DNA of 48,672 nt from a virus. The first letter of the stretch is position 1. The number at the start of each line of letters is the position of its first letter. Shown here piece by piece: positions 1 to 48,672 of this stretch. The position numbers were made by a program, and so were the translations under genes. A model generated the notes under the pieces. It had not been told where the DNA came from. It saw only the letters and a program-made list of their open reading frames with translations, and did not search any database. The DNA lies in IMG/VR virus record IMGVR_UViG_3300046777_002049, positions 1-48,672 of that record; one strand, written 5' to 3'.

Positions 1-159
1 AGCCAGGAGCGCGTCAACGGCTTTCCGATGGCAGTCCGCACCAGTAAGGTCGTAAGGGTAGGGGATGGTGATGGAACCCCGCTCGCAGTAGGCTTTGATC
101 CGGCTGCCCTTGGTGTTAGTGGCGGGGATGTATTTTGAGAGTATGGCTTGGTAGATCAT
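1..159 (-). CDS. Small conserved hypothetical protein, 3' end cut off by window edge
   Basis: Minus-strand reading frame starting with ATG at 159 (MIYQAILSKYIPATNTKG) and running off the left edge without a stop. The 53 visible codons match the first 53 residues of the complete 84-residue gene at 47585-47839, so this is the left copy of that gene. It sits downstream of the 104-residue gene at 231-545, separated by a repeated intergenic element. No known domain is recognised. The sequence is polar with scattered tyrosines and one Cys-His pair, and no membrane segment is seen. Confidence 0.6.
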   Translation of the reverse strand, partial: MIYQAILSKYIPATNTKGSRIKAYCERGSITIPYPYDLTGADCHRKAVDALLA

Positions 160-186
160 TTTGAGTGTGTGTGGTGGGCTGAATTA

Positions 187-235
187 CCCATTCAACCCCC
201 GAGACAGGCCCGGAGGCTGTTGTGGGGGATTCAAC
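187..235. repeat. Intergenic element A, copy 1
   Basis: CCCATTCAACCCCC at 187-200 followed after about 20 bases by GCTGTTGTGGGGGATTCAAC. The C5 and G5 runs can pair to form a hairpin. The element lies between the stop of the gene at 231-545 and the start of the gene at 159. Similar copies lie at 46606, 47060 and 47867. Confidence 0.7.
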
Positions 236-545
236 GGGACAGCTCAGCGGCTATCCGGTGAAGATAGGATGAGGCGCTGTTAAACGTCCGCGACAGGCGT
301 TCCTCATGCTCACGGATCCGGAGTTGCGCTTGAGATTCCATCTCGGAGATGCGCCTACGGTTGTCCTCAAGCTCCTCAGCTCGCACGGCACGGGACTGTG
401 AATAGGAGGACATGGGAGGGATGTCGGAGCGTATGTCCGACTCAATCCACGGGAGTTGGTCTTCAAGCCATGGCCCGAGATAGGAGTTGCGGCCGAGGCG
501 TGCGATTGTGTCGCGGAGGATGGAGAGTTCAGCTTCTTTGGTCAT
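231..545 (-). CDS. Hypothetical protein, variable C-terminal half (left copy)
   Basis: 104 residues, ATG at 545, beginning MTKEAELSILRDTIARLGRN. The N-terminal half (about residues 1-50, with the motif YLGPWLEDQLPWIESD) is nearly identical to the paralogue or allele at 47911-48225. The C-terminal half, a charged helix rich in Glu and Arg that is probably a coiled coil, is strongly diverged although the length is the same. The gene is followed by intergenic element A and the small gene at 1-159. No catalytic motif is seen and the function is unknown. The conserved head with a variable helical tail suggests a protein under diversifying pressure, which is inference. Confidence 0.65.
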   Translation of the reverse strand: MTKEAELSILRDTIARLGRNSYLGPWLEDQLPWIESDIRSDIPPMSSYSQSRAVRAEELEDNRRRISEMESQAQLRIREHEERLSRTFNSASSYLHRIAAELSR

Positions 546-564
546 TTTGTGTGAGGGTTGAGGG

Positions 565-1197
565 TTACTTTGAACGGATGGAACGGAGAAAACCGGCGAG
601 CGTGTCGCGGGTGCAATTGTCCACGGCGTGAGCGTATTCGATTGAGACCCCACTGGATTCCGGGACGAAAAAGCACCCGGAGGGAATGAGGCTTTCGAAG
701 AATTCCCTCAATTGATCCTCGCTCGCATCTTGCAAAGCGTAGGACGTGGAGTCGGCGAGCTGAAACTGGCGCGATAACTCCCGGATGAACTCGCGGCAAC
801 CGTAGGAGCCCCAGCTGTCGGCATATTCTTCCCATTCCATCCGAGATTGGGACTCCTCATCGAGCACCGGATAGGACTCGAGAGAGGCTGCAAGCTCGTC
901 GGCGACACGGAGCGCCTCCGAATTGGATTCGTGGATTGCAACCCATTCAACCCAGCCCACTGCCCAGTGTGACTCGAGGACGATTTTCGGGGATTGGATG
1001 TCGTCGGAGTCAACGTCGGCACGGAGCGGGGAAAGGTCCGCCCATTGCGCTTTCCAATTAGACTCGGTGAGGATGTCGGAGTCGCGATGGCGGCTGACAG
1101 GGGCGACATAGTACCCATCCCAGTGGGCACCGGAATAGTTGGAGCGGAGAACCCAGCGGGAGAGGTTCTGAGGGGTGTAGGTATCGGTAGTGGTCAT
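565..1197 (-). CDS. Conserved hypothetical protein with GWVEW / YPVLDEE motifs
   Basis: 210 residues, ATG at 1197. The centre carries an acidic, Trp- and Tyr-rich stretch (HWAVGWVEWVAIHE, then SYPVLDEESQSRMEWEEYAD) of a type I have seen in hypothetical proteins of phages and plasmids. The C-terminus ends in DTLAGFLRSIRSK. A truncated copy lies at 48239-48672. The two differ mainly between about residues 145 and 165 (FQLADSTSYALQDASEDQL against FNLSEATCYVLEDAGEDEV). No membrane segment or catalytic motif is visible. It heads the minus-strand accessory arm with the 28-residue gene upstream. Function unknown. Confidence 0.7.
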   Translation of the reverse strand: MTTTDTYTPQNLSRWVLRSNYSGAHWDGYYVAPVSRHRDSDILTESNWKAQWADLSPLRADVDSDDIQSPKIVLESHWAVGWVEWVAIHESNSEALRVADELAASLESYPVLDEESQSRMEWEEYADSWGSYGCREFIRELSRQFQLADSTSYALQDASEDQLREFFESLIPSGCFFVPESSGVSIEYAHAVDNCTRDTLAGFLRSIRSK

Positions 1198-1209
1198 GGA
1201 GTGTGAGGA

Positions 1210-1296
1210 TTAGAGCAGGATGAGGATTAGGACGAACAGGACTAGGAACAGGGCGAGGCCGATGAGATCGAGAACAGAGTTGAACCAGGGACGCAT
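1210..1296 (-). CDS. 28-residue single-membrane-segment microprotein
   Basis: ATG at 1296, TAA at 1210-1212. The peptide begins MRPWFNSVLDL and continues as an uninterrupted run of Leu, Val, Ile, Phe and Ala to its C-terminus, long enough for one transmembrane helix. It lies 12 bases upstream of the accessory gene starting at 1197, in the same direction, and is the first gene of the minus-strand arm next to the palindrome-rich spacer. There is no clear Shine-Dalgarno sequence. Very short hydrophobic phage proteins often act on host membrane proteins or in lysis, but nothing here shows which. Confidence 0.5.
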   Translation of the reverse strand: MRPWFNSVLDLIGLALFLVLFVLILILL

Positions 1297-1495
1297 AGTG
1301 TGAGCGGAACCGGAGACCGTCCGGACGGATCGATCGGATATCCCGTCGACGTCATGACGATTGCATGAGGGGGCATAGATGGTCAACGGATATTTTTCAC
1401 AGGGGAGAGCACAGGTTGACGGAAAGCCCGTAAACAGGGCCTAGGACAACAGATTTTTTTCTTGCGATCACGGCTGTGAACGAGACCGTTGACGG
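1297..1495. promoter_or_regulatory. Divergent spacer with a cluster of perfect palindromes
   Basis: This 199-bp gene-free spacer separates the minus-strand arm from the plus-strand terminase gene. It holds CCGTCCGGACGG (1317-1328), GATCGATC (1328-1335), GGATATCC (1336-1343), CGTCGACG (1344-1351) and CGTCATGACG (1350-1359), almost end to end. The right half holds three GTTGAC/GTCAAC sites. It is a plausible place for divergent promoters, operators or a terminase recognition (pac) site, because it abuts the small-terminase candidate. Confidence 0.45.
1416..1446 (+). promoter_or_regulatory. Possible promoter upstream of the small-terminase candidate
   Basis: TTGACG at 1416-1421 and CTAGGA at 1441-1446, spaced 19 bases. 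The same layout (TTGACG, 17-18 bases, CTAG) recurs at 2551 and 13392, each ahead of a plus-strand gene. The -35 match is good. The -10 match to TATAAT is poor, so this rests on recurrence. Confidence 0.25.
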
Positions 1496-2122
1496 ATGAG
1501 AACGGAGGAGATGCAACAGAGTATTGACGCGGCAGCGACGGAGGCAAAGGAAGAGAAACAGGAGAAGGGGAAACGGGAGAGAAGAGCGAAAGGGAGCATT
1601 GATTGGGGGCCTATCCGGAAGGCGTGGAATGGCGGGCTATCTGTCGCGGAGATCTGCGAGCGATATAACATCAGCGATTCCACTATCTACTCCCAAGCGA
1701 AACGCTATCGCTGGCCGCGTCGCGAGATCATTCCCGGCGGGAGAAACGCTCCAATTGAGGCCCCAGCGATTGCGGCAAAGGCTACGGAAAAGGCCATAGA
1801 ACAAAGCGTTGCCCAGCAAATACCAGCAATCAACGCAGTCGTCCGGGAGAAACTGTCACGGTGGTTTGAAAAGGTATTGGCGACATCGGATAAATTGCAC
1901 GCTCAGGTTGACGCACTATCGGACGGAAGGCTCGAGGTTGAGGAGATAAAGAGTTTGGCTAGTAGCCTCGAGACGATTGACAGGGTTTCCCGCCGCACAT
2001 TCGGCCTAGACAGTCCGTCCGGTTCTCCCGTCTCGGTGTTCTCGGTCGCGGCGCCCACCATCTCGTGCCCGGTGATTGACGTTGAAACGATCCCGGAAGC
2101 AACGCCTTCCACCCCCAGCTGA
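1496..2122 (+). CDS. terS: Terminase small subunit candidate (HTH DNA-binding protein)
   Basis: 208 residues from ATG 1496; an in-frame ATG at 1511 is an alternative and neither has a well-spaced ribosome site. The first 35 residues are Glu/Lys/Arg-rich. Residues about 40-80 (IDWGPIRKAWNGGLSVAEIC, then ERYNISDSTIYSQAKRYRWPR) form a helix-turn-helix of the kind that opens many phage small terminases, which recognise the packaging site and hand DNA to the large subunit. Residues 90-165 are helical (oligomerisation region) and the tail is Pro/Ser/Thr-rich. The large subunit lies at 8790, unusually far away, so a transcriptional regulator with a similar HTH cannot be excluded. Confidence 0.6.
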   Translation: MRTEEMQQSIDAAATEAKEEKQEKGKRERRAKGSIDWGPIRKAWNGGLSVAEICERYNISDSTIYSQAKRYRWPRREIIPGGRNAPIEAPAIAAKATEKAIEQSVAQQIPAINAVVREKLSRWFEKVLATSDKLHAQVDALSDGRLEVEEIKSLASSLETIDRVSRRTFGLDSPSGSPVSVFSVAAPTISCPVIDVETIPEATPSTPS

Positions 2123-2162
2123 GCAGTGCACAATCGATATTATGTTCAATCGGTGACACTGC
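2123..2162 (+). other. Hairpin directly after the terminase small-subunit stop
   Basis: GCAGTGCAC (2123-2131) pairs with GTG-A-CACTGC (2153-2162), nine base pairs with one bulged A and a 21-base loop. There is no T-tract after it, so it is not a standard terminator. It may be an RNA processing or protein-binding site. Confidence 0.4.
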
Positions 2163-2284
2163 GACAATTATTACAGGGGAGCGAGGCTATTAATTTCCGC
2201 GGCGGGCCGGGCTAAGAATCATTTTTTTCGGGCGAGGCTGAGAAATGCCTGGCGGGGCCCCTTTTCGCGGGGGTGACTGTACCG

Positions 2285-2588
2285 GGTACCCCTCTCAAAA
2301 ATTTTCCCCCCTTCAAAAGCCTTCCCCTTGCAGCTGCTCCCGTCACCTACCCTTTGCAGCCATTCCTCTCAGCCTGCTCTTGTCATCTCCTCTTTGCGCC
2401 TCTCCTCCAAGCCTTCGCTTCTAGCCTGCTCCTTTAGCCTTGCCTCTCAGCCTCCTCCTCTCAGCCTCCTCCTAGCCTCTCTCCTCTCTCTTTCTCCCTA
2501 TGTGCCTTTGCCTCCGTCTAGCTCCTGTCAACACTCTGATGCATTGACCCTTGACGCCCCTCCCAGCTCTCCCCTAGCCTCTGCCGCA
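2285..2588. repeat. Pyrimidine-rich tract with degenerate 13-bp repeats
   Basis: Part of the gene-free stretch 2123-2588. The top strand is strongly C/T-biased for about 300 bases. Between 2410 and 2473 it resolves into degenerate units starting with AGCCT at 2410, 2423, 2436, 2449, 2463 and 2474 (spacing 11-14). The open frame through it encodes only low-complexity Ser/Leu/Pro sequence and is not believed to be a gene. Such purine/pyrimidine asymmetry can form triplex DNA or R-loops. Confidence 0.65.
2551..2579 (+). promoter_or_regulatory. Possible promoter before the gene at 2589
   Basis: TTGACG at 2551-2556, a 17-base spacer and CTAGCC at 2574-2579, nine bases before the ATG at 2589. It shares the TTGACG-N-CTAG layout of sites at 1416 and 13392. 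Its closeness to the ATG would give a very short or leaderless transcript. Confidence 0.2.
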
Positions 2589-2837
2589 ATGAATGCGTTG
2601 ACACCGCTCCTAGAGAGCTTCCTCGACAGCGTCTACCCCGACATCAACCCTGAAGCCCGCCACGCCATGGAGCGTGCGTTCTACGTTGGGGCCGCCGCCT
2701 TGATCCAGGCTCAGCAAGATTCCATTGACGAGGCCTCGCCGGAGAAATCGAAGGAGGCTCTCAACGATCTGATCCGGGAGGTGCAGCGCGCCATCACCCG
2801 CCTCACAACCGACTACGGCGATCCCTCGCTCAACTGA
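2589..2837 (+). CDS. Small helical hypothetical protein
   Basis: 82 residues from ATG 2589. The frame stays open upstream but only through pyrimidine-tract low-complexity sequence, so the first ATG after the tract is preferred. The sequence contains PEARHAMERAFYVGAAALIQ followed by a Glu/Lys-rich helix. The motif of an aromatic residue before G-A-A-A recurs in small phage proteins of unknown role. The stop overlaps the start of the acetyltransferase at 2837, so the two are translationally coupled. Confidence 0.55.
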   Translation: MNALTPLLESFLDSVYPDINPEARHAMERAFYVGAAALIQAQQDSIDEASPEKSKEALNDLIREVQRAITRLTTDYGDPSLN

Positions 2838-3187
2838 TGATCACCGCCCTCCACATCTTCGACCACAAGACCCTCTTTTCGGTCACCCGCTACGACGGTG
2901 ATGAGATTGTGGCCGGGCTGATCATGACGGAGACCGACCACTGGATCAGGCTCACCTCCGTCTACGTTGCGCCCACCTACCGCTCTCAGGGTCATGGCCG
3001 GGCCCTCGTCCAGGAGGCTCTCTCCTACAAGCCCTCCAAGAAGGTCTACATCGAGATCGACTCCTTCTCGGATCAGACCGAACACGACGGCCTGAAAGAC
3101 GCTCAATTGAAGATTTTCTACGGATCGCTCGGTTTCAAGCCGGTGGAACCGCATCCGTTTGCCTACGTTCTAGAGGCAAGAGTTTAG
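2837..3187 (+). CDS. GNAT-family N-acetyltransferase
   Basis: 116 residues. GNAT enzymes transfer an acetyl group from acetyl-CoA to an amine on a protein or small molecule. The acetyl-CoA pyrophosphate-binding loop is visible as YRSQGHGRALVQEA (about residues 55-69), preceded by the strand LTSVYVAPT. The C-terminal signature LKIFYGSLGFKPVEP is typical of motif B. The length is at the short end for the family, with a compact N-terminus. ATG 2837 overlaps the preceding stop. Two terminator hairpins follow. The substrate cannot be read from sequence; modification of a host protein or of a phage DNA-associated amine are both possible. Confidence 0.85.
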   Translation: MITALHIFDHKTLFSVTRYDGDEIVAGLIMTETDHWIRLTSVYVAPTYRSQGHGRALVQEALSYKPSKKVYIEIDSFSDQTEHDGLKDAQLKIFYGSLGFKPVEPHPFAYVLEARV

Positions 3188-3206
3188 GCCACTGAGTGGT
3201 GGCCGT

Positions 3207-3270
3207 GCCAGCTGACCAATCCTGTGGTGGGCCTGAACAGTAACGGGCTCCAACGGTCAGCTGGCTTTTT
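3207..3270 (+). terminator. Rho-independent terminator after the acetyltransferase
   Basis: GCCAGCTGACC (3207-3217) pairs perfectly with GGTCAGCTGGC (3255-3265), followed by TTTTT (3266-3270). The 37-base loop is unusually long. Confidence 0.7.
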
Positions 3271-3287
3271 AATTTCCCATCATGGTA

Positions 3288-3308
3288 CCAGCGGTCAGCT
3301 GGCTTTTT
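3288..3308 (+). terminator. Second, compact terminator sharing the same arm
   Basis: CCAGC (3288-3292), loop GGTCA, GCTGG (3298-3302), then C and TTTTT. The 11-base arm GGTCAGCTGGC plus T-run of the first terminator is repeated exactly at 3293-3308, so the 5' arm at 3207 could pair with either copy. Confidence 0.6.
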
Positions 3309-3337
3309 CTTTCAACAGGGGGTGCGAAAGACGCGGC

Positions 3338-3727
3338 TTAGGCCGACTGCCCCACGGCTGCACTGTCTGACGCTTGGATTGGAGCTTCTTGAGGCGCGTG
3401 ATCTCGGCCTCGATCTGATCGAGTTTCTCGTTCATTGCGGGCGCCCTTCTTAGCAGACGGAAGAGCCTTCCCATAGACTTTTCTGAGGATACTGATCCTT
3501 TGACGGCTCAGTCCATGGATCCTAGCCAGCTCGATGTTCTTGAGGGACCAATCCCAGGTGGAACGGTCCTTCCTCTGCGTCCCGCGCTTTCCGTTGGACT
3601 CCAGGCCCAGGGTCTTGCGTACCCGCCACACCGTTGAAGCACTGACACCAAGCTGTTTACCCAACGCTGTCGTCGTCAGATGTGGGCTTGCCTCAATGAC
3701 TTGCTGATGATTTTTCAACGTACTCAC
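3338..3727 (-). CDS. HTH transcriptional regulator (divergent from the SSB operon)
   Basis: 129 residues, GTG start at 3727. Residues about 15-42 (HLTTTALGKQLGVSASTVWR and following) form a clear helix-turn-helix. A second helix-turn-helix-like stretch is LARIHGLSRQRISILRKVYG (about 68-87). The C-terminus is basic, then Ala/Gln/Ser-rich and probably disordered. It is transcribed away from the DNA-metabolism operon at 3805. A perfect 8-bp inverted repeat spans its start codon, pointing to autoregulation and control of the divergent promoter. The two-HTH layout is also seen in recombinase-like proteins, but no catalytic domain is present. Confidence 0.7.
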   Translation of the reverse strand: MSTLKNHQQVIEASPHLTTTALGKQLGVSASTVWRVRKTLGLESNGKRGTQRKDRSTWDWSLKNIELARIHGLSRQRISILRKVYGKALPSAKKGARNERETRSDRGRDHAPQEAPIQASDSAAVGQSA

Positions 3728-3741
3728 GCTGCTTTGAAAAA
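3711..3741. promoter_or_regulatory. Candidate operator spanning the regulator start codon
   Basis: TTTTTCAA (3711-3718) and TTGAAAAA (3734-3741) form a perfect 8-bp inverted repeat, 15 bases apart, centred on the GTG start of the regulator and ending six bases before the -35 of the divergent promoter. Confidence 0.45.
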
Positions 3742-3747
3742 TGAGTG

Positions 3748-3776
3748 TTGACAGTCCAGAGTCAAGTCAATAGCTT
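3748..3776 (+). promoter_or_regulatory. Promoter of the DNA-metabolism operon
   Basis: Consensus -35 TTGACA (3748-3753), 17-base spacer, TAGCTT (3771-3776) as -10, about 28 bases before the SSB-like start. This is the best-matching promoter seen in the window. Confidence 0.5.
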
Positions 3777-3804
3777 CGTCGCACCTCCAAACAAGGAGTC
3801 TACT

Positions 3805-4536
3805 ATGAGTCGATCAAATCCCACAGAAACAAAGAAGAATCCGTCCGTTCGCTGGTTCGAGTGGAGCGGTAAACTCGGTGAGTTCTCTCACTACGACAAG
3901 GAATCCAAGAGCAAGGTGGCTGTCCCGCTTCCCTTCCAGTTCGTCCTCCTCGATGAGCTATCTACGATCAAGGGTTGGCACGATGCCTCCGAGTCTGGAA
4001 TCTCCTCGAACGAGGTGCGGAACATGCGCCTGGAGCCGCTCGTTGTCCGTTCCTTCAAGGGCGGTGAGTTGGCCAATGGTCTGTACGCTGCCATCAAGGA
4101 CCGTGTTGCTGCTTCCGGTGGTCACTATGTGGCCAACCTCTACATCGGAGCCAAGATCGGATCCTCGCTTCAGATCGCCTCCATCCAACTCGGAGGTGCT
4201 GCACTGAGTGCGTGGTTTGAGTTCCGTAAGGCCTCTGGTGACGACCTGTACAAGAAGGCCATCACAGTCGCGTCCTTCAAGGAGGGTAAGAAGGGTAGTG
4301 TCGTCTTCAAGGTGCCTCAGTTCAAGCTGGTGGATCTGACCCCAGCCACCAACGAAGCGGCGGTTGAATTAGACAGGAAGCTTCAGCTGTATCTCGACGA
4401 CTACTTTAGGAGCAGCAAGGTTGACTCTCCAGCACCTGTTGTGGTGGAGTCTGTCGAGCCTTCGGTTGGAGAGTCGTTTGAGACGGCGGCTCCGGTTAAG
4501 CCGGTGGAAGATCCAGACGATTCCGTTCCATTCTAA
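3805..4536 (+). CDS. Single-stranded DNA-binding-like protein with acidic SSB-type tail
   Basis: 243 residues. ATG 3805 is chosen because AAGGAG (3793-3798) sits six bases upstream; an upstream in-frame start would add 20 unconvincing residues. The body contains WFEWSGKLGEFSHYDKE and VPLPFQFVLLDELSTIKGWH, then repeated beta-like segments, consistent with an OB-type fold though not a textbook SSB. The last residues, DPDDSVPF, match the acidic tip of bacterial SSBs (DDDIPF), which recruits replication and repair enzymes. First gene of an operon of nucleases and a resolvase. Assignment rests on tail and context; an unrelated phage DNA-binding protein is the main alternative. Confidence 0.6.
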   Translation: MSRSNPTETKKNPSVRWFEWSGKLGEFSHYDKESKSKVAVPLPFQFVLLDELSTIKGWHDASESGISSNEVRNMRLEPLVVRSFKGGELANGLYAAIKDRVAASGGHYVANLYIGAKIGSSLQIASIQLGGAALSAWFEFRKASGDDLYKKAITVASFKEGKKGSVVFKVPQFKLVDLTPATNEAAVELDRKLQLYLDDYFRSSKVDSPAPVVVESVEPSVGESFETAAPVKPVEDPDDSVPF

Positions 4537-4581
4537 AACGAAAGGTGTTGCAAATCGTTTTAGATGCATTATCATTCCTCC

Positions 4582-5160
4582 ATGCGTAAACGATGGACTG
4601 AAGAGGATGTGGTTTCAGAACTGGCCACAATCTGTTCTGGAATTGGAAGGATGGTGACCGTCAAAGATCTCAGAGAACTGGGAAGGAATGATCTTGCTTG
4701 TCAGATCTCGAAAAAAGGCGGATTCGAGTTTTTTACCAAGAAGCTCGGGTATGACATGACTGAATCCGACTCCCATTTTGGATGGGAAGGGGAAGCGGCT
4801 GTCGCCAAAAAACTGACAGATCTGGGCTATCAAGTCACAAGGATGCCTGGAAAGCGCGATCCTTTCGACATGATCATTAACCGGGTGGTACGGGTTGATG
4901 TGAAAACAGCCTGTTATGCCGATTATGGCTACTGTACTGGTTGGTTTTACAGGCTTGGCAAGGTTTGCCCTGCTGACGTTGTTGTGCTGTATCAGTTTGA
5001 TACAGGAGACATGCATTTGGTTCCGTGGGTGGCATGCCCTGTGGGCAACATCACGATAACCAAAACCGGTAAGACATATGAGCCTTACAAAAATAAGTTC
5101 AGCATCATAGATCAAGTCGTTGATGCCTTTCCTTGGAAGAATATTTCGGATGTTGGTTAG
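4582..5160 (+). CDS. PD-(D/E)XK nuclease-like protein
   Basis: 192 residues from ATG 4582; an in-frame ATG at 4564 would add six residues and neither has a ribosome site. The N-terminal ~55 residues form a helical module ending NDLACQISKKGGFEFFTKKL, which looks DNA-binding. The catalytic core reads GWEGEAAVAKKL (Glu), KRDPFDMII (Asp about 96) and VRVDVKTA (Asp106, Lys108), the order expected for a PD-(D/E)XK restriction- or resolvase-like fold. It lies between the SSB-like gene and an exonuclease, so a role in DNA repair, recombination or host DNA degradation is likely. Which DNA structure it cuts is unknown. Confidence 0.65.
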   Translation: MRKRWTEEDVVSELATICSGIGRMVTVKDLRELGRNDLACQISKKGGFEFFTKKLGYDMTESDSHFGWEGEAAVAKKLTDLGYQVTRMPGKRDPFDMIINRVVRVDVKTACYADYGYCTGWFYRLGKVCPADVVVLYQFDTGDMHLVPWVACPVGNITITKTGKTYEPYKNKFSIIDQVVDAFPWKNISDVG

Positions 5161-5168
5161 GTACTTGT

Positions 5169-5221
5169 GTGAGTAGTGGAGAAACCCTGCGAAAGCTCAC
5201 GGCCCCTGGGTCAAGGGGGCC
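5169..5221 (+). promoter_or_regulatory. Two tandem hairpins in the exonuclease leader
   Basis: GTGAG (5169-5173) pairs with CTCAC (5196-5200), and GGCCCC (5201-5206) with GGGGCC (5216-5221). The second ends nine bases before the ATG at 5231, where no Shine-Dalgarno sequence is visible. No T-tract follows, so translation control or RNA processing is likelier than termination. Confidence 0.35.
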
Positions 5222-5230
5222 AAACCTCAA

Positions 5231-5878
5231 ATGAACAAAGGCTTTCTGATTTTCGACATTGAGACTCGTCCGCTCGATTTGGACTACATCAAGAAGAAGG
5301 GCATCCTCCCTTCCTTCAAGGCTCCGTCCAACTACAAGGATCCTGACAAGATCGCTGCCAAAGAGGCTGAGCATGAGACTGAAGTCATGAGTAAGGCTGC
5401 CCTCGACGCCACGCTCTCTGAGGTCTGCGCCATCGGCTACATGGACAGCGATGACGACGAAGTGGAGTGCGATACCCGCGATGAGGTCTCCATGCTGACC
5501 AAGTTCTGGGACAAGGTCCGCTACCAGATCAACTCCTACGGCAAGATCATCGGCTTTAACATCGTTGGCTTTGACCTGCCCTACCTGATCCGGCGTTCCT
5601 GGATCCACTCAGTGCCGATCTGCGAAGGCATCAAGAGAGGACGTTACTTCAACGACGCTCACGTCCTTGATCTCGCCGAGATCTGGCGTCTTGGGGAGAA
5701 AACGACCTTCATTTCGCTGGACCGTTTGAGCCGCGTTCTGGGTACCGGCGAAAAGAGCGGCAGTGGAAAGGACTTTGCTGCTCTCCTCTCGACTGATAGA
5801 GAAGCTGCACTGAAGTATCTGGCTAACGATCTGGAGCTTACAGCCAGGCTGGCCAAGAGACTCGGTGCCATCCAATGA
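5231..5878 (+). CDS. DEDDy-type 3'-5' exonuclease (PolB proofreading-like)
   Basis: 215 residues. The three exonuclease motifs are present in order: ExoI FDIET (Asp9, Glu11), ExoII NIVGFDLPYLI (Asp115) and ExoIII YLANDLELT (Tyr196, Asp200). Tyr four residues before the last Asp makes it DEDDy. It resembles free-standing predicted 3'-5' exonucleases related to family-B polymerase proofreading domains; no polymerase domain is attached or encoded elsewhere in the window. It should remove nucleotides from 3' ends of DNA with two metal ions. The stop overlaps the next ATG by four bases. Confidence 0.8.
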   Translation: MNKGFLIFDIETRPLDLDYIKKKGILPSFKAPSNYKDPDKIAAKEAEHETEVMSKAALDATLSEVCAIGYMDSDDDEVECDTRDEVSMLTKFWDKVRYQINSYGKIIGFNIVGFDLPYLIRRSWIHSVPICEGIKRGRYFNDAHVLDLAEIWRLGEKTTFISLDRLSRVLGTGEKSGSGKDFAALLSTDREAALKYLANDLELTARLAKRLGAIQ

Positions 5879-6645
5879 CCATCCCGGAACCGAAGACTCC
5901 AGCTGATAGAACACCCATCAGGATAGATGGGGACGAGAGCGTTCTCATATTACCAGACGCTCATATACCCTATCACGACAAAGCTGCCCTAGAGCTGGCT
6001 GTCTCCTTCGGAAAGAAGCTCCAGCCCTCTGTCGTCCTGATCAACGGAGACTTCGCCGACAACTATTCCTTCTCGCCTCATGAAACAGATCCCTCTAAGC
6101 GGGACATGGTTGGTGAGATTCAAACGGTGAAGCAGGGGCTGGCTTGGATCCAGAATGAGTTTAGGAAGGCCCGCATCATCTACAAGCAGGGCAATCACGA
6201 ACTCTGGTGGGACCGCAAACTCTGGAGCAAAGCCCCAGAACTAGTGGGTCTTCCATCGACGACTTGGGAAGCTCAAGTCAAACCTGACAAGAGCAGGATC
6301 GAGTTCGTCCATCACCTCAAGGCGATCAACATCGGAACTCTCCTTGTCCTTCACGGCCATGAGTATCGGTTCGCGATCTCAAACCCAGTCAACCCAGCTC
6401 GCGGTTTGTTCCTCAGGACAAAGGTCACATCTCTCTGCTCTCACTTCCATCAACGCTCCGAACATTCTGAACGAGACGGCAACGGCAAGCTGATCACCAC
6501 TTGGTCCACTGGCTGTCTCTGTCAAATCTCACCCGACTATGCCTCGCGCAACAACTGGTCCCACGGCTTCGCGTTCGTCGAACTCCACGACAAAGACTTC
6601 GATGTCCAAAACCTCAGGATCATCAAAGGCAAAGTCTATTCGTGA
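5875..6645 (+). CDS. Calcineurin-like metallophosphoesterase
   Basis: 256 residues, ATGA overlap with the exonuclease. Metal-binding motifs are in canonical order: PDAHIP (Asp28, His30), NGDFADN (Asp59), GNHE (His108) and HGHE (His160, His162). Enzymes of this fold hydrolyse phosphomono- or diesters, including DNA ends and cyclic nucleotides, with two metals. Located directly after an exonuclease, it may act like an SbcD/Mre11-type nuclease subunit or a nucleotide phosphatase, but no SbcC-like ATPase gene is present. The C-terminal third (LFLRTKVTSLCSHFHQRS) is family-typical for phage metallophosphoesterases. Confidence 0.8.
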   Translation: MTIPEPKTPADRTPIRIDGDESVLILPDAHIPYHDKAALELAVSFGKKLQPSVVLINGDFADNYSFSPHETDPSKRDMVGEIQTVKQGLAWIQNEFRKARIIYKQGNHELWWDRKLWSKAPELVGLPSTTWEAQVKPDKSRIEFVHHLKAINIGTLLVLHGHEYRFAISNPVNPARGLFLRTKVTSLCSHFHQRSEHSERDGNGKLITTWSTGCLCQISPDYASRNNWSHGFAFVELHDKDFDVQNLRIIKGKVYS

Positions 6646-6658
6646 AACCATCACAGCG

Positions 6659-6868
6659 ATGTCGATGAACACGACCAAGGTTCCTCCAGGTTGGAAGACC
6701 AAGGCCGATTGGGCGAAACTTGCTGGTGTGGCAATGAGGACATTTGAGAACCAGCTAGCAAGGCTCATGGAATTTGGCCACGCCAAGAAATCAAGATTCA
6801 TAAATGAACGCGGTGAACCCAAGTACTACTACTGGATCAACAAGCTATCCGATGAAGATCAAGATTGA
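6659..6868 (+). CDS. Small winged-helix-like DNA-binding protein
   Basis: 69 residues from ATG 6659. An in-frame ATG at 6602 would give 88 residues overlapping the phosphoesterase by 44 bases, with a Ser/Lys-rich extension; the choice is uncertain. The sequence KTKADWAKLAGVAMRTFENQ, followed by a turn and KYYYWI, reads like a small winged HTH, with the aromatic strand as wing. It overlaps the next gene by 17 bases. It may regulate the operon or assist DNA processing. Confidence 0.5.
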   Translation: MSMNTTKVPPGWKTKADWAKLAGVAMRTFENQLARLMEFGHAKKSRFINERGEPKYYYWINKLSDEDQD

Positions 6869-7067
6869 GTTCACCCTCCCTGAGAACGATCAGGAGTACG
6901 ACGACTTCAAGAACGGCCCGTACTACAGGGCCATCCTCACAGACTTCAAAGCTCACATCAGGTCAGTCAACAAATACGGCACCGAAGAAGGGAATGCTCC
7001 TAAAGAGGTGGATGATCTCTACCGATACCTTTGCGAACTCATTTCCTCCTACGGCCTAGAACTATGA
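6852..7067 (+). CDS. Small acidic hypothetical protein
   Basis: 71 residues from ATG 6852, overlapping the stop of the previous gene. The sequence starts MKIKIEFTLPENDQEYDDF and is rich in Asp, Glu and Tyr with a helical C-terminus ending GLEL. There is no recognisable domain. It sits inside the tightly overlapping DNA-metabolism operon, and its stop overlaps the next ATG. Confidence 0.55.
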   Translation: MKIKIEFTLPENDQEYDDFKNGPYYRAILTDFKAHIRSVNKYGTEEGNAPKEVDDLYRYLCELISSYGLEL

Positions 7068-7588
7068 CACCACTCGATTTAATCGACCGCTGTCTTCAGG
7101 TCATTCACGAACAGTTCTATCACGACAAGCCCGTGAGTGTGTTCTACCGGGATAAGCGGAACCTGACCAAAGCCATCCTCCGCTATGGTTTTGTGTGCGA
7201 CCAAATGGGTTGGCAGTTCGACTCATTCTTCATCACCAAGAATCTGATTCGGACTCTCACTAGAATCACCGCCAAAGATGTGGAGTACATCCCAGCTTTC
7301 CTGGAGGCTTGCATCGACAACTCGGTTAGGCAGCGTGCCGACGAACTCAATGAGGAAGACAAACTTCACCGTCTGGGAATTGCCAAGGCGAGGAAGTCTC
7401 CTGGGAAGTTTGTTGATCGACGAGAGCAGTCTCTGGAGAAGGTGGTGGGCCGAATCAAGGATAGTGTACTTCCAGATACGGTGGTGGTTGTGGAAAAGTC
7501 TGACACTGAAGTCCTGGCGGCGATGTACCGGGAACTCTCGAAGAGGAAGCCGAAGAAGGCGCCGGTGAAGCAGATGAGCCTCTTCTGA
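7064..7588 (+). CDS. Hypothetical protein with C-terminal sliding-clamp-binding motif
   Basis: 174 residues from ATG 7064 (ATGA overlap). The body is helical and basic (DKRNLTKAILRYGFVCDQMG; later RREQSLEKVVGRIKD) and has no domain I recognise. The last five residues are QMSLF, a close match to the bacterial beta-clamp-binding consensus QL(S/D)LF, placed at the extreme C-terminus after a flexible Lys/Pro-rich linker, as in many clamp partners. This suggests recruitment to the host clamp. Lying among nucleases, SSB and resolvase, it may be a replication or repair adaptor. Confidence 0.6.
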   Translation: MTPLDLIDRCLQVIHEQFYHDKPVSVFYRDKRNLTKAILRYGFVCDQMGWQFDSFFITKNLIRTLTRITAKDVEYIPAFLEACIDNSVRQRADELNEEDKLHRLGIAKARKSPGKFVDRREQSLEKVVGRIKDSVLPDTVVVVEKSDTEVLAAMYRELSKRKPKKAPVKQMSLF

Positions 7589-7863
7589 TGGACGTTGAGC
7601 CCATAGAAGGAGAAGCATTCAGGGTCTATGTCCAGTCCAGCAGCCGCCGTGGCATCAAGTTCTTGGTCGATCTGGACGAGTTTGATTTCAACGGGATGTG
7701 CAGCTGTGAGGACTTTTCACTGCGCCGTGTCGTCGAGGTGCGGGAAGGTAAAAAGTCTGAGTGTAAGCACATCAGGGTCGCCAAGGACTGGTGGTGTGAG
7801 ATGATGATGCGACGGATAAAAGCAACCCTGGAGGCCCAATGGAAATCGCAATCATCTTCCTGA
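7588..7863 (+). CDS. SWIM zinc-finger-like protein
   Basis: 91 residues; ATG 7588 overlaps the preceding stop by one base. It carries GMCSCEDFSLRR and, 20 residues on, SECKHIRVAKDWW, which fits the SWIM pattern CxC-n-CxH for one zinc. SWIM domains bind DNA or proteins in helicase, nuclease and recombination contexts. The protein is little more than the domain, so it is probably an accessory subunit. The next, short gene begins inside its 3' end in another frame. Confidence 0.7.
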   Translation: MDVEPIEGEAFRVYVQSSSRRGIKFLVDLDEFDFNGMCSCEDFSLRRVVEVREGKKSECKHIRVAKDWWCEMMMRRIKATLEAQWKSQSSS

Positions 7864-8009
7864 TCGTATCAGCGGGACTTCTGCTGATCGCGTTTGCAAC
7901 CAAACAACTTCTCGAAGGTATCAAAGCCTACAAGGAAGAGGTGGTCTACGAAATAGAGGAGGAGGACGAAGACGACGATGACGATGACGCTGATTACTGG
8001 AAGAAATGA
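7839..8009 (+). CDS. 56-residue membrane protein with acidic tail
   Basis: ATG 7839 lies within the SWIM gene; TGA at 8007-8009 overlaps the ATG of the HNH gene at 8006. Residues 3-20 (IAIIFLIVSAGLLLIAFA) form a single membrane segment. The cytoplasmic or external tail holds a run of Glu and Asp (about residues 38-52) ending DYWKK. Coupled overlaps on both sides support it as a real gene. Function unknown. Confidence 0.6.
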   Translation: MEIAIIFLIVSAGLLLIAFATKQLLEGIKAYKEEVVYEIEEEDEDDDDDDADYWKK

Positions 8010-8287
8010 AGAATGTTTCATCGAGGCAGAAGGAACGTCTCAAAGCCTATTACAAGGTAAGGGACACCTTCATGAAGGCCCACCCTGTGTGTCAATGGCC
8101 CGCCTGCAAAAAGCCTGCGACAGACTGCCATCACTCACGGGGACGCGCAGGCTCCCTGATTTCCGATGAGCGCCACTTCCGTGCTCTCTGTCGAGAGCAT
8201 CACGACCTCTGCTCAAATGAACCCAATCTTGCTAGGTCCGTCTCAATGCTTTGTGAGCGGGGCCTCTGGAACAGTCCTGATGTATGA
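8006..8287 (+). CDS. HNH endonuclease
   Basis: 93 residues, ATGA overlap. It contains a zinc-knuckle CQWPACKKPATDCHHSRGR, with the His-His pair of the HNH active site, then HFRALCREHHDL supplying the Asn/His and second Cys elements. Small HNH proteins are common just upstream of phage large terminases and can be needed for DNA packaging or maturation; the large terminase starts 500 bases downstream. The gene overlaps the RusA-like frame at 8280 by eight bases. A homing endonuclease is less likely because there is no sign of an intron or disrupted host gene. Confidence 0.75.
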   Translation: MKNVSSRQKERLKAYYKVRDTFMKAHPVCQWPACKKPATDCHHSRGRAGSLISDERHFRALCREHHDLCSNEPNLARSVSMLCERGLWNSPDV

Positions 8288-8582
8288 AACTCTTGATCCA
8301 TCATCCCGTGCCCAGCTTGAACAAGCTCTTCGCCATGAACCATTGGCAAAGGCGAAAGGAAAAGAAGGCGACACAGGACGCTTTCGAGTCCGCGTTACGA
8401 GCTTTAGGAGGCGACTCACCGACCAAGACAATCTCGCCCCGAAGTTCTTCATCGACTGTCTCCGCTATGCTGGAGTCATTCCGGACGACTCTCCACAAGC
8501 AATCGATTACACGATCACTCAGGTCAAAGTCCGCAAAAAAGAAGAAGAGCGAACGGAAATCGAAGTAGATGAAGCACCTTAG
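8280..8582 (+). CDS. RusA-like Holliday junction resolvase, family signature split over two frames
   Basis: 100 residues from ATG 8280 in the frame ending at 8582. The second half has the RusA core: RRRLTDQDNLAPKFF with DxDN-type acids, RYAGVIPDDSPQ with the DD pair, and the final strand ITQVKVRKKEEE. The first 35 residues in this frame (MYETLDPSSRAQLEQALRHE) do not look like RusA. The overlapping frame from ATG 8284 reads LLIHHPVPSLNKLFAMNHWQ, a typical RusA N-terminus. Joining them needs a -1 shift. Either the downstream frame is a self-contained variant, or a frameshift or sequence error splits the gene. RusA cuts four-way junctions at stalled forks or packaged branched DNA. Confidence 0.7.
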   Translation: MYETLDPSSRAQLEQALRHEPLAKAKGKEGDTGRFRVRVTSFRRRLTDQDNLAPKFFIDCLRYAGVIPDDSPQAIDYTITQVKVRKKEEERTEIEVDEAP

Positions 8583-8793
8583 AGCCAAAGATGGATCCTA
8601 CTGCAAGGTGGTGCCTGACGGTGAGAGGTGGAAGATCGTCACTTCATTCTTAGGCAACATTGTTGGGTCAAGGTTGGCGCTGGGCTGCAGCTGGCCCGAT
8701 GGCCCGGTTCACGGAATTGAAAGCAGAGAGGAAGCGCAATCGCTCTGCGCGAAGTGGGATGAGATGATGGCCAAGTGCAGTAACAAAAAGTGA
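8569..8793 (+). CDS. Small hypothetical protein
   Basis: 74 residues, ATG 8569, overlapping the resolvase by 14 bases and the terminase GTG by four. The sequence holds CKVVPDGERWKIVTSF and SREEAQSLCAKWDEMM, suggesting a small beta-beta-alpha fold. Two Cys are far apart and no metal site is evident. Position between resolvase and large terminase suggests a DNA-processing or packaging accessory role, by context only. Confidence 0.55.
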   Translation: MKHLRAKDGSYCKVVPDGERWKIVTSFLGNIVGSRLALGCSWPDGPVHGIESREEAQSLCAKWDEMMAKCSNKK

Positions 8794-10583
8794 CTAAACC
8801 TTATTACATCAACACTGCCAAAGGTCAGGCCAAGATCGTCTGGGGCCTGCCTGTGGCTGTGGAAACTCCAGAGATCCATGTCGCTCGTTGGGCTTTTGCC
8901 TACTACGAAGAGGCTCTGAACAAGGGCATCGAAGTCAGTAGGGCAGAACTCTTCTGGTGGATGGTCGAACAACTCTGGGGCACCGGCGCCAAGAAGAAGT
9001 TCATCCGCCATCCTTGGGCCGAGAAGATGACCGAGAAGGCGTGCGAGTATCAGTATCTGGGCATCTCCGGTGCAGGCTCCACAGGCAAGTCCGATTGGGG
9101 CGCGATGTGGGGCATCATCAACTGGTTCAGTGATCCAGAGAAGACCAAGGTTTTGGTCACATCTACGACCATGAAGGACGCCCAGAAACGTATCTGGGGC
9201 TCCATCCGAGACTACTACTATGGTGCTAAAGAGAGGCTTCCGGGTAAGTACGTTCATAGCTTCGGCCAGATTCGGACTTCTGAGAAGGCGTCTGATCCAA
9301 CAGCCAGTGACAAGGCTGGCATAGAGCTGATTCCCTGTAGCCAGAGCAAGGAAGCCCAAGCCATTGGCCGGCTGATCGGCATGAAGGCCCCCAGGCTGAT
9401 CATCATAGCCGACGAGTTGCCTGAGTTGACGGACTCCATCTTGGAAGCAGTCGAAACCAACCTCTCGATGAACCCTGTGTTCCAGATGATTGGTCTAGGC
9501 AACCACGTCAGCTGGCTCGATCCATTTGGTAAGTTCATCCAACCCGAAGCTGGTATCAACTCGGTCACCGTAGAGGACGAGGAATGGAAGACTCAACGCG
9601 GCTGGTGTCTTCACTTCGATGGAACCAAGAGCCCAAACTTCGACTATGAGAAGGATGTATTTCCGATTTACGGACGTAAACAGAAGCGAGAGCACGACAA
9701 ACTCCCGGCAACGTCGATTGGTTACTGGCGATTCTGCCGATCTTTCCCACCGCAGGATTCCGAAAGCGGCCAGATCTACAGTGAGATAGAGATCATCTCC
9801 AATGGCGGCGTCTCCATCCCTCACTGGAAGGGTCCCCTAGTCAAGCTGGCGGCACTTGACCCAGCGTTTACCAACGGCGGTGACCGTTGCTACGGAATCC
9901 AAGGCGTCCTGGGAGAGACTGTAGAGGGGAAGATGACCTTGGCGGTTACACTGACAAAGGAGTTCCATGAAGATGTGACGGACAAAACCGTCCCGCGTAA
10001 CTTCCAGCTGGCCAGGCAGTTCATACAGTGGTGCAAGGAAACCGGGGTTCAGCCCGAAGATGTTGGCGTGGATTCCACAGGCGGTGGTATTCCCTTCTCT
10101 GAGATCCTCATGCAGGAGTGGAGTCCCAGGATCAACCGCATCCAATTCGGCGGAGCGGCTTCAGATCTTCCAGCCTCAGCGACAGATCCAACGCCTGGCA
10201 GGGAAGCCTACAGCAACCGCGTATCAGAGCTTTGGTACCAGGGCGTCTACTACATCAGAGCAAGCCAGATAGCGCATCTCCCTAGGGAAATCGTCCGAGA
10301 GATGTGCGCCAGGCGCTACCAGCACGTCAAAGGTGCGACGACCAAGATTAAGGTCGAGGCCAAGGAGGAGATGAAGCGGCGCCTCAAGGTCAGTCCAGAC
10401 GCAGCCGACTCCTTCTTCATCCTCCTGGAGGTGGCTCGAATCCGGCATTCATTCTTCCCGGAGGCGTTTGGGGACGCTCTGAAAGAAGAGATTGCCAACG
10501 CGGATGCTGAAAGTGAACATGGAGTCAGCGTCCTAGAAGATTTTACCTGCCTCGCCTACGATGATGGTGCCGAAGAATATTAA
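8790..10583 (+). CDS. terL: Terminase large subunit
   Basis: 597 residues, GTG start at 8790 overlapping the previous TGA. The packaging ATPase is shown by Walker A GAGSTGKS (about residues 94-101) and Walker B RLIIIADELPEL (Asp208, Glu209). The C-terminal RNase H-like nuclease has LAALDPAF (Asp357), GVDSTGG (Asp428) and SPDAADSFF (Asp537, Asp540). The motor pumps DNA into the procapsid through the portal and cuts concatemers. Length is normal for the family. The portal gene follows after one small zinc-binding protein. Which terminase clade it belongs to, and so the packaging mode (pac, cos or terminal repeats), cannot be read by eye. Confidence 0.95.
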   Translation: MTKPYYINTAKGQAKIVWGLPVAVETPEIHVARWAFAYYEEALNKGIEVSRAELFWWMVEQLWGTGAKKKFIRHPWAEKMTEKACEYQYLGISGAGSTGKSDWGAMWGIINWFSDPEKTKVLVTSTTMKDAQKRIWGSIRDYYYGAKERLPGKYVHSFGQIRTSEKASDPTASDKAGIELIPCSQSKEAQAIGRLIGMKAPRLIIIADELPELTDSILEAVETNLSMNPVFQMIGLGNHVSWLDPFGKFIQPEAGINSVTVEDEEWKTQRGWCLHFDGTKSPNFDYEKDVFPIYGRKQKREHDKLPATSIGYWRFCRSFPPQDSESGQIYSEIEIISNGGVSIPHWKGPLVKLAALDPAFTNGGDRCYGIQGVLGETVEGKMTLAVTLTKEFHEDVTDKTVPRNFQLARQFIQWCKETGVQPEDVGVDSTGGGIPFSEILMQEWSPRINRIQFGGAASDLPASATDPTPGREAYSNRVSELWYQGVYYIRASQIAHLPREIVREMCARRYQHVKGATTKIKVEAKEEMKRRLKVSPDAADSFFILLEVARIRHSFFPEAFGDALKEEIANADAESEHGVSVLEDFTCLAYDDGAEEY

Positions 10584-11031
10584 CTCCACGCCGCAAGGTC
10601 TGTGGAGGTACACTCATCCCGTTACTGGGGTGAAGTTTAGCGGCGCTTTCTCACTGGGTCGAATGGTGGCTATGGTCGAGGAGTACAATAAGGCAAACAA
10701 CCTCGATCAAATCGTTGGTCTTTATCAAAAGATCATCAATTACATGTGCGAACAAGAACCAGATTGGTGCATGTCCACTGAACCGCCCACTCTGGCTCAA
10801 AGGATTAAGACGTTTTCACAGGCTGCCGCGGAATGGGCCTCTAACGGATTCAAGAATGTACCGCACGAAGTCTTTGAGGCTCGTAAAGCAATCTGCCTTC
10901 AGTGTGTTTACTGGAAGGGGGAGTCAGCTTTCGGTTATGGCGGCTGTGGCAAATGTGGATGTAGTGGACTGAAACTATTTTTACCGACGCAGAAATGCCC
11001 TGATGGGCGATGGGGAGCAATCAATGTATAG
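10561..11031 (+). CDS. Cys-rich zinc-ribbon-like phage protein
   Basis: 156 residues from ATG 10561, overlapping terL by 23 bases. The C-terminal 50 residues hold ICLQCVYWKG, then GGCGKCGCSGLKLFL and KCPDGRWG: seven cysteines spaced for one or two zinc sites. The N-terminal part is helical. Proteins with this Cys-rich tail between terminase and portal occur in many environmental phages without a known role. It overlaps the portal gene by eight bases, so it is co-translated with head genes. It is possibly a DNA-packaging or head-assembly factor, by position only. Confidence 0.65.
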   Translation: MMVPKNINSTPQGLWRYTHPVTGVKFSGAFSLGRMVAMVEEYNKANNLDQIVGLYQKIINYMCEQEPDWCMSTEPPTLAQRIKTFSQAAAEWASNGFKNVPHEVFEARKAICLQCVYWKGESAFGYGGCGKCGCSGLKLFLPTQKCPDGRWGAINV

Positions 11032-13384
11032 CACTGGACTGTATTCCGAACTCAAGGGCCTTAGCGACAGTGGGACACCTCCTAAGACGAGGATCTCCAG
11101 CGCTCGCGATGTCCGCTCGATGTTCACGCGGGCGACCAGCGCCTACGAGAAGCGCCATCAGAAGAACGCCCTAGTTAAGGGTCTGGTGGATGGCAACCCG
11201 CCTTGGCCCAGCAAGACCAAGGACGCCCAACGCTATCGGGCCAACTTCAACAACGGGGAGGGCTATGCCTATCTGGAGACATCGGTCACAGCCTTCTACG
11301 ACGTGTACTCCGAGCCTGAGACCTACGCCACGGTCACAGCCGATGTCAACGATCCCAATTCACAGCTTTATTCCGACATCATCACCAAGCACTTTGATTG
11401 GCTTCAGAGGCAGGACGACGAGATGGACTTCAACATCCAGCTCTCGATCCACGACATGGTCTATTATGGGACTGGACCGCAGCTATTCCTCCGACCTCTG
11501 GATTGGCGTTCCACTGCTGTTCCTCATCGTTCTCTTTATGTCTCTGATGACGAGCGTGCAAATGTGGCATCTTGGCAGTGGTGCATTTTCCAGTTCGACT
11601 ACAACGTCAATGAACTCTGGGACTTCATCGCTGACGAAGAAGCAGCACGCATCAGTGGATGGAATGTAGCCGAGGTGAAGCGTTCGATCATGAACGCCAA
11701 GCCCACCTCATGGACCTCTCCTGAGTGGAATCAGTGGGAAGCCTGGCAGCAGGCCCTCCGAAACAACGACCTCTATCTGGGCTCCCAGTGCGCCAAGGTC
11801 CGCATCGCCAAGATCCTGTACAAGGAGTTCAGTGTAGACGGCGCTGAGCCGAAGATCTCAGAGGCTTGGGTGGACATCGACGCCTCCAGCGACGAGTTCC
11901 TGAATCGCTTTGAGAACCGCTACGACGATATGCGTCAGGCGGTGTGCGCCTTCTACTACGACCGAGGCGATGGCTTCCACCAGTCCATCAAGGGGCTTGG
12001 TGTAAAGATGTATCAGCTGCTGACCTCGCGCATGAGGCTTCAGCTGGCTGCTGTGGATGCTGCATTCGCCACGTCCACCGTCTTCCTCACCTCCAATCAG
12101 CCCACTGGCCGGCAGGCTCTGAGCAACATTCAGTTTGGCGCCTTCACAGTGCTTCCCAACGGCGTCTCGACGATCCAGCAGAGCAATCTCCAAGGAGTGT
12201 TAGAGCCAGCGATTGCAATGGGAGAGCAGTTAGGACGTGTTCTTGATAACAACCTCTCTCAGTACCGGCAGAGGATGGAGCTTCCTTCGGGTAATCCGCC
12301 CACGAAGTACCAAGTACAGGCTCAATTAGCTCAATCTGCCACCCTCGGGAAAACACAGCTCGCACGTTACTACCAGCAACTGGATGAACTGTACGCTGAG
12401 AAGTTCCGCCGTGCATCGAATCCTGACCTGCCGAAGGGTACGAAGAACAAGTGGTTGAAGCTGGCATTGGAGTTCCAGAAGAAGTGTTCGGACGATGGTG
12501 TCCCTCGCGAGATCTTCGAGAAATGCTATGTGAAGGCAACCCGCATCGCTGGTCAGGGCTCTCAGTTCATGCGGGAGCAGAGCCTCAACCAGATCTACGC
12601 CACCTTGTTCCCGGCCCTTCCTGAGGACGGCAAGGAGCGTCTAATCCGGGACATGATCTCGGCCACTGTCGGACCCTCCCTCACCAACCGTTACTGGACC
12701 CGCGGTACGATTGACCCCAATACAGCTGACCAGAACTGGCAGGCTGAGGTTGAGCACGGCATCCTCTACGACGGTGGAGCGGTTCAAGTCACTCCGACGC
12801 AGAACGACATCATTCACCTCACCAAGCACTTCGAGTGGCTGGCTCAGGGTGTCCAATCGGTTCAGCAGGGCGGAGATCTTGCCGAGATCTTTAACAGCCT
12901 CGTTGCTGGTCGAGCTCACGTCGCTCAGCACATGGCCCGTCTTCAGCAGGACGCCTCCAGGAAACAGGAGTTCGCCCAGTTCATGGAACTGTTCAAGTCG
13001 ATCTCCCAATCCATCGACGAGATGCAGCAGATGCTCCAGCAGCAGGCTGAGCAGCAGGCCATGCAGCAGCAGCAGATGGCGCAGGCCCAGGTCTCTGTCG
13101 ATGCGGAGACCATGAAGGCGCAGAACAAGATCGCTCTGGATCAGGCCAAGGCCCAGAACATGATGCAGATCAAGGCGGCCAAGGCGCAGCAGGACATGGC
13201 GCTGAAGGATGCCGAGACGGCTCAGCGTCTGAAGATTGCCCAGGCCACGACGACTCAGGACCTAGCCAACCAGCAGGCTCAACAGACCCAGAAGGTGAAT
13301 GAGGCTGCCATCAAGAATGCCGGCCTGATCGCCAAGCAGCAGATCGCCAACCAGCGACCCATGGTTCCCGGACAAACCATTTGA
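11024..13384 (+). CDS. Portal protein
   Basis: 786 residues from ATG 11024, chosen because GGGGAG (11012-11017) lies six bases upstream; the ATG at 11003 would add seven residues. The portal is the dodecameric ring at the head vertex through which DNA passes. The body carries podovirus-portal-like sequence (YSEPETYATVTADVNDPNSQ; VYYGTGPQLFLRPLDW). The C-terminal 170 residues are a long Gln/Ala-rich helix (QQMLQQQAEQQAMQQQQMAQ), typical of the barrel or coiled coil that extends into the head in P22-like portals. Position just after TerL supports this. Confidence 0.88.
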   Translation: MYSTGLYSELKGLSDSGTPPKTRISSARDVRSMFTRATSAYEKRHQKNALVKGLVDGNPPWPSKTKDAQRYRANFNNGEGYAYLETSVTAFYDVYSEPETYATVTADVNDPNSQLYSDIITKHFDWLQRQDDEMDFNIQLSIHDMVYYGTGPQLFLRPLDWRSTAVPHRSLYVSDDERANVASWQWCIFQFDYNVNELWDFIADEEAARISGWNVAEVKRSIMNAKPTSWTSPEWNQWEAWQQALRNNDLYLGSQCAKVRIAKILYKEFSVDGAEPKISEAWVDIDASSDEFLNRFENRYDDMRQAVCAFYYDRGDGFHQSIKGLGVKMYQLLTSRMRLQLAAVDAAFATSTVFLTSNQPTGRQALSNIQFGAFTVLPNGVSTIQQSNLQGVLEPAIAMGEQLGRVLDNNLSQYRQRMELPSGNPPTKYQVQAQLAQSATLGKTQLARYYQQLDELYAEKFRRASNPDLPKGTKNKWLKLALEFQKKCSDDGVPREIFEKCYVKATRIAGQGSQFMREQSLNQIYATLFPALPEDGKERLIRDMISATVGPSLTNRYWTRGTIDPNTADQNWQAEVEHGILYDGGAVQVTPTQNDIIHLTKHFEWLAQGVQSVQQGGDLAEIFNSLVAGRAHVAQHMARLQQDASRKQEFAQFMELFKSISQSIDEMQQMLQQQAEQQAMQQQQMAQAQVSVDAETMKAQNKIALDQAKAQNMMQIKAAKAQQDMALKDAETAQRLKIAQATTTQDLANQQAQQTQKVNEAAIKNAGLIAKQQIANQRPMVPGQTI

Positions 13385-13515
13385 CTAGGGGTTGACGCAC
13401 AATAGCGTTGACCCGCTAGGTCGAGGTATTGCGGCGCCGGGGTTGTGAGCTTGCCGGTGGTTATTCATTTCGCCTGTTCCGTAACCGCGTAAAAGCGGAA
13501 CCCTAGCATTTAAGA
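13385..13515 (+). promoter_or_regulatory. Intergenic region with possible promoter and leader hairpin
   Basis: TTGACG at 13392-13397 and CTAGGT at 13416-13421 (18-base spacer) match the layout at 1416 and 2551. A second TTGACC lies at 13408. CGGCGCCG is a perfect palindrome. GTTCCG (13476-13481) pairs with CGGAAC (13496-13501) just upstream of the glycosyltransferase ATG. This would let the glycan cassette be expressed separately from the portal. Confidence 0.35.
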
Positions 13516-14493
13516 ATGAACCTCACGATCTCATACATCACCAATCGTCTTGAGCCTAAGATCGAATGGTTCTTTGGATCATTGGCAAAACAAGGCGGAG
13601 CAGACATAGACGTCAACGTCATCGACTTCCACGCTGACAATGAAGAGCGGGCTAAGAAGATTGCCAGTTTAGCTCACCACTACGGAATCAGGCTCAACCG
13701 TCACATCACTCCCAAGCCAACGGTGTGGCAAGGAAAGCACCGGCTCACCAAAGCGGATTACTTCGCTGCATCCAACGCATCGAACACTGCCATAGCGGTC
13801 TGCAAGACGGACTGGATAGTCTTCGTTGATGATCTCAGCGTCCTAAGACCGGGTTGGCTGGACAGAGTAAAGGAAGCCATTCAGAGAGGCGGAATTACCT
13901 GTGGTGGTTACAGGAAGGTTCTGGAGCTTCAGGTCGAGGACGGTGAAGTGGTTCATCGCAAAGAGCACCCACTCGGGATCGACGCCAGAGAAAGACAAGT
14001 GGGACCCGGGAACGTTGTCTCATGCGGAGGAGAGTGGTTCTTTGGATGCAGCTTCGTGGCGCCCATCGAAGCACTTCTCAAGATCAATGGATTCGATGAG
14101 GACTGCGATGGGATGGGAATGCAGGACTGCATCGCTGGATTGATGCTTCAGGCCAACGGATACTCATTCGTTTACGACAACCGGATGATGACTTGGGAAT
14201 CCGAGGAGCTTCACGGCCAGCCTGGCAATGTGTTCTACCGAGAGGACTGGGGCGTCTCACCAAACGACAAGTCTCACGCTATACTAAATCTGGTATACGC
14301 CGGCAGAACCAAGGCTCCCAACTACTTTGGCCCAGATGGTCTGCGTGGACTTAGGGAGAGGATGATGAGCACGTCAGATTTTCCAGTCGTGTCTGTGCCA
14401 CAGAATGAATGGTTCTCTGGAACTCCACTCAGCCAACTGCCACTTACTTTGAAGGATCCAACTCATGGAGCCTTTGAAAGAAACCTAAAATGA
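13516..14493 (+). CDS. GT-A fold (family 2-like) glycosyltransferase
   Basis: 325 residues. The N-terminus MNLTISYITNRLEPKIEWFF starts the nucleotide-sugar-binding fold. TDWIVFVDDLSVLRPGWL (Asp105, Asp106) is the DxD-type metal/nucleotide site, and GCSFVAPIEALLKINGFDED is the acceptor-side motif typical of GT2 enzymes. It would transfer a sugar from an activated donor to a phage or host acceptor. It begins a three-gene cassette with a methyltransferase and a GH130-like protein, ATGA-overlapped, inserted between portal and scaffold genes. Decoration of virion proteins or alteration of host surface glycans are the leading ideas. Confidence 0.8.
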   Translation: MNLTISYITNRLEPKIEWFFGSLAKQGGADIDVNVIDFHADNEERAKKIASLAHHYGIRLNRHITPKPTVWQGKHRLTKADYFAASNASNTAIAVCKTDWIVFVDDLSVLRPGWLDRVKEAIQRGGITCGGYRKVLELQVEDGEVVHRKEHPLGIDARERQVGPGNVVSCGGEWFFGCSFVAPIEALLKINGFDEDCDGMGMQDCIAGLMLQANGYSFVYDNRMMTWESEELHGQPGNVFYREDWGVSPNDKSHAILNLVYAGRTKAPNYFGPDGLRGLRERMMSTSDFPVVSVPQNEWFSGTPLSQLPLTLKDPTHGAFERNLK

Positions 14494-15101
14494 AAGAAAT
14501 AGATAAAGCCACACTTGAGAAAATCGAGACGCCACCCATGGAGGGTTGGTGTACGGTCCAGAAAGCCTGCGACCTCTTTGAGATCGTCGAAAAGCATAAG
14601 CCAAAGACATGCCTTGAGATCGGAACATTTGGAGGACGATCCATGGTGGCCATAGGTCTAGCCCTCAAGAAGCTGGGTCGTGGAATCGTGTTTGGAATCG
14701 ACCCGTGGAAGGTAGAGGCATGCCTTGAGGGAACCAATCCAGACGCCAACAACCAGTGGTGGGCCAGCGTGCCGTGGAGCAAGATCATCGCGTCCTACTT
14801 CGACAAGCTACAGGAGTTCGATGTATTGGAATATGTATCCCACTTTCGGAAGCACGATACCGAGTGTCTTGGCTACTTCACCAAGAGTTCCATTGATCTG
14901 ATCCACTTCGACAGCAACCACAGCCAAGAAGTAGCCTGTCGCACTGTTAAAGATTGGTGGCCTAAACTTAAACAAGGCGCCGTCGTAATAATGGACGACA
15001 TCGATTGGAGTGGTCAGAACAAGGCTCTCGAACTGATGAAGGAGCTTGGGATCGAGACGGTTAAAGAAGAGAAGACCTACGGCATCTACCTCAAAAAATG
15101 A
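14490..15101 (+). CDS. Class I SAM-dependent methyltransferase
   Basis: 203 residues, ATGA overlap. Motif I CLEIGTFGGRSMVAIGLALK (about residues 47-66) binds S-adenosylmethionine; IDLIHFDSNHSQEVA and GAVVIMDDIDW are post-I and motif IV-like segments in the methyltransferase family 24 / CmcI-like arrangement often found with glycosyltransferases. It probably methylates a hydroxyl of a sugar or glycan. Encoded within the glycan cassette, its natural partner would be the product of the neighbouring glycosyltransferase; that link is inference. Confidence 0.8.
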   Translation: MKEIDKATLEKIETPPMEGWCTVQKACDLFEIVEKHKPKTCLEIGTFGGRSMVAIGLALKKLGRGIVFGIDPWKVEACLEGTNPDANNQWWASVPWSKIIASYFDKLQEFDVLEYVSHFRKHDTECLGYFTKSSIDLIHFDSNHSQEVACRTVKDWWPKLKQGAVVIMDDIDWSGQNKALELMKELGIETVKEEKTYGIYLKK

Positions 15102-16027
15102 CTCCATCCATCAAGGACCAGACTCCTTGGAGGGTGGGGTTTTACGATTTCGGAAGAGCTCTTGTACCTGGTACAAGATTCTTCAATCCGAGCCTCATTG
15201 TTCACAACGGAGCTAATTGGCTGCTGACCAGAAGGTCTGGAAAGGTGGACTGGCATCATCTGGGCCAGAACAGCATCGTTGCATTCAAGCTCGACGAGAA
15301 CCATAAGCCAGAAGGCTTCATCGATGTGGTGCTTCTCAATAGGAGCTATAAGGACCAGCATTGGGAAGATCCAAGGATCGTCTGGATCAATGGCCAGATG
15401 GTCCTCTCCTACTGCACGTTCCAGATCTATAGGACCAAAACCTACAGCGGAGCACATCAACAGGTCGCGTTCCTCAACGACTCATTCCAGCCGAGTGAAG
15501 TTTGGGACCCCGTCTACGGAAACAACGGGGGGTCCATACTGATGAACGAAGGAAACGAGAAGAACTGGATTTTCTTCGACCACGACGGCCAGATGATGAT
15601 GATCTACAACACTGAACCGCATCAGGTGGTTAGGTGGGATAATCAGCAAGTCGTCGAGAAGTGGGAAACCCCGGCATTCGGATGGAAGTGGGGCCACATG
15701 AGGGGCGGAAGTCCTCCGATCAGAGTGGGTGATGAGTACGTCTGCTTCTTTCACAGCTCCACCAAATGGACCGAAAAGAAGCGTCAGTACCACATGGGGG
15801 CCTACGCCTTCGAGGCCAAGCCGCCATTCAAGATGAAGCGGATGACCCGAAAGCCCCTGTTGTCAGGAAGTCAGAAGGATCCTTGGATCGAAGGACTACC
15901 ACTGGTGGTGTTCCCATGCGGAGCCATCTTGGATAGCAAAAAATATGTTGTCAGCATGGGCATCAACGACTACACATCCGCGTGGATTGAGATCCCCGTA
16001 AAGGACCTTAATTCACTAATGAAATGA
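15098..16027 (+). CDS. GH130-like beta-propeller glycan-active protein
   Basis: 309 residues, ATGA overlap. The sequence shows repeated propeller blades with glycoside hydrolase family 130 (mannoside phosphorylase)-like features: FFNPSLIVHNGANWLLTRR, HWEDPRIVWINGQMVLSY, RGGSPPIRVGDEYVCFFHSS and PLVVFPCGAIL. The ED of the WEDPR segment is where the catalytic acid would lie. Such enzymes phosphorolyse or hydrolyse beta-mannosides. In the phage it may trim or remodel the glycan built by the cassette, or be a lectin-like relative without activity. Confidence in the fold is higher than in the reaction. Confidence 0.65.
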   Translation: MTPSIKDQTPWRVGFYDFGRALVPGTRFFNPSLIVHNGANWLLTRRSGKVDWHHLGQNSIVAFKLDENHKPEGFIDVVLLNRSYKDQHWEDPRIVWINGQMVLSYCTFQIYRTKTYSGAHQQVAFLNDSFQPSEVWDPVYGNNGGSILMNEGNEKNWIFFDHDGQMMMIYNTEPHQVVRWDNQQVVEKWETPAFGWKWGHMRGGSPPIRVGDEYVCFFHSSTKWTEKKRQYHMGAYAFEAKPPFKMKRMTRKPLLSGSQKDPWIEGLPLVVFPCGAILDSKKYVVSMGINDYTSAWIEIPVKDLNSLMK

Positions 16028-16344
16028 GACTCTTCAAGCGCAAACAGAACATCATCAAGTTCTCTACAGATCCAGGCATCAGCCATGTGGAATGGCGCAA
16101 AGAAGTGGAGTTAGTCACTGCCGCTCAAAGGCTTATGACGAACCCTGACTTCAAGGCCGCCTACGCCACCTTGATCGCCAGCCGTCCGTCCAAGAGCAAT
16201 CTGCCGCTTGGCCTGACGCCGCATCAACTGGCATCCCAAGCCATGTTCTGTGCCGGCTATGAGTACGCTCTGGATCTTCTGCTTTCGTTGGCCAAGCCAA
16301 TGGATCAAGAGACTGAAGAAACGCCCACATTTGAAGATCAGTAA
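16024..16344 (+). CDS. Small helical hypothetical protein before the scaffold gene
   Basis: 106 residues, ATGA overlap with the GH130-like gene. The basic N-terminus (MRLFKRKQNIIKF) is followed by helical segments (LMTNPDFKAAYATLIASRPS) and an acidic tail. No domain recognised. Its stop is two bases before the scaffold ATG, so it is probably expressed with capsid genes. Confidence 0.6.
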   Translation: MRLFKRKQNIIKFSTDPGISHVEWRKEVELVTAAQRLMTNPDFKAAYATLIASRPSKSNLPLGLTPHQLASQAMFCAGYEYALDLLLSLAKPMDQETEETPTFEDQ

Positions 16345-16346
16345 CT

Positions 16347-17525
16347 ATGGAAGGTAAAACGATAGAAGCTCAAATCCCCACCCCCATGACTGAGGGCCGG
16401 GAGACTGCACATTCACAGCCTACCCAATTCGGTACCCAAATCGGAGAGGCGTGGGCAAAGCTCCGGGCTCAAGCCAGCGAGTTTGACAAGGCCAAGGCCG
16501 CTGAGCCTGTTGAGCCTGACCGCCGGTTCGAGAAGGACCGCGACACGACCAAGGATCCATTGCCCATGTCGCCTAAGGACAAGGCTTTGGGCCTGGACAG
16601 CAAGGCCGAGAAGAAGGCTGAAAAGGTCGTCGCCAAGGAAACCATCGAAGCCACACAAAATGATGAAGCTCCACCAGAAAGCGCCAAAAGTGAGGAAGCA
16701 AAATCCTCCTGGGCCAAGCTCAAAGCCTCAAGAGACGAGGCTGCTAAAAAGGCTGAAGCTCTTGAGGCGGAAGTTCTCGCCCTGAAGCAGCAGTTCGACC
16801 CCGACTTGTTCAAGAAGACCAAGGAGGAGAACGATCAGCTGACCCAAGCTCTGCGCCGTCTTAACGTCGAGATGCACCCGAAGTTCCGGGAAACCTTCGA
16901 CGCCCCCATCGAACAGGCTGTCTCTCGGGCCAAGAAATTTGTTCCCGATCAGTATCATGCCGAGGTGGATAAGGTGCTCAAGGCGCCCGACTCACCGGAG
17001 CGTGATCAAGCCATCCAAGCCATCACCGAAAACCTGCCAATCCACAAGCAGGCTGCGTTTATTCGTCACGTCGAGGATGCCTCAATGGCGATTGAAAAGA
17101 AGCAGAACGCCCTCAGGGACGAGCAGAAGTATGTTACCGAGTGGGAATCTCAGGAGAAAGCCAAGCAGGAGGCTGCCAGGGTTCAGGCCGACGCTTTAGC
17201 TCGAACCACATTCCAGAACGTCTTCAAAACCAAGTTCGCCGATAACCCGATCTTCAAAGGTGATGACGCTGAGACTAATCTGAAGGCGGCTCAGGAGCTT
17301 CTCTTTGGAAACAATCCTCCAGAAGTGTTGGCTGAAGCTGTTCTTTACGCCCAGTACGGAAGGCAGATGGCGCCATTGCTTCAGAAGGCCCATGACGAAC
17401 TGAAGGCTGCTTATTCTCAAATCGACCGACTAACATCCAAGAGTGGAGGGAAGGCTGTATCGTCCGGCAGCGACTCCGCACCCAAAGATATGTGGTCCGC
17501 CATCCGAGAGGCCATGGCCGCATAA
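16347..17525 (+). CDS. Capsid scaffolding protein
   Basis: 392 residues, highly charged and rich in Lys, Glu and Ala, with long predicted coiled coils (EEAKSSWAKLKASRDEAAKK; EALEAEVLALKQQFD). The N-terminal ~110 residues are Pro-rich and disordered, and the C-terminus ends in a short basic helix (KDMWSAIREAMAA). Gene order portal, scaffold, terminator, capsid and this composition fit a scaffold that templates procapsid assembly and is then released. No protease domain is seen. A strong terminator follows, so scaffold and capsid levels can differ. Confidence 0.8.
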   Translation: MEGKTIEAQIPTPMTEGRETAHSQPTQFGTQIGEAWAKLRAQASEFDKAKAAEPVEPDRRFEKDRDTTKDPLPMSPKDKALGLDSKAEKKAEKVVAKETIEATQNDEAPPESAKSEEAKSSWAKLKASRDEAAKKAEALEAEVLALKQQFDPDLFKKTKEENDQLTQALRRLNVEMHPKFRETFDAPIEQAVSRAKKFVPDQYHAEVDKVLKAPDSPERDQAIQAITENLPIHKQAAFIRHVEDASMAIEKKQNALRDEQKYVTEWESQEKAKQEAARVQADALARTTFQNVFKTKFADNPIFKGDDAETNLKAAQELLFGNNPPEVLAEAVLYAQYGRQMAPLLQKAHDELKAAYSQIDRLTSKSGGKAVSSGSDSAPKDMWSAIREAMAA

Positions 17526-17541
17526 TCCATCCAAACCCGCT

Positions 17542-17575
17542 AAGTGCCTCTGGGGAAACCTGGGGGCACTTTTTT
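17542..17575 (+). terminator. Terminator between scaffold and capsid genes
   Basis: AAGTGCCTC (17542-17550) pairs with GGGGCACTT (17563-17571), with one G-U pair, loop TGGGGAAACCTG, then a T-run to 17575. Confidence 0.8.
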
Positions 17576-17736
17576 ATTGACTACATTGTCACTTCATTAC
17601 ATCTAACGCACAGCCTAACGGTTGCTTGGCTAGCAACAATCGGTCTCAACCGCGCTGACCTGCGGAACATAAACAACTGATTTCGATAAATCTACGAGTG
17701 TAGATTCTATTGTTATCTCATCAGATAATTCATCTT
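17576..17736 (+). promoter_or_regulatory. Capsid gene leader with candidate promoter and two hairpins
   Basis: TTGACT at 17577-17582 and an A/T-rich CATCTA at 17600-17605 are a weak promoter candidate just after the terminator. The rest would form a leader of about 130 bases. It holds CGGTTG...CAACCG (about 17618-17652) and a perfect 7-bp hairpin AATCTAC-GAGT-GTAGATT (17689-17706) 30 bases before the ATG. No Shine-Dalgarno sequence is seen. A stable leader hairpin could protect a highly expressed capsid mRNA. Confidence 0.4.
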
Positions 17737-18960
17737 ATGGCCTGTTCTAATGTCTTCGACATCATGCCGGTTGCGACGGAGTACCTGTCCCCGGAAATCT
17801 ACAAGCGTGCCACGTTCGACAGTATCTATGATACGCTGATCCAACGCGGCATTTTCGAGCCCAATACTGGCTTGAGCCACACGACCTTCACGGTCCTCAA
17901 CTCCGCTCCTACCAGCGTCACTGCTGCGTGGGACACCGTTACCACCACTGGTATTGGTGAGGGTCCCAATAGTTGCGACACGACCTACAATCAGGTCAAC
18001 GTCGGCTTCAAGTCTGAACAGTATTTCCCATACAAGCGCGGCTGGAAGGGTCCTCTCCTCTGTAAGGACGACCTGTATTTCGATCACGCTCCCGAGGCGT
18101 TCCTCGAGGGCTACATCCAGAACCTCGCCAACTACGTTCGCTTGGACTGGGAGTACCACCTCCAGCGCACCTACGCTCGCCGCGTTCCGATCTATGTCGC
18201 CGGTGCTGGCTTTGCCACGCCAACCGCTGCGAACGCGACGCTGGCGGCTCCTGCTGCCACCTCTCAGGTCACCCTGGAGATGCTTGAGACCCTCGCGGCT
18301 CAGCTGATCCAGAACCGTGCCACGCTGCCTGACAGCTACGGCTTCGTCTCCCTCACTGATGTCGGCCCGACCTTCTCGCTCGACATCGGCATGGAAATGA
18401 GCCAGCAGCTGGTTCGCAACGTGCCTGAGTACCGCCAGGACATCCGCTGGGCTGAGCCTAGCTTGTTCATGAAGCGGATTGGCGCCACCAAGGTGATCCA
18501 GAACTTCCGGCATCTCGTCAATGTGCTGCCGATGCGGTTCACCCACGACGGCACCAATTACGTTGAAGTTCCCCGCTGGGCCAACGTTGGTGGATCCGAC
18601 ATCACCAAGGGCACCGCCCAGGACATCAATCCGAACTGGATCAACCCCGCTACCGCCCCTTACGAGGCTGCCGTGGTCCTGTCGCCTGAGGTCTTCCAGG
18701 CCGACATCGTCCGCCCGCAGTCTGCTGTGGGTTCGCTCAACTGGTCGCCCTACGGCTATCAGGGCGAGTGGAAGTGGGTCACTGGTCCGTTCGCCATTGG
18801 CGCCGCTGACGGTGATGCGTGCTATGATCCCCTCCTCAAGAAGGGCCGGCACTTCGCTGAGATGATCTACGCTCCTCGTCCTCGGTCCAATCCGAAGGCT
18901 GGCGCGATCGTCATCTTCAAGCGGTGCGCTGCGAACTACACGCTCGCCACCTGCACCTAA
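17737..18960 (+). CDS. Major capsid protein
   Basis: 407 residues from ATG 17737; a TTG at 17710 in frame is unlikely. Position after scaffold, its own terminator on each side, GC-rich well-ordered codon use and composition (many Pro, Asn, Trp and aromatic residues) fit a HK97-fold capsid subunit. Landmarks are the N-terminal IMPVATEYLSPEIYKRATFD, EYHLQRTYARRVPIYVAGAG in the middle and KAGAIVIFKRCAANYTLATC near the end. It has several cysteines, including one near the N-terminus and two at the C-terminus. Identified by context and sequence character, not by a catalytic motif. Confidence 0.8.
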   Translation: MACSNVFDIMPVATEYLSPEIYKRATFDSIYDTLIQRGIFEPNTGLSHTTFTVLNSAPTSVTAAWDTVTTTGIGEGPNSCDTTYNQVNVGFKSEQYFPYKRGWKGPLLCKDDLYFDHAPEAFLEGYIQNLANYVRLDWEYHLQRTYARRVPIYVAGAGFATPTAANATLAAPAATSQVTLEMLETLAAQLIQNRATLPDSYGFVSLTDVGPTFSLDIGMEMSQQLVRNVPEYRQDIRWAEPSLFMKRIGATKVIQNFRHLVNVLPMRFTHDGTNYVEVPRWANVGGSDITKGTAQDINPNWINPATAPYEAAVVLSPEVFQADIVRPQSAVGSLNWSPYGYQGEWKWVTGPFAIGAADGDACYDPLLKKGRHFAEMIYAPRPRSNPKAGAIVIFKRCAANYTLATCT

Positions 18961-18973
18961 GAATTAGAATGAC

Positions 18974-19011
18974 AAGGGGCGGGGTCAGACTAATCTGGCC
19001 TCGCCCTTTTT
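18974..19011 (+). terminator. Terminator after the major capsid gene
   Basis: AAGGGGCGGGGTCAGA (18974-18989) pairs with TCTGGCCTCGCCCTT, with one bulge and two G-U pairs, loop of four, and T5 after it. Confidence 0.75.
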
Positions 19012-19014
19012 GTT

Positions 19015-20277
19015 ATGATCCCCTCGTCTGTAACCTGTGGGTGTGAATGTAGCGAATCTACGTCAACACCTGTCACGCCAACAACTGGAGCCACTGGAAC
19101 TGCGGGGTGTTCTGGTGCCAATGTCGCGTGCGTTACGGTGATCAATGGAGCCGTTGTTTCCATTTCTGATAGGGTTTTGCCTGGAATTAGCGGTGCAACT
19201 GGATCTGCCGGATGTAGTGGTGACAATGTTCCGTGCATCACGGTTGCAAACGGAGCAGTCACTTCAGTTTCTAATAGGTCTCTCGGGCTAGGAACGGCAT
19301 CTAGCTATAATGTTCCAGCGGCTGGAAACGCCACGTCTGGACAGGTCGTTCTTGGATCAGACACAAGACTCACAGATTCTAGGACGCCAACGGCCCACGC
19401 TTCCACTCACACATCTGCTGGAAGCGATCCGCTGACACTTTCTCAATCTCAGATTACCAATCTAACATCGGATCTAGCTGCCAAGGCTCCATTGGCATCT
19501 CCGACGTTTACGGGCACTCCTGCTGGCACTACAGCTCCGGCTGATACAAATACCACTCAGCTGGCAACTACGGCTTACGTCATTGGGCAAGCCTCTAGCT
19601 CCAATCCGGCAGCTCTTGGTTCAGTATCTCCTGGGTCGTCAGCTAAATTCTCTCGAGGCGATCACGTTCATCCTCGTCAGATCACTGCTCTTGGAAGCGA
19701 GGTTTCAGGGCTGCTTCCGTTTGCAAATCTGACCAATGCCACATCCGGATCCATCCTTCTTGGAAGGGGATCATCTGGATCTGGAGTGTTTCAGGAAATC
19801 AGCCTTGGCACTAATCTGTCAATGAGCGGAACCACGCTCAATGCGAGCACTTCATCCGTAAAATACAGGGCTGATTTTTGTATTCTGGATTCCGTTGGAG
19901 ATTCAAACGCACTGCCTCTAGCAAACAACAATACTCCATATCCAGACCCAGCAGACTATTCGGTTTTTAAAACTGAATTTGTACCATCCAATTTTACAAT
20001 TTCAGCATGGATTGTAAACGCGACTGGAAATGGCGCTGGAAATGTTGGCGTTGCGCTGCAATACACAACCGCCAATCCACCAACATCTGGATGGACTGAC
20101 GTTTCTGGAAGCACATTAAATGTTAATGGAACAACCAGTGCTTTCAAATTCGTTACGTCTACAGTATCCATTGGGGGTTCTCCTTCGGATGTTTTTTGGA
20201 GATTGAAAGTTGTTAACACCACATCTGGTGATGCTAGCTGTTCCAGAAAAAGCATAACTCTTAGTCTTTGGAACTAA
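19015..20277 (+). CDS. Tail fibre protein with Cys-containing collagen-like head
   Basis: 420 residues starting four bases after the terminator T-run. Residues about 20-90 hold two repeats of some 35 residues, each with GATG(T/S)AGCSG followed by a Cys and a valine-rich strand. Then come fibre motifs: HASTHTSAGSDPLTLSQSQI and KAPLASPTFTGTPAGTTAPA, the latter a common phage tail-fibre repeat. The module LLGRGSSGSGVFQEISLGTN is shared with the 971-residue fibre at 21306. The C-terminal 140 residues form a beta-rich domain, likely the receptor-binding tip. The stop overlaps the next ATG. Confidence 0.8.
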   Translation: MIPSSVTCGCECSESTSTPVTPTTGATGTAGCSGANVACVTVINGAVVSISDRVLPGISGATGSAGCSGDNVPCITVANGAVTSVSNRSLGLGTASSYNVPAAGNATSGQVVLGSDTRLTDSRTPTAHASTHTSAGSDPLTLSQSQITNLTSDLAAKAPLASPTFTGTPAGTTAPADTNTTQLATTAYVIGQASSSNPAALGSVSPGSSAKFSRGDHVHPRQITALGSEVSGLLPFANLTNATSGSILLGRGSSGSGVFQEISLGTNLSMSGTTLNASTSSVKYRADFCILDSVGDSNALPLANNNTPYPDPADYSVFKTEFVPSNFTISAWIVNATGNGAGNVGVALQYTTANPPTSGWTDVSGSTLNVNGTTSAFKFVTSTVSIGGSPSDVFWRLKVVNTTSGDASCSRKSITLSLWN

Positions 20278-21026
20278 TGTGCTCCTGCGGATGTAACTGT
20301 GGTCCTGGTGCGGTCTGTTTCATCGTTGAACCAGTCGCGGATCCGGTCATTTCCCCAGATAGTCAGTCGTTCACATCGACCGTCACGGTCACTATCACCT
20401 GCGCCACTCAGAACGCCGTCATCCGGTACACGACCGATGGCACCACACCGACAGAATACTCCCCGATCTACACCGGACCATTCACTGTAAGCGCAACGAC
20501 GACGGTCAAGGCCATCGGCCTGCTTCAGTATTTCTCTCCGTCCAATGTCGTAGAGGAGACCTACACCAAGATCATTCCCGCTGGAACGGTCTACTGGGGG
20601 CCTGCGTCGAACACGATGCTGACGGGGCCTGAAGTGCTCCTCCTCAATTCGTCCTACGAGACGGATCCCTACAGGATTTACAATTTCCAAGCGACCTCGA
20701 CGGTAAACGACTACTTCTACTTCTGGTGGCCCATCTTCTTTGGCCCTCCTAAGCTCACTGACGGATTCAGGGACAACGTGACCCTGGCCCCGATGGTCAT
20801 GGCCACTTTGGCCGAGGGCTTTGATACCAACATAGAGAACGGATGGTGGTACAAGGAAGTCGTCGTCAACGGAGTCCAGGGCAAGCTCTTCCGGTCATAC
20901 TATCAGCTGGGTGGTGGTGGAGCATTCCCTGTGGAGGTGCTTCCACCTGTGGCCATGATCTACAGGGCAGACACTACCTATCTGACAGCTGACACGACTT
21001 CCTACACCGCTGACTACTCCTACTGA
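20277..21026 (+). CDS. Virion-associated protein with chitobiase-C-terminal-like (FN3/Ig) domain
   Basis: 249 residues from ATG 20277 (TAATG overlap). The first 16 residues are Cys-rich (MCSCGCNCGPGAVC). Residues about 40-85 (IRYTTDGTTPTEYSPIYTGP, then a strand with TTTVKAIG) match the chitobiase/beta-hexosaminidase C-terminal domain type (CHB_HEX_C), a carbohydrate-associated Ig-like fold. The C-terminal part is Tyr- and Trp-rich. Lying among fibres, it is probably a fibre or decoration protein contacting surface glycans. The same domain type occurs in the secreted protein at 41015. Confidence 0.7.
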   Translation: MCSCGCNCGPGAVCFIVEPVADPVISPDSQSFTSTVTVTITCATQNAVIRYTTDGTTPTEYSPIYTGPFTVSATTTVKAIGLLQYFSPSNVVEETYTKIIPAGTVYWGPASNTMLTGPEVLLLNSSYETDPYRIYNFQATSTVNDYFYFWWPIFFGPPKLTDGFRDNVTLAPMVMATLAEGFDTNIENGWWYKEVVVNGVQGKLFRSYYQLGGGGAFPVEVLPPVAMIYRADTTYLTADTTSYTADYSY

Positions 21027-21292
21027 TGGCACAGCAGATCATCAATCTTGGTGCGGTACCGAATGACAATTCGGGTGATCCGCTGCGTATTGCCTACAGC
21101 AAGTGCAACGACAACTTCAGCGAGCTGTTCGAGTCTGTTGAGGCCAATGGGTATCTCTACGTTCCGGCCATCAATGGGGCCCCCACTGGTGCTCCTGTGA
21201 CGGTGACTGGAAAGCTCCCGTTGGTAATCGATTCACTTAACAACAAGCTGTATTTCTATTCTGGCGGTTCATGGCGTGATGCTGGACCGTAA
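21026..21292 (+). CDS. Short fibre protein with the PNDNSGDPLR head module
   Basis: 88 residues. The N-terminus MAQQIINLGAVPNDNSGDPL, followed by SKCNDNFSEL, is paralogous to the head of the 971-residue fibre at 21306, suggesting a duplicated virion-attachment module. The C-terminal 45 residues (VTVTGKLPLVIDSLNNKLYF, then a Gly-Gly turn) look like a small beta cap. It starts on the last base of the preceding stop. Probably a short structural partner or adaptor of the long fibre. Confidence 0.7.
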   Translation: MAQQIINLGAVPNDNSGDPLRIAYSKCNDNFSELFESVEANGYLYVPAINGAPTGAPVTVTGKLPLVIDSLNNKLYFYSGGSWRDAGP

Positions 21293-21305
21293 CCCCACCT
21301 GATTC

Positions 21306-24221
21306 ATGCCACAGCAAGTCATCAACATTGGTAGCGCTCCCAACGACGGAACGGGCGATCCGTTGAGGACAGCTTTTGATAAGTGTAATGACAACTTTAC
21401 GGAGCTGTATTCTGGTGGCGGCGGAGGCTCCGGTAGCGTCAGTTCTGTCAGCGTTGTAGCAGCCAATGGTGTTAGCGGTGTTGTTGCCAATCCGACAACG
21501 ACTCCAGCCATCACTCTGACCCTTGGGGCCATCACTCCAGCCACGGTCAATGGCATCACAATGCTGGGTGCCTTGAGCCCTCAGCTGACTGTCATTGGTA
21601 CTTCTGCTGTCACTGGCAACAACACAGGCGATCAGAACCTTTTCTCGAAGATTGCTGTAGCTGGTGAAGCAGACGTTGTTGCTGATAGCCCGACTGACAC
21701 GCTGACCTTGGTCGCTGGAGCCAACGTCATCCTCACCACTAATGCGACCAATGATGAGATCACCATCTCTTCTACAGGGGGCGGTGGAGGTGGCGCTCCA
21801 ATCAATGCGGATTATTTGGTTAGGACTGCAAATGCCAGTCTAACCGCTGAACGTGTTGTCACTGATTCCACTTCAGTCACGGCCAACTGGTCTACAGCTG
21901 GACAAGTTGCTTTTGAGAGGGCTGCTCTGACGGGTGACGTAATCGCTAGTGCAAATAGCAACTCAACTACGATTGATGCCAACAAAGTCACCTACTCCAA
22001 ATTCCAGCAAATCCCAGCGCTGAGCGTCGTTGCCAACGGTGGATCAACTGCGGCAAACGTATCATCTGTCTCCGGAACAGCCGGACAAGTGCTGAGGGTA
22101 AATGATTCCGGTAACACTCTGGCTTTTGGGGCGATAAATCTGGCAACTGCTGGATCAATTACTGGAACACTTGGTCTTGCGAATGGTGGAACCGGATTGA
22201 GTGGCGCCGGATCCAACAACCAAGTGCTTGTCACTAACGGTATAGCGGCGTCTTGGGGACAAGTCAGTCTGAGTGCTGGAGTCACTGGAGATCTTCCTTT
22301 AAGCAACTTAGCTCAAGCATCTGCTGCATCGATCCTGTTGGGACGCGGCGCCGGAGCGGGTGCTGGAGACTTCCAAGAGATCACCCTCGGAACAAACCTG
22401 TCCATGACTGGGACAGTGTTGAATGCCAGCGGTGGCTCTGGTGGTGGAAACGTCTCTGGTCCTGCCTCTCCGACTACAGACAACGCTTTGGTTCGTTGGG
22501 ATGGAACCACTGGAACGCTGATCAAAAACAGCGGCGTCACTCTGTCCAACACTCAGGAGATGAGTGGGCTGAAGAGCCTAACGTTCAACACTGCTGGTGG
22601 AACAGTTGGATTGGCCAAGATGGTGTGGGACACGACCAATCAGACGATTGACCTTGGTATCGGAGCTGGATCGGTTAACGCGCTGCTTGGTGTCGATAGT
22701 CACGTGCTAGGGAGAAACACCACTGGGTCAACAATCAATCGCGGAGAGGTTGTTAGAGTAAATGGGGCGAGTGCTGGAAACCTGACGATTGCGTTGGCTC
22801 AGGGGAATACGGATCCGAACACCGCAAACACCATCGGCATTGCGGCAGAAACCATTTCCAACAACGCCACTGGAATGGTCATTACGAGCGGACTGCTGCG
22901 TGACCTTAACACATCCACATTTTCTGCTGGAGATCTACTTTACATTAGCCCTACGACTCCTGGTCTTCTGGTAAACACTATTCCATCGGCACCGAATCAT
23001 GCGGTGCGAATGGGCTATGTTGTCAGCGCTCACCCCTCCAACGGAATCATCTACGTCGCTGTCAACAACGGCTACGAGCTGAACGAACTGCACGACGTTA
23101 ACTACCCGACGGCGCCAGCGACAAACGACTTCCTAGTTTACGTAACTAACCGTTGGGAGAATCAGACACCAGCCGCCGCACGCACGTCGATGGGGCTTGG
23201 TACGCTGGCCACACAAAGCGGGACATTCTCTGGCACTTCGAGCGGCACAAACACTGGAGATCAGACCATCACCCTCACCGGTGATGTCACCGGCACAGGA
23301 ACTGGTTCATTTGCTACAACCATTGGAGCTAACAAGGTCCAGTATTCGATGATCCAGCAGGTCGCTGGTCTTAGCGTCATTGGTAACGGTGGATCCACCA
23401 TGGCCAATTCTGCGGCCATTACAGGTACTGCTGGCCAAGTGCTCAGAGTAGATGCTGGCGGCAGTGCTCTGGCCTTTGGTGCTCTTAGCCTATCCACGGC
23501 AGCATCCATCACTGGAACGCTAGGAATAGCCAATGGTGGCACTGGCCAGACGACTGCCGTAGCAGCGTTCGACGCTCTTGCTCCGACGACGACCAAGGGC
23601 GACATCATCGTAAGCGACGGCACCGACAATGTGCGTCTGGCTGTGGGCGGCACCAATGGCCACGTCCTCACGGTCGATTCCACCACTGCTACTGGCGTCA
23701 AGTGGGCTGCTGTTAGTGCTTCCGGAGGTGGCTCAACCAACGTCTGGATTCCGGCTGCTCAGTGGATTCCTCGCACCACAACTGGCTGCGGAATCGACTC
23801 GCGGGAACAGGCCACTGGCAACATCAATACGGACGAGCTGCTGTTTGATCTGGCTACAATCGAGTACGCTCAGGCAATGGTTGTGATGCCATCCAACTAC
23901 AACAATGGAACTGTAACTGCTAGGTTCTATTGGACGGCATCTACTGGAACAGCATCTACAACTGTTACTTGGGCAATCCGTGGAAGAGCGTTTGGGGACA
24001 ATGTTGCGCTAGGCCAAACATTCACCAATGCCGCACAATCTGTGACAGACACATATTTTTCGGCAAACCAGATGCACATCTCTGGAGCAACTGGGTCTGT
24101 CTCGATTGATGGAACTCCTGCAGCTAACAAGCCGATCATCTTCGAGATCTACAGGGATACCGCTGATACGCTAAATGCTGACGCTCGACTGCTTGGTGTC
24201 GAAATCTCCTACACCGCCTAA
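21306..24221 (+). CDS. Large tail fibre protein
   Basis: 971 residues. The head module (MPQQVINIGSAPNDGTGDPL, then DKCNDNFTELY) is followed by a glycine linker and a Ser/Thr/Ala/Val/Gly-rich shaft. Two long internal repeats, around residues 220-300 and 675-755, share ANGGTG, TAGQVLRV and GGST elements. The module LLGRGAGAGAGDFQEITLGT matches the fibre at 19015. The C-terminal 170 residues (ESRE-like start, WIPAAQWIPRTTTGCGIDSR) form a distinct globular tip, the likely receptor-binding or trimerisation domain. It should adsorb to the host surface. Confidence 0.85.
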   Translation: MPQQVINIGSAPNDGTGDPLRTAFDKCNDNFTELYSGGGGGSGSVSSVSVVAANGVSGVVANPTTTPAITLTLGAITPATVNGITMLGALSPQLTVIGTSAVTGNNTGDQNLFSKIAVAGEADVVADSPTDTLTLVAGANVILTTNATNDEITISSTGGGGGGAPINADYLVRTANASLTAERVVTDSTSVTANWSTAGQVAFERAALTGDVIASANSNSTTIDANKVTYSKFQQIPALSVVANGGSTAANVSSVSGTAGQVLRVNDSGNTLAFGAINLATAGSITGTLGLANGGTGLSGAGSNNQVLVTNGIAASWGQVSLSAGVTGDLPLSNLAQASAASILLGRGAGAGAGDFQEITLGTNLSMTGTVLNASGGSGGGNVSGPASPTTDNALVRWDGTTGTLIKNSGVTLSNTQEMSGLKSLTFNTAGGTVGLAKMVWDTTNQTIDLGIGAGSVNALLGVDSHVLGRNTTGSTINRGEVVRVNGASAGNLTIALAQGNTDPNTANTIGIAAETISNNATGMVITSGLLRDLNTSTFSAGDLLYISPTTPGLLVNTIPSAPNHAVRMGYVVSAHPSNGIIYVAVNNGYELNELHDVNYPTAPATNDFLVYVTNRWENQTPAAARTSMGLGTLATQSGTFSGTSSGTNTGDQTITLTGDVTGTGTGSFATTIGANKVQYSMIQQVAGLSVIGNGGSTMANSAAITGTAGQVLRVDAGGSALAFGALSLSTAASITGTLGIANGGTGQTTAVAAFDALAPTTTKGDIIVSDGTDNVRLAVGGTNGHVLTVDSTTATGVKWAAVSASGGGSTNVWIPAAQWIPRTTTGCGIDSREQATGNINTDELLFDLATIEYAQAMVVMPSNYNNGTVTARFYWTASTGTASTTVTWAIRGRAFGDNVALGQTFTNAAQSVTDTYFSANQMHISGATGSVSIDGTPAANKPIIFEIYRDTADTLNADARLLGVEISYTA

Positions 24222-24922
24222 TGCACCGAAGGGCCAGACATTGCATTGGAAAAGCACTGGGGGCTAATATAGTCCTAGACTCTAGGTATTTGACTGATGC
24301 CGACGGCACTGCGCTCCAGACGTGGACTGATCGAAGCGGTAATGGAAAGGATGCGTCTCAGGCTACATTGGCTAATCGGCCCCTAGTCAAAACAGGCTCT
24401 AACGGAATCAATGGAAATCCAGTTGTTCAGTATGACGGTTCAAACGATTTCATGACCGTCAGCAGTTTTACTGTGTCTGCGAATATGTATGTATTGCTGG
24501 TCACCAAGATGACATCAGCAAACATGGTTTGTGAGCAGAGCGTAAACAATAATTCAAACGATGGGTTTTACGTTTACGGACAGCAAAATAGAAATGTAAA
24601 CATTAGGCGTGGGTCGAATTCTTATTACATTGAGGGCACCGCAAGTTGGATGGGAACCAGCAATACTGTGATTTGTTGGTCTTACGGGACGGTCAAACAG
24701 TATTATAAAGACTTTGTTCAAATAACAAAGGTCAATGAAGTAGATCAAAGCCCTTCAGGTAATGCTACTGACACTGTGTACATCATGAGCCGCGGTGGCT
24801 CTTCCCTTTTTTCCAGCGGACTTCTGGGCATGCTCATTGTTCAGGGCGGTGACGCCACTCTATCGTTTCTTAAGCGTGTCAACCATGCGGCTGGATACTC
24901 ATTCAAAATCGCCTGCTCTTGA
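24221..24922 (+). CDS. LamG/concanavalin-A-like lectin-domain fibre protein
   Basis: 233 residues, TAATG overlap with the long fibre. LQTWTDRSGNGKDASQATLA and GNPVVQYDGSNDFMTVSSFT are hallmarks of LamG/ConA-like jelly-roll domains that bind sugars. Almost the whole protein is this domain. Base use is more A/T-rich than the head genes, as in other receptor-binding genes here. It is probably a fibre-tip or separate adhesin working with the 971-residue fibre. Confidence 0.75.
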   Translation: MHRRARHCIGKALGANIVLDSRYLTDADGTALQTWTDRSGNGKDASQATLANRPLVKTGSNGINGNPVVQYDGSNDFMTVSSFTVSANMYVLLVTKMTSANMVCEQSVNNNSNDGFYVYGQQNRNVNIRRGSNSYYIEGTASWMGTSNTVICWSYGTVKQYYKDFVQITKVNEVDQSPSGNATDTVYIMSRGGSSLFSSGLLGMLIVQGGDATLSFLKRVNHAAGYSFKIACS

Positions 24923-24925
24923 TCC

Positions 24926-25351
24926 ATGACCTACCTTTCGTACAACAAACAGCTCCGCTCCGAGACTGATCCGGAGATCATTGCCACGCTTCTCCGTAAG
25001 GGCTGGGTCGAGGTGCCGCAGCCTCCGTACGATCCTGCGACTCAGACCTGCCAGTGGATTGACGGCGCTTGGGTGGTGGCTCCTATTGTTGTCCCTGTTC
25101 CGGAGCAGGTGTCGATGTGGGCCTTGCGTGAGGCCACCATCATAGCTGGCGAGAAGGCCAATATCGAAGCGGCCATGAATGCGCTTCCGGAACCAGATAA
25201 GTGGATCGCCTGGAACCGCTGGGAATATAAGGAGAACATCGTCCGCAACAGTCCCATTATTTCATTGCTTCAACAAGAGCTTGGCTGGACAACCCAGTTC
25301 GTAGACGATCTCTACAAGTCCGCAGCGCAGATCGCGTCCAACCCCAACTGA
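24926..25351 (+). CDS. Fibre-associated protein (possible assembly chaperone)
   Basis: 141 residues starting four bases after the lectin gene. The N-terminal part (LRKGWVEVPQPPYDPATQTC, QWIDGAWVV) is a short domain seen downstream of tail-fibre genes. The C-terminal half (MWALREATIIAGEKANIEAA; WEYKENIVRNSPII) is helical and of a type common in proteins encoded after phage fibres. A role as fibre assembly chaperone or connector is inferred from position. Confidence 0.6.
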   Translation: MTYLSYNKQLRSETDPEIIATLLRKGWVEVPQPPYDPATQTCQWIDGAWVVAPIVVPVPEQVSMWALREATIIAGEKANIEAAMNALPEPDKWIAWNRWEYKENIVRNSPIISLLQQELGWTTQFVDDLYKSAAQIASNPN

Positions 25352-25352
25352 C

Positions 25353-25511
25353 ATGGCCACACCAACCTTTCCGAACAACTGGCAGTACGGGGACGATGGA
25401 TGCTGCACCAACACGATCTCGGAATGTGTTCCTCTTTTCAACGACTTCCTTGCTCAAGAAAACTTCGAGACCATCACACAAGAAGACACCAGCGAAATAG
25501 TTTTAGGATAA
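25353..25511 (+). CDS. 52-residue hypothetical protein
   Basis: ATG 25353 directly follows the previous stop (TGACATGG). The sequence contains a tandem Cys pair (GDDGCCTNTISECV) and an acidic C-terminus ending EIVLG. The next gene starts five bases later. No domain is recognised. The snug packing in the fibre operon supports it as real. Confidence 0.5.
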   Translation: MATPTFPNNWQYGDDGCCTNTISECVPLFNDFLAQENFETITQEDTSEIVLG

Positions 25512-25515
25512 TCCC

Positions 25516-25818
25516 ATGAACAAGCGTATTACAGATCTTCCGGCGATCTCGACGGTGGATGCGGCGGCTGATCCGCTGCCCATCGTTGATGTCAGCGACA
25601 CCAGCCAAGCGGTCACTGGCACCACTAAAAAGATCACCATCAATCAGATCTACGCTGCTTTCACTTCATCCGATCCAAAGATCATCACTGGAACATTTCC
25701 CGACCCAAATAACTACGTCACCGCTATCCCTGGCTCAATCTACTTTGACCTAACTACTCCGGCATCTCCTGTGCAGTGGGTCAAAACAACTGGCACCGGA
25801 AACACTGGCTGGATCTGA
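25516..25818 (+). CDS. Small fibre-head-like virion protein
   Basis: 100 residues. The sequence MNKRITDLPAISTVDAAADP, then VDVSDTSQAVTGTTKKITIN, is a module that opens many phage tail-fibre genes. It ends with a beta segment (GSIYFDLTTPASPVQWVKTT). Here it stands alone, so it may be an adaptor for the esterase-like fibre that follows five bases later. Confidence 0.65.
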   Translation: MNKRITDLPAISTVDAAADPLPIVDVSDTSQAVTGTTKKITINQIYAAFTSSDPKIITGTFPDPNNYVTAIPGSIYFDLTTPASPVQWVKTTGTGNTGWI

Positions 25819-25823
25819 TCTCT

Positions 25824-28049
25824 ATGAAATACCTGATTGCTCTACTCTTCTGCTTCACGCTGGCGGCTCAACAGACCGTCAACAACTTCACTGTTAAGAC
25901 GAACCTCACGGTTGGCGGATCAATTAACGGTGTATCATCAAACTTACTCTCAAAGATCTCGTCTGGATCTTTTGCTGCTGGATCAATTTTCCCACTGCCT
26001 CAAGGAGTTGTTAATTACTGGGCTATAGGAGACAGTCAGACTTATGGAGCATATGCCACTCCTCAGGCTTATGCTGATTATGATCCTTCCACTGGAATAT
26101 ATCGTTTGTTTCAGGATCTAAGATATCCAAATATTATCGCATCAAAATTTGGTTTGAATTTGTCCAACCAAGCAGTCAGCGGTCAGGCGTTTTCTTATCT
26201 TCCAACAAATCCAATCAATGGACTCTCGCAGATGAGGGTGCTTGGTGTTAATAACAGCGGACTTGTAACGTGTGCTCTTGGATATAACGATGGATACTCC
26301 TATCAATTCGGACAAGAAGCCGAGCTTTCTCAAGCATTCCGGAGGGCTGCAAACGCAATCATTGGAAGGGCTTTGGCTTATACATACACGACACCAAACG
26401 GAACCAAATACGGAAACACTCCAGATACCAGTTTTTCTACAACCAGTTCAACTATTGTTGATGATGGTAATGCTGGGAAATCTCCATTCCCAGTTACTTA
26501 TAATGATTCCAGCACAATAACCAGACTTATTCTTAGCGGATCTCAAACGGTTACGTTTTCAGCAACAAATCCAATAGTTTGGGTTTCACTTACAAGCTCT
26601 CCGGGAAGAGTCGATTTGTATTCTGGAACCAACATGATTGATTCTGTGTATTCAACAGGGTCATATGGATATAATCTTCCTGTTGCGCTTATAGGTCACG
26701 GCCTGTCTGGAACTTTCACAGTGAAAAACATTACAGGAAGCAGCAACAGTGTTTATGCTGTTGGTGGAATTGCCGATTCATCAGCCGCTCAAAACAAGTA
26801 CGTTGTCATGTGTGCGCCAACTGTACTCAATGGAAACCCTGTAAAATCAAGGCTTGTTTCAATTGGAAGATCCATTCGGTCTGCTGTTTCTGATTGGCAA
26901 TCGTATCAAGTGTACTTTGCGGACTTTGCCTCTAAAGTTCCATCTACATCAACTCCAGCAGACGACGTGAATCATCCAGATCCTTCAGGAAACAGGATCA
27001 TGGCAAATGCGATCATCAATGCTATCAAGCCTGACGTATCTGTAGACGCGGGGTCTCCTCCGGTATCGTTTAGTGATTACGGATTCTCTGTTTATGGAGA
27101 CAAATCATTGTCTAATCAGTATGTAACAAATACTGCTGCTCATTTGTTCACATCTTCTGATAAGTCTTATATCAAGAGCTACAACTACGGAGGATCATCG
27201 TATAAGCCGCTGATGTTGGATGCTCGCTATGTATCTTCATCGCGCGGTCCTCTTTCAGCTCAAGGACAAGTATCGTCTTTGTCTGATTACCCAACTGGAA
27301 ACTCAGCTTCATTTATGATAAGTGGAGGATCTGCTTATTATGACAATCTATATTCAGATGGAGTGTCTTATAATTTTATACCTCTAACTATCAGATCAAA
27401 ATACTCAGTGTTTTCTGAAGGCCCGATTCAGGTGACTTCTATTTATTCGTCACCAACTAATCTTGCATCTGGAAACAGTGTAGTCATATCAAATGCAGGA
27501 ATCACCTCTTACATTGAATCTGTAAATGTGTCTGGTTCTACAAAGACATACAACACACTTGAGTTGTATGGTAAATCTGTAAATATAGGTGTTGGATCAG
27601 GTGGGTTAACTGTTCAGGGTAACTTTTCTTCTGTATCACAATATCCAAGTGGAAACTTCACGTCTCTGGCAATGAGCGGTGGCACTGGATATTTGGACTC
27701 TTTAAATAACACTGCCGGAACAACCTCATTCCTTCCTCTTGTTATTAGAAGCTCTTCGGCTTCATTTGAATCTCCAGTCCAACTGACTCAGCTTGGTCAT
27801 GGTTTTAAGGTCAAGGAAGGATCCAACGCCAAGATGGGAACTGCCACTCTAACCGCTGGATCCGCCACCGTTTCGACGACCGCTGTAGCTGTTAACAGCC
27901 GCATTTATTTGACGAGCAACATAGACGGCGGAACTCCGGGTTGGCTTCGCGTTTCAGCACGGACTGCTGGAACTAGCTTCACCATCACATCGTCTAGCGC
28001 CACCGACACATCCACCGTGGCTTGGATCATCTTTGACCCGGCTCCATAA
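25824..28049 (+). CDS. Signal-peptide-bearing SGNH-hydrolase fibre or depolymerase
   Basis: 741 residues from ATG 25824. The N-terminus MKYLIALLFCFTLAAQQ reads as a secretion signal, unusual for a virion protein. Residues about 65-390 hold an SGNH/GDSL esterase: block I AIGDSQTYG (Ser71), block III-like LGYNDGY and the Asp-His pair in DDVNHPDPSG (Asp380, His384). The rest is Ser/Tyr/Gly-rich beta structure with repeats of SxYPSGN type and a C-terminal domain of fibre type. It may deacetylate capsular or envelope polysaccharide. TVNNFTVKTNL after the signal is shared with the protein at 28912. Codon use is A/T-rich, suggesting recent acquisition. Confidence 0.75.
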   Translation: MKYLIALLFCFTLAAQQTVNNFTVKTNLTVGGSINGVSSNLLSKISSGSFAAGSIFPLPQGVVNYWAIGDSQTYGAYATPQAYADYDPSTGIYRLFQDLRYPNIIASKFGLNLSNQAVSGQAFSYLPTNPINGLSQMRVLGVNNSGLVTCALGYNDGYSYQFGQEAELSQAFRRAANAIIGRALAYTYTTPNGTKYGNTPDTSFSTTSSTIVDDGNAGKSPFPVTYNDSSTITRLILSGSQTVTFSATNPIVWVSLTSSPGRVDLYSGTNMIDSVYSTGSYGYNLPVALIGHGLSGTFTVKNITGSSNSVYAVGGIADSSAAQNKYVVMCAPTVLNGNPVKSRLVSIGRSIRSAVSDWQSYQVYFADFASKVPSTSTPADDVNHPDPSGNRIMANAIINAIKPDVSVDAGSPPVSFSDYGFSVYGDKSLSNQYVTNTAAHLFTSSDKSYIKSYNYGGSSYKPLMLDARYVSSSRGPLSAQGQVSSLSDYPTGNSASFMISGGSAYYDNLYSDGVSYNFIPLTIRSKYSVFSEGPIQVTSIYSSPTNLASGNSVVISNAGITSYIESVNVSGSTKTYNTLELYGKSVNIGVGSGGLTVQGNFSSVSQYPSGNFTSLAMSGGTGYLDSLNNTAGTTSFLPLVIRSSSASFESPVQLTQLGHGFKVKEGSNAKMGTATLTAGSATVSTTAVAVNSRIYLTSNIDGGTPGWLRVSARTAGTSFTITSSSATDTSTVAWIIFDPAP

Positions 28050-28051
28050 CC

Positions 28052-28198
28052 ATGCCCATCAAACACTCCGCCTCCCAGAAGGCCTTTGAGTCCAACCTCA
28101 GGCGCGAGCTTGAGCGCGGCAAACCCATGAAGCAGGCTCTCGCCATCGCCTACTCGGTGCAGCGTGAAGCCATCAACAAGAAACGTCGTAAGTCATGA
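28052..28198 (+). CDS. 48-residue basic protein with KQALAIAYS motif
   Basis: ATG 28052 two bases after the esterase stop. The sequence (SQKAFESNLRRELERGKPMK, then QALAIAYSVQ) resembles small basic phage proteins with the KQAxAIA pattern of unknown function. It ends NKKRRKS and its stop overlaps the next ATG (ATGA). Confidence 0.6.
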   Translation: MPIKHSASQKAFESNLRRELERGKPMKQALAIAYSVQREAINKKRRKS

Positions 28199-28374
28199 AC
28201 AAACAAACCATTGAAGTCATTGTCCGCGCTCTCCTACAAGCTGGTGCTGGTGCCCTGGCTGCTCGAGGAATCGCCCTGGAGAACTCCCAGACCGAAGCCG
28301 TCATCGGCGGTGTGCTTGCCATCATCACGATCATCTGGTCGCTGAAGAGCAAGGCTGCTGCTAAAGCTGAATGA
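28195..28374 (+). CDS. Putative holin
   Basis: 59 residues, ATGA overlap. The first half (NKQTIEVIVRALLQAGAGAL) is amphipathic or weakly hydrophobic, and residues about 32-50 (EAVIGGVLAIITIIWSLKSK) form a membrane segment followed by Lys/Ala. The pattern matches a small phage holin type I know from environmental phages (Pam3-gp28-like). Holins form lesions in the inner membrane that start lysis. It opens the lysis cassette; no endolysin is recognised beside it. Confidence 0.65.
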   Translation: MNKQTIEVIVRALLQAGAGALAARGIALENSQTEAVIGGVLAIITIIWSLKSKAAAKAE

Positions 28375-28535
28375 TCGAGCAGATCGTCACAGCCATCCTA
28401 AAGTTCGTTGAATCGCTTCTTAGGAAGGATCAGACGAGTGAAGATGTACAACAGCGTCCCGGCCTCCGTCAGCGCCTTCGTGATCGCATCAACGCTCATA
28501 AGCGGATGCGCGACCAGGGTAATCATGGTGCCTGA
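28371..28535 (+). CDS. 54-residue lysis-cassette protein
   Basis: ATGA overlap with the holin. It begins with an amphipathic helix (IEQIVTAILKFVESLLRKD) and continues as a basic, Arg-rich tail. The outer-membrane lipoprotein gene at 28438 starts inside it in another frame. A nested arrangement recalls Rz/Rz1 spanins, but the helix is short for a membrane anchor, so its role is uncertain. Confidence 0.55.
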   Translation: MIEQIVTAILKFVESLLRKDQTSEDVQQRPGLRQRLRDRINAHKRMRDQGNHGA

Positions 28536-28668
28536 CGGAGAGCCGGTACGTTTGGCTGAACCAGTCAAAGCCCGCGTTTGGGTGATTGACCAAAAAGGCC
28601 AATCTGTGAAGAGTCAGAACCGTGTTCCGATCCCAGCGGGTTGGTACGCTCTCCCTGACCCAAAATGA
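28438..28668 (+). CDS. Lipoprotein, o-spanin (Rz1)-like
   Basis: 76 residues from GTG 28438, supported by AGGAAGG (28422-28428) nine bases upstream; ATG 28444 is the alternative. A signal segment ends in the lipobox LISGC, with Cys24 as lipidated residue. The mature part is short and Pro/Val-rich (VPDGEPVRLAEPVKARVWVI) and ends PIPAGWYALPDPK. It overlaps the preceding gene by 98 bases in a different frame, as Rz1 genes do with Rz. Likely anchored in the outer membrane for the last step of lysis, which points to a Gram-negative-type host. Confidence 0.65.
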   Translation: MKMYNSVPASVSAFVIASTLISGCATRVIMVPDGEPVRLAEPVKARVWVIDQKGQSVKSQNRVPIPAGWYALPDPK

Positions 28669-28910
28669 TCGAAGCCAACTCGGATTTCGTGAAGTGGACG
28701 GACTTGGCCTTCAAGTGGGCCGTAGTCTTAGGGCCTGTTGTGATGGGCATCGTGTTCACCTATCTAAAGTCCATTTTCGTAACTAAGCTGGAGTTTGAGA
28801 AGCTCCACCCAAGGATCGATTCGATGGAGAGGACGATCCTCCTGATGGCCAACCAACAGAAGACTTTAGATGATCACGAAGACAGGATCCGCGCTCTTGA
28901 ACGTAAATAA
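28665..28910 (+). CDS. Membrane protein with coiled coil, i-spanin-like
   Basis: 81 residues, ATGA overlap. Residues about 15-38 (LAFKWAVVLGPVVMGIVFTY) form one membrane segment, followed by a heptad-like coiled coil (KLEFEKLHPRIDSMERTILL, then DDHEDRIRALERK). The architecture fits an inner-membrane spanin subunit whose periplasmic coiled coil contacts the lipoprotein encoded just upstream. The order (lipoprotein first) is reversed relative to lambda. A generic phage coiled-coil membrane protein is the alternative. Confidence 0.6.
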   Translation: MIEANSDFVKWTDLAFKWAVVLGPVVMGIVFTYLKSIFVTKLEFEKLHPRIDSMERTILLMANQQKTLDDHEDRIRALERK

Positions 28911-28911
28911 T

Positions 28912-30336
28912 ATGAGATACCTACTGCTGCTGCTTCCGCTCACCCTCTTAGCCCAAATCCCAGGCACTTTTCGTGTCACTGGACCCGTCGCTCCGACAGC
29001 CACCAACTCCAACTACGGAGCCTCCATACCTGTCTATAACTATGGAGGTTTTCTCACTGGCTTGGGTTCGTTGAGCGAGCTTCAGAACCTCAACATCTAC
29101 CCTCTGGCACGTCGTCACGCGGGGCAGATTGCGGTACTGACCAATGGTGTGGCCTATCAGCTTGGAAGCGATCTGACGACTTGGACCACTTACGCTGGAT
29201 GGACCAACTTTCAGACAGTCAACAACTTCACAATCAACACCAATCTTGTTGTTGGTAATACGGCCACGGTTGTTGGTGAAGCGGTTATTGATGGAATCAA
29301 CATTGGCAATGGACCTGGAAATCAAACCAGCAACACGCGAGTTGGTCGTGGAGCTTTCAACGGGACCGCTCTTGGCCAGCACAACGTCGTCATCGGCAAC
29401 AACGCTGCTCCAGTCGCTACAACCCCGACAAACAACGTCATCATCGGCAGCAATGCCGGGCTTAGCATCACCAGCTCTGACAACAACGTTGTAGTTGGCC
29501 AGGATGCTTACAGAGCAGCAACTGTTGGATCATCGAATCCGGCAGATCCAAGCTACACTACAGGTGCTCACAACAACATCGCGATTGGTCGCGCTGCGAT
29601 GTACAGCATGTATGATGGCAGGAACAATTTTGCCGCCGGAACATTTTCGATGTACCCAACTACAAATGGTGATTTCAACGTCGCCTTGGGAGTTCACAGT
29701 CTGAACAGTTTCATCTCTGGAGACGCAAACACGTCTATCGGAGAAAGCTCCCTATACAATAACACAACTGGATTCTACAACACCGCACTTGGGGCTGGTG
29801 CTGGTTACTATTCGTCTTCAAGCAGTCAGAGGAATGTTTATCTTGGATTTAATGCCGGCCCAAGTTCCTTAACCACTGAAAACAACAAGCTCTACATCGA
29901 CAACGCCCCAGGAACTCCTTTGATTGGTGGTGATTTTACGGCAAACACTGTCACTATATCTGGCCGACTTGGACTTGGCGTGGCCCCTCTACCGACTCAT
30001 GGACTTTACACAAAGGATCTTGGTGGTCTTATAGTTGAAAATCCGAGCAATCAGGACACCACAATAGCATTGTTGGCTACTGGAGCCGCGTATGCGTCTT
30101 TCGGTTATAACGGAGGAGCCACGACCAATCCATACGGAGCTCCTTCTGGATCCGTTTATTTTGGAACTCCACAGCAGAAGGACGTGTGGATTTCTTCGGC
30201 AGGGGGTCGTTTGAAAGTATCGACGCCTAACGGAACTAACACTTGGATCACTGTCACAACGCTCCCGACCTCGGCGACAGGACTTCCTTCAGGTACTCTC
30301 TGGAATGACGCTGGAACGCTCAAGGTTGCTCCATGA
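28912..30336 (+). CDS. Signal-peptide-bearing fibre with YadA-head-like repeats
   Basis: 474 residues from ATG 28912. The N-terminus MRYLLLLLPLTLLAQIPGTF is a strong signal peptide. QTVNNFTINTNLVVG near residue 100 repeats the motif after the signal of the protein at 25824. Residues about 150-300 show NNVxIGxNA-type repeats (HNVVIGNNAAP, NNVIIGSNAGL, NNVVVGQDAY, NIAIGRAAM), as in left-handed parallel beta-roll heads of trimeric adhesins. The C-terminal 130 residues form a separate domain ending SGTLWNDAGTLKVAP, a common phage fibre ending. Why a virion fibre carries a secretion signal is unclear. Confidence 0.75.
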   Translation: MRYLLLLLPLTLLAQIPGTFRVTGPVAPTATNSNYGASIPVYNYGGFLTGLGSLSELQNLNIYPLARRHAGQIAVLTNGVAYQLGSDLTTWTTYAGWTNFQTVNNFTINTNLVVGNTATVVGEAVIDGINIGNGPGNQTSNTRVGRGAFNGTALGQHNVVIGNNAAPVATTPTNNVIIGSNAGLSITSSDNNVVVGQDAYRAATVGSSNPADPSYTTGAHNNIAIGRAAMYSMYDGRNNFAAGTFSMYPTTNGDFNVALGVHSLNSFISGDANTSIGESSLYNNTTGFYNTALGAGAGYYSSSSSQRNVYLGFNAGPSSLTTENNKLYIDNAPGTPLIGGDFTANTVTISGRLGLGVAPLPTHGLYTKDLGGLIVENPSNQDTTIALLATGAAYASFGYNGGATTNPYGAPSGSVYFGTPQQKDVWISSAGGRLKVSTPNGTNTWITVTTLPTSATGLPSGTLWNDAGTLKVAP

Positions 30337-32129
30337 TCACCGAAACCGCCATACCCAACGGCAAGCAGGACGGCTTCCTTTCATGTGAGGGAGGCGTGGA
30401 CTCTGGGCGCGACCCAAGTCTCCTGCCTGCCAACATGATGGCGGAGGCGATCAATGCGACCTTTCGTGGCGGCATTCCTAAGCCTCGCCCTGGTGTCAGC
30501 CGGATCAACCTCGCCTATCAGAACTCCGCTGTGGAGGCTCTCTTCTCTGGAGGCTTGTTCCAAGGCGCTGGTGGGTACGTCGCCCTAGACGGTTCGCTGT
30601 ACATCACCCTGTCCATTAGTGGTGAGATCATCTCCATCCCACTGGGATCCTCGACCATCACTGCGACAAAGCTGTCACTGGGTACAGGTGTAAACGACAA
30701 CTCTCCTGTGCTTCGTAAGGCTTGGTTTGTGCAGGCCGATCAGTATCAGATCATCCAAGATGGACAGAGCAGGGCAATCATATGGGACGGAGCTGGAGTG
30801 CGACGAGCCTACCGTAACGAAGTCCCAACAGGTGGTCCTATGGCTTATGGGCTTGGCCGCCTTTGGGTTGGCCGCGGTCGAGATTTCATTGGCGGTGACA
30901 TCATCTACGGAGATCCCACTTTTGGTACGGCTAATGTTCTACGATTTACAGATAATGATGTGATCGCTGAGGGCGGCGCCTTCACTGTCCCTTGGCAGTC
31001 TGGCGATGTCACTGGATTGTCCTTCTCAGCCAAGACTGACACTGCTTCCGGTGAAGGATCGCTGATGGTCTTCACTGCCAACGGTGTGTTCGAGTTCGAC
31101 GCCCCCACGGACAGGACCCAGTGGCAGAACCTTCAGCAGCCCATCCAGAGGTTCGCCCTGCTGAGGAATGGCGCCGAATCTCACGAGTCGATTACACAGG
31201 TAAACGGAGATCTCTTTTTCCGGTCCACTGACGGCATCCGTTCGTTCTACTTCGCCAGGCGCGATTGGAACACCTGGGCCAACACTCCCGTCAGCCGCGA
31301 GGTGGAGCCGATCATGAGCCATGACGACCGTGGCCTGCTCTATTGGTCCAGCTCCATCAACTTCGACAACCGCCTGATCACCACAACAAATCCTGTCGCT
31401 ACAGAGCGAGGCGTGGTGTGGAGGAGTTGCGTGGCGCTGGACTTCGATCTGGTCTCGACGATCAAGGAGAAGGTGCCTCCCGCTTGGGATGGTAAGTGGG
31501 TATTGACTGATCGAGTGCTTCAGCTGGTCACCGTTCAGAACATTGATGGAGTGAGGGCCTTTGTTATTGGCCTCGACGAGAACGACTACATCGGCATCTG
31601 GGAGATCACCCGTAACGAGTGGACAGACGACGGTAACGACATTGAGTGGGAGCTGGTGACCAAGAGCTACCAGTTTGATCTGCCTCTGACCCTCAAGATG
31701 CTCAAGAGTGCCGAGATGTGGATGAGCGAACTCTCTGGCAACGTGGCCATAGACGCCTTCTACAAAAGCGACGTGAAAGGATGCTGGAGTCCTTGGGCTA
31801 GGTGGGCTCAGAACTTTGCCGTCTGTAAGAGTGTGCCGAATCGCACTACAGGCTGTTTGCCCACCCTCTTCAGCAAACCTCCTGTAAAGACGAGGGTGGC
31901 GTTGCCTGAGCCAGAGGTGGATCCCACCACTGTCTGTGGATCACTGCCATATCCATCCACCAACGGATATGAGTTTCAGGTTAGATTGAAGCTGACAGGC
32001 CATCTCAAAATGCGAAAGTTGCGCGTCCTAGCCGATGAACGCTTTGAGAATGAGTTTGGTGAAATTGATCCTGATTGCGACACAACGAATCTAGTCCAGA
32101 ACGAGTGCGAAGCCTGCTCCAATGCCTAA
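30333..32129 (+). CDS. Tail hub/nozzle protein, beta-propeller type
   Basis: 598 residues, ATGA overlap. The sequence shows repeated WxxDxxxxxYxI-like blades (RKAWFVQADQYQIIQDGQSR; MAYGLGRLWVGRGRDFIGGD; VNGDLFFRSTDGIRSFYFAR) consistent with a propeller. Proteins of this size and place before an adaptor gene in podoviruses correspond to T7 gp12 or P22 gp10, which form the nozzle through which DNA leaves. The C-terminus is Cys-rich (PDCDTTNLVQNECEACSNA). Function is inferred from fold impression and gene order. Confidence 0.6.
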   Translation: MITETAIPNGKQDGFLSCEGGVDSGRDPSLLPANMMAEAINATFRGGIPKPRPGVSRINLAYQNSAVEALFSGGLFQGAGGYVALDGSLYITLSISGEIISIPLGSSTITATKLSLGTGVNDNSPVLRKAWFVQADQYQIIQDGQSRAIIWDGAGVRRAYRNEVPTGGPMAYGLGRLWVGRGRDFIGGDIIYGDPTFGTANVLRFTDNDVIAEGGAFTVPWQSGDVTGLSFSAKTDTASGEGSLMVFTANGVFEFDAPTDRTQWQNLQQPIQRFALLRNGAESHESITQVNGDLFFRSTDGIRSFYFARRDWNTWANTPVSREVEPIMSHDDRGLLYWSSSINFDNRLITTTNPVATERGVVWRSCVALDFDLVSTIKEKVPPAWDGKWVLTDRVLQLVTVQNIDGVRAFVIGLDENDYIGIWEITRNEWTDDGNDIEWELVTKSYQFDLPLTLKMLKSAEMWMSELSGNVAIDAFYKSDVKGCWSPWARWAQNFAVCKSVPNRTTGCLPTLFSKPPVKTRVALPEPEVDPTTVCGSLPYPSTNGYEFQVRLKLTGHLKMRKLRVLADERFENEFGEIDPDCDTTNLVQNECEACSNA

Positions 32130-33048
32130 CTCAATCCTAATCCCCACGGCACAGAACCTTCCGGACGGGTTCTGTCCCACCTCTTGGCAGGCCACCGTCA
32201 ACGCATTCGCTGCGGCGATGCGGGTCACTTTACCCACGTCGGCCTCTCAGATCATTGTTCAGGCAACAACTCCTGGCCCTGAATTCAATGATTACATCTG
32301 GTTTCAGGAAGATGTTAATGGTCAGGTTCTATCAATCAGATCTTGGAATAGTGCCACCAACGCATGGGAGCGTGTAGATGAAGAGCAGTATTACTTCAAC
32401 GACATTGGAACGACCAATGCGATTGAGATCAATAGCGCTAACATTATTGATGCTGTCAGCAGTTTGTCTGACATTGTTGGCCGGCTGTTGATCATCAAAG
32501 TGGCCAATGCGAATAGCGCCACCACGGTCACGATTGAGCTAGATGGTCTAGTCGCCACACCCGTCAAGGTCTACGGATCTCAGACGCTTCAGGTTGGCAA
32601 CATCCAAGCTGGGATGATCTGTGCCTTCATCTACGACGGCACCAACTTCCAGCTGCTCAATCCGCGCTATCTTCCTCCGGCAAATTCGTACGTCACTTAC
32701 CATAGCGAGTCGTCTTCGTTTGGTGTTCCCGCCACTGGCTCAGGTCAAGATTGGTCACACGGTCTAACGGGAATGCCGACGTACTTTGACTGCTTCCTTG
32801 TCTGTCAATCGGCAGAGCTGGGATTTGCGATCAATGATAGGGTTCACTATTCGCAGGCAGAATCCTCCTACGGATCCAATCAAGAAGCTCCTACATTTGT
32901 ACTGACTGCTGATGCCACGAAGCTTCGCTTAGCTGGTGGAGGTGTTCAGTATTTTTATCTTCCGAGAAAAGACACCGGCGCATTCACATTGGTAGACACC
33001 ACCAAGTGGAACATTGTGTTCGTTGCCTCTAAACTTGTCGCCGCATGA
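32122..33048 (+). CDS. Tail structural protein
   Basis: 308 residues, ATG within the end of the previous gene. The N-terminal half (PNSILIPTAQNLPDGFCPTS; FNDYIWFQEDVNGQVLSIRS) is virion-like, the middle has VTIELDGLVATPVKVYGSQT, a beta-rich segment, and the C-terminal domain contains TGSGQDWSHGLTGMPTYFDC, typical of phage fibre or baseplate end domains. Placed between hub and adaptor genes, it is probably a tail-attached fibre or spike component. Confidence 0.65.
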   Translation: MPNSILIPTAQNLPDGFCPTSWQATVNAFAAAMRVTLPTSASQIIVQATTPGPEFNDYIWFQEDVNGQVLSIRSWNSATNAWERVDEEQYYFNDIGTTNAIEINSANIIDAVSSLSDIVGRLLIIKVANANSATTVTIELDGLVATPVKVYGSQTLQVGNIQAGMICAFIYDGTNFQLLNPRYLPPANSYVTYHSESSSFGVPATGSGQDWSHGLTGMPTYFDCFLVCQSAELGFAINDRVHYSQAESSYGSNQEAPTFVLTADATKLRLAGGGVQYFYLPRKDTGAFTLVDTTKWNIVFVASKLVAA

Positions 33049-34031
33049 AGGCCACTCTAGGAGACGCCAAATCACAGATTGATGTATCCACTCTGGGCGT
33101 CCCAGCGTGCAGCCCGGCTTTTGTCCAGCTCCTCAATGAAGCCACCCAAAGGCTTCTGATGGGGCCTGACCGTTGGTGGGATGTGAACCACAAGCTGGCC
33201 ATCAACGTCACCAATGGCTGTGTGACCTGGCCTCGTGAGATCGCCAACATCGAGTCCATTGCCCTCTGTGGCACTCCGATCACCATCCGTAACGAGTGGT
33301 TCGAGTTCCTTGAGTCTGGCTACGGTGTCCGCTGCTGTGACGCCAAGTGCGAGTACCAGATGTTCGACCGCGGTACGGGAGTGACCTTCAAGGACATCCG
33401 CCACGGCCACACCATTCGCCTCTCCACCCAGAAGCCTGAGGATGCTGGCAAGCTGATGGGGTTCCTTGGATACGACTGCCAAGGGAATTGGATCAGGACT
33501 CAGGATTCGACCGGGACCTACCGTGATGGTGTTTGGGTTCCGATCCCGATCAGCCCCAATGCTCCCTACACTGGCCAGATCCAGTTCGCTCTTTCTGGAA
33601 TCACTGAGATCATCAAGCCCAAGACCAATGGGTATGTGAACCTCTATGATTACAACCTGATCACTGGCTCCTCGCAGAAGATCGGGATGTATGAGTGGGA
33701 TGAGACTCGTCCGGTCTACCGAAAGTCCTTGATCGGAGGTATCCCTGACGACTGCACCAAGCAGGTCACTGTCATGTACCGGCAGGAGTTTGTTCCTGTT
33801 GAGAACGACAACGACTTTCTCCTGATCGCGAACATCCCTGCGCTCTCTTCGATGATGCAGGCCATCAAGCTCTACCGTCAGAATCAAATGCAGCTGGCGT
33901 CCGGCCATGAGGCCAAGGCTTACCAGATCTTGGACCGCGAAGTTTCCCACTACATCGGGAACGGCGTGGTAGAACCTTTGCGTATCGACTATCGTAACTT
34001 TGGCGCCGGATCCATTCCGGTCCTCTACTAA
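33045..34031 (+). CDS. Head-tail adaptor, tail tubular protein A-like
   Basis: 328 residues, ATGA overlap. The N-terminus (VPACSPAFVQLLNEATQRLL, MGPDRWWDVN) is helical and resembles the start of podovirus adaptor proteins (T7 gp11 and P22 gp4 functional class) that bind under the portal. The C-terminal segment (IPALSSMMQAIKLYRQNQMQ, then a helix with HEAKAYQILDREVSHYIG) is also typical. The middle is beta-rich. Assignment by sequence character and gene order, directly before internal virion genes. Confidence 0.65.
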   Translation: MKATLGDAKSQIDVSTLGVPACSPAFVQLLNEATQRLLMGPDRWWDVNHKLAINVTNGCVTWPREIANIESIALCGTPITIRNEWFEFLESGYGVRCCDAKCEYQMFDRGTGVTFKDIRHGHTIRLSTQKPEDAGKLMGFLGYDCQGNWIRTQDSTGTYRDGVWVPIPISPNAPYTGQIQFALSGITEIIKPKTNGYVNLYDYNLITGSSQKIGMYEWDETRPVYRKSLIGGIPDDCTKQVTVMYRQEFVPVENDNDFLLIANIPALSSMMQAIKLYRQNQMQLASGHEAKAYQILDREVSHYIGNGVVEPLRIDYRNFGAGSIPVLY

Positions 34032-34033
34032 CT

Positions 34034-34786
34034 ATGGCTTGGGCTGGAATAGCAGCTGGTGCGGCAGGTGCCGGGATCTCAACCCTCGGCAACCTGATGA
34101 AGAAGAAGCTCAACGCTCCGGGCTATAAGCCCATCGACACGGGCGAGGAGATACAGAGGGCGACGACCGCCAATCTCAACGTCCTGGGCCAAGCCGAGGA
34201 GCTGGCCACTCGCGTCAATGAGGGCGCTCAAGAGCGGCTGCTCAAGTCGCTTCAGGCCGCTGTCCCCGGCTTCGAGAACCTCGTTGGCCAGACCTCTGCC
34301 AATATCCAAGCCAACCTTGCTGGTCAGATCCCTGAGGATGTGCAGCGGGCCATCCAACGGGCTGGTGCTTCCAGGGCTGTGGCTGGTGGTGTGGCTGGGA
34401 GCCAATTCGGACGCAACCTCACAGCACGCGATCTGGGCCTGACCTCCCTGCAGCTGATGAACCAAGGCGTGCAGCAGAGCAATCAATTCTTGGCCAACGC
34501 TCGGCAGAACCTCACGGCACCTCAGTTCGACGTGTCGAACATGTTCGTCTCCCCGGCGCAGCAGCTTCAGGTGACGGCTCAGAACCGCGCTAATCAGTAC
34601 CAGGCTGAGTGGCTGCAACGGCAGCTGTCTGCGGCGCAGTCTTGGCAGACGATTGTGGGCCAGGGCCTCAATCAGTTTGGACAGAGCCTCGGGTCCATGG
34701 GTAGCCTCGGAGGCACGCCAGCGCCGTCTCAGCCTTCGACTGGAGCAATGGGTGGCGCTATGGCTGGAGTAATGGCTGGATTCTAA
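34034..34786 (+). CDS. Internal virion / ejection protein (small, Ala-Gly-rich)
   Basis: 250 residues. The N-terminus MAWAGIAAGAAGAGISTLGN is a Gly/Ala-rich membrane-active-like helix. The centre is helical with many Gln and Ala (QAAVPGFENLVGQTSANIQA), and the C-terminus is Gly/Met-rich and flexible. This is the typical look of podovirus proteins packaged in the head and ejected into the cell envelope (T7 gp14 or P22 gp7 class). It is first of three consecutive such genes. Confidence 0.65.
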   Translation: MAWAGIAAGAAGAGISTLGNLMKKKLNAPGYKPIDTGEEIQRATTANLNVLGQAEELATRVNEGAQERLLKSLQAAVPGFENLVGQTSANIQANLAGQIPEDVQRAIQRAGASRAVAGGVAGSQFGRNLTARDLGLTSLQLMNQGVQQSNQFLANARQNLTAPQFDVSNMFVSPAQQLQVTAQNRANQYQAEWLQRQLSAAQSWQTIVGQGLNQFGQSLGSMGSLGGTPAPSQPSTGAMGGAMAGVMAGF

Positions 34787-34795
34787 TCACGACCT

Positions 34796-35644
34796 ATGGC
34801 TATCAACGCACAGTTTCCCAGCTGGATCACTGAGAGTCGCATTGCTGAGGCCCAGCTTGGGCAGCAGATGGGACGCAACATCCTAGAAGGGCTGCGCTTC
34901 CAAGAGCAGAAGCGGCAGGCTGCTGAGGAGCAACGTCGCTACGATGCATTGGCCCCGATGCGTACGGCTCAAATGGAGTTGATGAGGGCAAGGACCACTC
35001 AGGAGATTCTCGATGCTGAGAAACAGCGTGAGGCTCTCAACATTGAGAACAGGTTCAACGCCAATCAGGTGGAGGCTTTGAGGTTCCAAGAGGGTATTGC
35101 TAGATCTGAAGGCAATTACTCTTCTCCTGAAAACGAGGCATCGTTCTACCGTTTCCTGTCCAAGAACCCTGACTTCACTCGAACCGCATGGGCAAAGAGG
35201 ATGGAGGAGAATTTTAAGCTAGGCCGAGAGAACGCATTCAAAGCTGAGCAGCTTGAGAGGACTGTTGCTGGGCGATTGGATGTGGCTGAGATTAGGGGTC
35301 AACCAAAGGTCACTGAAGCTAAACGAACTCTGATTGTTCCAGGCAAGGGTCCCGTTTACGGAACTCAATCTCAGTTGGAGCAACTTGCACAGGCCGATCC
35401 TGAAGTTAAGAAGGCCCTTGAGACGGGTACGTTTGGTCCAAAAATAACTCAAAGGCAGACTGAGTTTGGAACTGAAGTTACCAAGACTTGGCCAGCTGGG
35501 ACTCCTCAAGAGGTTATCGACGAATGGGAGATGTCGGGTGCTTCTGGTATTCAGCCGCCTCCACCTGGAGCCCCTAGAAATACCATCACAAACGCACCTG
35601 GCGGCGGCTTTCAACTGAACGGATACACAATCAGAGCCAAGTAA
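34796..35644 (+). CDS. Internal virion protein, coiled coil
   Basis: 282 residues. The first 120 are a Gln/Glu/Arg-rich coiled coil (FQEQKRQAAEEQRRYDALAP; RARTTQEILDAEKQREALNI). The C-terminal third is Pro/Gly-rich (IQPPPPGAPRNTITNAPGGG). It lies between the small and the giant ejection-type genes with a nine-base gap upstream, so it is probably part of the same internal complex. The exact function is not readable. Confidence 0.6.
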   Translation: MAINAQFPSWITESRIAEAQLGQQMGRNILEGLRFQEQKRQAAEEQRRYDALAPMRTAQMELMRARTTQEILDAEKQREALNIENRFNANQVEALRFQEGIARSEGNYSSPENEASFYRFLSKNPDFTRTAWAKRMEENFKLGRENAFKAEQLERTVAGRLDVAEIRGQPKVTEAKRTLIVPGKGPVYGTQSQLEQLAQADPEVKKALETGTFGPKITQRQTEFGTEVTKTWPAGTPQEVIDEWEMSGASGIQPPPPGAPRNTITNAPGGGFQLNGYTIRAK

Positions 35645-35647
35645 CCT

Positions 35648-38600
35648 ATGCCTATCTACGAGGTTACTCAGGATTCAACGGGTATCACTTTGGAGATGGA
35701 AGGCGATACGCCACCGTCTCAACAGACGGTTGATGCAGCGTTCAAGCAGTATGCTGCAATGAATCCTTCTCGGCAGAAAGGTTTCGCCACCAGCCTTACA
35801 GACGCTGTGCTAGGCCCTGCGCCTGAAGCTGTTACTCCGAACCAACCTCCGGCTGCCTCGATCAAAGCTTTGGAAGGAGTCGAGACGACGCTTCGGGCAC
35901 CGATGACATTTAGGGAGCGTCTTCAGCAACCCGAGATACAGGCCAAACGGTTTCCTGCCTTGGCTGCATTGGAATCTCAAGTGGCTGAAAGCCTTGGTCG
36001 CACAACCATCACAAAGCCTGCTGGATCTCGGCTGGAACAGGAAGGAGTTGGCGCTGCATTCCAGGCATCTCCAGAAAAACGTGAGGCGTTCAAGCAAGCC
36101 TTTGAAGCTGCTGGAAATATCATCGGCCCCAAGACTGCTGCCGCTGCTGGTGTCATTGGTGAAGCCACTGCGGACTTCGTTGCTTCTCCTGGCGGCATAG
36201 CAACTCTCGGTATCGGCACAGGACTTAGGAGTGTTGCCTCGATACCAAAGGTTCTTCAAGCAGTTGAAGGAGAGGCGACAGCATCAAGCCTTCTCAGGGC
36301 CGCTGACACTTCTCGCATCGCTCAGAACCTAGAGCGTGTTGCTGTCGCTGGATTCACGAAGCCCACCGTTGACTCAGCCCTGCTATCAACCCGCGAGGCT
36401 GTTAAGATCATTGATTCCGAAGCTCCGGCTGAGGAGAAGGTTAGGGCTGCGACTCAAGCCGGGCTGTCACTTCTGTTCACTGGTCTTCTTGGGGCTGGTG
36501 CTCGCGAATCCTTCAGAAGCCGCACTGGACTATTGGATGACGCTCAAGCCATGGAGACATTGGCTGGTCGTCAGATCGCTGCCCGTGACGCTGCACTGAA
36601 TCTCAAGAAGGTTCGTGAGGAGATCGCATTCACGGAAGCCAACCTTCCAGAACGTGGAGTGGCTGGAACCATCACGCCTGAGGAAGCTCGCAACGAAACG
36701 CAAATTAGGGCTCGTTTGGCTGAGACTCGCGCCTTGATGGATCAGGCTCTGAACGAGGCTGTAGCGGCTCGCGTTATAGACACTGGCGAGATGATCGCCA
36801 TCGAGAAGCTCCGGGCTCAAGGCACTGAAGTCTTTGCTCCAGAGCGTATTGGAGAAGGCCCCCGTCCCATTACTGAAGAAGCCCCGGCTCCGTCGATGCT
36901 GGAGCAGCGGCGCCAAGGGACTGAAGCTTTCGCTGAACCACAAGAGCCAACCCCTCTTCGCACAGCTGATGAGATACGCGCTCAACGTGAGCTTGAGAGG
37001 GCTGGTGAGCCGCCTCCTCCAGCACAAGTTGAGGCTGCACCTATTGAGCCTGTTCCGTTGGAGACTGTCGCCGAGAAGCTGAAGAGATCTTTGGCTGAGC
37101 GTGATCGGACAATGGCTGCTGAGGCTGTTGCTAAAGCCTTTGAGGCCGGAGTGGCTCAAGGTGAACCGGCTGTAGTGACTCGGAAGCTGGTGGAGGCGCA
37201 GCTTGGCATTGGTAAAGAGCCCGCCAATTCCGCCCAGAGGTTGATCTTCAACGAGCTGTGGGACGCTGAGATTCAGAGACAAGGTGTTGGTACGGCTGCC
37301 CAACCACAGGGCCGCTTCTCTCAAGCCGCTGAATCACTGACCCAAAGCCTTGAAAACCTTAGGGTAGATGTGACTCCTGGTGTGGGTGCATTGCCCATCG
37401 TTGAGTTCCTTGGTCAAAGCTGGAACGGAGCCTTGGTTGTCGCTCAGTCGATGATCAAGGGTGGAGCAAAGGTGGCTGACGCAATCGAGAAGGCTGTCCG
37501 CTACGTTAAGTACGACTTCCAAGGCAAGTTCGATGAGGCGCAGTTGAGGTCTGCACTGGCCAGTGCTCTAAGCGAGACGCCTAAGATAATTCCCGGTGCG
37601 GGACAAAAGCCTAGGACCGCCGCTGCTAGGATTGTTGGATCTACAGCTGTTCCACTTGATGTGCGTCAGGCGTTGGCAGCTTCACCTGAGGCTTCCTATG
37701 CGAACCAGAAGATGAAGGAGGTTTCCGATACAACCTCCAGAATGACTGCGGATCAGCTGTCCACTGATCTGGCCACGACTGATTCCAATACGAGGATTGC
37801 TTCAGGGATCGAACTGTTCAATCGAAGGATCAATTCCGGAGATACAGTGGGCGCTTTGGACATGGCCAGGGTTCTGTCCAAACTTGGAACTCAGCTGGGG
37901 CAGTTGGTCAATCAGTTCAAGTTCCTGAAGTCATCCACTCCTGATGGACTTGTTGCTCTTGTTGATGCGTCGATTAGAGATGCAGGAGGAAAAGGCCTTA
38001 CTCCAGAGCTTGCCAATAAACTCAAGGCTGAGATGGAGGTGTTCACTCGAAACCGTGACGCCTTGGATGGCATCGATAATGAGTGGGCTGGTGCGATTGA
38101 AGCGAATGCCCCAGAGGAAACGATCAACTCGATCAAGAGTCGACGTGCTGAAGTTGAGGCTGCCACTAATGCTGCATCAGCAGACCTGAACATTGCTCTG
38201 GCAAAAGCCAACCCAGCCAGTGCAGCGGATTTGTTTTTGTCGATGGTTCAGGGAAGCGTCTTGTCGCCTCTATCCATAGCTCGAAACCTTTTATACAACA
38301 CGATCAATGCTGCCCCAAGAGAGGTGGCTGATATGTCTGCTGCCACCATTGATAAACTGGTCACTGGAGGGCGCGATAACACGTTCAACATCAATGCTAG
38401 AACCATCGGAAGGATAAAGGCTTTCTACGAATCACTTCCTCAAGCCACGAAGGTTGTTCTCAAAGGATCAGATTCAATTCCATACGAGGTCGGAAAAGAC
38501 ACTGGAAATCCGCTCAACTTTCAGAGGTCTTGGAAGAACATCTATGATGCGCTGACCACCGGAACGGTCGAGAGCCCGAGTCTTCTGGCCAAAGATGTTG

Positions 38601-40174
38601 TGGCTGGAACTCTTGGAATTCTTCCAGATGTCCTGCTTCGGTTAACTGTGGCGACGGATATTCCGTTCAAGGCTGCTCAACGCGCTGCCACCATCGAAGA
38701 GTTTGGGCGTCGTGTTGGCCTGTCGGAAAACCAGATCGAGTTGGCTAAGAAGAACATCGACAAGGTCAAGATCACTGACGAGCAGGCGGCCGCAGGAAAG
38801 AAGGGCCTAACAGAAGATCAGATTGATCAGATCAACTTTGAGTCTGCGAGGGCTGTGTACCAGCAGGACAATGCGGCGACTCAGGCTGTCGGAAATATCA
38901 ACAGGTGGATCCAGAATAAGATGGGACCTGGTGGTTACATACCTTACCGCCTAGTCACTCTGTTCCAGAAGACTCCAATCAACGTCTTGGGTGAAATCTT
39001 AAGTTTCACCCCAGGAGTTGGAATGATGATGCTCAAGTCGGACAAGATGACTCCGAGGGAACGCAACATTCTCTTGTCCAAGCAGATCATCGGGACTGTT
39101 GCTGTGGGTGCATTCTCACAATTGTACGACAAAGGCATCATCAGCGCACCGCTGGATACGCCTGCTGAAACCGAGAAGGCTAGGCAACTTGCCTTGTCTC
39201 AAGGCGCTATGCCTCCCGGAGCTATCAACCTGACTGCACTTAATAGGTACACCAAAGGTGGAGATGTTAAGTTCCAGCCCGGAGACAACGTTGTAGATCT
39301 GACCGTGCTTGGTCTCGGTGGAGCATTGGCATCCATGGTTGGAATGGCCAAACGTGTCAAAGAGCAGAGCCGCACAGGTGAGAACGACATCCTCGCCACA
39401 AGCTGGGGCGCCCTGATCGGCAACATGAACTTTGTGATGCAGCAGTCGTTCCTCAAGGGAACCGCTGACTTCATCAACCTCATCAACAGCAATCCGAAGC
39501 AATCGTTTCAGAGGTTTGCGAAGAACATGTTGGTGACTGCTGCTTCTCCGGTGGCGCCCAACATCCTTGCTGCTATCGACAGGTCTGACCGCGAGTACAT
39601 GCCAGTCCTAAAGGAGGACACCATCCTTGGCAGCTTCAACAACGAGCTGAATCGAAGGATGAAGGTGCTTGGACTGAGTCTTCCTGGAGCAACTGACTCC
39701 GATAAGTTGCCTCTCAAGCGAGATCTGTGGGGTGAAGCTATACCGCAGACACCTCCAGGTAGAAACCCATGGGTCTACAACCTGCTGGATCCGATTCGGA
39801 TGAAGGCTGTCCAAGCTGATCCTCTTAACGCTGACATCTATAGGCTGTGGCGCCGCACCGGAGAGGAGAGGGCTATCCCAAGCCTTCCCATGCCTAACAT
39901 GGAGGTTCGCGGGGTGAAGTTTGAGAAGATGACCCCAGAGCAGTACGACCGCTACGCTCAACTGGTTGGCTTCTACAGAAGGACATTAGCTGAAAAGGTC
40001 TACATGAGCGGTGCCTTCGCAAAAGGTGGAGACGAGACGAAGTTGGATCTTCTTGGTCGCGCCTATTCCGAAGGCCAGAAGATGGGCAAGTACAAGTTCT
40101 TGCAGGAACTCAAGGCAAACGGACAATCGCTAACGCCACTGACTCAACGTCGTGGATTCGTAGAAACAGAATAA
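35648..40174 (+). CDS. Giant internal virion / ejection protein
   Basis: 1508 residues, the largest gene of the window. The N-terminal YEVTQDSTGITLEMEGDTPP, followed by a short helix, is a module opening many large phage internal proteins. The middle is Ala/Glu/Arg-rich helix. Around residues 1100-1250 lie PGGYIPYRLVTLFQKTPINV and MLKSDKMTPRERNILLSKQI with hydrophobic helices, a late-region layout I associate with large polyvalent or ejected proteins. No lytic transglycosylase motif was found. It probably enters the cell with the DNA and helps form the trans-envelope channel. Confidence 0.7.
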   Translation: MPIYEVTQDSTGITLEMEGDTPPSQQTVDAAFKQYAAMNPSRQKGFATSLTDAVLGPAPEAVTPNQPPAASIKALEGVETTLRAPMTFRERLQQPEIQAKRFPALAALESQVAESLGRTTITKPAGSRLEQEGVGAAFQASPEKREAFKQAFEAAGNIIGPKTAAAAGVIGEATADFVASPGGIATLGIGTGLRSVASIPKVLQAVEGEATASSLLRAADTSRIAQNLERVAVAGFTKPTVDSALLSTREAVKIIDSEAPAEEKVRAATQAGLSLLFTGLLGAGARESFRSRTGLLDDAQAMETLAGRQIAARDAALNLKKVREEIAFTEANLPERGVAGTITPEEARNETQIRARLAETRALMDQALNEAVAARVIDTGEMIAIEKLRAQGTEVFAPERIGEGPRPITEEAPAPSMLEQRRQGTEAFAEPQEPTPLRTADEIRAQRELERAGEPPPPAQVEAAPIEPVPLETVAEKLKRSLAERDRTMAAEAVAKAFEAGVAQGEPAVVTRKLVEAQLGIGKEPANSAQRLIFNELWDAEIQRQGVGTAAQPQGRFSQAAESLTQSLENLRVDVTPGVGALPIVEFLGQSWNGALVVAQSMIKGGAKVADAIEKAVRYVKYDFQGKFDEAQLRSALASALSETPKIIPGAGQKPRTAAARIVGSTAVPLDVRQALAASPEASYANQKMKEVSDTTSRMTADQLSTDLATTDSNTRIASGIELFNRRINSGDTVGALDMARVLSKLGTQLGQLVNQFKFLKSSTPDGLVALVDASIRDAGGKGLTPELANKLKAEMEVFTRNRDALDGIDNEWAGAIEANAPEETINSIKSRRAEVEAATNAASADLNIALAKANPASAADLFLSMVQGSVLSPLSIARNLLYNTINAAPREVADMSAATIDKLVTGGRDNTFNINARTIGRIKAFYESLPQATKVVLKGSDSIPYEVGKDTGNPLNFQRSWKNIYDALTTGTVESPSLLAKDVVAGTLGILPDVLLRLTVATDIPFKAAQRAATIEEFGRRVGLSENQIELAKKNIDKVKITDEQAAAGKKGLTEDQIDQINFESARAVYQQDNAATQAVGNINRWIQNKMGPGGYIPYRLVTLFQKTPINVLGEILSFTPGVGMMMLKSDKMTPRERNILLSKQIIGTVAVGAFSQLYDKGIISAPLDTPAETEKARQLALSQGAMPPGAINLTALNRYTKGGDVKFQPGDNVVDLTVLGLGGALASMVGMAKRVKEQSRTGENDILATSWGALIGNMNFVMQQSFLKGTADFINLINSNPKQSFQRFAKNMLVTAASPVAPNILAAIDRSDREYMPVLKEDTILGSFNNELNRRMKVLGLSLPGATDSDKLPLKRDLWGEAIPQTPPGRNPWVYNLLDPIRMKAVQADPLNADIYRLWRRTGEERAIPSLPMPNMEVRGVKFEKMTPEQYDRYAQLVGFYRRTLAEKVYMSGAFAKGGDETKLDLLGRAYSEGQKMGKYKFLQELKANGQSLTPLTQRRGFVETE

Positions 40175-40175
40175 C

Positions 40176-40391
40176 ATGAAACTCAAAGAACTGGAACAGA
40201 AGTACGGGGACAAATACTGGGGTCAGTGCGTCCTGGAAGCCGCCAAGAAGAACATCTCCCGCGGAATCAAGGAGGAGATGGCCGTGCAGTACGCCATGGA
40301 AGATCACCTCGACTACATGGACAAGACCATGAAGTCCATGGGCATGAAGGCCGAGGGCGAGTACGAGGAAGAGTCTGAATCGGAGTACTAG
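40176..40391 (+). CDS. Small charged hypothetical protein, last plus-strand gene
   Basis: 71 residues, starting one base after the giant gene stop. It begins MKLKELEQKYGDKYWGQCVL and ends in an acidic run (EYEEESESEY). Helical and without known domain. Its TAG stop interlocks with the TAG of the convergent minus-strand gene in one CTAG, so the two genes overlap by four bases with no terminator between. Confidence 0.6.
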   Translation: MKLKELEQKYGDKYWGQCVLEAAKKNISRGIKEEMAVQYAMEDHLDYMDKTMKSMGMKAEGEYEEESESEY

Positions 40392-40606
40392 TCCGGGTTC
40401 ACCCCGTACTCACGGTCGATCAGCATTTGCAGGTAATAGAGGGCCTTCTCCAGGTCCTCTTTACCATTTTTAGCCTTATGCCTGGTCACATACTTGACCA
40501 CATTCCCCTCCAAGAAGTTGAGGTTGTTGGCCCAGATGTAGTCGATGGGCTGGATGGCGCAGGCTGTGTAATGGGTGGGCTTGATGGCGTCGGCTTTCGT
40601 TTTCAT
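40388..40606 (-). CDS. DUF3310-family protein
   Basis: 72 residues, ATG 40606. The family signature is clear: HYTACAIQPIDYIWANNLNF, then LEGNVVKYVTRHKAKNGKED with LEKALYYLQ. DUF3310 proteins are frequent in phages and are sometimes annotated as nucleotide kinase-like; their activity is not established. The GNVVKYVTRHxxKNG core recalls helical NTP-pyrophosphatase-like folds. It is the last gene of the minus-strand arm, with its start overlapping the stop of the gene upstream (ATGA). Confidence 0.8.
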   Translation of the reverse strand: MKTKADAIKPTHYTACAIQPIDYIWANNLNFLEGNVVKYVTRHKAKNGKEDLEKALYYLQMLIDREYGVNPD

Positions 40607-40779
40607 TTGTAAACAGTGCGTTTGGGCCGGTGGTTCTTGGCCTTCTCCAAGAGCTGGTGCGTCTTGGGTTTGACACCTAGCTCATCGAGCATGAGGAGGG
40701 CGCCAAGAAGGAGATCCTCCGTCAGCTCCCTTTGTTCCTCCAGCTTCTCGATGGCCTTACGGAGCTTCTCTTCACTCAT
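40603..40779 (-). CDS. 58-residue helical hypothetical protein
   Basis: ATG 40779, TGA 40603-40605. The sequence begins MSEEKLRKAIEKLEEQRELT, a charged helix, then a short hydrophobic stretch (LLLGALLMLDELG) and a basic tail ending RTVYK. It overlaps its neighbours on both sides by four bases (ATGA), which supports reality. Function unknown. Confidence 0.6.
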   Translation of the reverse strand: MSEEKLRKAIEKLEEQRELTEDLLLGALLMLDELGVKPKTHQLLEKAKNHRPKRTVYK

Positions 40780-41018
40780 TTACCAACCAGACCCTTAAGG
40801 CTCTTGTTCTGGGCTGCCTTGGACTCATTGAGCAGGCTCTCCAGATATAGGTGGGTATTGATGGTCGATGTATGGGTCCATGTATCCGCATCGGGAGTCT
40901 TGTGCCAGTTCTTGGCTAGATCCACGTTCAATACCTTCACCTTCTTCGTCTCCTTGTGGACGTAGATGAAGGCCATGCCGAAGTACTCGGCGTCAGTGAG
41001 TTCAATCTTTTCTTTCAT
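40776..41018 (-). CDS. Hypothetical protein
   Basis: 80 residues, ATG 41018. It starts MKEKIELTDAEYFGMAFIYV and is beta-rich in the first half (KKVKVLNVDLAKNW), then helical with a Lys-rich end. ATGA overlaps on both sides place it in the operon with DUF3310. No domain recognised. Confidence 0.55.
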   Translation of the reverse strand: MKEKIELTDAEYFGMAFIYVHKETKKVKVLNVDLAKNWHKTPDADTWTHTSTINTHLYLESLLNESKAAQNKSLKGLVGK

Positions 41019-41512
41019 TTGTAGCTGCGGTTGATCTTAACGGAGTCTCCCTCAGGGATGATGATGGCGGTCCTTAGGACACAACCATTGGTCACCATGA
41101 TCGGGGTCTTGTAGAGGTACGAGGTGGAGGCGGGCTCCGAGCCATCGAGTGTGAAGCGGATGGGAACTACTCCAAAGGAGGACACCAGGCGGATCTGAGA
41201 GGGTCCTTTGATGTCCACCCTATCGCCCTTCACCTCGACGTTGTTCACGAAGACCCTGATGGCCCTCTGGAAGGTCACCTTGTATAGGGCAGCCTTACCA
41301 TCTCCTTCCACCCGGTAGCCTCCGGCGTCAGCTTCCTGAGCCTGCTCGATGATGTAGACCTTGTTGGTCGCCCCCGGGATGGGTTGGCCTCGAAGCTCCC
41401 ACTGATAGGACGACGCCTCGAACGGCGCCTCCAGGCGTAGCTGTAGGTTCTCTATGGCGACCTGTGAAAAGGTTACGCCAGAGAGGGCTATGGAGAGGGA
41501 CAGGGCCTTCAC
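41015..41512 (-). CDS. Secreted protein with Ig-like and chitobiase-C-type domains
   Basis: 165 residues from GTG 41512 (GTGA overlap with the gene upstream; GTG 41515 is the alternative). The N-terminus MKALSLSIALSGVTFS looks like a signal peptide. Residues about 25-80 (ASSYQWELRGQPIPGATNKV, then EADAGGYRVEGDG) match an immunoglobulin I-set domain with its Trp and the D-A-G-x-Y tyrosine-corner motif. Residues about 115-155 (IRFTLDGSEPASTSYLYKTP) match the CHB_HEX_C type also present at 20277. An exported Ig-fold protein in the minus-strand arm suggests action at the host envelope or on other virions. Confidence 0.65.
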   Translation of the reverse strand: MKALSLSIALSGVTFSQVAIENLQLRLEAPFEASSYQWELRGQPIPGATNKVYIIEQAQEADAGGYRVEGDGKAALYKVTFQRAIRVFVNNVEVKGDRVDIKGPSQIRLVSSFGVVPIRFTLDGSEPASTSYLYKTPIMVTNGCVLRTAIIIPEGDSVKINRSYK

Positions 41513-41796
41513 CACTTAATTTTATTAGCCCACCATGCCGCACTCATCTTGCCCTTGGCGATGTTTTCAGCGTGACGGGCCTTGAACGATTCTCGCCTGG
41601 CCTTGTCTGCCCTGGATTCGCCTTCTCTCTTAGGGCTGCCAGACACGCCCTGTTGGCCGAAGCGGATGGTCTTCACCTGGTCACCCACTTTAGCAACCAC
41701 CACATGGCTCTTGGTTGGGTGAGAGGGCGTGCGCTTGGGCTGGTTGAAGCCGCTGACGCCGGCGTTCTTGAGGATGGATCGTTGACGGTCGTTCAT
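41509..41796 (-). CDS. Small basic conserved phage protein
   Basis: 95 residues, ATG 41796. The C-terminal half (VKTIRFGQQGVSGSPKREGE, then ARRESFKARHAENIAKGKMS and AAWWANKIKW) is a pattern I recognise from many phages, where it remains functionally unassigned. The protein is strongly basic and could bind nucleic acid. The 56 bases upstream hold no gene, so a promoter for this group may lie there. Confidence 0.65.
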   Translation of the reverse strand: MNDRQRSILKNAGVSGFNQPKRTPSHPTKSHVVVAKVGDQVKTIRFGQQGVSGSPKREGESRADKARRESFKARHAENIAKGKMSAAWWANKIKW

Positions 41797-41852
41797 GGAG
41801 AGATTCGTACCTAGTTTTCTGACAGAATCGAGCAGCTAAATGGAGGCATTGT

Positions 41853-42065
41853 TCACGGATGGTTTATCATCTGCTTGATTGCCACCTCAATGGCGTCTCT
41901 TAAATGAGGCCACTCCTGTGCATTGAAGTCGATCTTTCCATTGCTGTCCTCGACTTGGAGGTACTCACCACAACCCTCGTCCAGGATTCGGATGGTGTAG
42001 GATAGTTCACTGAAGGTGGGTTCGGTTTCCGGTGACACGCACCACGATATGGGTCTGAGTTTCAT
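41853..42065 (-). CDS. Hypothetical protein
   Basis: 70 residues from ATG 42065; a TTG at 42077 would add four residues. It starts MKLRPISWCVSPETEPTFSE and contains GCGEYLQVEDSNGKIDF and a C-terminal helix (LRDAIEVAIKQMINHP). It may be a small alpha/beta fold. No domain recognised. Confidence 0.5.
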   Translation of the reverse strand: MKLRPISWCVSPETEPTFSELSYTIRILDEGCGEYLQVEDSNGKIDFNAQEWPHLRDAIEVAIKQMINHP

Positions 42066-42081
42066 TTGGTGTAACAAATAC

Positions 42082-42297
42082 TTACCTGTTTTTGTTACCG
42101 GACTCCTTCACGATCAATGCGTTCTCAAGCAACCTGTCACGCACGACCTCAAGGCTCTTGATGTCACGCAGCAACCTGTTTAGTTCCTTCACGATGGTCA
42201 CTGGATTCACGTCGAAGATCATCTTCTTGTCAGGCCTGACGATGTAGAAGCCATCTCTGGGACCGCAATTTTGCAGCATCTGGAGCTTGTACTTCAT
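42082..42297 (-). CDS. Hypothetical protein with C-terminal helix
   Basis: 71 residues, ATG 42297. The first half (LQNCGPRDGFYIVRPDKKMI) is probably beta; the second half is a helix (IVKELNRLLRDIKSLEVVRD). It overlaps the gene upstream by four bases. Function unknown. Confidence 0.55.
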   Translation of the reverse strand: MKYKLQMLQNCGPRDGFYIVRPDKKMIFDVNPVTIVKELNRLLRDIKSLEVVRDRLLENALIVKESGNKNR

Positions 42298-42512
42298 GGC
42301 TTGGCCTCCTTGGCTTTGCGAATCAAATCTTCAACAGGACATGGCTCGCCATATTCGTGTTGATGCTTCTTGCTATGGTGGAAATATGAGCAGCTAACTA
42401 CTACGCAATCCAACGCCTGCTCCAACTGCTTGATGCGCTTTTTGGCTGCGTTTAGTTCGCGTTTGAGCCTTTCGCGATCTTCATGCAGTTTCTCTGCCAG
42501 TTTTTCCATCAC
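42294..42512 (-). CDS. Coiled-coil protein with Cys/His cluster
   Basis: 72 residues, ATG 42512. The N-terminal heptads (KLHEDRERLKRELNAAKKRI) form a coiled coil. The C-terminal part has Cys and His (VVVSCSYFHHSKKHQHEYGE, then PCPVED) that could bind a metal. ATGA overlaps on both sides. Function unknown. Confidence 0.55.
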   Translation of the reverse strand: MMEKLAEKLHEDRERLKRELNAAKKRIKQLEQALDCVVVSCSYFHHSKKHQHEYGEPCPVEDLIRKAKEAKP

Positions 42513-42844
42513 GGCTTGGCCTCATGCCTTTCCTCAAGAATCACCAGCATCTCAGCAGCAATCTTTCCATCCGATCCGTCAGCAAAGAACCGATTAGCTG
42601 CTCGGTCTATGATGTACTTCAGCCGCTCGATGCGGTCCTGTAACTGTCCATTCTCAAGCTCCAAACAGGTCATGCTCCTAGCCCACTGAGGCTTGAATGA
42701 CTCGCAGTAGGACGACCCGCAGCGGTACCCTTGGATCCCGTTCTGCTGGCGATCCGCAGGCAGTCCGCAGTGAGGGCAGACCAATTTGTTGGCGTCACCA
42801 ACATGGTCGATCATTCCGTTGGGATTACCGATATGACCACTCAT
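42509..42844 (-). CDS. Zinc-ribbon-like hypothetical protein
   Basis: 111 residues, ATG 42844. Residues about 20-50 carry CPHCGLPADRQQ and GYRCGSSYCESF, fitting a small zinc ribbon. The C-terminal 60 residues form a helix of coiled-coil type (LELENGQLQDRIERLKYIID) like the gene downstream. It overlaps both neighbours by four bases. It may bind nucleic acid, but this is not shown. Confidence 0.6.
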   Translation of the reverse strand: MSGHIGNPNGMIDHVGDANKLVCPHCGLPADRQQNGIQGYRCGSSYCESFKPQWARSMTCLELENGQLQDRIERLKYIIDRAANRFFADGSDGKIAAEMLVILEERHEAKP

Positions 42845-43101
42845 CTCCCACCCCCTTCACCCATTTCAGCGACCGCTAAAACAGACGGTTTCAGGGAACC
42901 AATGCCCCTGGCGGCCTCCAGGAGCTTCCTTCTCCAGAAGTCCGCGTCCTGCTGCTTCCTAGATGATATGGCACGGTAGTCCTCAGCCTCGATCTGAAGC
43001 AGTTCCAGGCGGTCGGCAGCCTCGATTAAAAGCTTCGCCGGCGCCTCGGAGAGATCCTCAGCCAAGGCTCTTAGTTCATTGCAGAGTGTGAGCGTGTTCA
43101 T
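42841..43101 (-). CDS. Helical hypothetical protein
   Basis: 86 residues, ATG 43101. Leu-rich helices (LCNELRALAEDLSEAPAKLL; AADRLELLQIEAEDYRAISS) suggest an antiparallel coiled coil of a kind common in phage minus-strand gene strings. It ends EMGEGGGR and overlaps the flanking genes by four bases each. Confidence 0.55.
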   Translation of the reverse strand: MNTLTLCNELRALAEDLSEAPAKLLIEAADRLELLQIEAEDYRAISSRKQQDADFWRRKLLEAARGIGSLKPSVLAVAEMGEGGGR

Positions 43102-43286
43102 TTCTTGCCTGTACGGTTGCGGCGTTGAGTGTTGGCGCGATCCATCTGTTCCAGCTCGGCCCGGAACGAGGGATCGGTGAGGCCTCTGCGCTTCAACCAG
43201 TCCCTGTATTTAGCGTTGAAGTATTGCTGATTTATCCGGGGATCCGGAGGTGGAAGGTCTGTCGGAGTGAGTGTGGGATGCTTCAT
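43098..43286 (-). CDS. Small hypothetical protein
   Basis: 62 residues, ATG 43286. The Pro-rich start (TLTPTDLPPPDPRINQQYFN) is followed by a basic helix (AKYRDWLKRRGLTDPSFRAE) and a basic end. The 59 bases upstream hold no gene, only a GCGCG/CGCGC hairpin that could affect its expression. Confidence 0.55.
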   Translation of the reverse strand: MKHPTLTPTDLPPPDPRINQQYFNAKYRDWLKRRGLTDPSFRAELEQMDRANTQRRNRTGKK

Positions 43287-43345
43287 TTTAGTAAGTGCGC
43301 GTTGTTCCTATGCGCGCCCCAGGACCATGAAACTACAACTATACT

Positions 43346-43381
43346 TTAGTACTTCTTCATGCCCTTTTTCTTCTTCTTCAT
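43346..43381 (-). CDS. 11-residue Lys-rich peptide with perfect Shine-Dalgarno
   Basis: MKKKKKGMKKY followed by TAA; ATG at 43381. Upstream, AAAGGAGGTGA (43387-43397) is a full anti-16S match with AGGAGG eight bases from the ATG, the best ribosome site in the window. It overlaps the end of the MazG-like gene, whose stop TGA is part of it. It is probably a real peptide or a translated leader. Confidence 0.45.
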   Translation of the reverse strand: MKKKKKGMKKY

Positions 43382-43386
43382 GCCTA

Positions 43387-43818
43387 TCACCTCCTTTCGA
43401 CGAATCGTGCTAGATCCGCCGGAGAGTAAGAGGGGGACTTGATCACCTTTCCGTCCCGTTTGCCGATCCACATGTCGAACCTCGGGGTCCACTCCATGTC
43501 GCCATCCTTGTAGGCGTCCTTCTCGGCCTGAGTCCACAACTTGGACATGTTGGACCGGTGAACCTCTAGGAACGCAGCCTCTACGAGGACAGGTTTGAGG
43601 CCGGCTGCATTAGCCGCACCGTACACGACGTACAGCAGGTCGCAGATCGCATCTAGGTAATCCACAAGGGACTCGGCAAATAGGAGTTCGTCGGCCTCTT
43701 CCTTGATGAGATCGTAGCGAAATGTGATGGTCCGAGAGGGTGGAAGGGTGGGATCACGCGGGAAATCCTGCCCGAAGGATTCCATGAAACGCGCGACCAG
43801 GTTTTGCTTAGCAGTCAT
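43387..43818 (-). CDS. MazG/PRA-PH-like NTP pyrophosphohydrolase
   Basis: 143 residues, ATG 43818. The metal-binding helices are visible: LIKEEADELLFAE (ExxxE-like pair) and DYLDAICDLLYVVYGAANAA (acidic ExxD-type site), the layout of all-alpha NTP pyrophosphatases. GKVIKSPSYSPADLARFV near the end is the substrate-loop segment of phage members. These enzymes hydrolyse (d)NTPs or alarmone-like nucleotides to monophosphates and may alter the nucleotide pool or the starvation response. ATGA-type overlap with the HTH gene upstream. Confidence 0.75.
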   Translation of the reverse strand: MTAKQNLVARFMESFGQDFPRDPTLPPSRTITFRYDLIKEEADELLFAESLVDYLDAICDLLYVVYGAANAAGLKPVLVEAAFLEVHRSNMSKLWTQAEKDAYKDGDMEWTPRFDMWIGKRDGKVIKSPSYSPADLARFVERR

Positions 43819-44075
43819 TTGAGTAGGGTTTGTTCTTCGAGGATGCGGTTGACGGTGGCAGTCGTGATCCGGAGTTCCCGGGCGATCTGCAATGAGGTCA
43901 TGCCAGTGCAGCGGAGCTTGAGGACGGAGCGCCTAACAGCCGGCCCAGATTCAGGTGCTGCCGAGGAAGCTATCTTCGGCGGTGTGATACGGGGTGGAGT
44001 CTTAGGAGCGCGCCCAAAGTAGGCTATCACCTGTTCTCTTGTCAACCCTATGTTTGCAAGCGTTGGATCAGTCAT
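43815..44075 (-). CDS. HTH DNA-binding protein
   Basis: 86 residues, ATG 44075. The C-terminal 35 residues (VRRSVLKLRCTGMTSLQIAR, then ELRITTATVNRILEE) form a clear helix-turn-helix. The N-terminal part has a short helical motif (LTREQVIAYFGRAP) and a Pro/Ala/Ser linker. It may regulate the minus-strand arm and is coupled to the MazG-like gene. It overlaps the next gene upstream by eight bases. Confidence 0.65.
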   Translation of the reverse strand: MTDPTLANIGLTREQVIAYFGRAPKTPPRITPPKIASSAAPESGPAVRRSVLKLRCTGMTSLQIARELRITTATVNRILEEQTLLK

Positions 44076-44391
44076 TTTGTTTGTGGTTTTTCAGCGTGAA
44101 ATTCGAGTATTTGCCGACACCAGCGAGGGCGCTTTCGTAGACGTGGCGAGGCATCTTTGTACCGATCAGAGCCTGGGCCCAGCCTTTGGGCGGTCTGTTA
44201 GGAAGGCCAAGAGCGACGATTGTGGCGGTGGTAAAACTGCCGTTAGTGCGAAGCTGATCGACCAGTTGCTTTGTGAGGACGACCTCTTCCTGGGAGGTGC
44301 TCTGATACCAACCTTCGGGGATGATCTTACAGTCCTTGCACTTGGAGCAGAGCTGATACACCACCTTTACCACTTCACTTCTATAGTCCAT
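44068..44391 (-). CDS. Hypothetical protein with CxxC motif
   Basis: 107 residues from ATG 44391. An in-frame TTG at 44466 would add a very Lys/Arg-rich leader of 25 residues, but it lies in a 14-bp direct repeat and is less likely. It has YQLCSKCKDCKIIPEG with three Cys, then a helical part (TKQLVDQLRTNGSFTTATIV, ALGLPNRPPKGWAQ) that could be a winged helix. It could be DNA-binding. Function unknown. Confidence 0.5.
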   Translation of the reverse strand: MDYRSEVVKVVYQLCSKCKDCKIIPEGWYQSTSQEEVVLTKQLVDQLRTNGSFTTATIVALGLPNRPPKGWAQALIGTKMPRHVYESALAGVGKYSNFTLKNHKQND

Positions 44392-44872
44392 TCCTTTGGC
44401 TTTCCTCTTTAGCTTATCCTTTAAGCGTATCCTTTTACCCTTCTTCTTACCTTCTTCCTTTATCAACTCTCATTCAAAGATTGACCATATCCCTTGGGCA
44501 AAGCCCCCCTTACCCCCCATAGGTATGGAGGTGTAAGCAAGAGGCATTTATCAACTCTCAAAGACTGTTTGATCCCTCAGTTTTTGATCCGACAGCTTAA
44601 CCGGTTTCCCGGTCCCTTCCACGGCCTGTCGGGACTCTCGTCAGCCCTGCCGTTGCTGGTCTTGGTGGCTACCAGCCGCATCTCCCCTCGCCAAGGGGGC
44701 GTTTAGTGATTAAAGAAGAACGTCCGTCGTCACTGAAAATGGGTAGGGTGGCGCCCCGATGAAACCCGATCGCACTGGCGTGCTATCAGCCCGAACACCA
44801 GGCCACCTCTGGTGCCCGCGTGGAGCAAAATCGTTGGAGTATGGGCAAGTTTCAGTTGCCATGCGCGTAGGA
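44392..44872. other. Gene-free, hairpin-rich region; candidate ncRNA, origin or packaging site
   Basis: 481 bases without a convincing gene. It holds the 14-base repeat TTTATCAACTCTCA at 44459 and 44547, and hairpins CCGACAG/CTGTCGG (44589-44632) enclosing ACCGG-TTTC-CCGGT (44600-44613), GCTGGT/ACCAGC (44655-44676), CCCCT/AGGGG (44684-44698) and CACCAG/CTGGTG (44796-44814). All stems are perfect. It lies directly downstream of the DnaA domain IV-like gene, and TTATCAACT is two changes from a DnaA box (TTATCCACA). Confidence 0.5.
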
Positions 44873-45178
44873 TTACGGGATCTCAAGCAACTCGTCAATA
44901 CCTTTGACGTGTTTCTTTCTCAAAATCTCCACCAGCTTAGCCAGCTTCTGGTCGTAGCTAATCTGATCCAAGACGGCAGTTCGCGCGTGAACCAAGGCCG
45001 TGCGATGGCGTCGGAAATAGGCCGACACCTGCTGTTGGGTATTGAATGGCAAGGATTCCAGCGTGATGACCATGGCCACCTGACGAGCAAGCGCCAAGGG
45101 TTGCCAACGTTGAGGGCCTAGAATTTGGGCCTCGGTCACGCCGAAGACTTTCGCCACATCTTCAGTGATAGCTTTCAT
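44873..45178 (-). CDS. DnaA domain IV-like DNA-binding protein
   Basis: 101 residues from ATG 45178, chosen because AGGAGG lies five bases upstream. The sequence (VAKVFGVTEAQILGPQRWQP; LALARQVAMVITLESLPFNT; QQQVSAYFRRHRTALVHART) follows DnaA domain IV: the basic loop helix, the RQxAM helix and the DHTTV-like helix, here RHRTALVHA. In DnaA this domain binds the 9-bp DnaA box. The AAA+ domain is absent, so it could compete with or redirect host DnaA, or act at a phage origin, perhaps the adjacent gene-free region. The Asp of DHTTV is replaced by Arg. Confidence 0.65.
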   Translation of the reverse strand: MKAITEDVAKVFGVTEAQILGPQRWQPLALARQVAMVITLESLPFNTQQQVSAYFRRHRTALVHARTAVLDQISYDQKLAKLVEILRKKHVKGIDELLEIP

Positions 45179-45372
45179 TGAGCCTCCTGGAATCGGGCGC
45201 GTAGGTTTGGAATCATCTTCTGGTAGTACATCCACTCGTAGGACCAGACCGACTTGATACGCGACAGGTTGGCGTCGTCGGCTAACCGGGCAGCCTTGGC
45301 AAGAGCCCGGATGAAGGATCCACCCCTGGCCTCCATCTCATCGAGTGTGGCGTTGTCTAATGCTGTTTTCAT
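45175..45372 (-). CDS. Small helical hypothetical protein
   Basis: 65 residues, ATG 45372 with GGAGG six bases upstream. MKTALDNATLDEMEARGGSF is followed by an Ala-rich helix and WSYEWMYYQKMIPNLRARFQ. It overlaps the DnaA-like gene by four bases and may be its partner. The region upstream in the same frame is not believed to be coding. Confidence 0.55.
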   Translation of the reverse strand: MKTALDNATLDEMEARGGSFIRALAKAARLADDANLSRIKSVWSYEWMYYQKMIPNLRARFQEAQ

Positions 45373-45590
45373 TGCATCCTCCAGAGTTGGATCTCGGCGC
45401 CTTCCTTGTGCAGCCTGTACCGACGACCGTTGATCGAGGAGCGAAGGCAAGCCTGGCGAAGGGTGTTTTCTTTCCACTCGCCTGAGACGCGGATGTATTG
45501 GTTGGGCTCCAAAGTAAGGAGCAGCGGTTTCCATTTAGCGTAGGGCTTCGGGAACTTTGGGATGTGCGTGGGATTAGTTACTGTTTCCAT
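45369..45590 (-). CDS. Small basic hypothetical protein
   Basis: 73 residues, ATG 45590. It begins METVTNPTHIPKFPKPYAKW and is beta-rich (LLLTLEPNQYIRVSGEW), with a basic core (LRQACLRSSINGRRYRLHKE). It overlaps the next gene by four bases. It might be a nucleic-acid-binding fold, but no motif is definite. Confidence 0.55.
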   Translation of the reverse strand: METVTNPTHIPKFPKPYAKWKPLLLTLEPNQYIRVSGEWKENTLRQACLRSSINGRRYRLHKEGAEIQLWRMQ

Positions 45591-45686
45591 GGTGAGACGT
45601 TGAGTCAGTTAGTGGATCACAAAGGATCCCCAGACAGCCCGCCAAGGGCAGACTGCCGGAGGGTCATTCGCGCGGAATTGGCCGCG

Positions 45687-45878
45687 TCAAATCAGAAGCA
45701 GCATGACGAAGGCGACGAAACAGCCGGCGGTTCCAGGGACAACGAACCACAGGAGGAACTTGTCGCGAACGTCAGGGGCGAACTGGCAGGAGATTAGGGG
45801 GATTGCCCCGACTGCCAACCACACTGCCGACAGCTTGGCCATGAGGGTCCAGACGGGGAGCATTTCGGAGGGGGTCAT
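45687..45878 (-). CDS. Two-segment membrane protein
   Basis: 63 residues from ATG 45878. Two hydrophobic stretches (LSAVWLAVGAIPLISC and FLLWFVVPGTAGCFVAFVML) suggest two membrane helices with a short charged loop (QFAPDVRDK). Its start overlaps the stop of the gene upstream (ATGA). It may be a small inner-membrane protein acting on the host. The 96 bases between it and the gene at 45590 hold nothing recognised. Confidence 0.55.
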   Translation of the reverse strand: MTPSEMLPVWTLMAKLSAVWLAVGAIPLISCQFAPDVRDKFLLWFVVPGTAGCFVAFVMLLLI

Positions 45879-46072
45879 GGGGTTTCCCCCCACTCACCGC
45901 GTTCGAAGTGACCGTTGTTAAAATTGACCAGCCGAACAGCGCCACAACGGCACGTCTGAGTTTCGCATGCCCAGCCATGAGCTCGAGGGTTTGGGTGGTC
46001 CGATACGGGTCCGGAATAGCACCGGATCACGGTGAGACGAGGGATGGGACGGTGTTTGTGAGTGGTTTTCAT
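45875..46072 (-). CDS. Small Cys-containing hypothetical protein
   Basis: 65 residues from ATG 46072. CETQTCRCGAVRLVNFNNGH near the C-terminus could bind a metal through three Cys and a His. The N-terminal part is basic and Pro-rich (HKHRPIPRLTVIRCY). The start lies just after element B, between the stop of the preceding gene and this ATG. Confidence 0.55.
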   Translation of the reverse strand: MKTTHKHRPIPRLTVIRCYSGPVSDHPNPRAHGWACETQTCRCGAVRLVNFNNGHFERGEWGETP

Positions 46073-46076
46073 GGAA

Positions 46077-46325
46077 TTAGGCGCGGGGGATTTCCCAGGT
46101 GATTGCGATATCAACAGTGGTCTCGCCATCGTCGTCAGTGTTGGCGCTGCCAGTGTATTCTGCCGATGCCCAAGAAGGGATCAGACGGTCGAGTGTGGTC
46201 ATGACGTCGTCCTCCTCAGCGACAGATAGGAGGATCCTGCCAGGGTCGATCCGATAGGATGGGATGTCGTCGATGGGATGGCCGATGGCGGAGCAGGCTT
46301 GAGAGATTTCTGTGGGTATGTTCAT
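46077..46325 (-). CDS. Small acidic hypothetical protein
   Basis: 82 residues from ATG 46325. Contains IPSYRIDPGRILLSVAEEDD, a stretch of Asp and Glu (SANTDDDGETTVDIAITWEI), and ends PRA with the stop inside element B. It is probably a beta-rich fold. Function unknown. Confidence 0.55.
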   Translation of the reverse strand: MNIPTEISQACSAIGHPIDDIPSYRIDPGRILLSVAEEDDVMTTLDRLIPSWASAEYTGSANTDDDGETTVDIAITWEIPRA

Positions 46326-46344
46326 GGAATTAGGCGCAGGGGAT

Positions 46345-46554
46345 TTAAGCGATTTCGTCAACAAATCCGGAATCCATTAAAGCCTTTAGGTCTGCACAGT
46401 CTAAGCGCCAGCGTCCGACAGCGTTCCATCCATTACTGTCGACACTATCCTCCTCGGATTCCCACAGGATTACGTCTCCGGAGTCATGGGCCCAAAGGTA
46501 GGCCTCGGATCCCGCTTTGGATTTTGCGTGCTGAATATCGTCAACAAGGGTCAT
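46345..46554 (-). CDS. Small acidic hypothetical protein
   Basis: 69 residues from ATG 46554. EAYLWAHDSGDVILWESEED and GWNAVGRWRLDCADLKALMD are distinctive Trp-rich motifs of a type I have seen in unassigned phage proteins. Its stop precedes element B and the next ATG. A five-codon overlapping frame (46565) sits upstream of its start. Function unknown. Confidence 0.55.
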   Translation of the reverse strand: MTLVDDIQHAKSKAGSEAYLWAHDSGDVILWESEEDSVDSNGWNAVGRWRLDCADLKALMDSGFVDEIA

Positions 46555-46605
46555 GGCGTTTTCATTAGGTTCCGCACCCGGAATCAGGCGCGGGGGATTG
46601 ATCAT

Positions 46606-46653
46606 CCCATTCAACCCCCGACGTGCGCCAGGGGCTGTGGTGGGGGGATCAAT
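46606..46653. repeat. Intergenic element A, copy 2
   Basis: CCCATTCAACCCCC at 46606-46619 and GGGGCTGTGGTGGGGGG with ATCAAT at 46631-46653. An outer ATTGATC and GATCAAT pair is also complementary. It lies between the stop of the gene at 46653 and the start of the gene at 46554. Confidence 0.7.
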
Positions 46654-47018
46654 CAGTCAACTGCCTCGATCCAGATTCCCTGGAATTCCGGGAGCTCCTC
46701 GAGACGACTGAGCATCCGGGAGACATCGTCGGGAATGCAATCTAGGGTGCTCAGGATGAGGTCTGGGATCTCAGTGGGGCGAGATACAGTCCACCCCCAC
46801 CGTGACGTGCCTTCGCCTTGCCACTGGCTGACCTCTCGGATGTATAGCACGCATCTACCCCCCTGGGTGCGATAGACGTGCACCTCAGTCCAGCGGGTGC
46901 TATTGGGGCCGGCCGTGTCCGCGTAGCCGATCCGGTCACCGCGGAATCTCAGCGGGGGCTTATTGTCGCGACGGAGTGTGTACAGGGGGAGGGTGGTGGT
47001 GTCTTGTGTGGTGTTCAT
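46653..47018 (-). CDS. Hypothetical protein with RWTEVHVYRTQGG motif
   Basis: 121 residues, ATG 47018. After a Thr/Arg-rich start, STRWTEVHVYRTQGGRCVLY and IREVSQWQGEGTSRWGW form a beta-rich domain of a type that recurs in unassigned phage and mobile-element proteins. The C-terminal half is helical (PDLILSTLDCIPDDVSRMLS). It is flanked by elements A and B. No catalytic motif. Function unknown. Confidence 0.6.
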   Translation of the reverse strand: MNTTQDTTTLPLYTLRRDNKPPLRFRGDRIGYADTAGPNSTRWTEVHVYRTQGGRCVLYIREVSQWQGEGTSRWGWTVSRPTEIPDLILSTLDCIPDDVSRMLSRLEELPEFQGIWIEAVD

Positions 47019-47059
47019 TTTATGGTTTTGTGTAGAATTGAGCGCGGGGGATTAATCGT

Positions 47060-47107
47060 CCCATTCAACCCCCAAAATGGCCTAGGGGCTGTGGTGGGGG
47101 GATCAAT
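47060..47107. repeat. Intergenic element A, copy 3
   Basis: CCCATTCAACCCCC at 47060-47073, GGGGCTGTGGTGGGGGG with ATCAAT at 47085-47107. Between the genes at 47103-47312 and 46653-47018, immediately beside element B copy 4. Confidence 0.7.
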
Positions 47108-47312
47108 ACCGATCCAGAGAGCGCTCAGCCTCGTCCCACCTGTCGTCGTCAATGCGCTCGCCATTGAAGGTGATATCGTACGTCATGTAACTATTCGGCC
47201 CGTTCGCCCGCTGGATTGCAGCCAAGTGCCTTCGCTGGGCGCGGATTGCAGCCTCGAGTGTCCGATGGCGGGAGATAATGCAATTGCGAAACGTGTTTTC
47301 GAGGATGTACAT
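47103..47312 (-). CDS. Small basic hypothetical protein
   Basis: 69 residues from ATG 47312. NTFRNCIISRHRTLEAAIRA is followed by a helix with Arg and His (QRRHLAAIQRANGPNSYMTY) and an acidic end. It could be a small helical DNA-binding or adaptor protein. The stop lies inside element A; element B precedes the next ATG. Confidence 0.55.
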   Translation of the reverse strand: MYILENTFRNCIISRHRTLEAAIRAQRRHLAAIQRANGPNSYMTYDITFNGERIDDDRWDEAERSLDRY

Positions 47313-47338
47313 AGTGGTGTGGAATTGAGCGCGGGGGA

Positions 47339-47554
47339 TTATTCCAGCCAAGCCGATCTATCGTAGCGCGACAGGTCGACAGTGTGCCCCTTGGCCATGA
47401 CTCTTCCGGCCCATTCCTCTGGGCATATGGCCTGGCGCCAGGCTTTCGGGGGATCTTCAGGGTTTTCCCAAGGGTGGAAGGAACGGATGAGGCGAAAACC
47501 AATGAAGGCAAAGGCCGTTCTCGTTTTAGGGTAGGTAACGACGTGGATTTTCAT
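47339..47554 (-). CDS. Small aromatic-rich hypothetical protein
   Basis: 71 residues, ATG 47554. AFAFIGFRLIRSFHPWENPE and PKAWRQAICPEEWAGRVMAK are the main segments; many Trp and Phe suggest a compact fold. Element B lies directly after its stop. Function unknown. Confidence 0.55.
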   Translation of the reverse strand: MKIHVVTYPKTRTAFAFIGFRLIRSFHPWENPEDPPKAWRQAICPEEWAGRVMAKGHTVDLSRYDRSAWLE

Positions 47555-47584
47555 GGGGACAGGCTTAGAATTGTGCGCGGGGGA

Positions 47585-47839
47585 TTAATCGACAAAGACA
47601 TGGGCGTATCCGTCGGCAGTGCCTCCGGTGACGTAGGGACGAGACCAAGAGCATGAAACCCCATCCTCGTCACGGAACTTAGCCAGGAGCGCGTCAACGG
47701 CTTTCCGATGGCAGTCCGCACCAGTAAGGTCGTAAGGGTAGGGGATGGTAATGGATCCCCGCTCGCAGTAGGCTTTGATCCGGCTGCCCTTGGTGTTAGT
47801 GGCGGGGATGTATTTTGAGAGTATGGCTTGGTAGATCAT
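47585..47839 (-). CDS. Small conserved hypothetical protein (complete copy)
   Basis: 84 residues, ATG 47839. It begins MIYQAILSKYIPATNTKGSR and ends VTGGTADGYAHVFVD, stop in element B. The same gene starts at 159 and is cut at the left window edge, with near-identical sequence. One Cys-His pair and several Tyr; no domain is recognised. It is transcribed after the variable 104-residue gene. Confidence 0.6.
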   Translation of the reverse strand: MIYQAILSKYIPATNTKGSRIKAYCERGSITIPYPYDLTGADCHRKAVDALLAKFRDEDGVSCSWSRPYVTGGTADGYAHVFVD

Positions 47840-47866
47840 TTTGAGTGTGTGTGGTGGGCTGAATTA

Positions 47867-47915
47867 CCCATTCAACCCCCGAGACAGGCCCGGAGGCTGT
47901 TGTGGGGGATTCAAC
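47867..47915. repeat. Intergenic element A, copy 4
   Basis: Same sequence as copy 1 (CCCATTCAACCCCC at 47867-47880, then GCTGTTGTGGGGGATTCAAC to 47915), in the right terminal repeat. Confidence 0.7.
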
Positions 47916-48225
47916 GCTCTAGCTCTGCAGCCATGGTGCGTAGAAGCCGGGATGCGTTCGAAAACGTCCGTTCAACAGATCGCTCCATAGACTGACACCG
48001 TTCGCGACAGGCCGCCTCTGCTCGCTCTATGCTTTGGAGCGATTCTGCACGCTCCGAGGCGATTCGCGCCCGAGACTCTGTCCACGAAGACATGGGAGGG
48101 ATGTCAGAGCGCATGTCCGATTCGATCCACGGGAGTTGATCCTCAAGCCATGGCCCGAGATAGGAGTTGCGGCCGAGGCGTGCGATTGCGTCGCGGAGGA
48201 TGTCGAGTTCGTCTTGTTTAGTCAT
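47911..48225 (-). CDS. Hypothetical protein, variable C-terminal half (right copy)
   Basis: 104 residues, ATG 48225, beginning MTKQDELDILRDAIARLGRN. The N-terminal half is nearly the same as that of the gene at 231-545. The C-terminal half (ERAESLQSIERAEAACRERC, then ERTFSNASRLLRTMA) is a charged coiled coil of the same length but very different sequence. This pattern suggests recombination or diversifying selection on the tail. Function unknown. Confidence 0.65.
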   Translation of the reverse strand: MTKQDELDILRDAIARLGRNSYLGPWLEDQLPWIESDMRSDIPPMSSWTESRARIASERAESLQSIERAEAACRERCQSMERSVERTFSNASRLLRTMAAELER

Positions 48226-48238
48226 GGAGTGTGAGAGT

Positions 48239-48672
48239 TTACTTTGAACGGATGGAACGGAGAAAACCGGCGAGCGTGTCGCGGGCGCAATTGTCAACGG
48301 CGTGAGCGTATTCGATCGACACGCCACTCGATTCCGGAACAAAAAAGCAACCGGAGGGAATGAGACTCTCGAAAAACTCCCGCACCTCATCCTCGCCAGC
48401 ATCCTCGAGGACGTAACAAGTAGCCTCGGAAAGGTTGAATTTACGGGACAATTCCCGGATGAACTCGCGGCAACCGTAGGAGCCCCAGCTGTCGGCATAT
48501 TCTTCCCATTCCATCCGAGATTGGGACTCCTCATCGAGCACCGGATAGGACTCGAGAGAGGCTGCAAGCTCGTCGGCGACACGGAGGGCCTCCGCGTTGC
48601 TTTCGTGAATTGCAACCCATTCAACCCAGCCCACTGCCCAGTGTGACTCGAGGACGATTTTCGGGGATTGGA
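48239..48672 (-). CDS. Conserved hypothetical protein, 5' end cut off by window edge (right copy)
   Basis: About 144 visible codons ending with the stop at 48239; the start lies outside the window. It is the counterpart of 565-1197, with HWAVGWVEWVAIHESNAEAL and the YPVLDEE segment intact. It differs mostly in one patch of the C-terminal third and is nearly identical elsewhere. The upstream remainder would be expected from the left copy if the window closes into a circle. Confidence 0.65.
   Translation of the reverse strand, partial: QSPKIVLESHWAVGWVEWVAIHESNAEALRVADELAASLESYPVLDEESQSRMEWEEYADSWGSYGCREFIRELSRKFNLSEATCYVLEDAGEDEVREFFESLIPSGCFFVPESSGVSIEYAHAVDNCARDTLAGFLRSIRSK

Follow-up and report, generated by a model that had tools for sequence, protein, structure and literature searches.

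The viral contig IMGVR_UViG_3300046777_002049 has a length of 48,672 bases, and this whole stretch is referred to here as the window. Two overlapping open reading frames lie on its plus strand. The outer frame, F0, runs from an ATG at 8280 to 8582 (100 codons), contains RRRLTDQDNLAPKFFIDCLRYAGVIPDDS and encodes a protein beginning with MYETLDPSSRAQLEQALRHEPLAKAKGKEGDTGRFRVRVTSFRRRLTDQDNLAPKFFIDCLRYAGVIPDDS. The nested frame, F1, runs from an ATG at 8284 to a TAG at 8566-8568 (94 codons), contains HPVPSLNKLFAMNHWQRRKEKK and encodes a protein beginning with MKLLIHHPVPSLNKLFAMNHWQRRKEKKATQDAFESALRALGG. The two starts are thus 4 nt apart. The F0 frame is already open 5' of the ATG at 8280, and an alternative in-frame ATG is located at 8166. 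The features of the locus are as follows.

8006..8287, plus strand: HNH-like gene upstream, whose stop overlaps the F1 ATG (ATGA, 8284-8287); from sequence and the HNH families phrog_2323 and phrog_333
8280..8582, plus strand: F0, outer frame, predicted RusA catalytic-core protein, 100 aa; from the ORF, phrog_34/phrog_1682 (RusA), the AF2 core and a core dNN/dSN of 0.13
8284..8568, plus strand: F1, nested +1-frame gene, 94 aa, with a putative RusA-like N-terminal half and a basic tail; from the ORF, conservation and dNN/dNS of 0.16-0.43
8284..8403, plus strand: F1 residues 1-40, comprising a putative N-terminal strand, the PSLN..MNHWQR loop and the first helix, a segment absent from F0; from P10/N13/M18/W21/R23, AF2 and colinearity with the RusA profile
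8280..8378, plus strand: F0 N-terminal linker, open but free of amino-acid constraint under F1; from AF2 pLDDT, w0 of 1.1-2.0 and stop avoidance
8374..8420, plus strand: dual-constrained segment, F1 helix (QDAFESAL) over F0 strand (RFRVRVTS); from w1, w0 and column conservation
8421..8489, plus strand: predicted F0 catalytic residues D48 (8421-8423), D50 (8427-8429), K55 (8442-8444) and D70 (8487-8489)
8404..8565, plus strand: F1 tail, Lys/Arg-rich, over the F0 core; from frame 1 being open in 40/42 representatives and the K+R excess

The ATGA overlap between the HNH-like gene and F1 suggests that their translation is likely coupled. Downstream, the F1 stop TAG directly abuts the start ATG of another ORF (8569-8793), stop and start together occupying 8566-8571, and this ORF overlaps the end of F0 by 14 nt; reinitiation after the F1 stop is possible there. 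The large ORFs at 8790-10583 and 11003-13384 resemble those of the terminase large subunit and portal in size and order. Any PHROG match they gave was weak and without assigned function, suggesting a divergent phage lineage.

Profile searches with F0 matched the RusA families phrog_34 (E 1.3e-8) and phrog_1682 (E 6.9e-8). The score against Pfam RusA was 18.1 bits, under the cutoff of 22.8, and RusA was matched weakly in PDB profile searches. Across 42 relatives, D48, K55, D59 and D70 were invariant and D50 was conserved in at least 90%; the four invariant residues agree with the acidic/Lys set of RusA enzymes. In the AF2 model of F0, built from 42 aligned sequences, residues 1-33 were disordered (pLDDT of 50-59 for residues 1-30) and were followed by a core of strand 35-43, helix 49-63, strand 75-83 and strand 91-98. 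The best PDB matches of this model were the RusA D70N chains 2h8c/2h8e (probability 0.89-0.97, E 0.17-0.3), and its matches in BFVD included named RusA proteins. Computation thus shows F0 as a predicted RusA catalytic core behind a disordered linker.

F1 alone matched no profile family. Its residues P10, N13, M18, W21 and R23 were nearly invariant in relatives. AF2 modeled a loop and helices with a pLDDT of 97 for residues 11-30 and 90 for residues 31-40, and the tail was of low confidence. No strand was seen in the model of F1 alone, and a structure search with F1 gave no informative fold match. When the first ~40 residues of F1 were placed before the F0 core, the phrog_1682 match grew from about profile positions 80-144 to about 29-144, and the concatenation was colinear with RusA profiles. 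Compared with shuffled N-termini, the gains for five representatives were 9.6, 6.3, 1.8, at least ~6, and 4.4 bits. Homology of the first 40 residues of F1 to the RusA N-terminus is therefore supported by the motif and a profile gain of 2-10 bits, but more weakly than the assignment of F0. These results bear out the first-pass annotation, which had described a RusA signature split over the frame from 8284, with the N-terminal half, and the frame from 8280, with the catalytic DQDN and PDD core. The K+R count of the F1 tail was 420, compared with 383 expected from frame 0 alone (z 5.3), and the tail may contact DNA. The modest RusA homology and a tail under constraint of its own would also suit a rather unlikely alternative, that both frames are translated and F1 acts as a regulator, inhibitor or DNA-binding partner instead of the missing nuclease half. 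However, the conserved part of F1 coincides precisely with the RusA segment missing from F0, and it is colinear with RusA profiles.

To compare relatives, positions were counted from the (L/W)N codon of F1, with rel 0 at 8317 in the window. The same dual-frame arrangement was found in ~130 viral contigs, each counted once, from which 43 representatives at <80% DNA identity were taken; their protein identities to the window were mostly 20-50%. Searching IMG/VR with a DNA pattern restricted to the F0 core returned 61 stretches; among the matches listed, all loci had the F1 motif 104 nt upstream, in the frame displaced by +1. Conversely, two patterns restricted to the F1 motif returned 32 and 58 stretches, and all loci long enough to tell contained the RusA core in the same displaced frame. 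Since each search recovered the other half, chance co-occurrence of the halves was excluded. A further core pattern added two loci, both dual. The first core Asp lay 104 nt from the (L/W)N codon in 115 loci, 101 nt in 11, 116 nt in 4 and 107 nt in 2. All of these offsets are 2 mod 3, indicating that indels respect both frames. The two RusA halves were never found in one frame among all loci long enough to tell, so that a sought relative with one intact frame did not appear. The comparison also showed that the earlier impression of an 8280-frame start recurring in relatives was correct.

The arrangement was also present in vir555, an INPHARED record whose host is given as Methanomicrobiales. 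In this record (L139, BK063671.1, 2992-3279), F1 alone is annotated, as the hypothetical protein DBA35050.1; F0, which overlaps it and contains the RusA core, is unannotated. No family member was found in INPHARED with F0 or F1 alone, and two scans of genome contigs revealed no relative. A scan with E. coli RusA returned near-identical copies only. No second RusA match was detected in 34 records, in 12 of which the same profile missed the dual gene itself. At one locus, L129, both frames were broken 3' of the core motif, which may point to gene decay or an assembly error in this copy.

We then assessed whether both frames are translated. With the F1 protein fixed and synonymous codons redrawn over rel -33..57, frame 0 was open in 40/42 representatives, compared with 13.4±2.8 expected, and had 2 stops compared with 47 expected. 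With the F0 protein fixed, 40/42 representatives kept frame 1 open over the initial 129 nt of the core (10.4±2.4 expected), with 4 stops instead of 63. The third frame had stops at the expected level in the same redraw test. On neighboring single-frame genes, the F1-type null was well calibrated (50 open vs 47 expected, of 246) and the F0-type null was too strict (44 open vs 20 expected); 40/42 is far beyond this calibration error in either frame.

Substitution ratios were obtained as simple pairwise counts over 34 independent pairs and not from a phylogenetic model. For F1 (w1) and F0 (w0), respectively, they were 0.16 and 1.10 in 8284-8346, 0.23 and 2.0 in 8347-8373, 0.32 [0.15-0.60] and 0.18 [0.09-0.32] in 8374-8420, and 0.43 [0.32-0.59] and 0.13 in the core. 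The shadow frames of 55 neighboring genes gave 0.85 [0.73-1.00] for w1-type and 1.44 [1.23-1.71] for w0-type ratios, and only after this control was the F1 constraint in the core accepted. As the core w1 of 0.43 lies below the control of 0.85, the F1 tail is constrained past the shadow expectation. The upstream part of F0 was open yet without amino-acid constraint, as would fit a linker. The ~45-nt stretch 8374-8420 was constrained in both frames, in agreement with column conservation. At frame-0-synonymous sites of the core, the rate was 0.127, below half of the control value of 0.281.

In the L006 clade, the best sampled, the periodicity of substitutions changed along the DNA from F0 to F1 and back to F0. 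Upstream of the F1 start, the third codon position of F0 was the most variable (74 vs 20 and 36); further downstream it was the third position of F1, and then that of F0 again. Together, stop avoidance, substitution ratios, separate starts and the ~130 contigs give strong computational support to dual coding, which had been put forward as a possibility from the window's sequence. A sequencing indel, a pseudogene or a chance open frame is, in our estimate, a highly improbable explanation. Shadow frames can remain open by chance at this length, and the single locus L129 is disrupted, but the frame relation was the same in ~130 contigs from many assemblies, and stops were avoided and selection seen in both frames. 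Assembly error, including an indel in the present assembly, was accordingly rejected on these many independent contigs, and a chance open frame on the stop avoidance relative to calibrated controls.

Programmed -1 frameshifting is known from dnaX, IS orfAB and the tail chaperones G/GT. The first-pass annotation had proposed that a -1 shift would join the halves. In such a scheme, ribosomes initiating in F1 would slip around the Lys-rich codons (8350-8370) and move on into F0, making one fused RusA. As in those genes, the frames overlap with a -1 displacement and Lys-rich codons are present. The heptamer A_AAAAAG or similar occurred in 11/43 representatives, and A_AAR in 28/43. However, a canonical slippery heptamer was absent from the window and from 32/43 representatives, and no conserved one was found. 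The A-rich GAAAAG run pointed out near 8360 does exist, but it forms no canonical heptamer in this frame. Stimulatory RNA structure was no better than in shuffles, with folding z scores of -0.25 to 0.52 for five stretches under a pseudoknot-free model. Frame 0 was open upstream of F1, and constrained there in one clade, whereas frame 1 was open and constrained downstream of any shift point. Hence, unlike known -1 frameshift genes, F0 and F1 lack a conserved slippery site and stimulatory structure and are both constrained on the "wrong" side. Because constraint precedes the F1 start in the L006 clade, an F1-to-F0 shift is excluded as the source of the F0 constraint. A fusion would also lose either the F1 helix or the F0 strand: QDAFESAL and RFRVRVTS are both conserved and have bases in common within 8374-8405, so no fused chain can contain both. 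On stops, L006 periodicity, RNA folding and heptamers, frameshift fusion was rejected as the main explanation, and we consider it improbable.

Separate starts were indicated by the sequences upstream of F1. F0 N-termini recurred there in ILRLFPNASPDLLARN-like, MPxWTxxDY-like and GYVEVRKGVYERID-like forms. In ten loci (L017, L019, L050, L069, L086, L090, L093, L102, L127 and L221), the F0 N-terminus upstream of F1 carried a recurring (I)LRxFPNASxxxLxxN-like motif, perhaps a small binding helix. In vir555, each frame had its own SD: AGGAGGCGAG precedes the F1 ATG, and AAAGGA lies a few bases 5' of the F0 ATG. SDs were weak in several loci, the window among them. In the L100/L107/L111 clade, an F0 ATG was found at rel 41 behind GGAG/AGGA, which is formed by the conserved HWER codons of F1. 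Upstream frame-0 stops occurred in this clade alone (rel -25 in L100, 35 in L111), where the F0 start appears to have been relocated to an internal ATG inside F1. Outside it, no internal F0 ATG start was seen. The frame-0 YTG that underlies the His-Trp codons was not conserved and was therefore rejected as a universal internal start.

As the parts of one RusA are spread over F0 and F1, the enzyme is probably assembled from the two products. We therefore consider it likely that nested same-strand genes with their own starts encode an F0 core and an F1 N-terminus that form a heteromeric RusA. Ribosomes coming from the upstream gene would most likely initiate at either ATG, that of F1 being coupled via ATGA. 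F0 would supply the metal site of a RusA-type Holliday-junction resolvase and a flexible N-terminal linker, and F1 would add the N-terminal strand and first helix that are missing from F0, together with a basic tail. The two would then bind each other as a heteromer in place of the usual RusA homodimer, and this complex may resolve junctions, cutting branched DNA in phage replication or packaging.

F0 resembles RusA resolvases (E. coli RusA 1q8r/2h8c; SPP1 G44P; PHROG 34/1682; PF05866) in its core, DxDN..K..DD residues and fold. Those proteins are encoded as one chain in one frame, whereas here the N-terminal half lies in another, overlapping frame. RusA is normally a homodimer, and the E. coli enzyme consists of two identical 14-kDa subunits (PMC3485210). 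In phage lambda, the Rz1 gene lies inside Rz in the +1 frame, and the products form one complex (PMC6139136). The present locus is similar in that a small gene is nested within its partner in the +1 frame, with both apparently translated; but Rz and Rz1 are distinct membrane proteins and not halves of one domain, and the F0-F1 complex is a predicted one. Two-polypeptide phage endolysins also yield two polypeptides of one enzyme from one locus (PMC9430671), but these are in-frame with a shared stop codon, whereas the frames of F0 and F1 differ. Searches of the open-access literature yielded no description of a split or overlapping RusA, and relative to it RusA-type catalysis split over nested frames would be new.

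With slightly less confidence, we favor the wider view that one small enzyme domain is obligately built from two polypeptides encoded in two frames of the same DNA, with each half overprinting the other, in diverse tailed viruses including one assigned to an archaeal host. It would have been overlooked because annotation calls one frame only. If this is true, the locus is a rare case of a catalytic domain whose two halves are encoded on top of one another, with each frame constraining the other. It would provide a natural split nuclease, show how an enzyme can split and then fold back onto its own gene, and reveal a resolvase family in which annotation overlooks the core or the N-terminal half, as in vir555.
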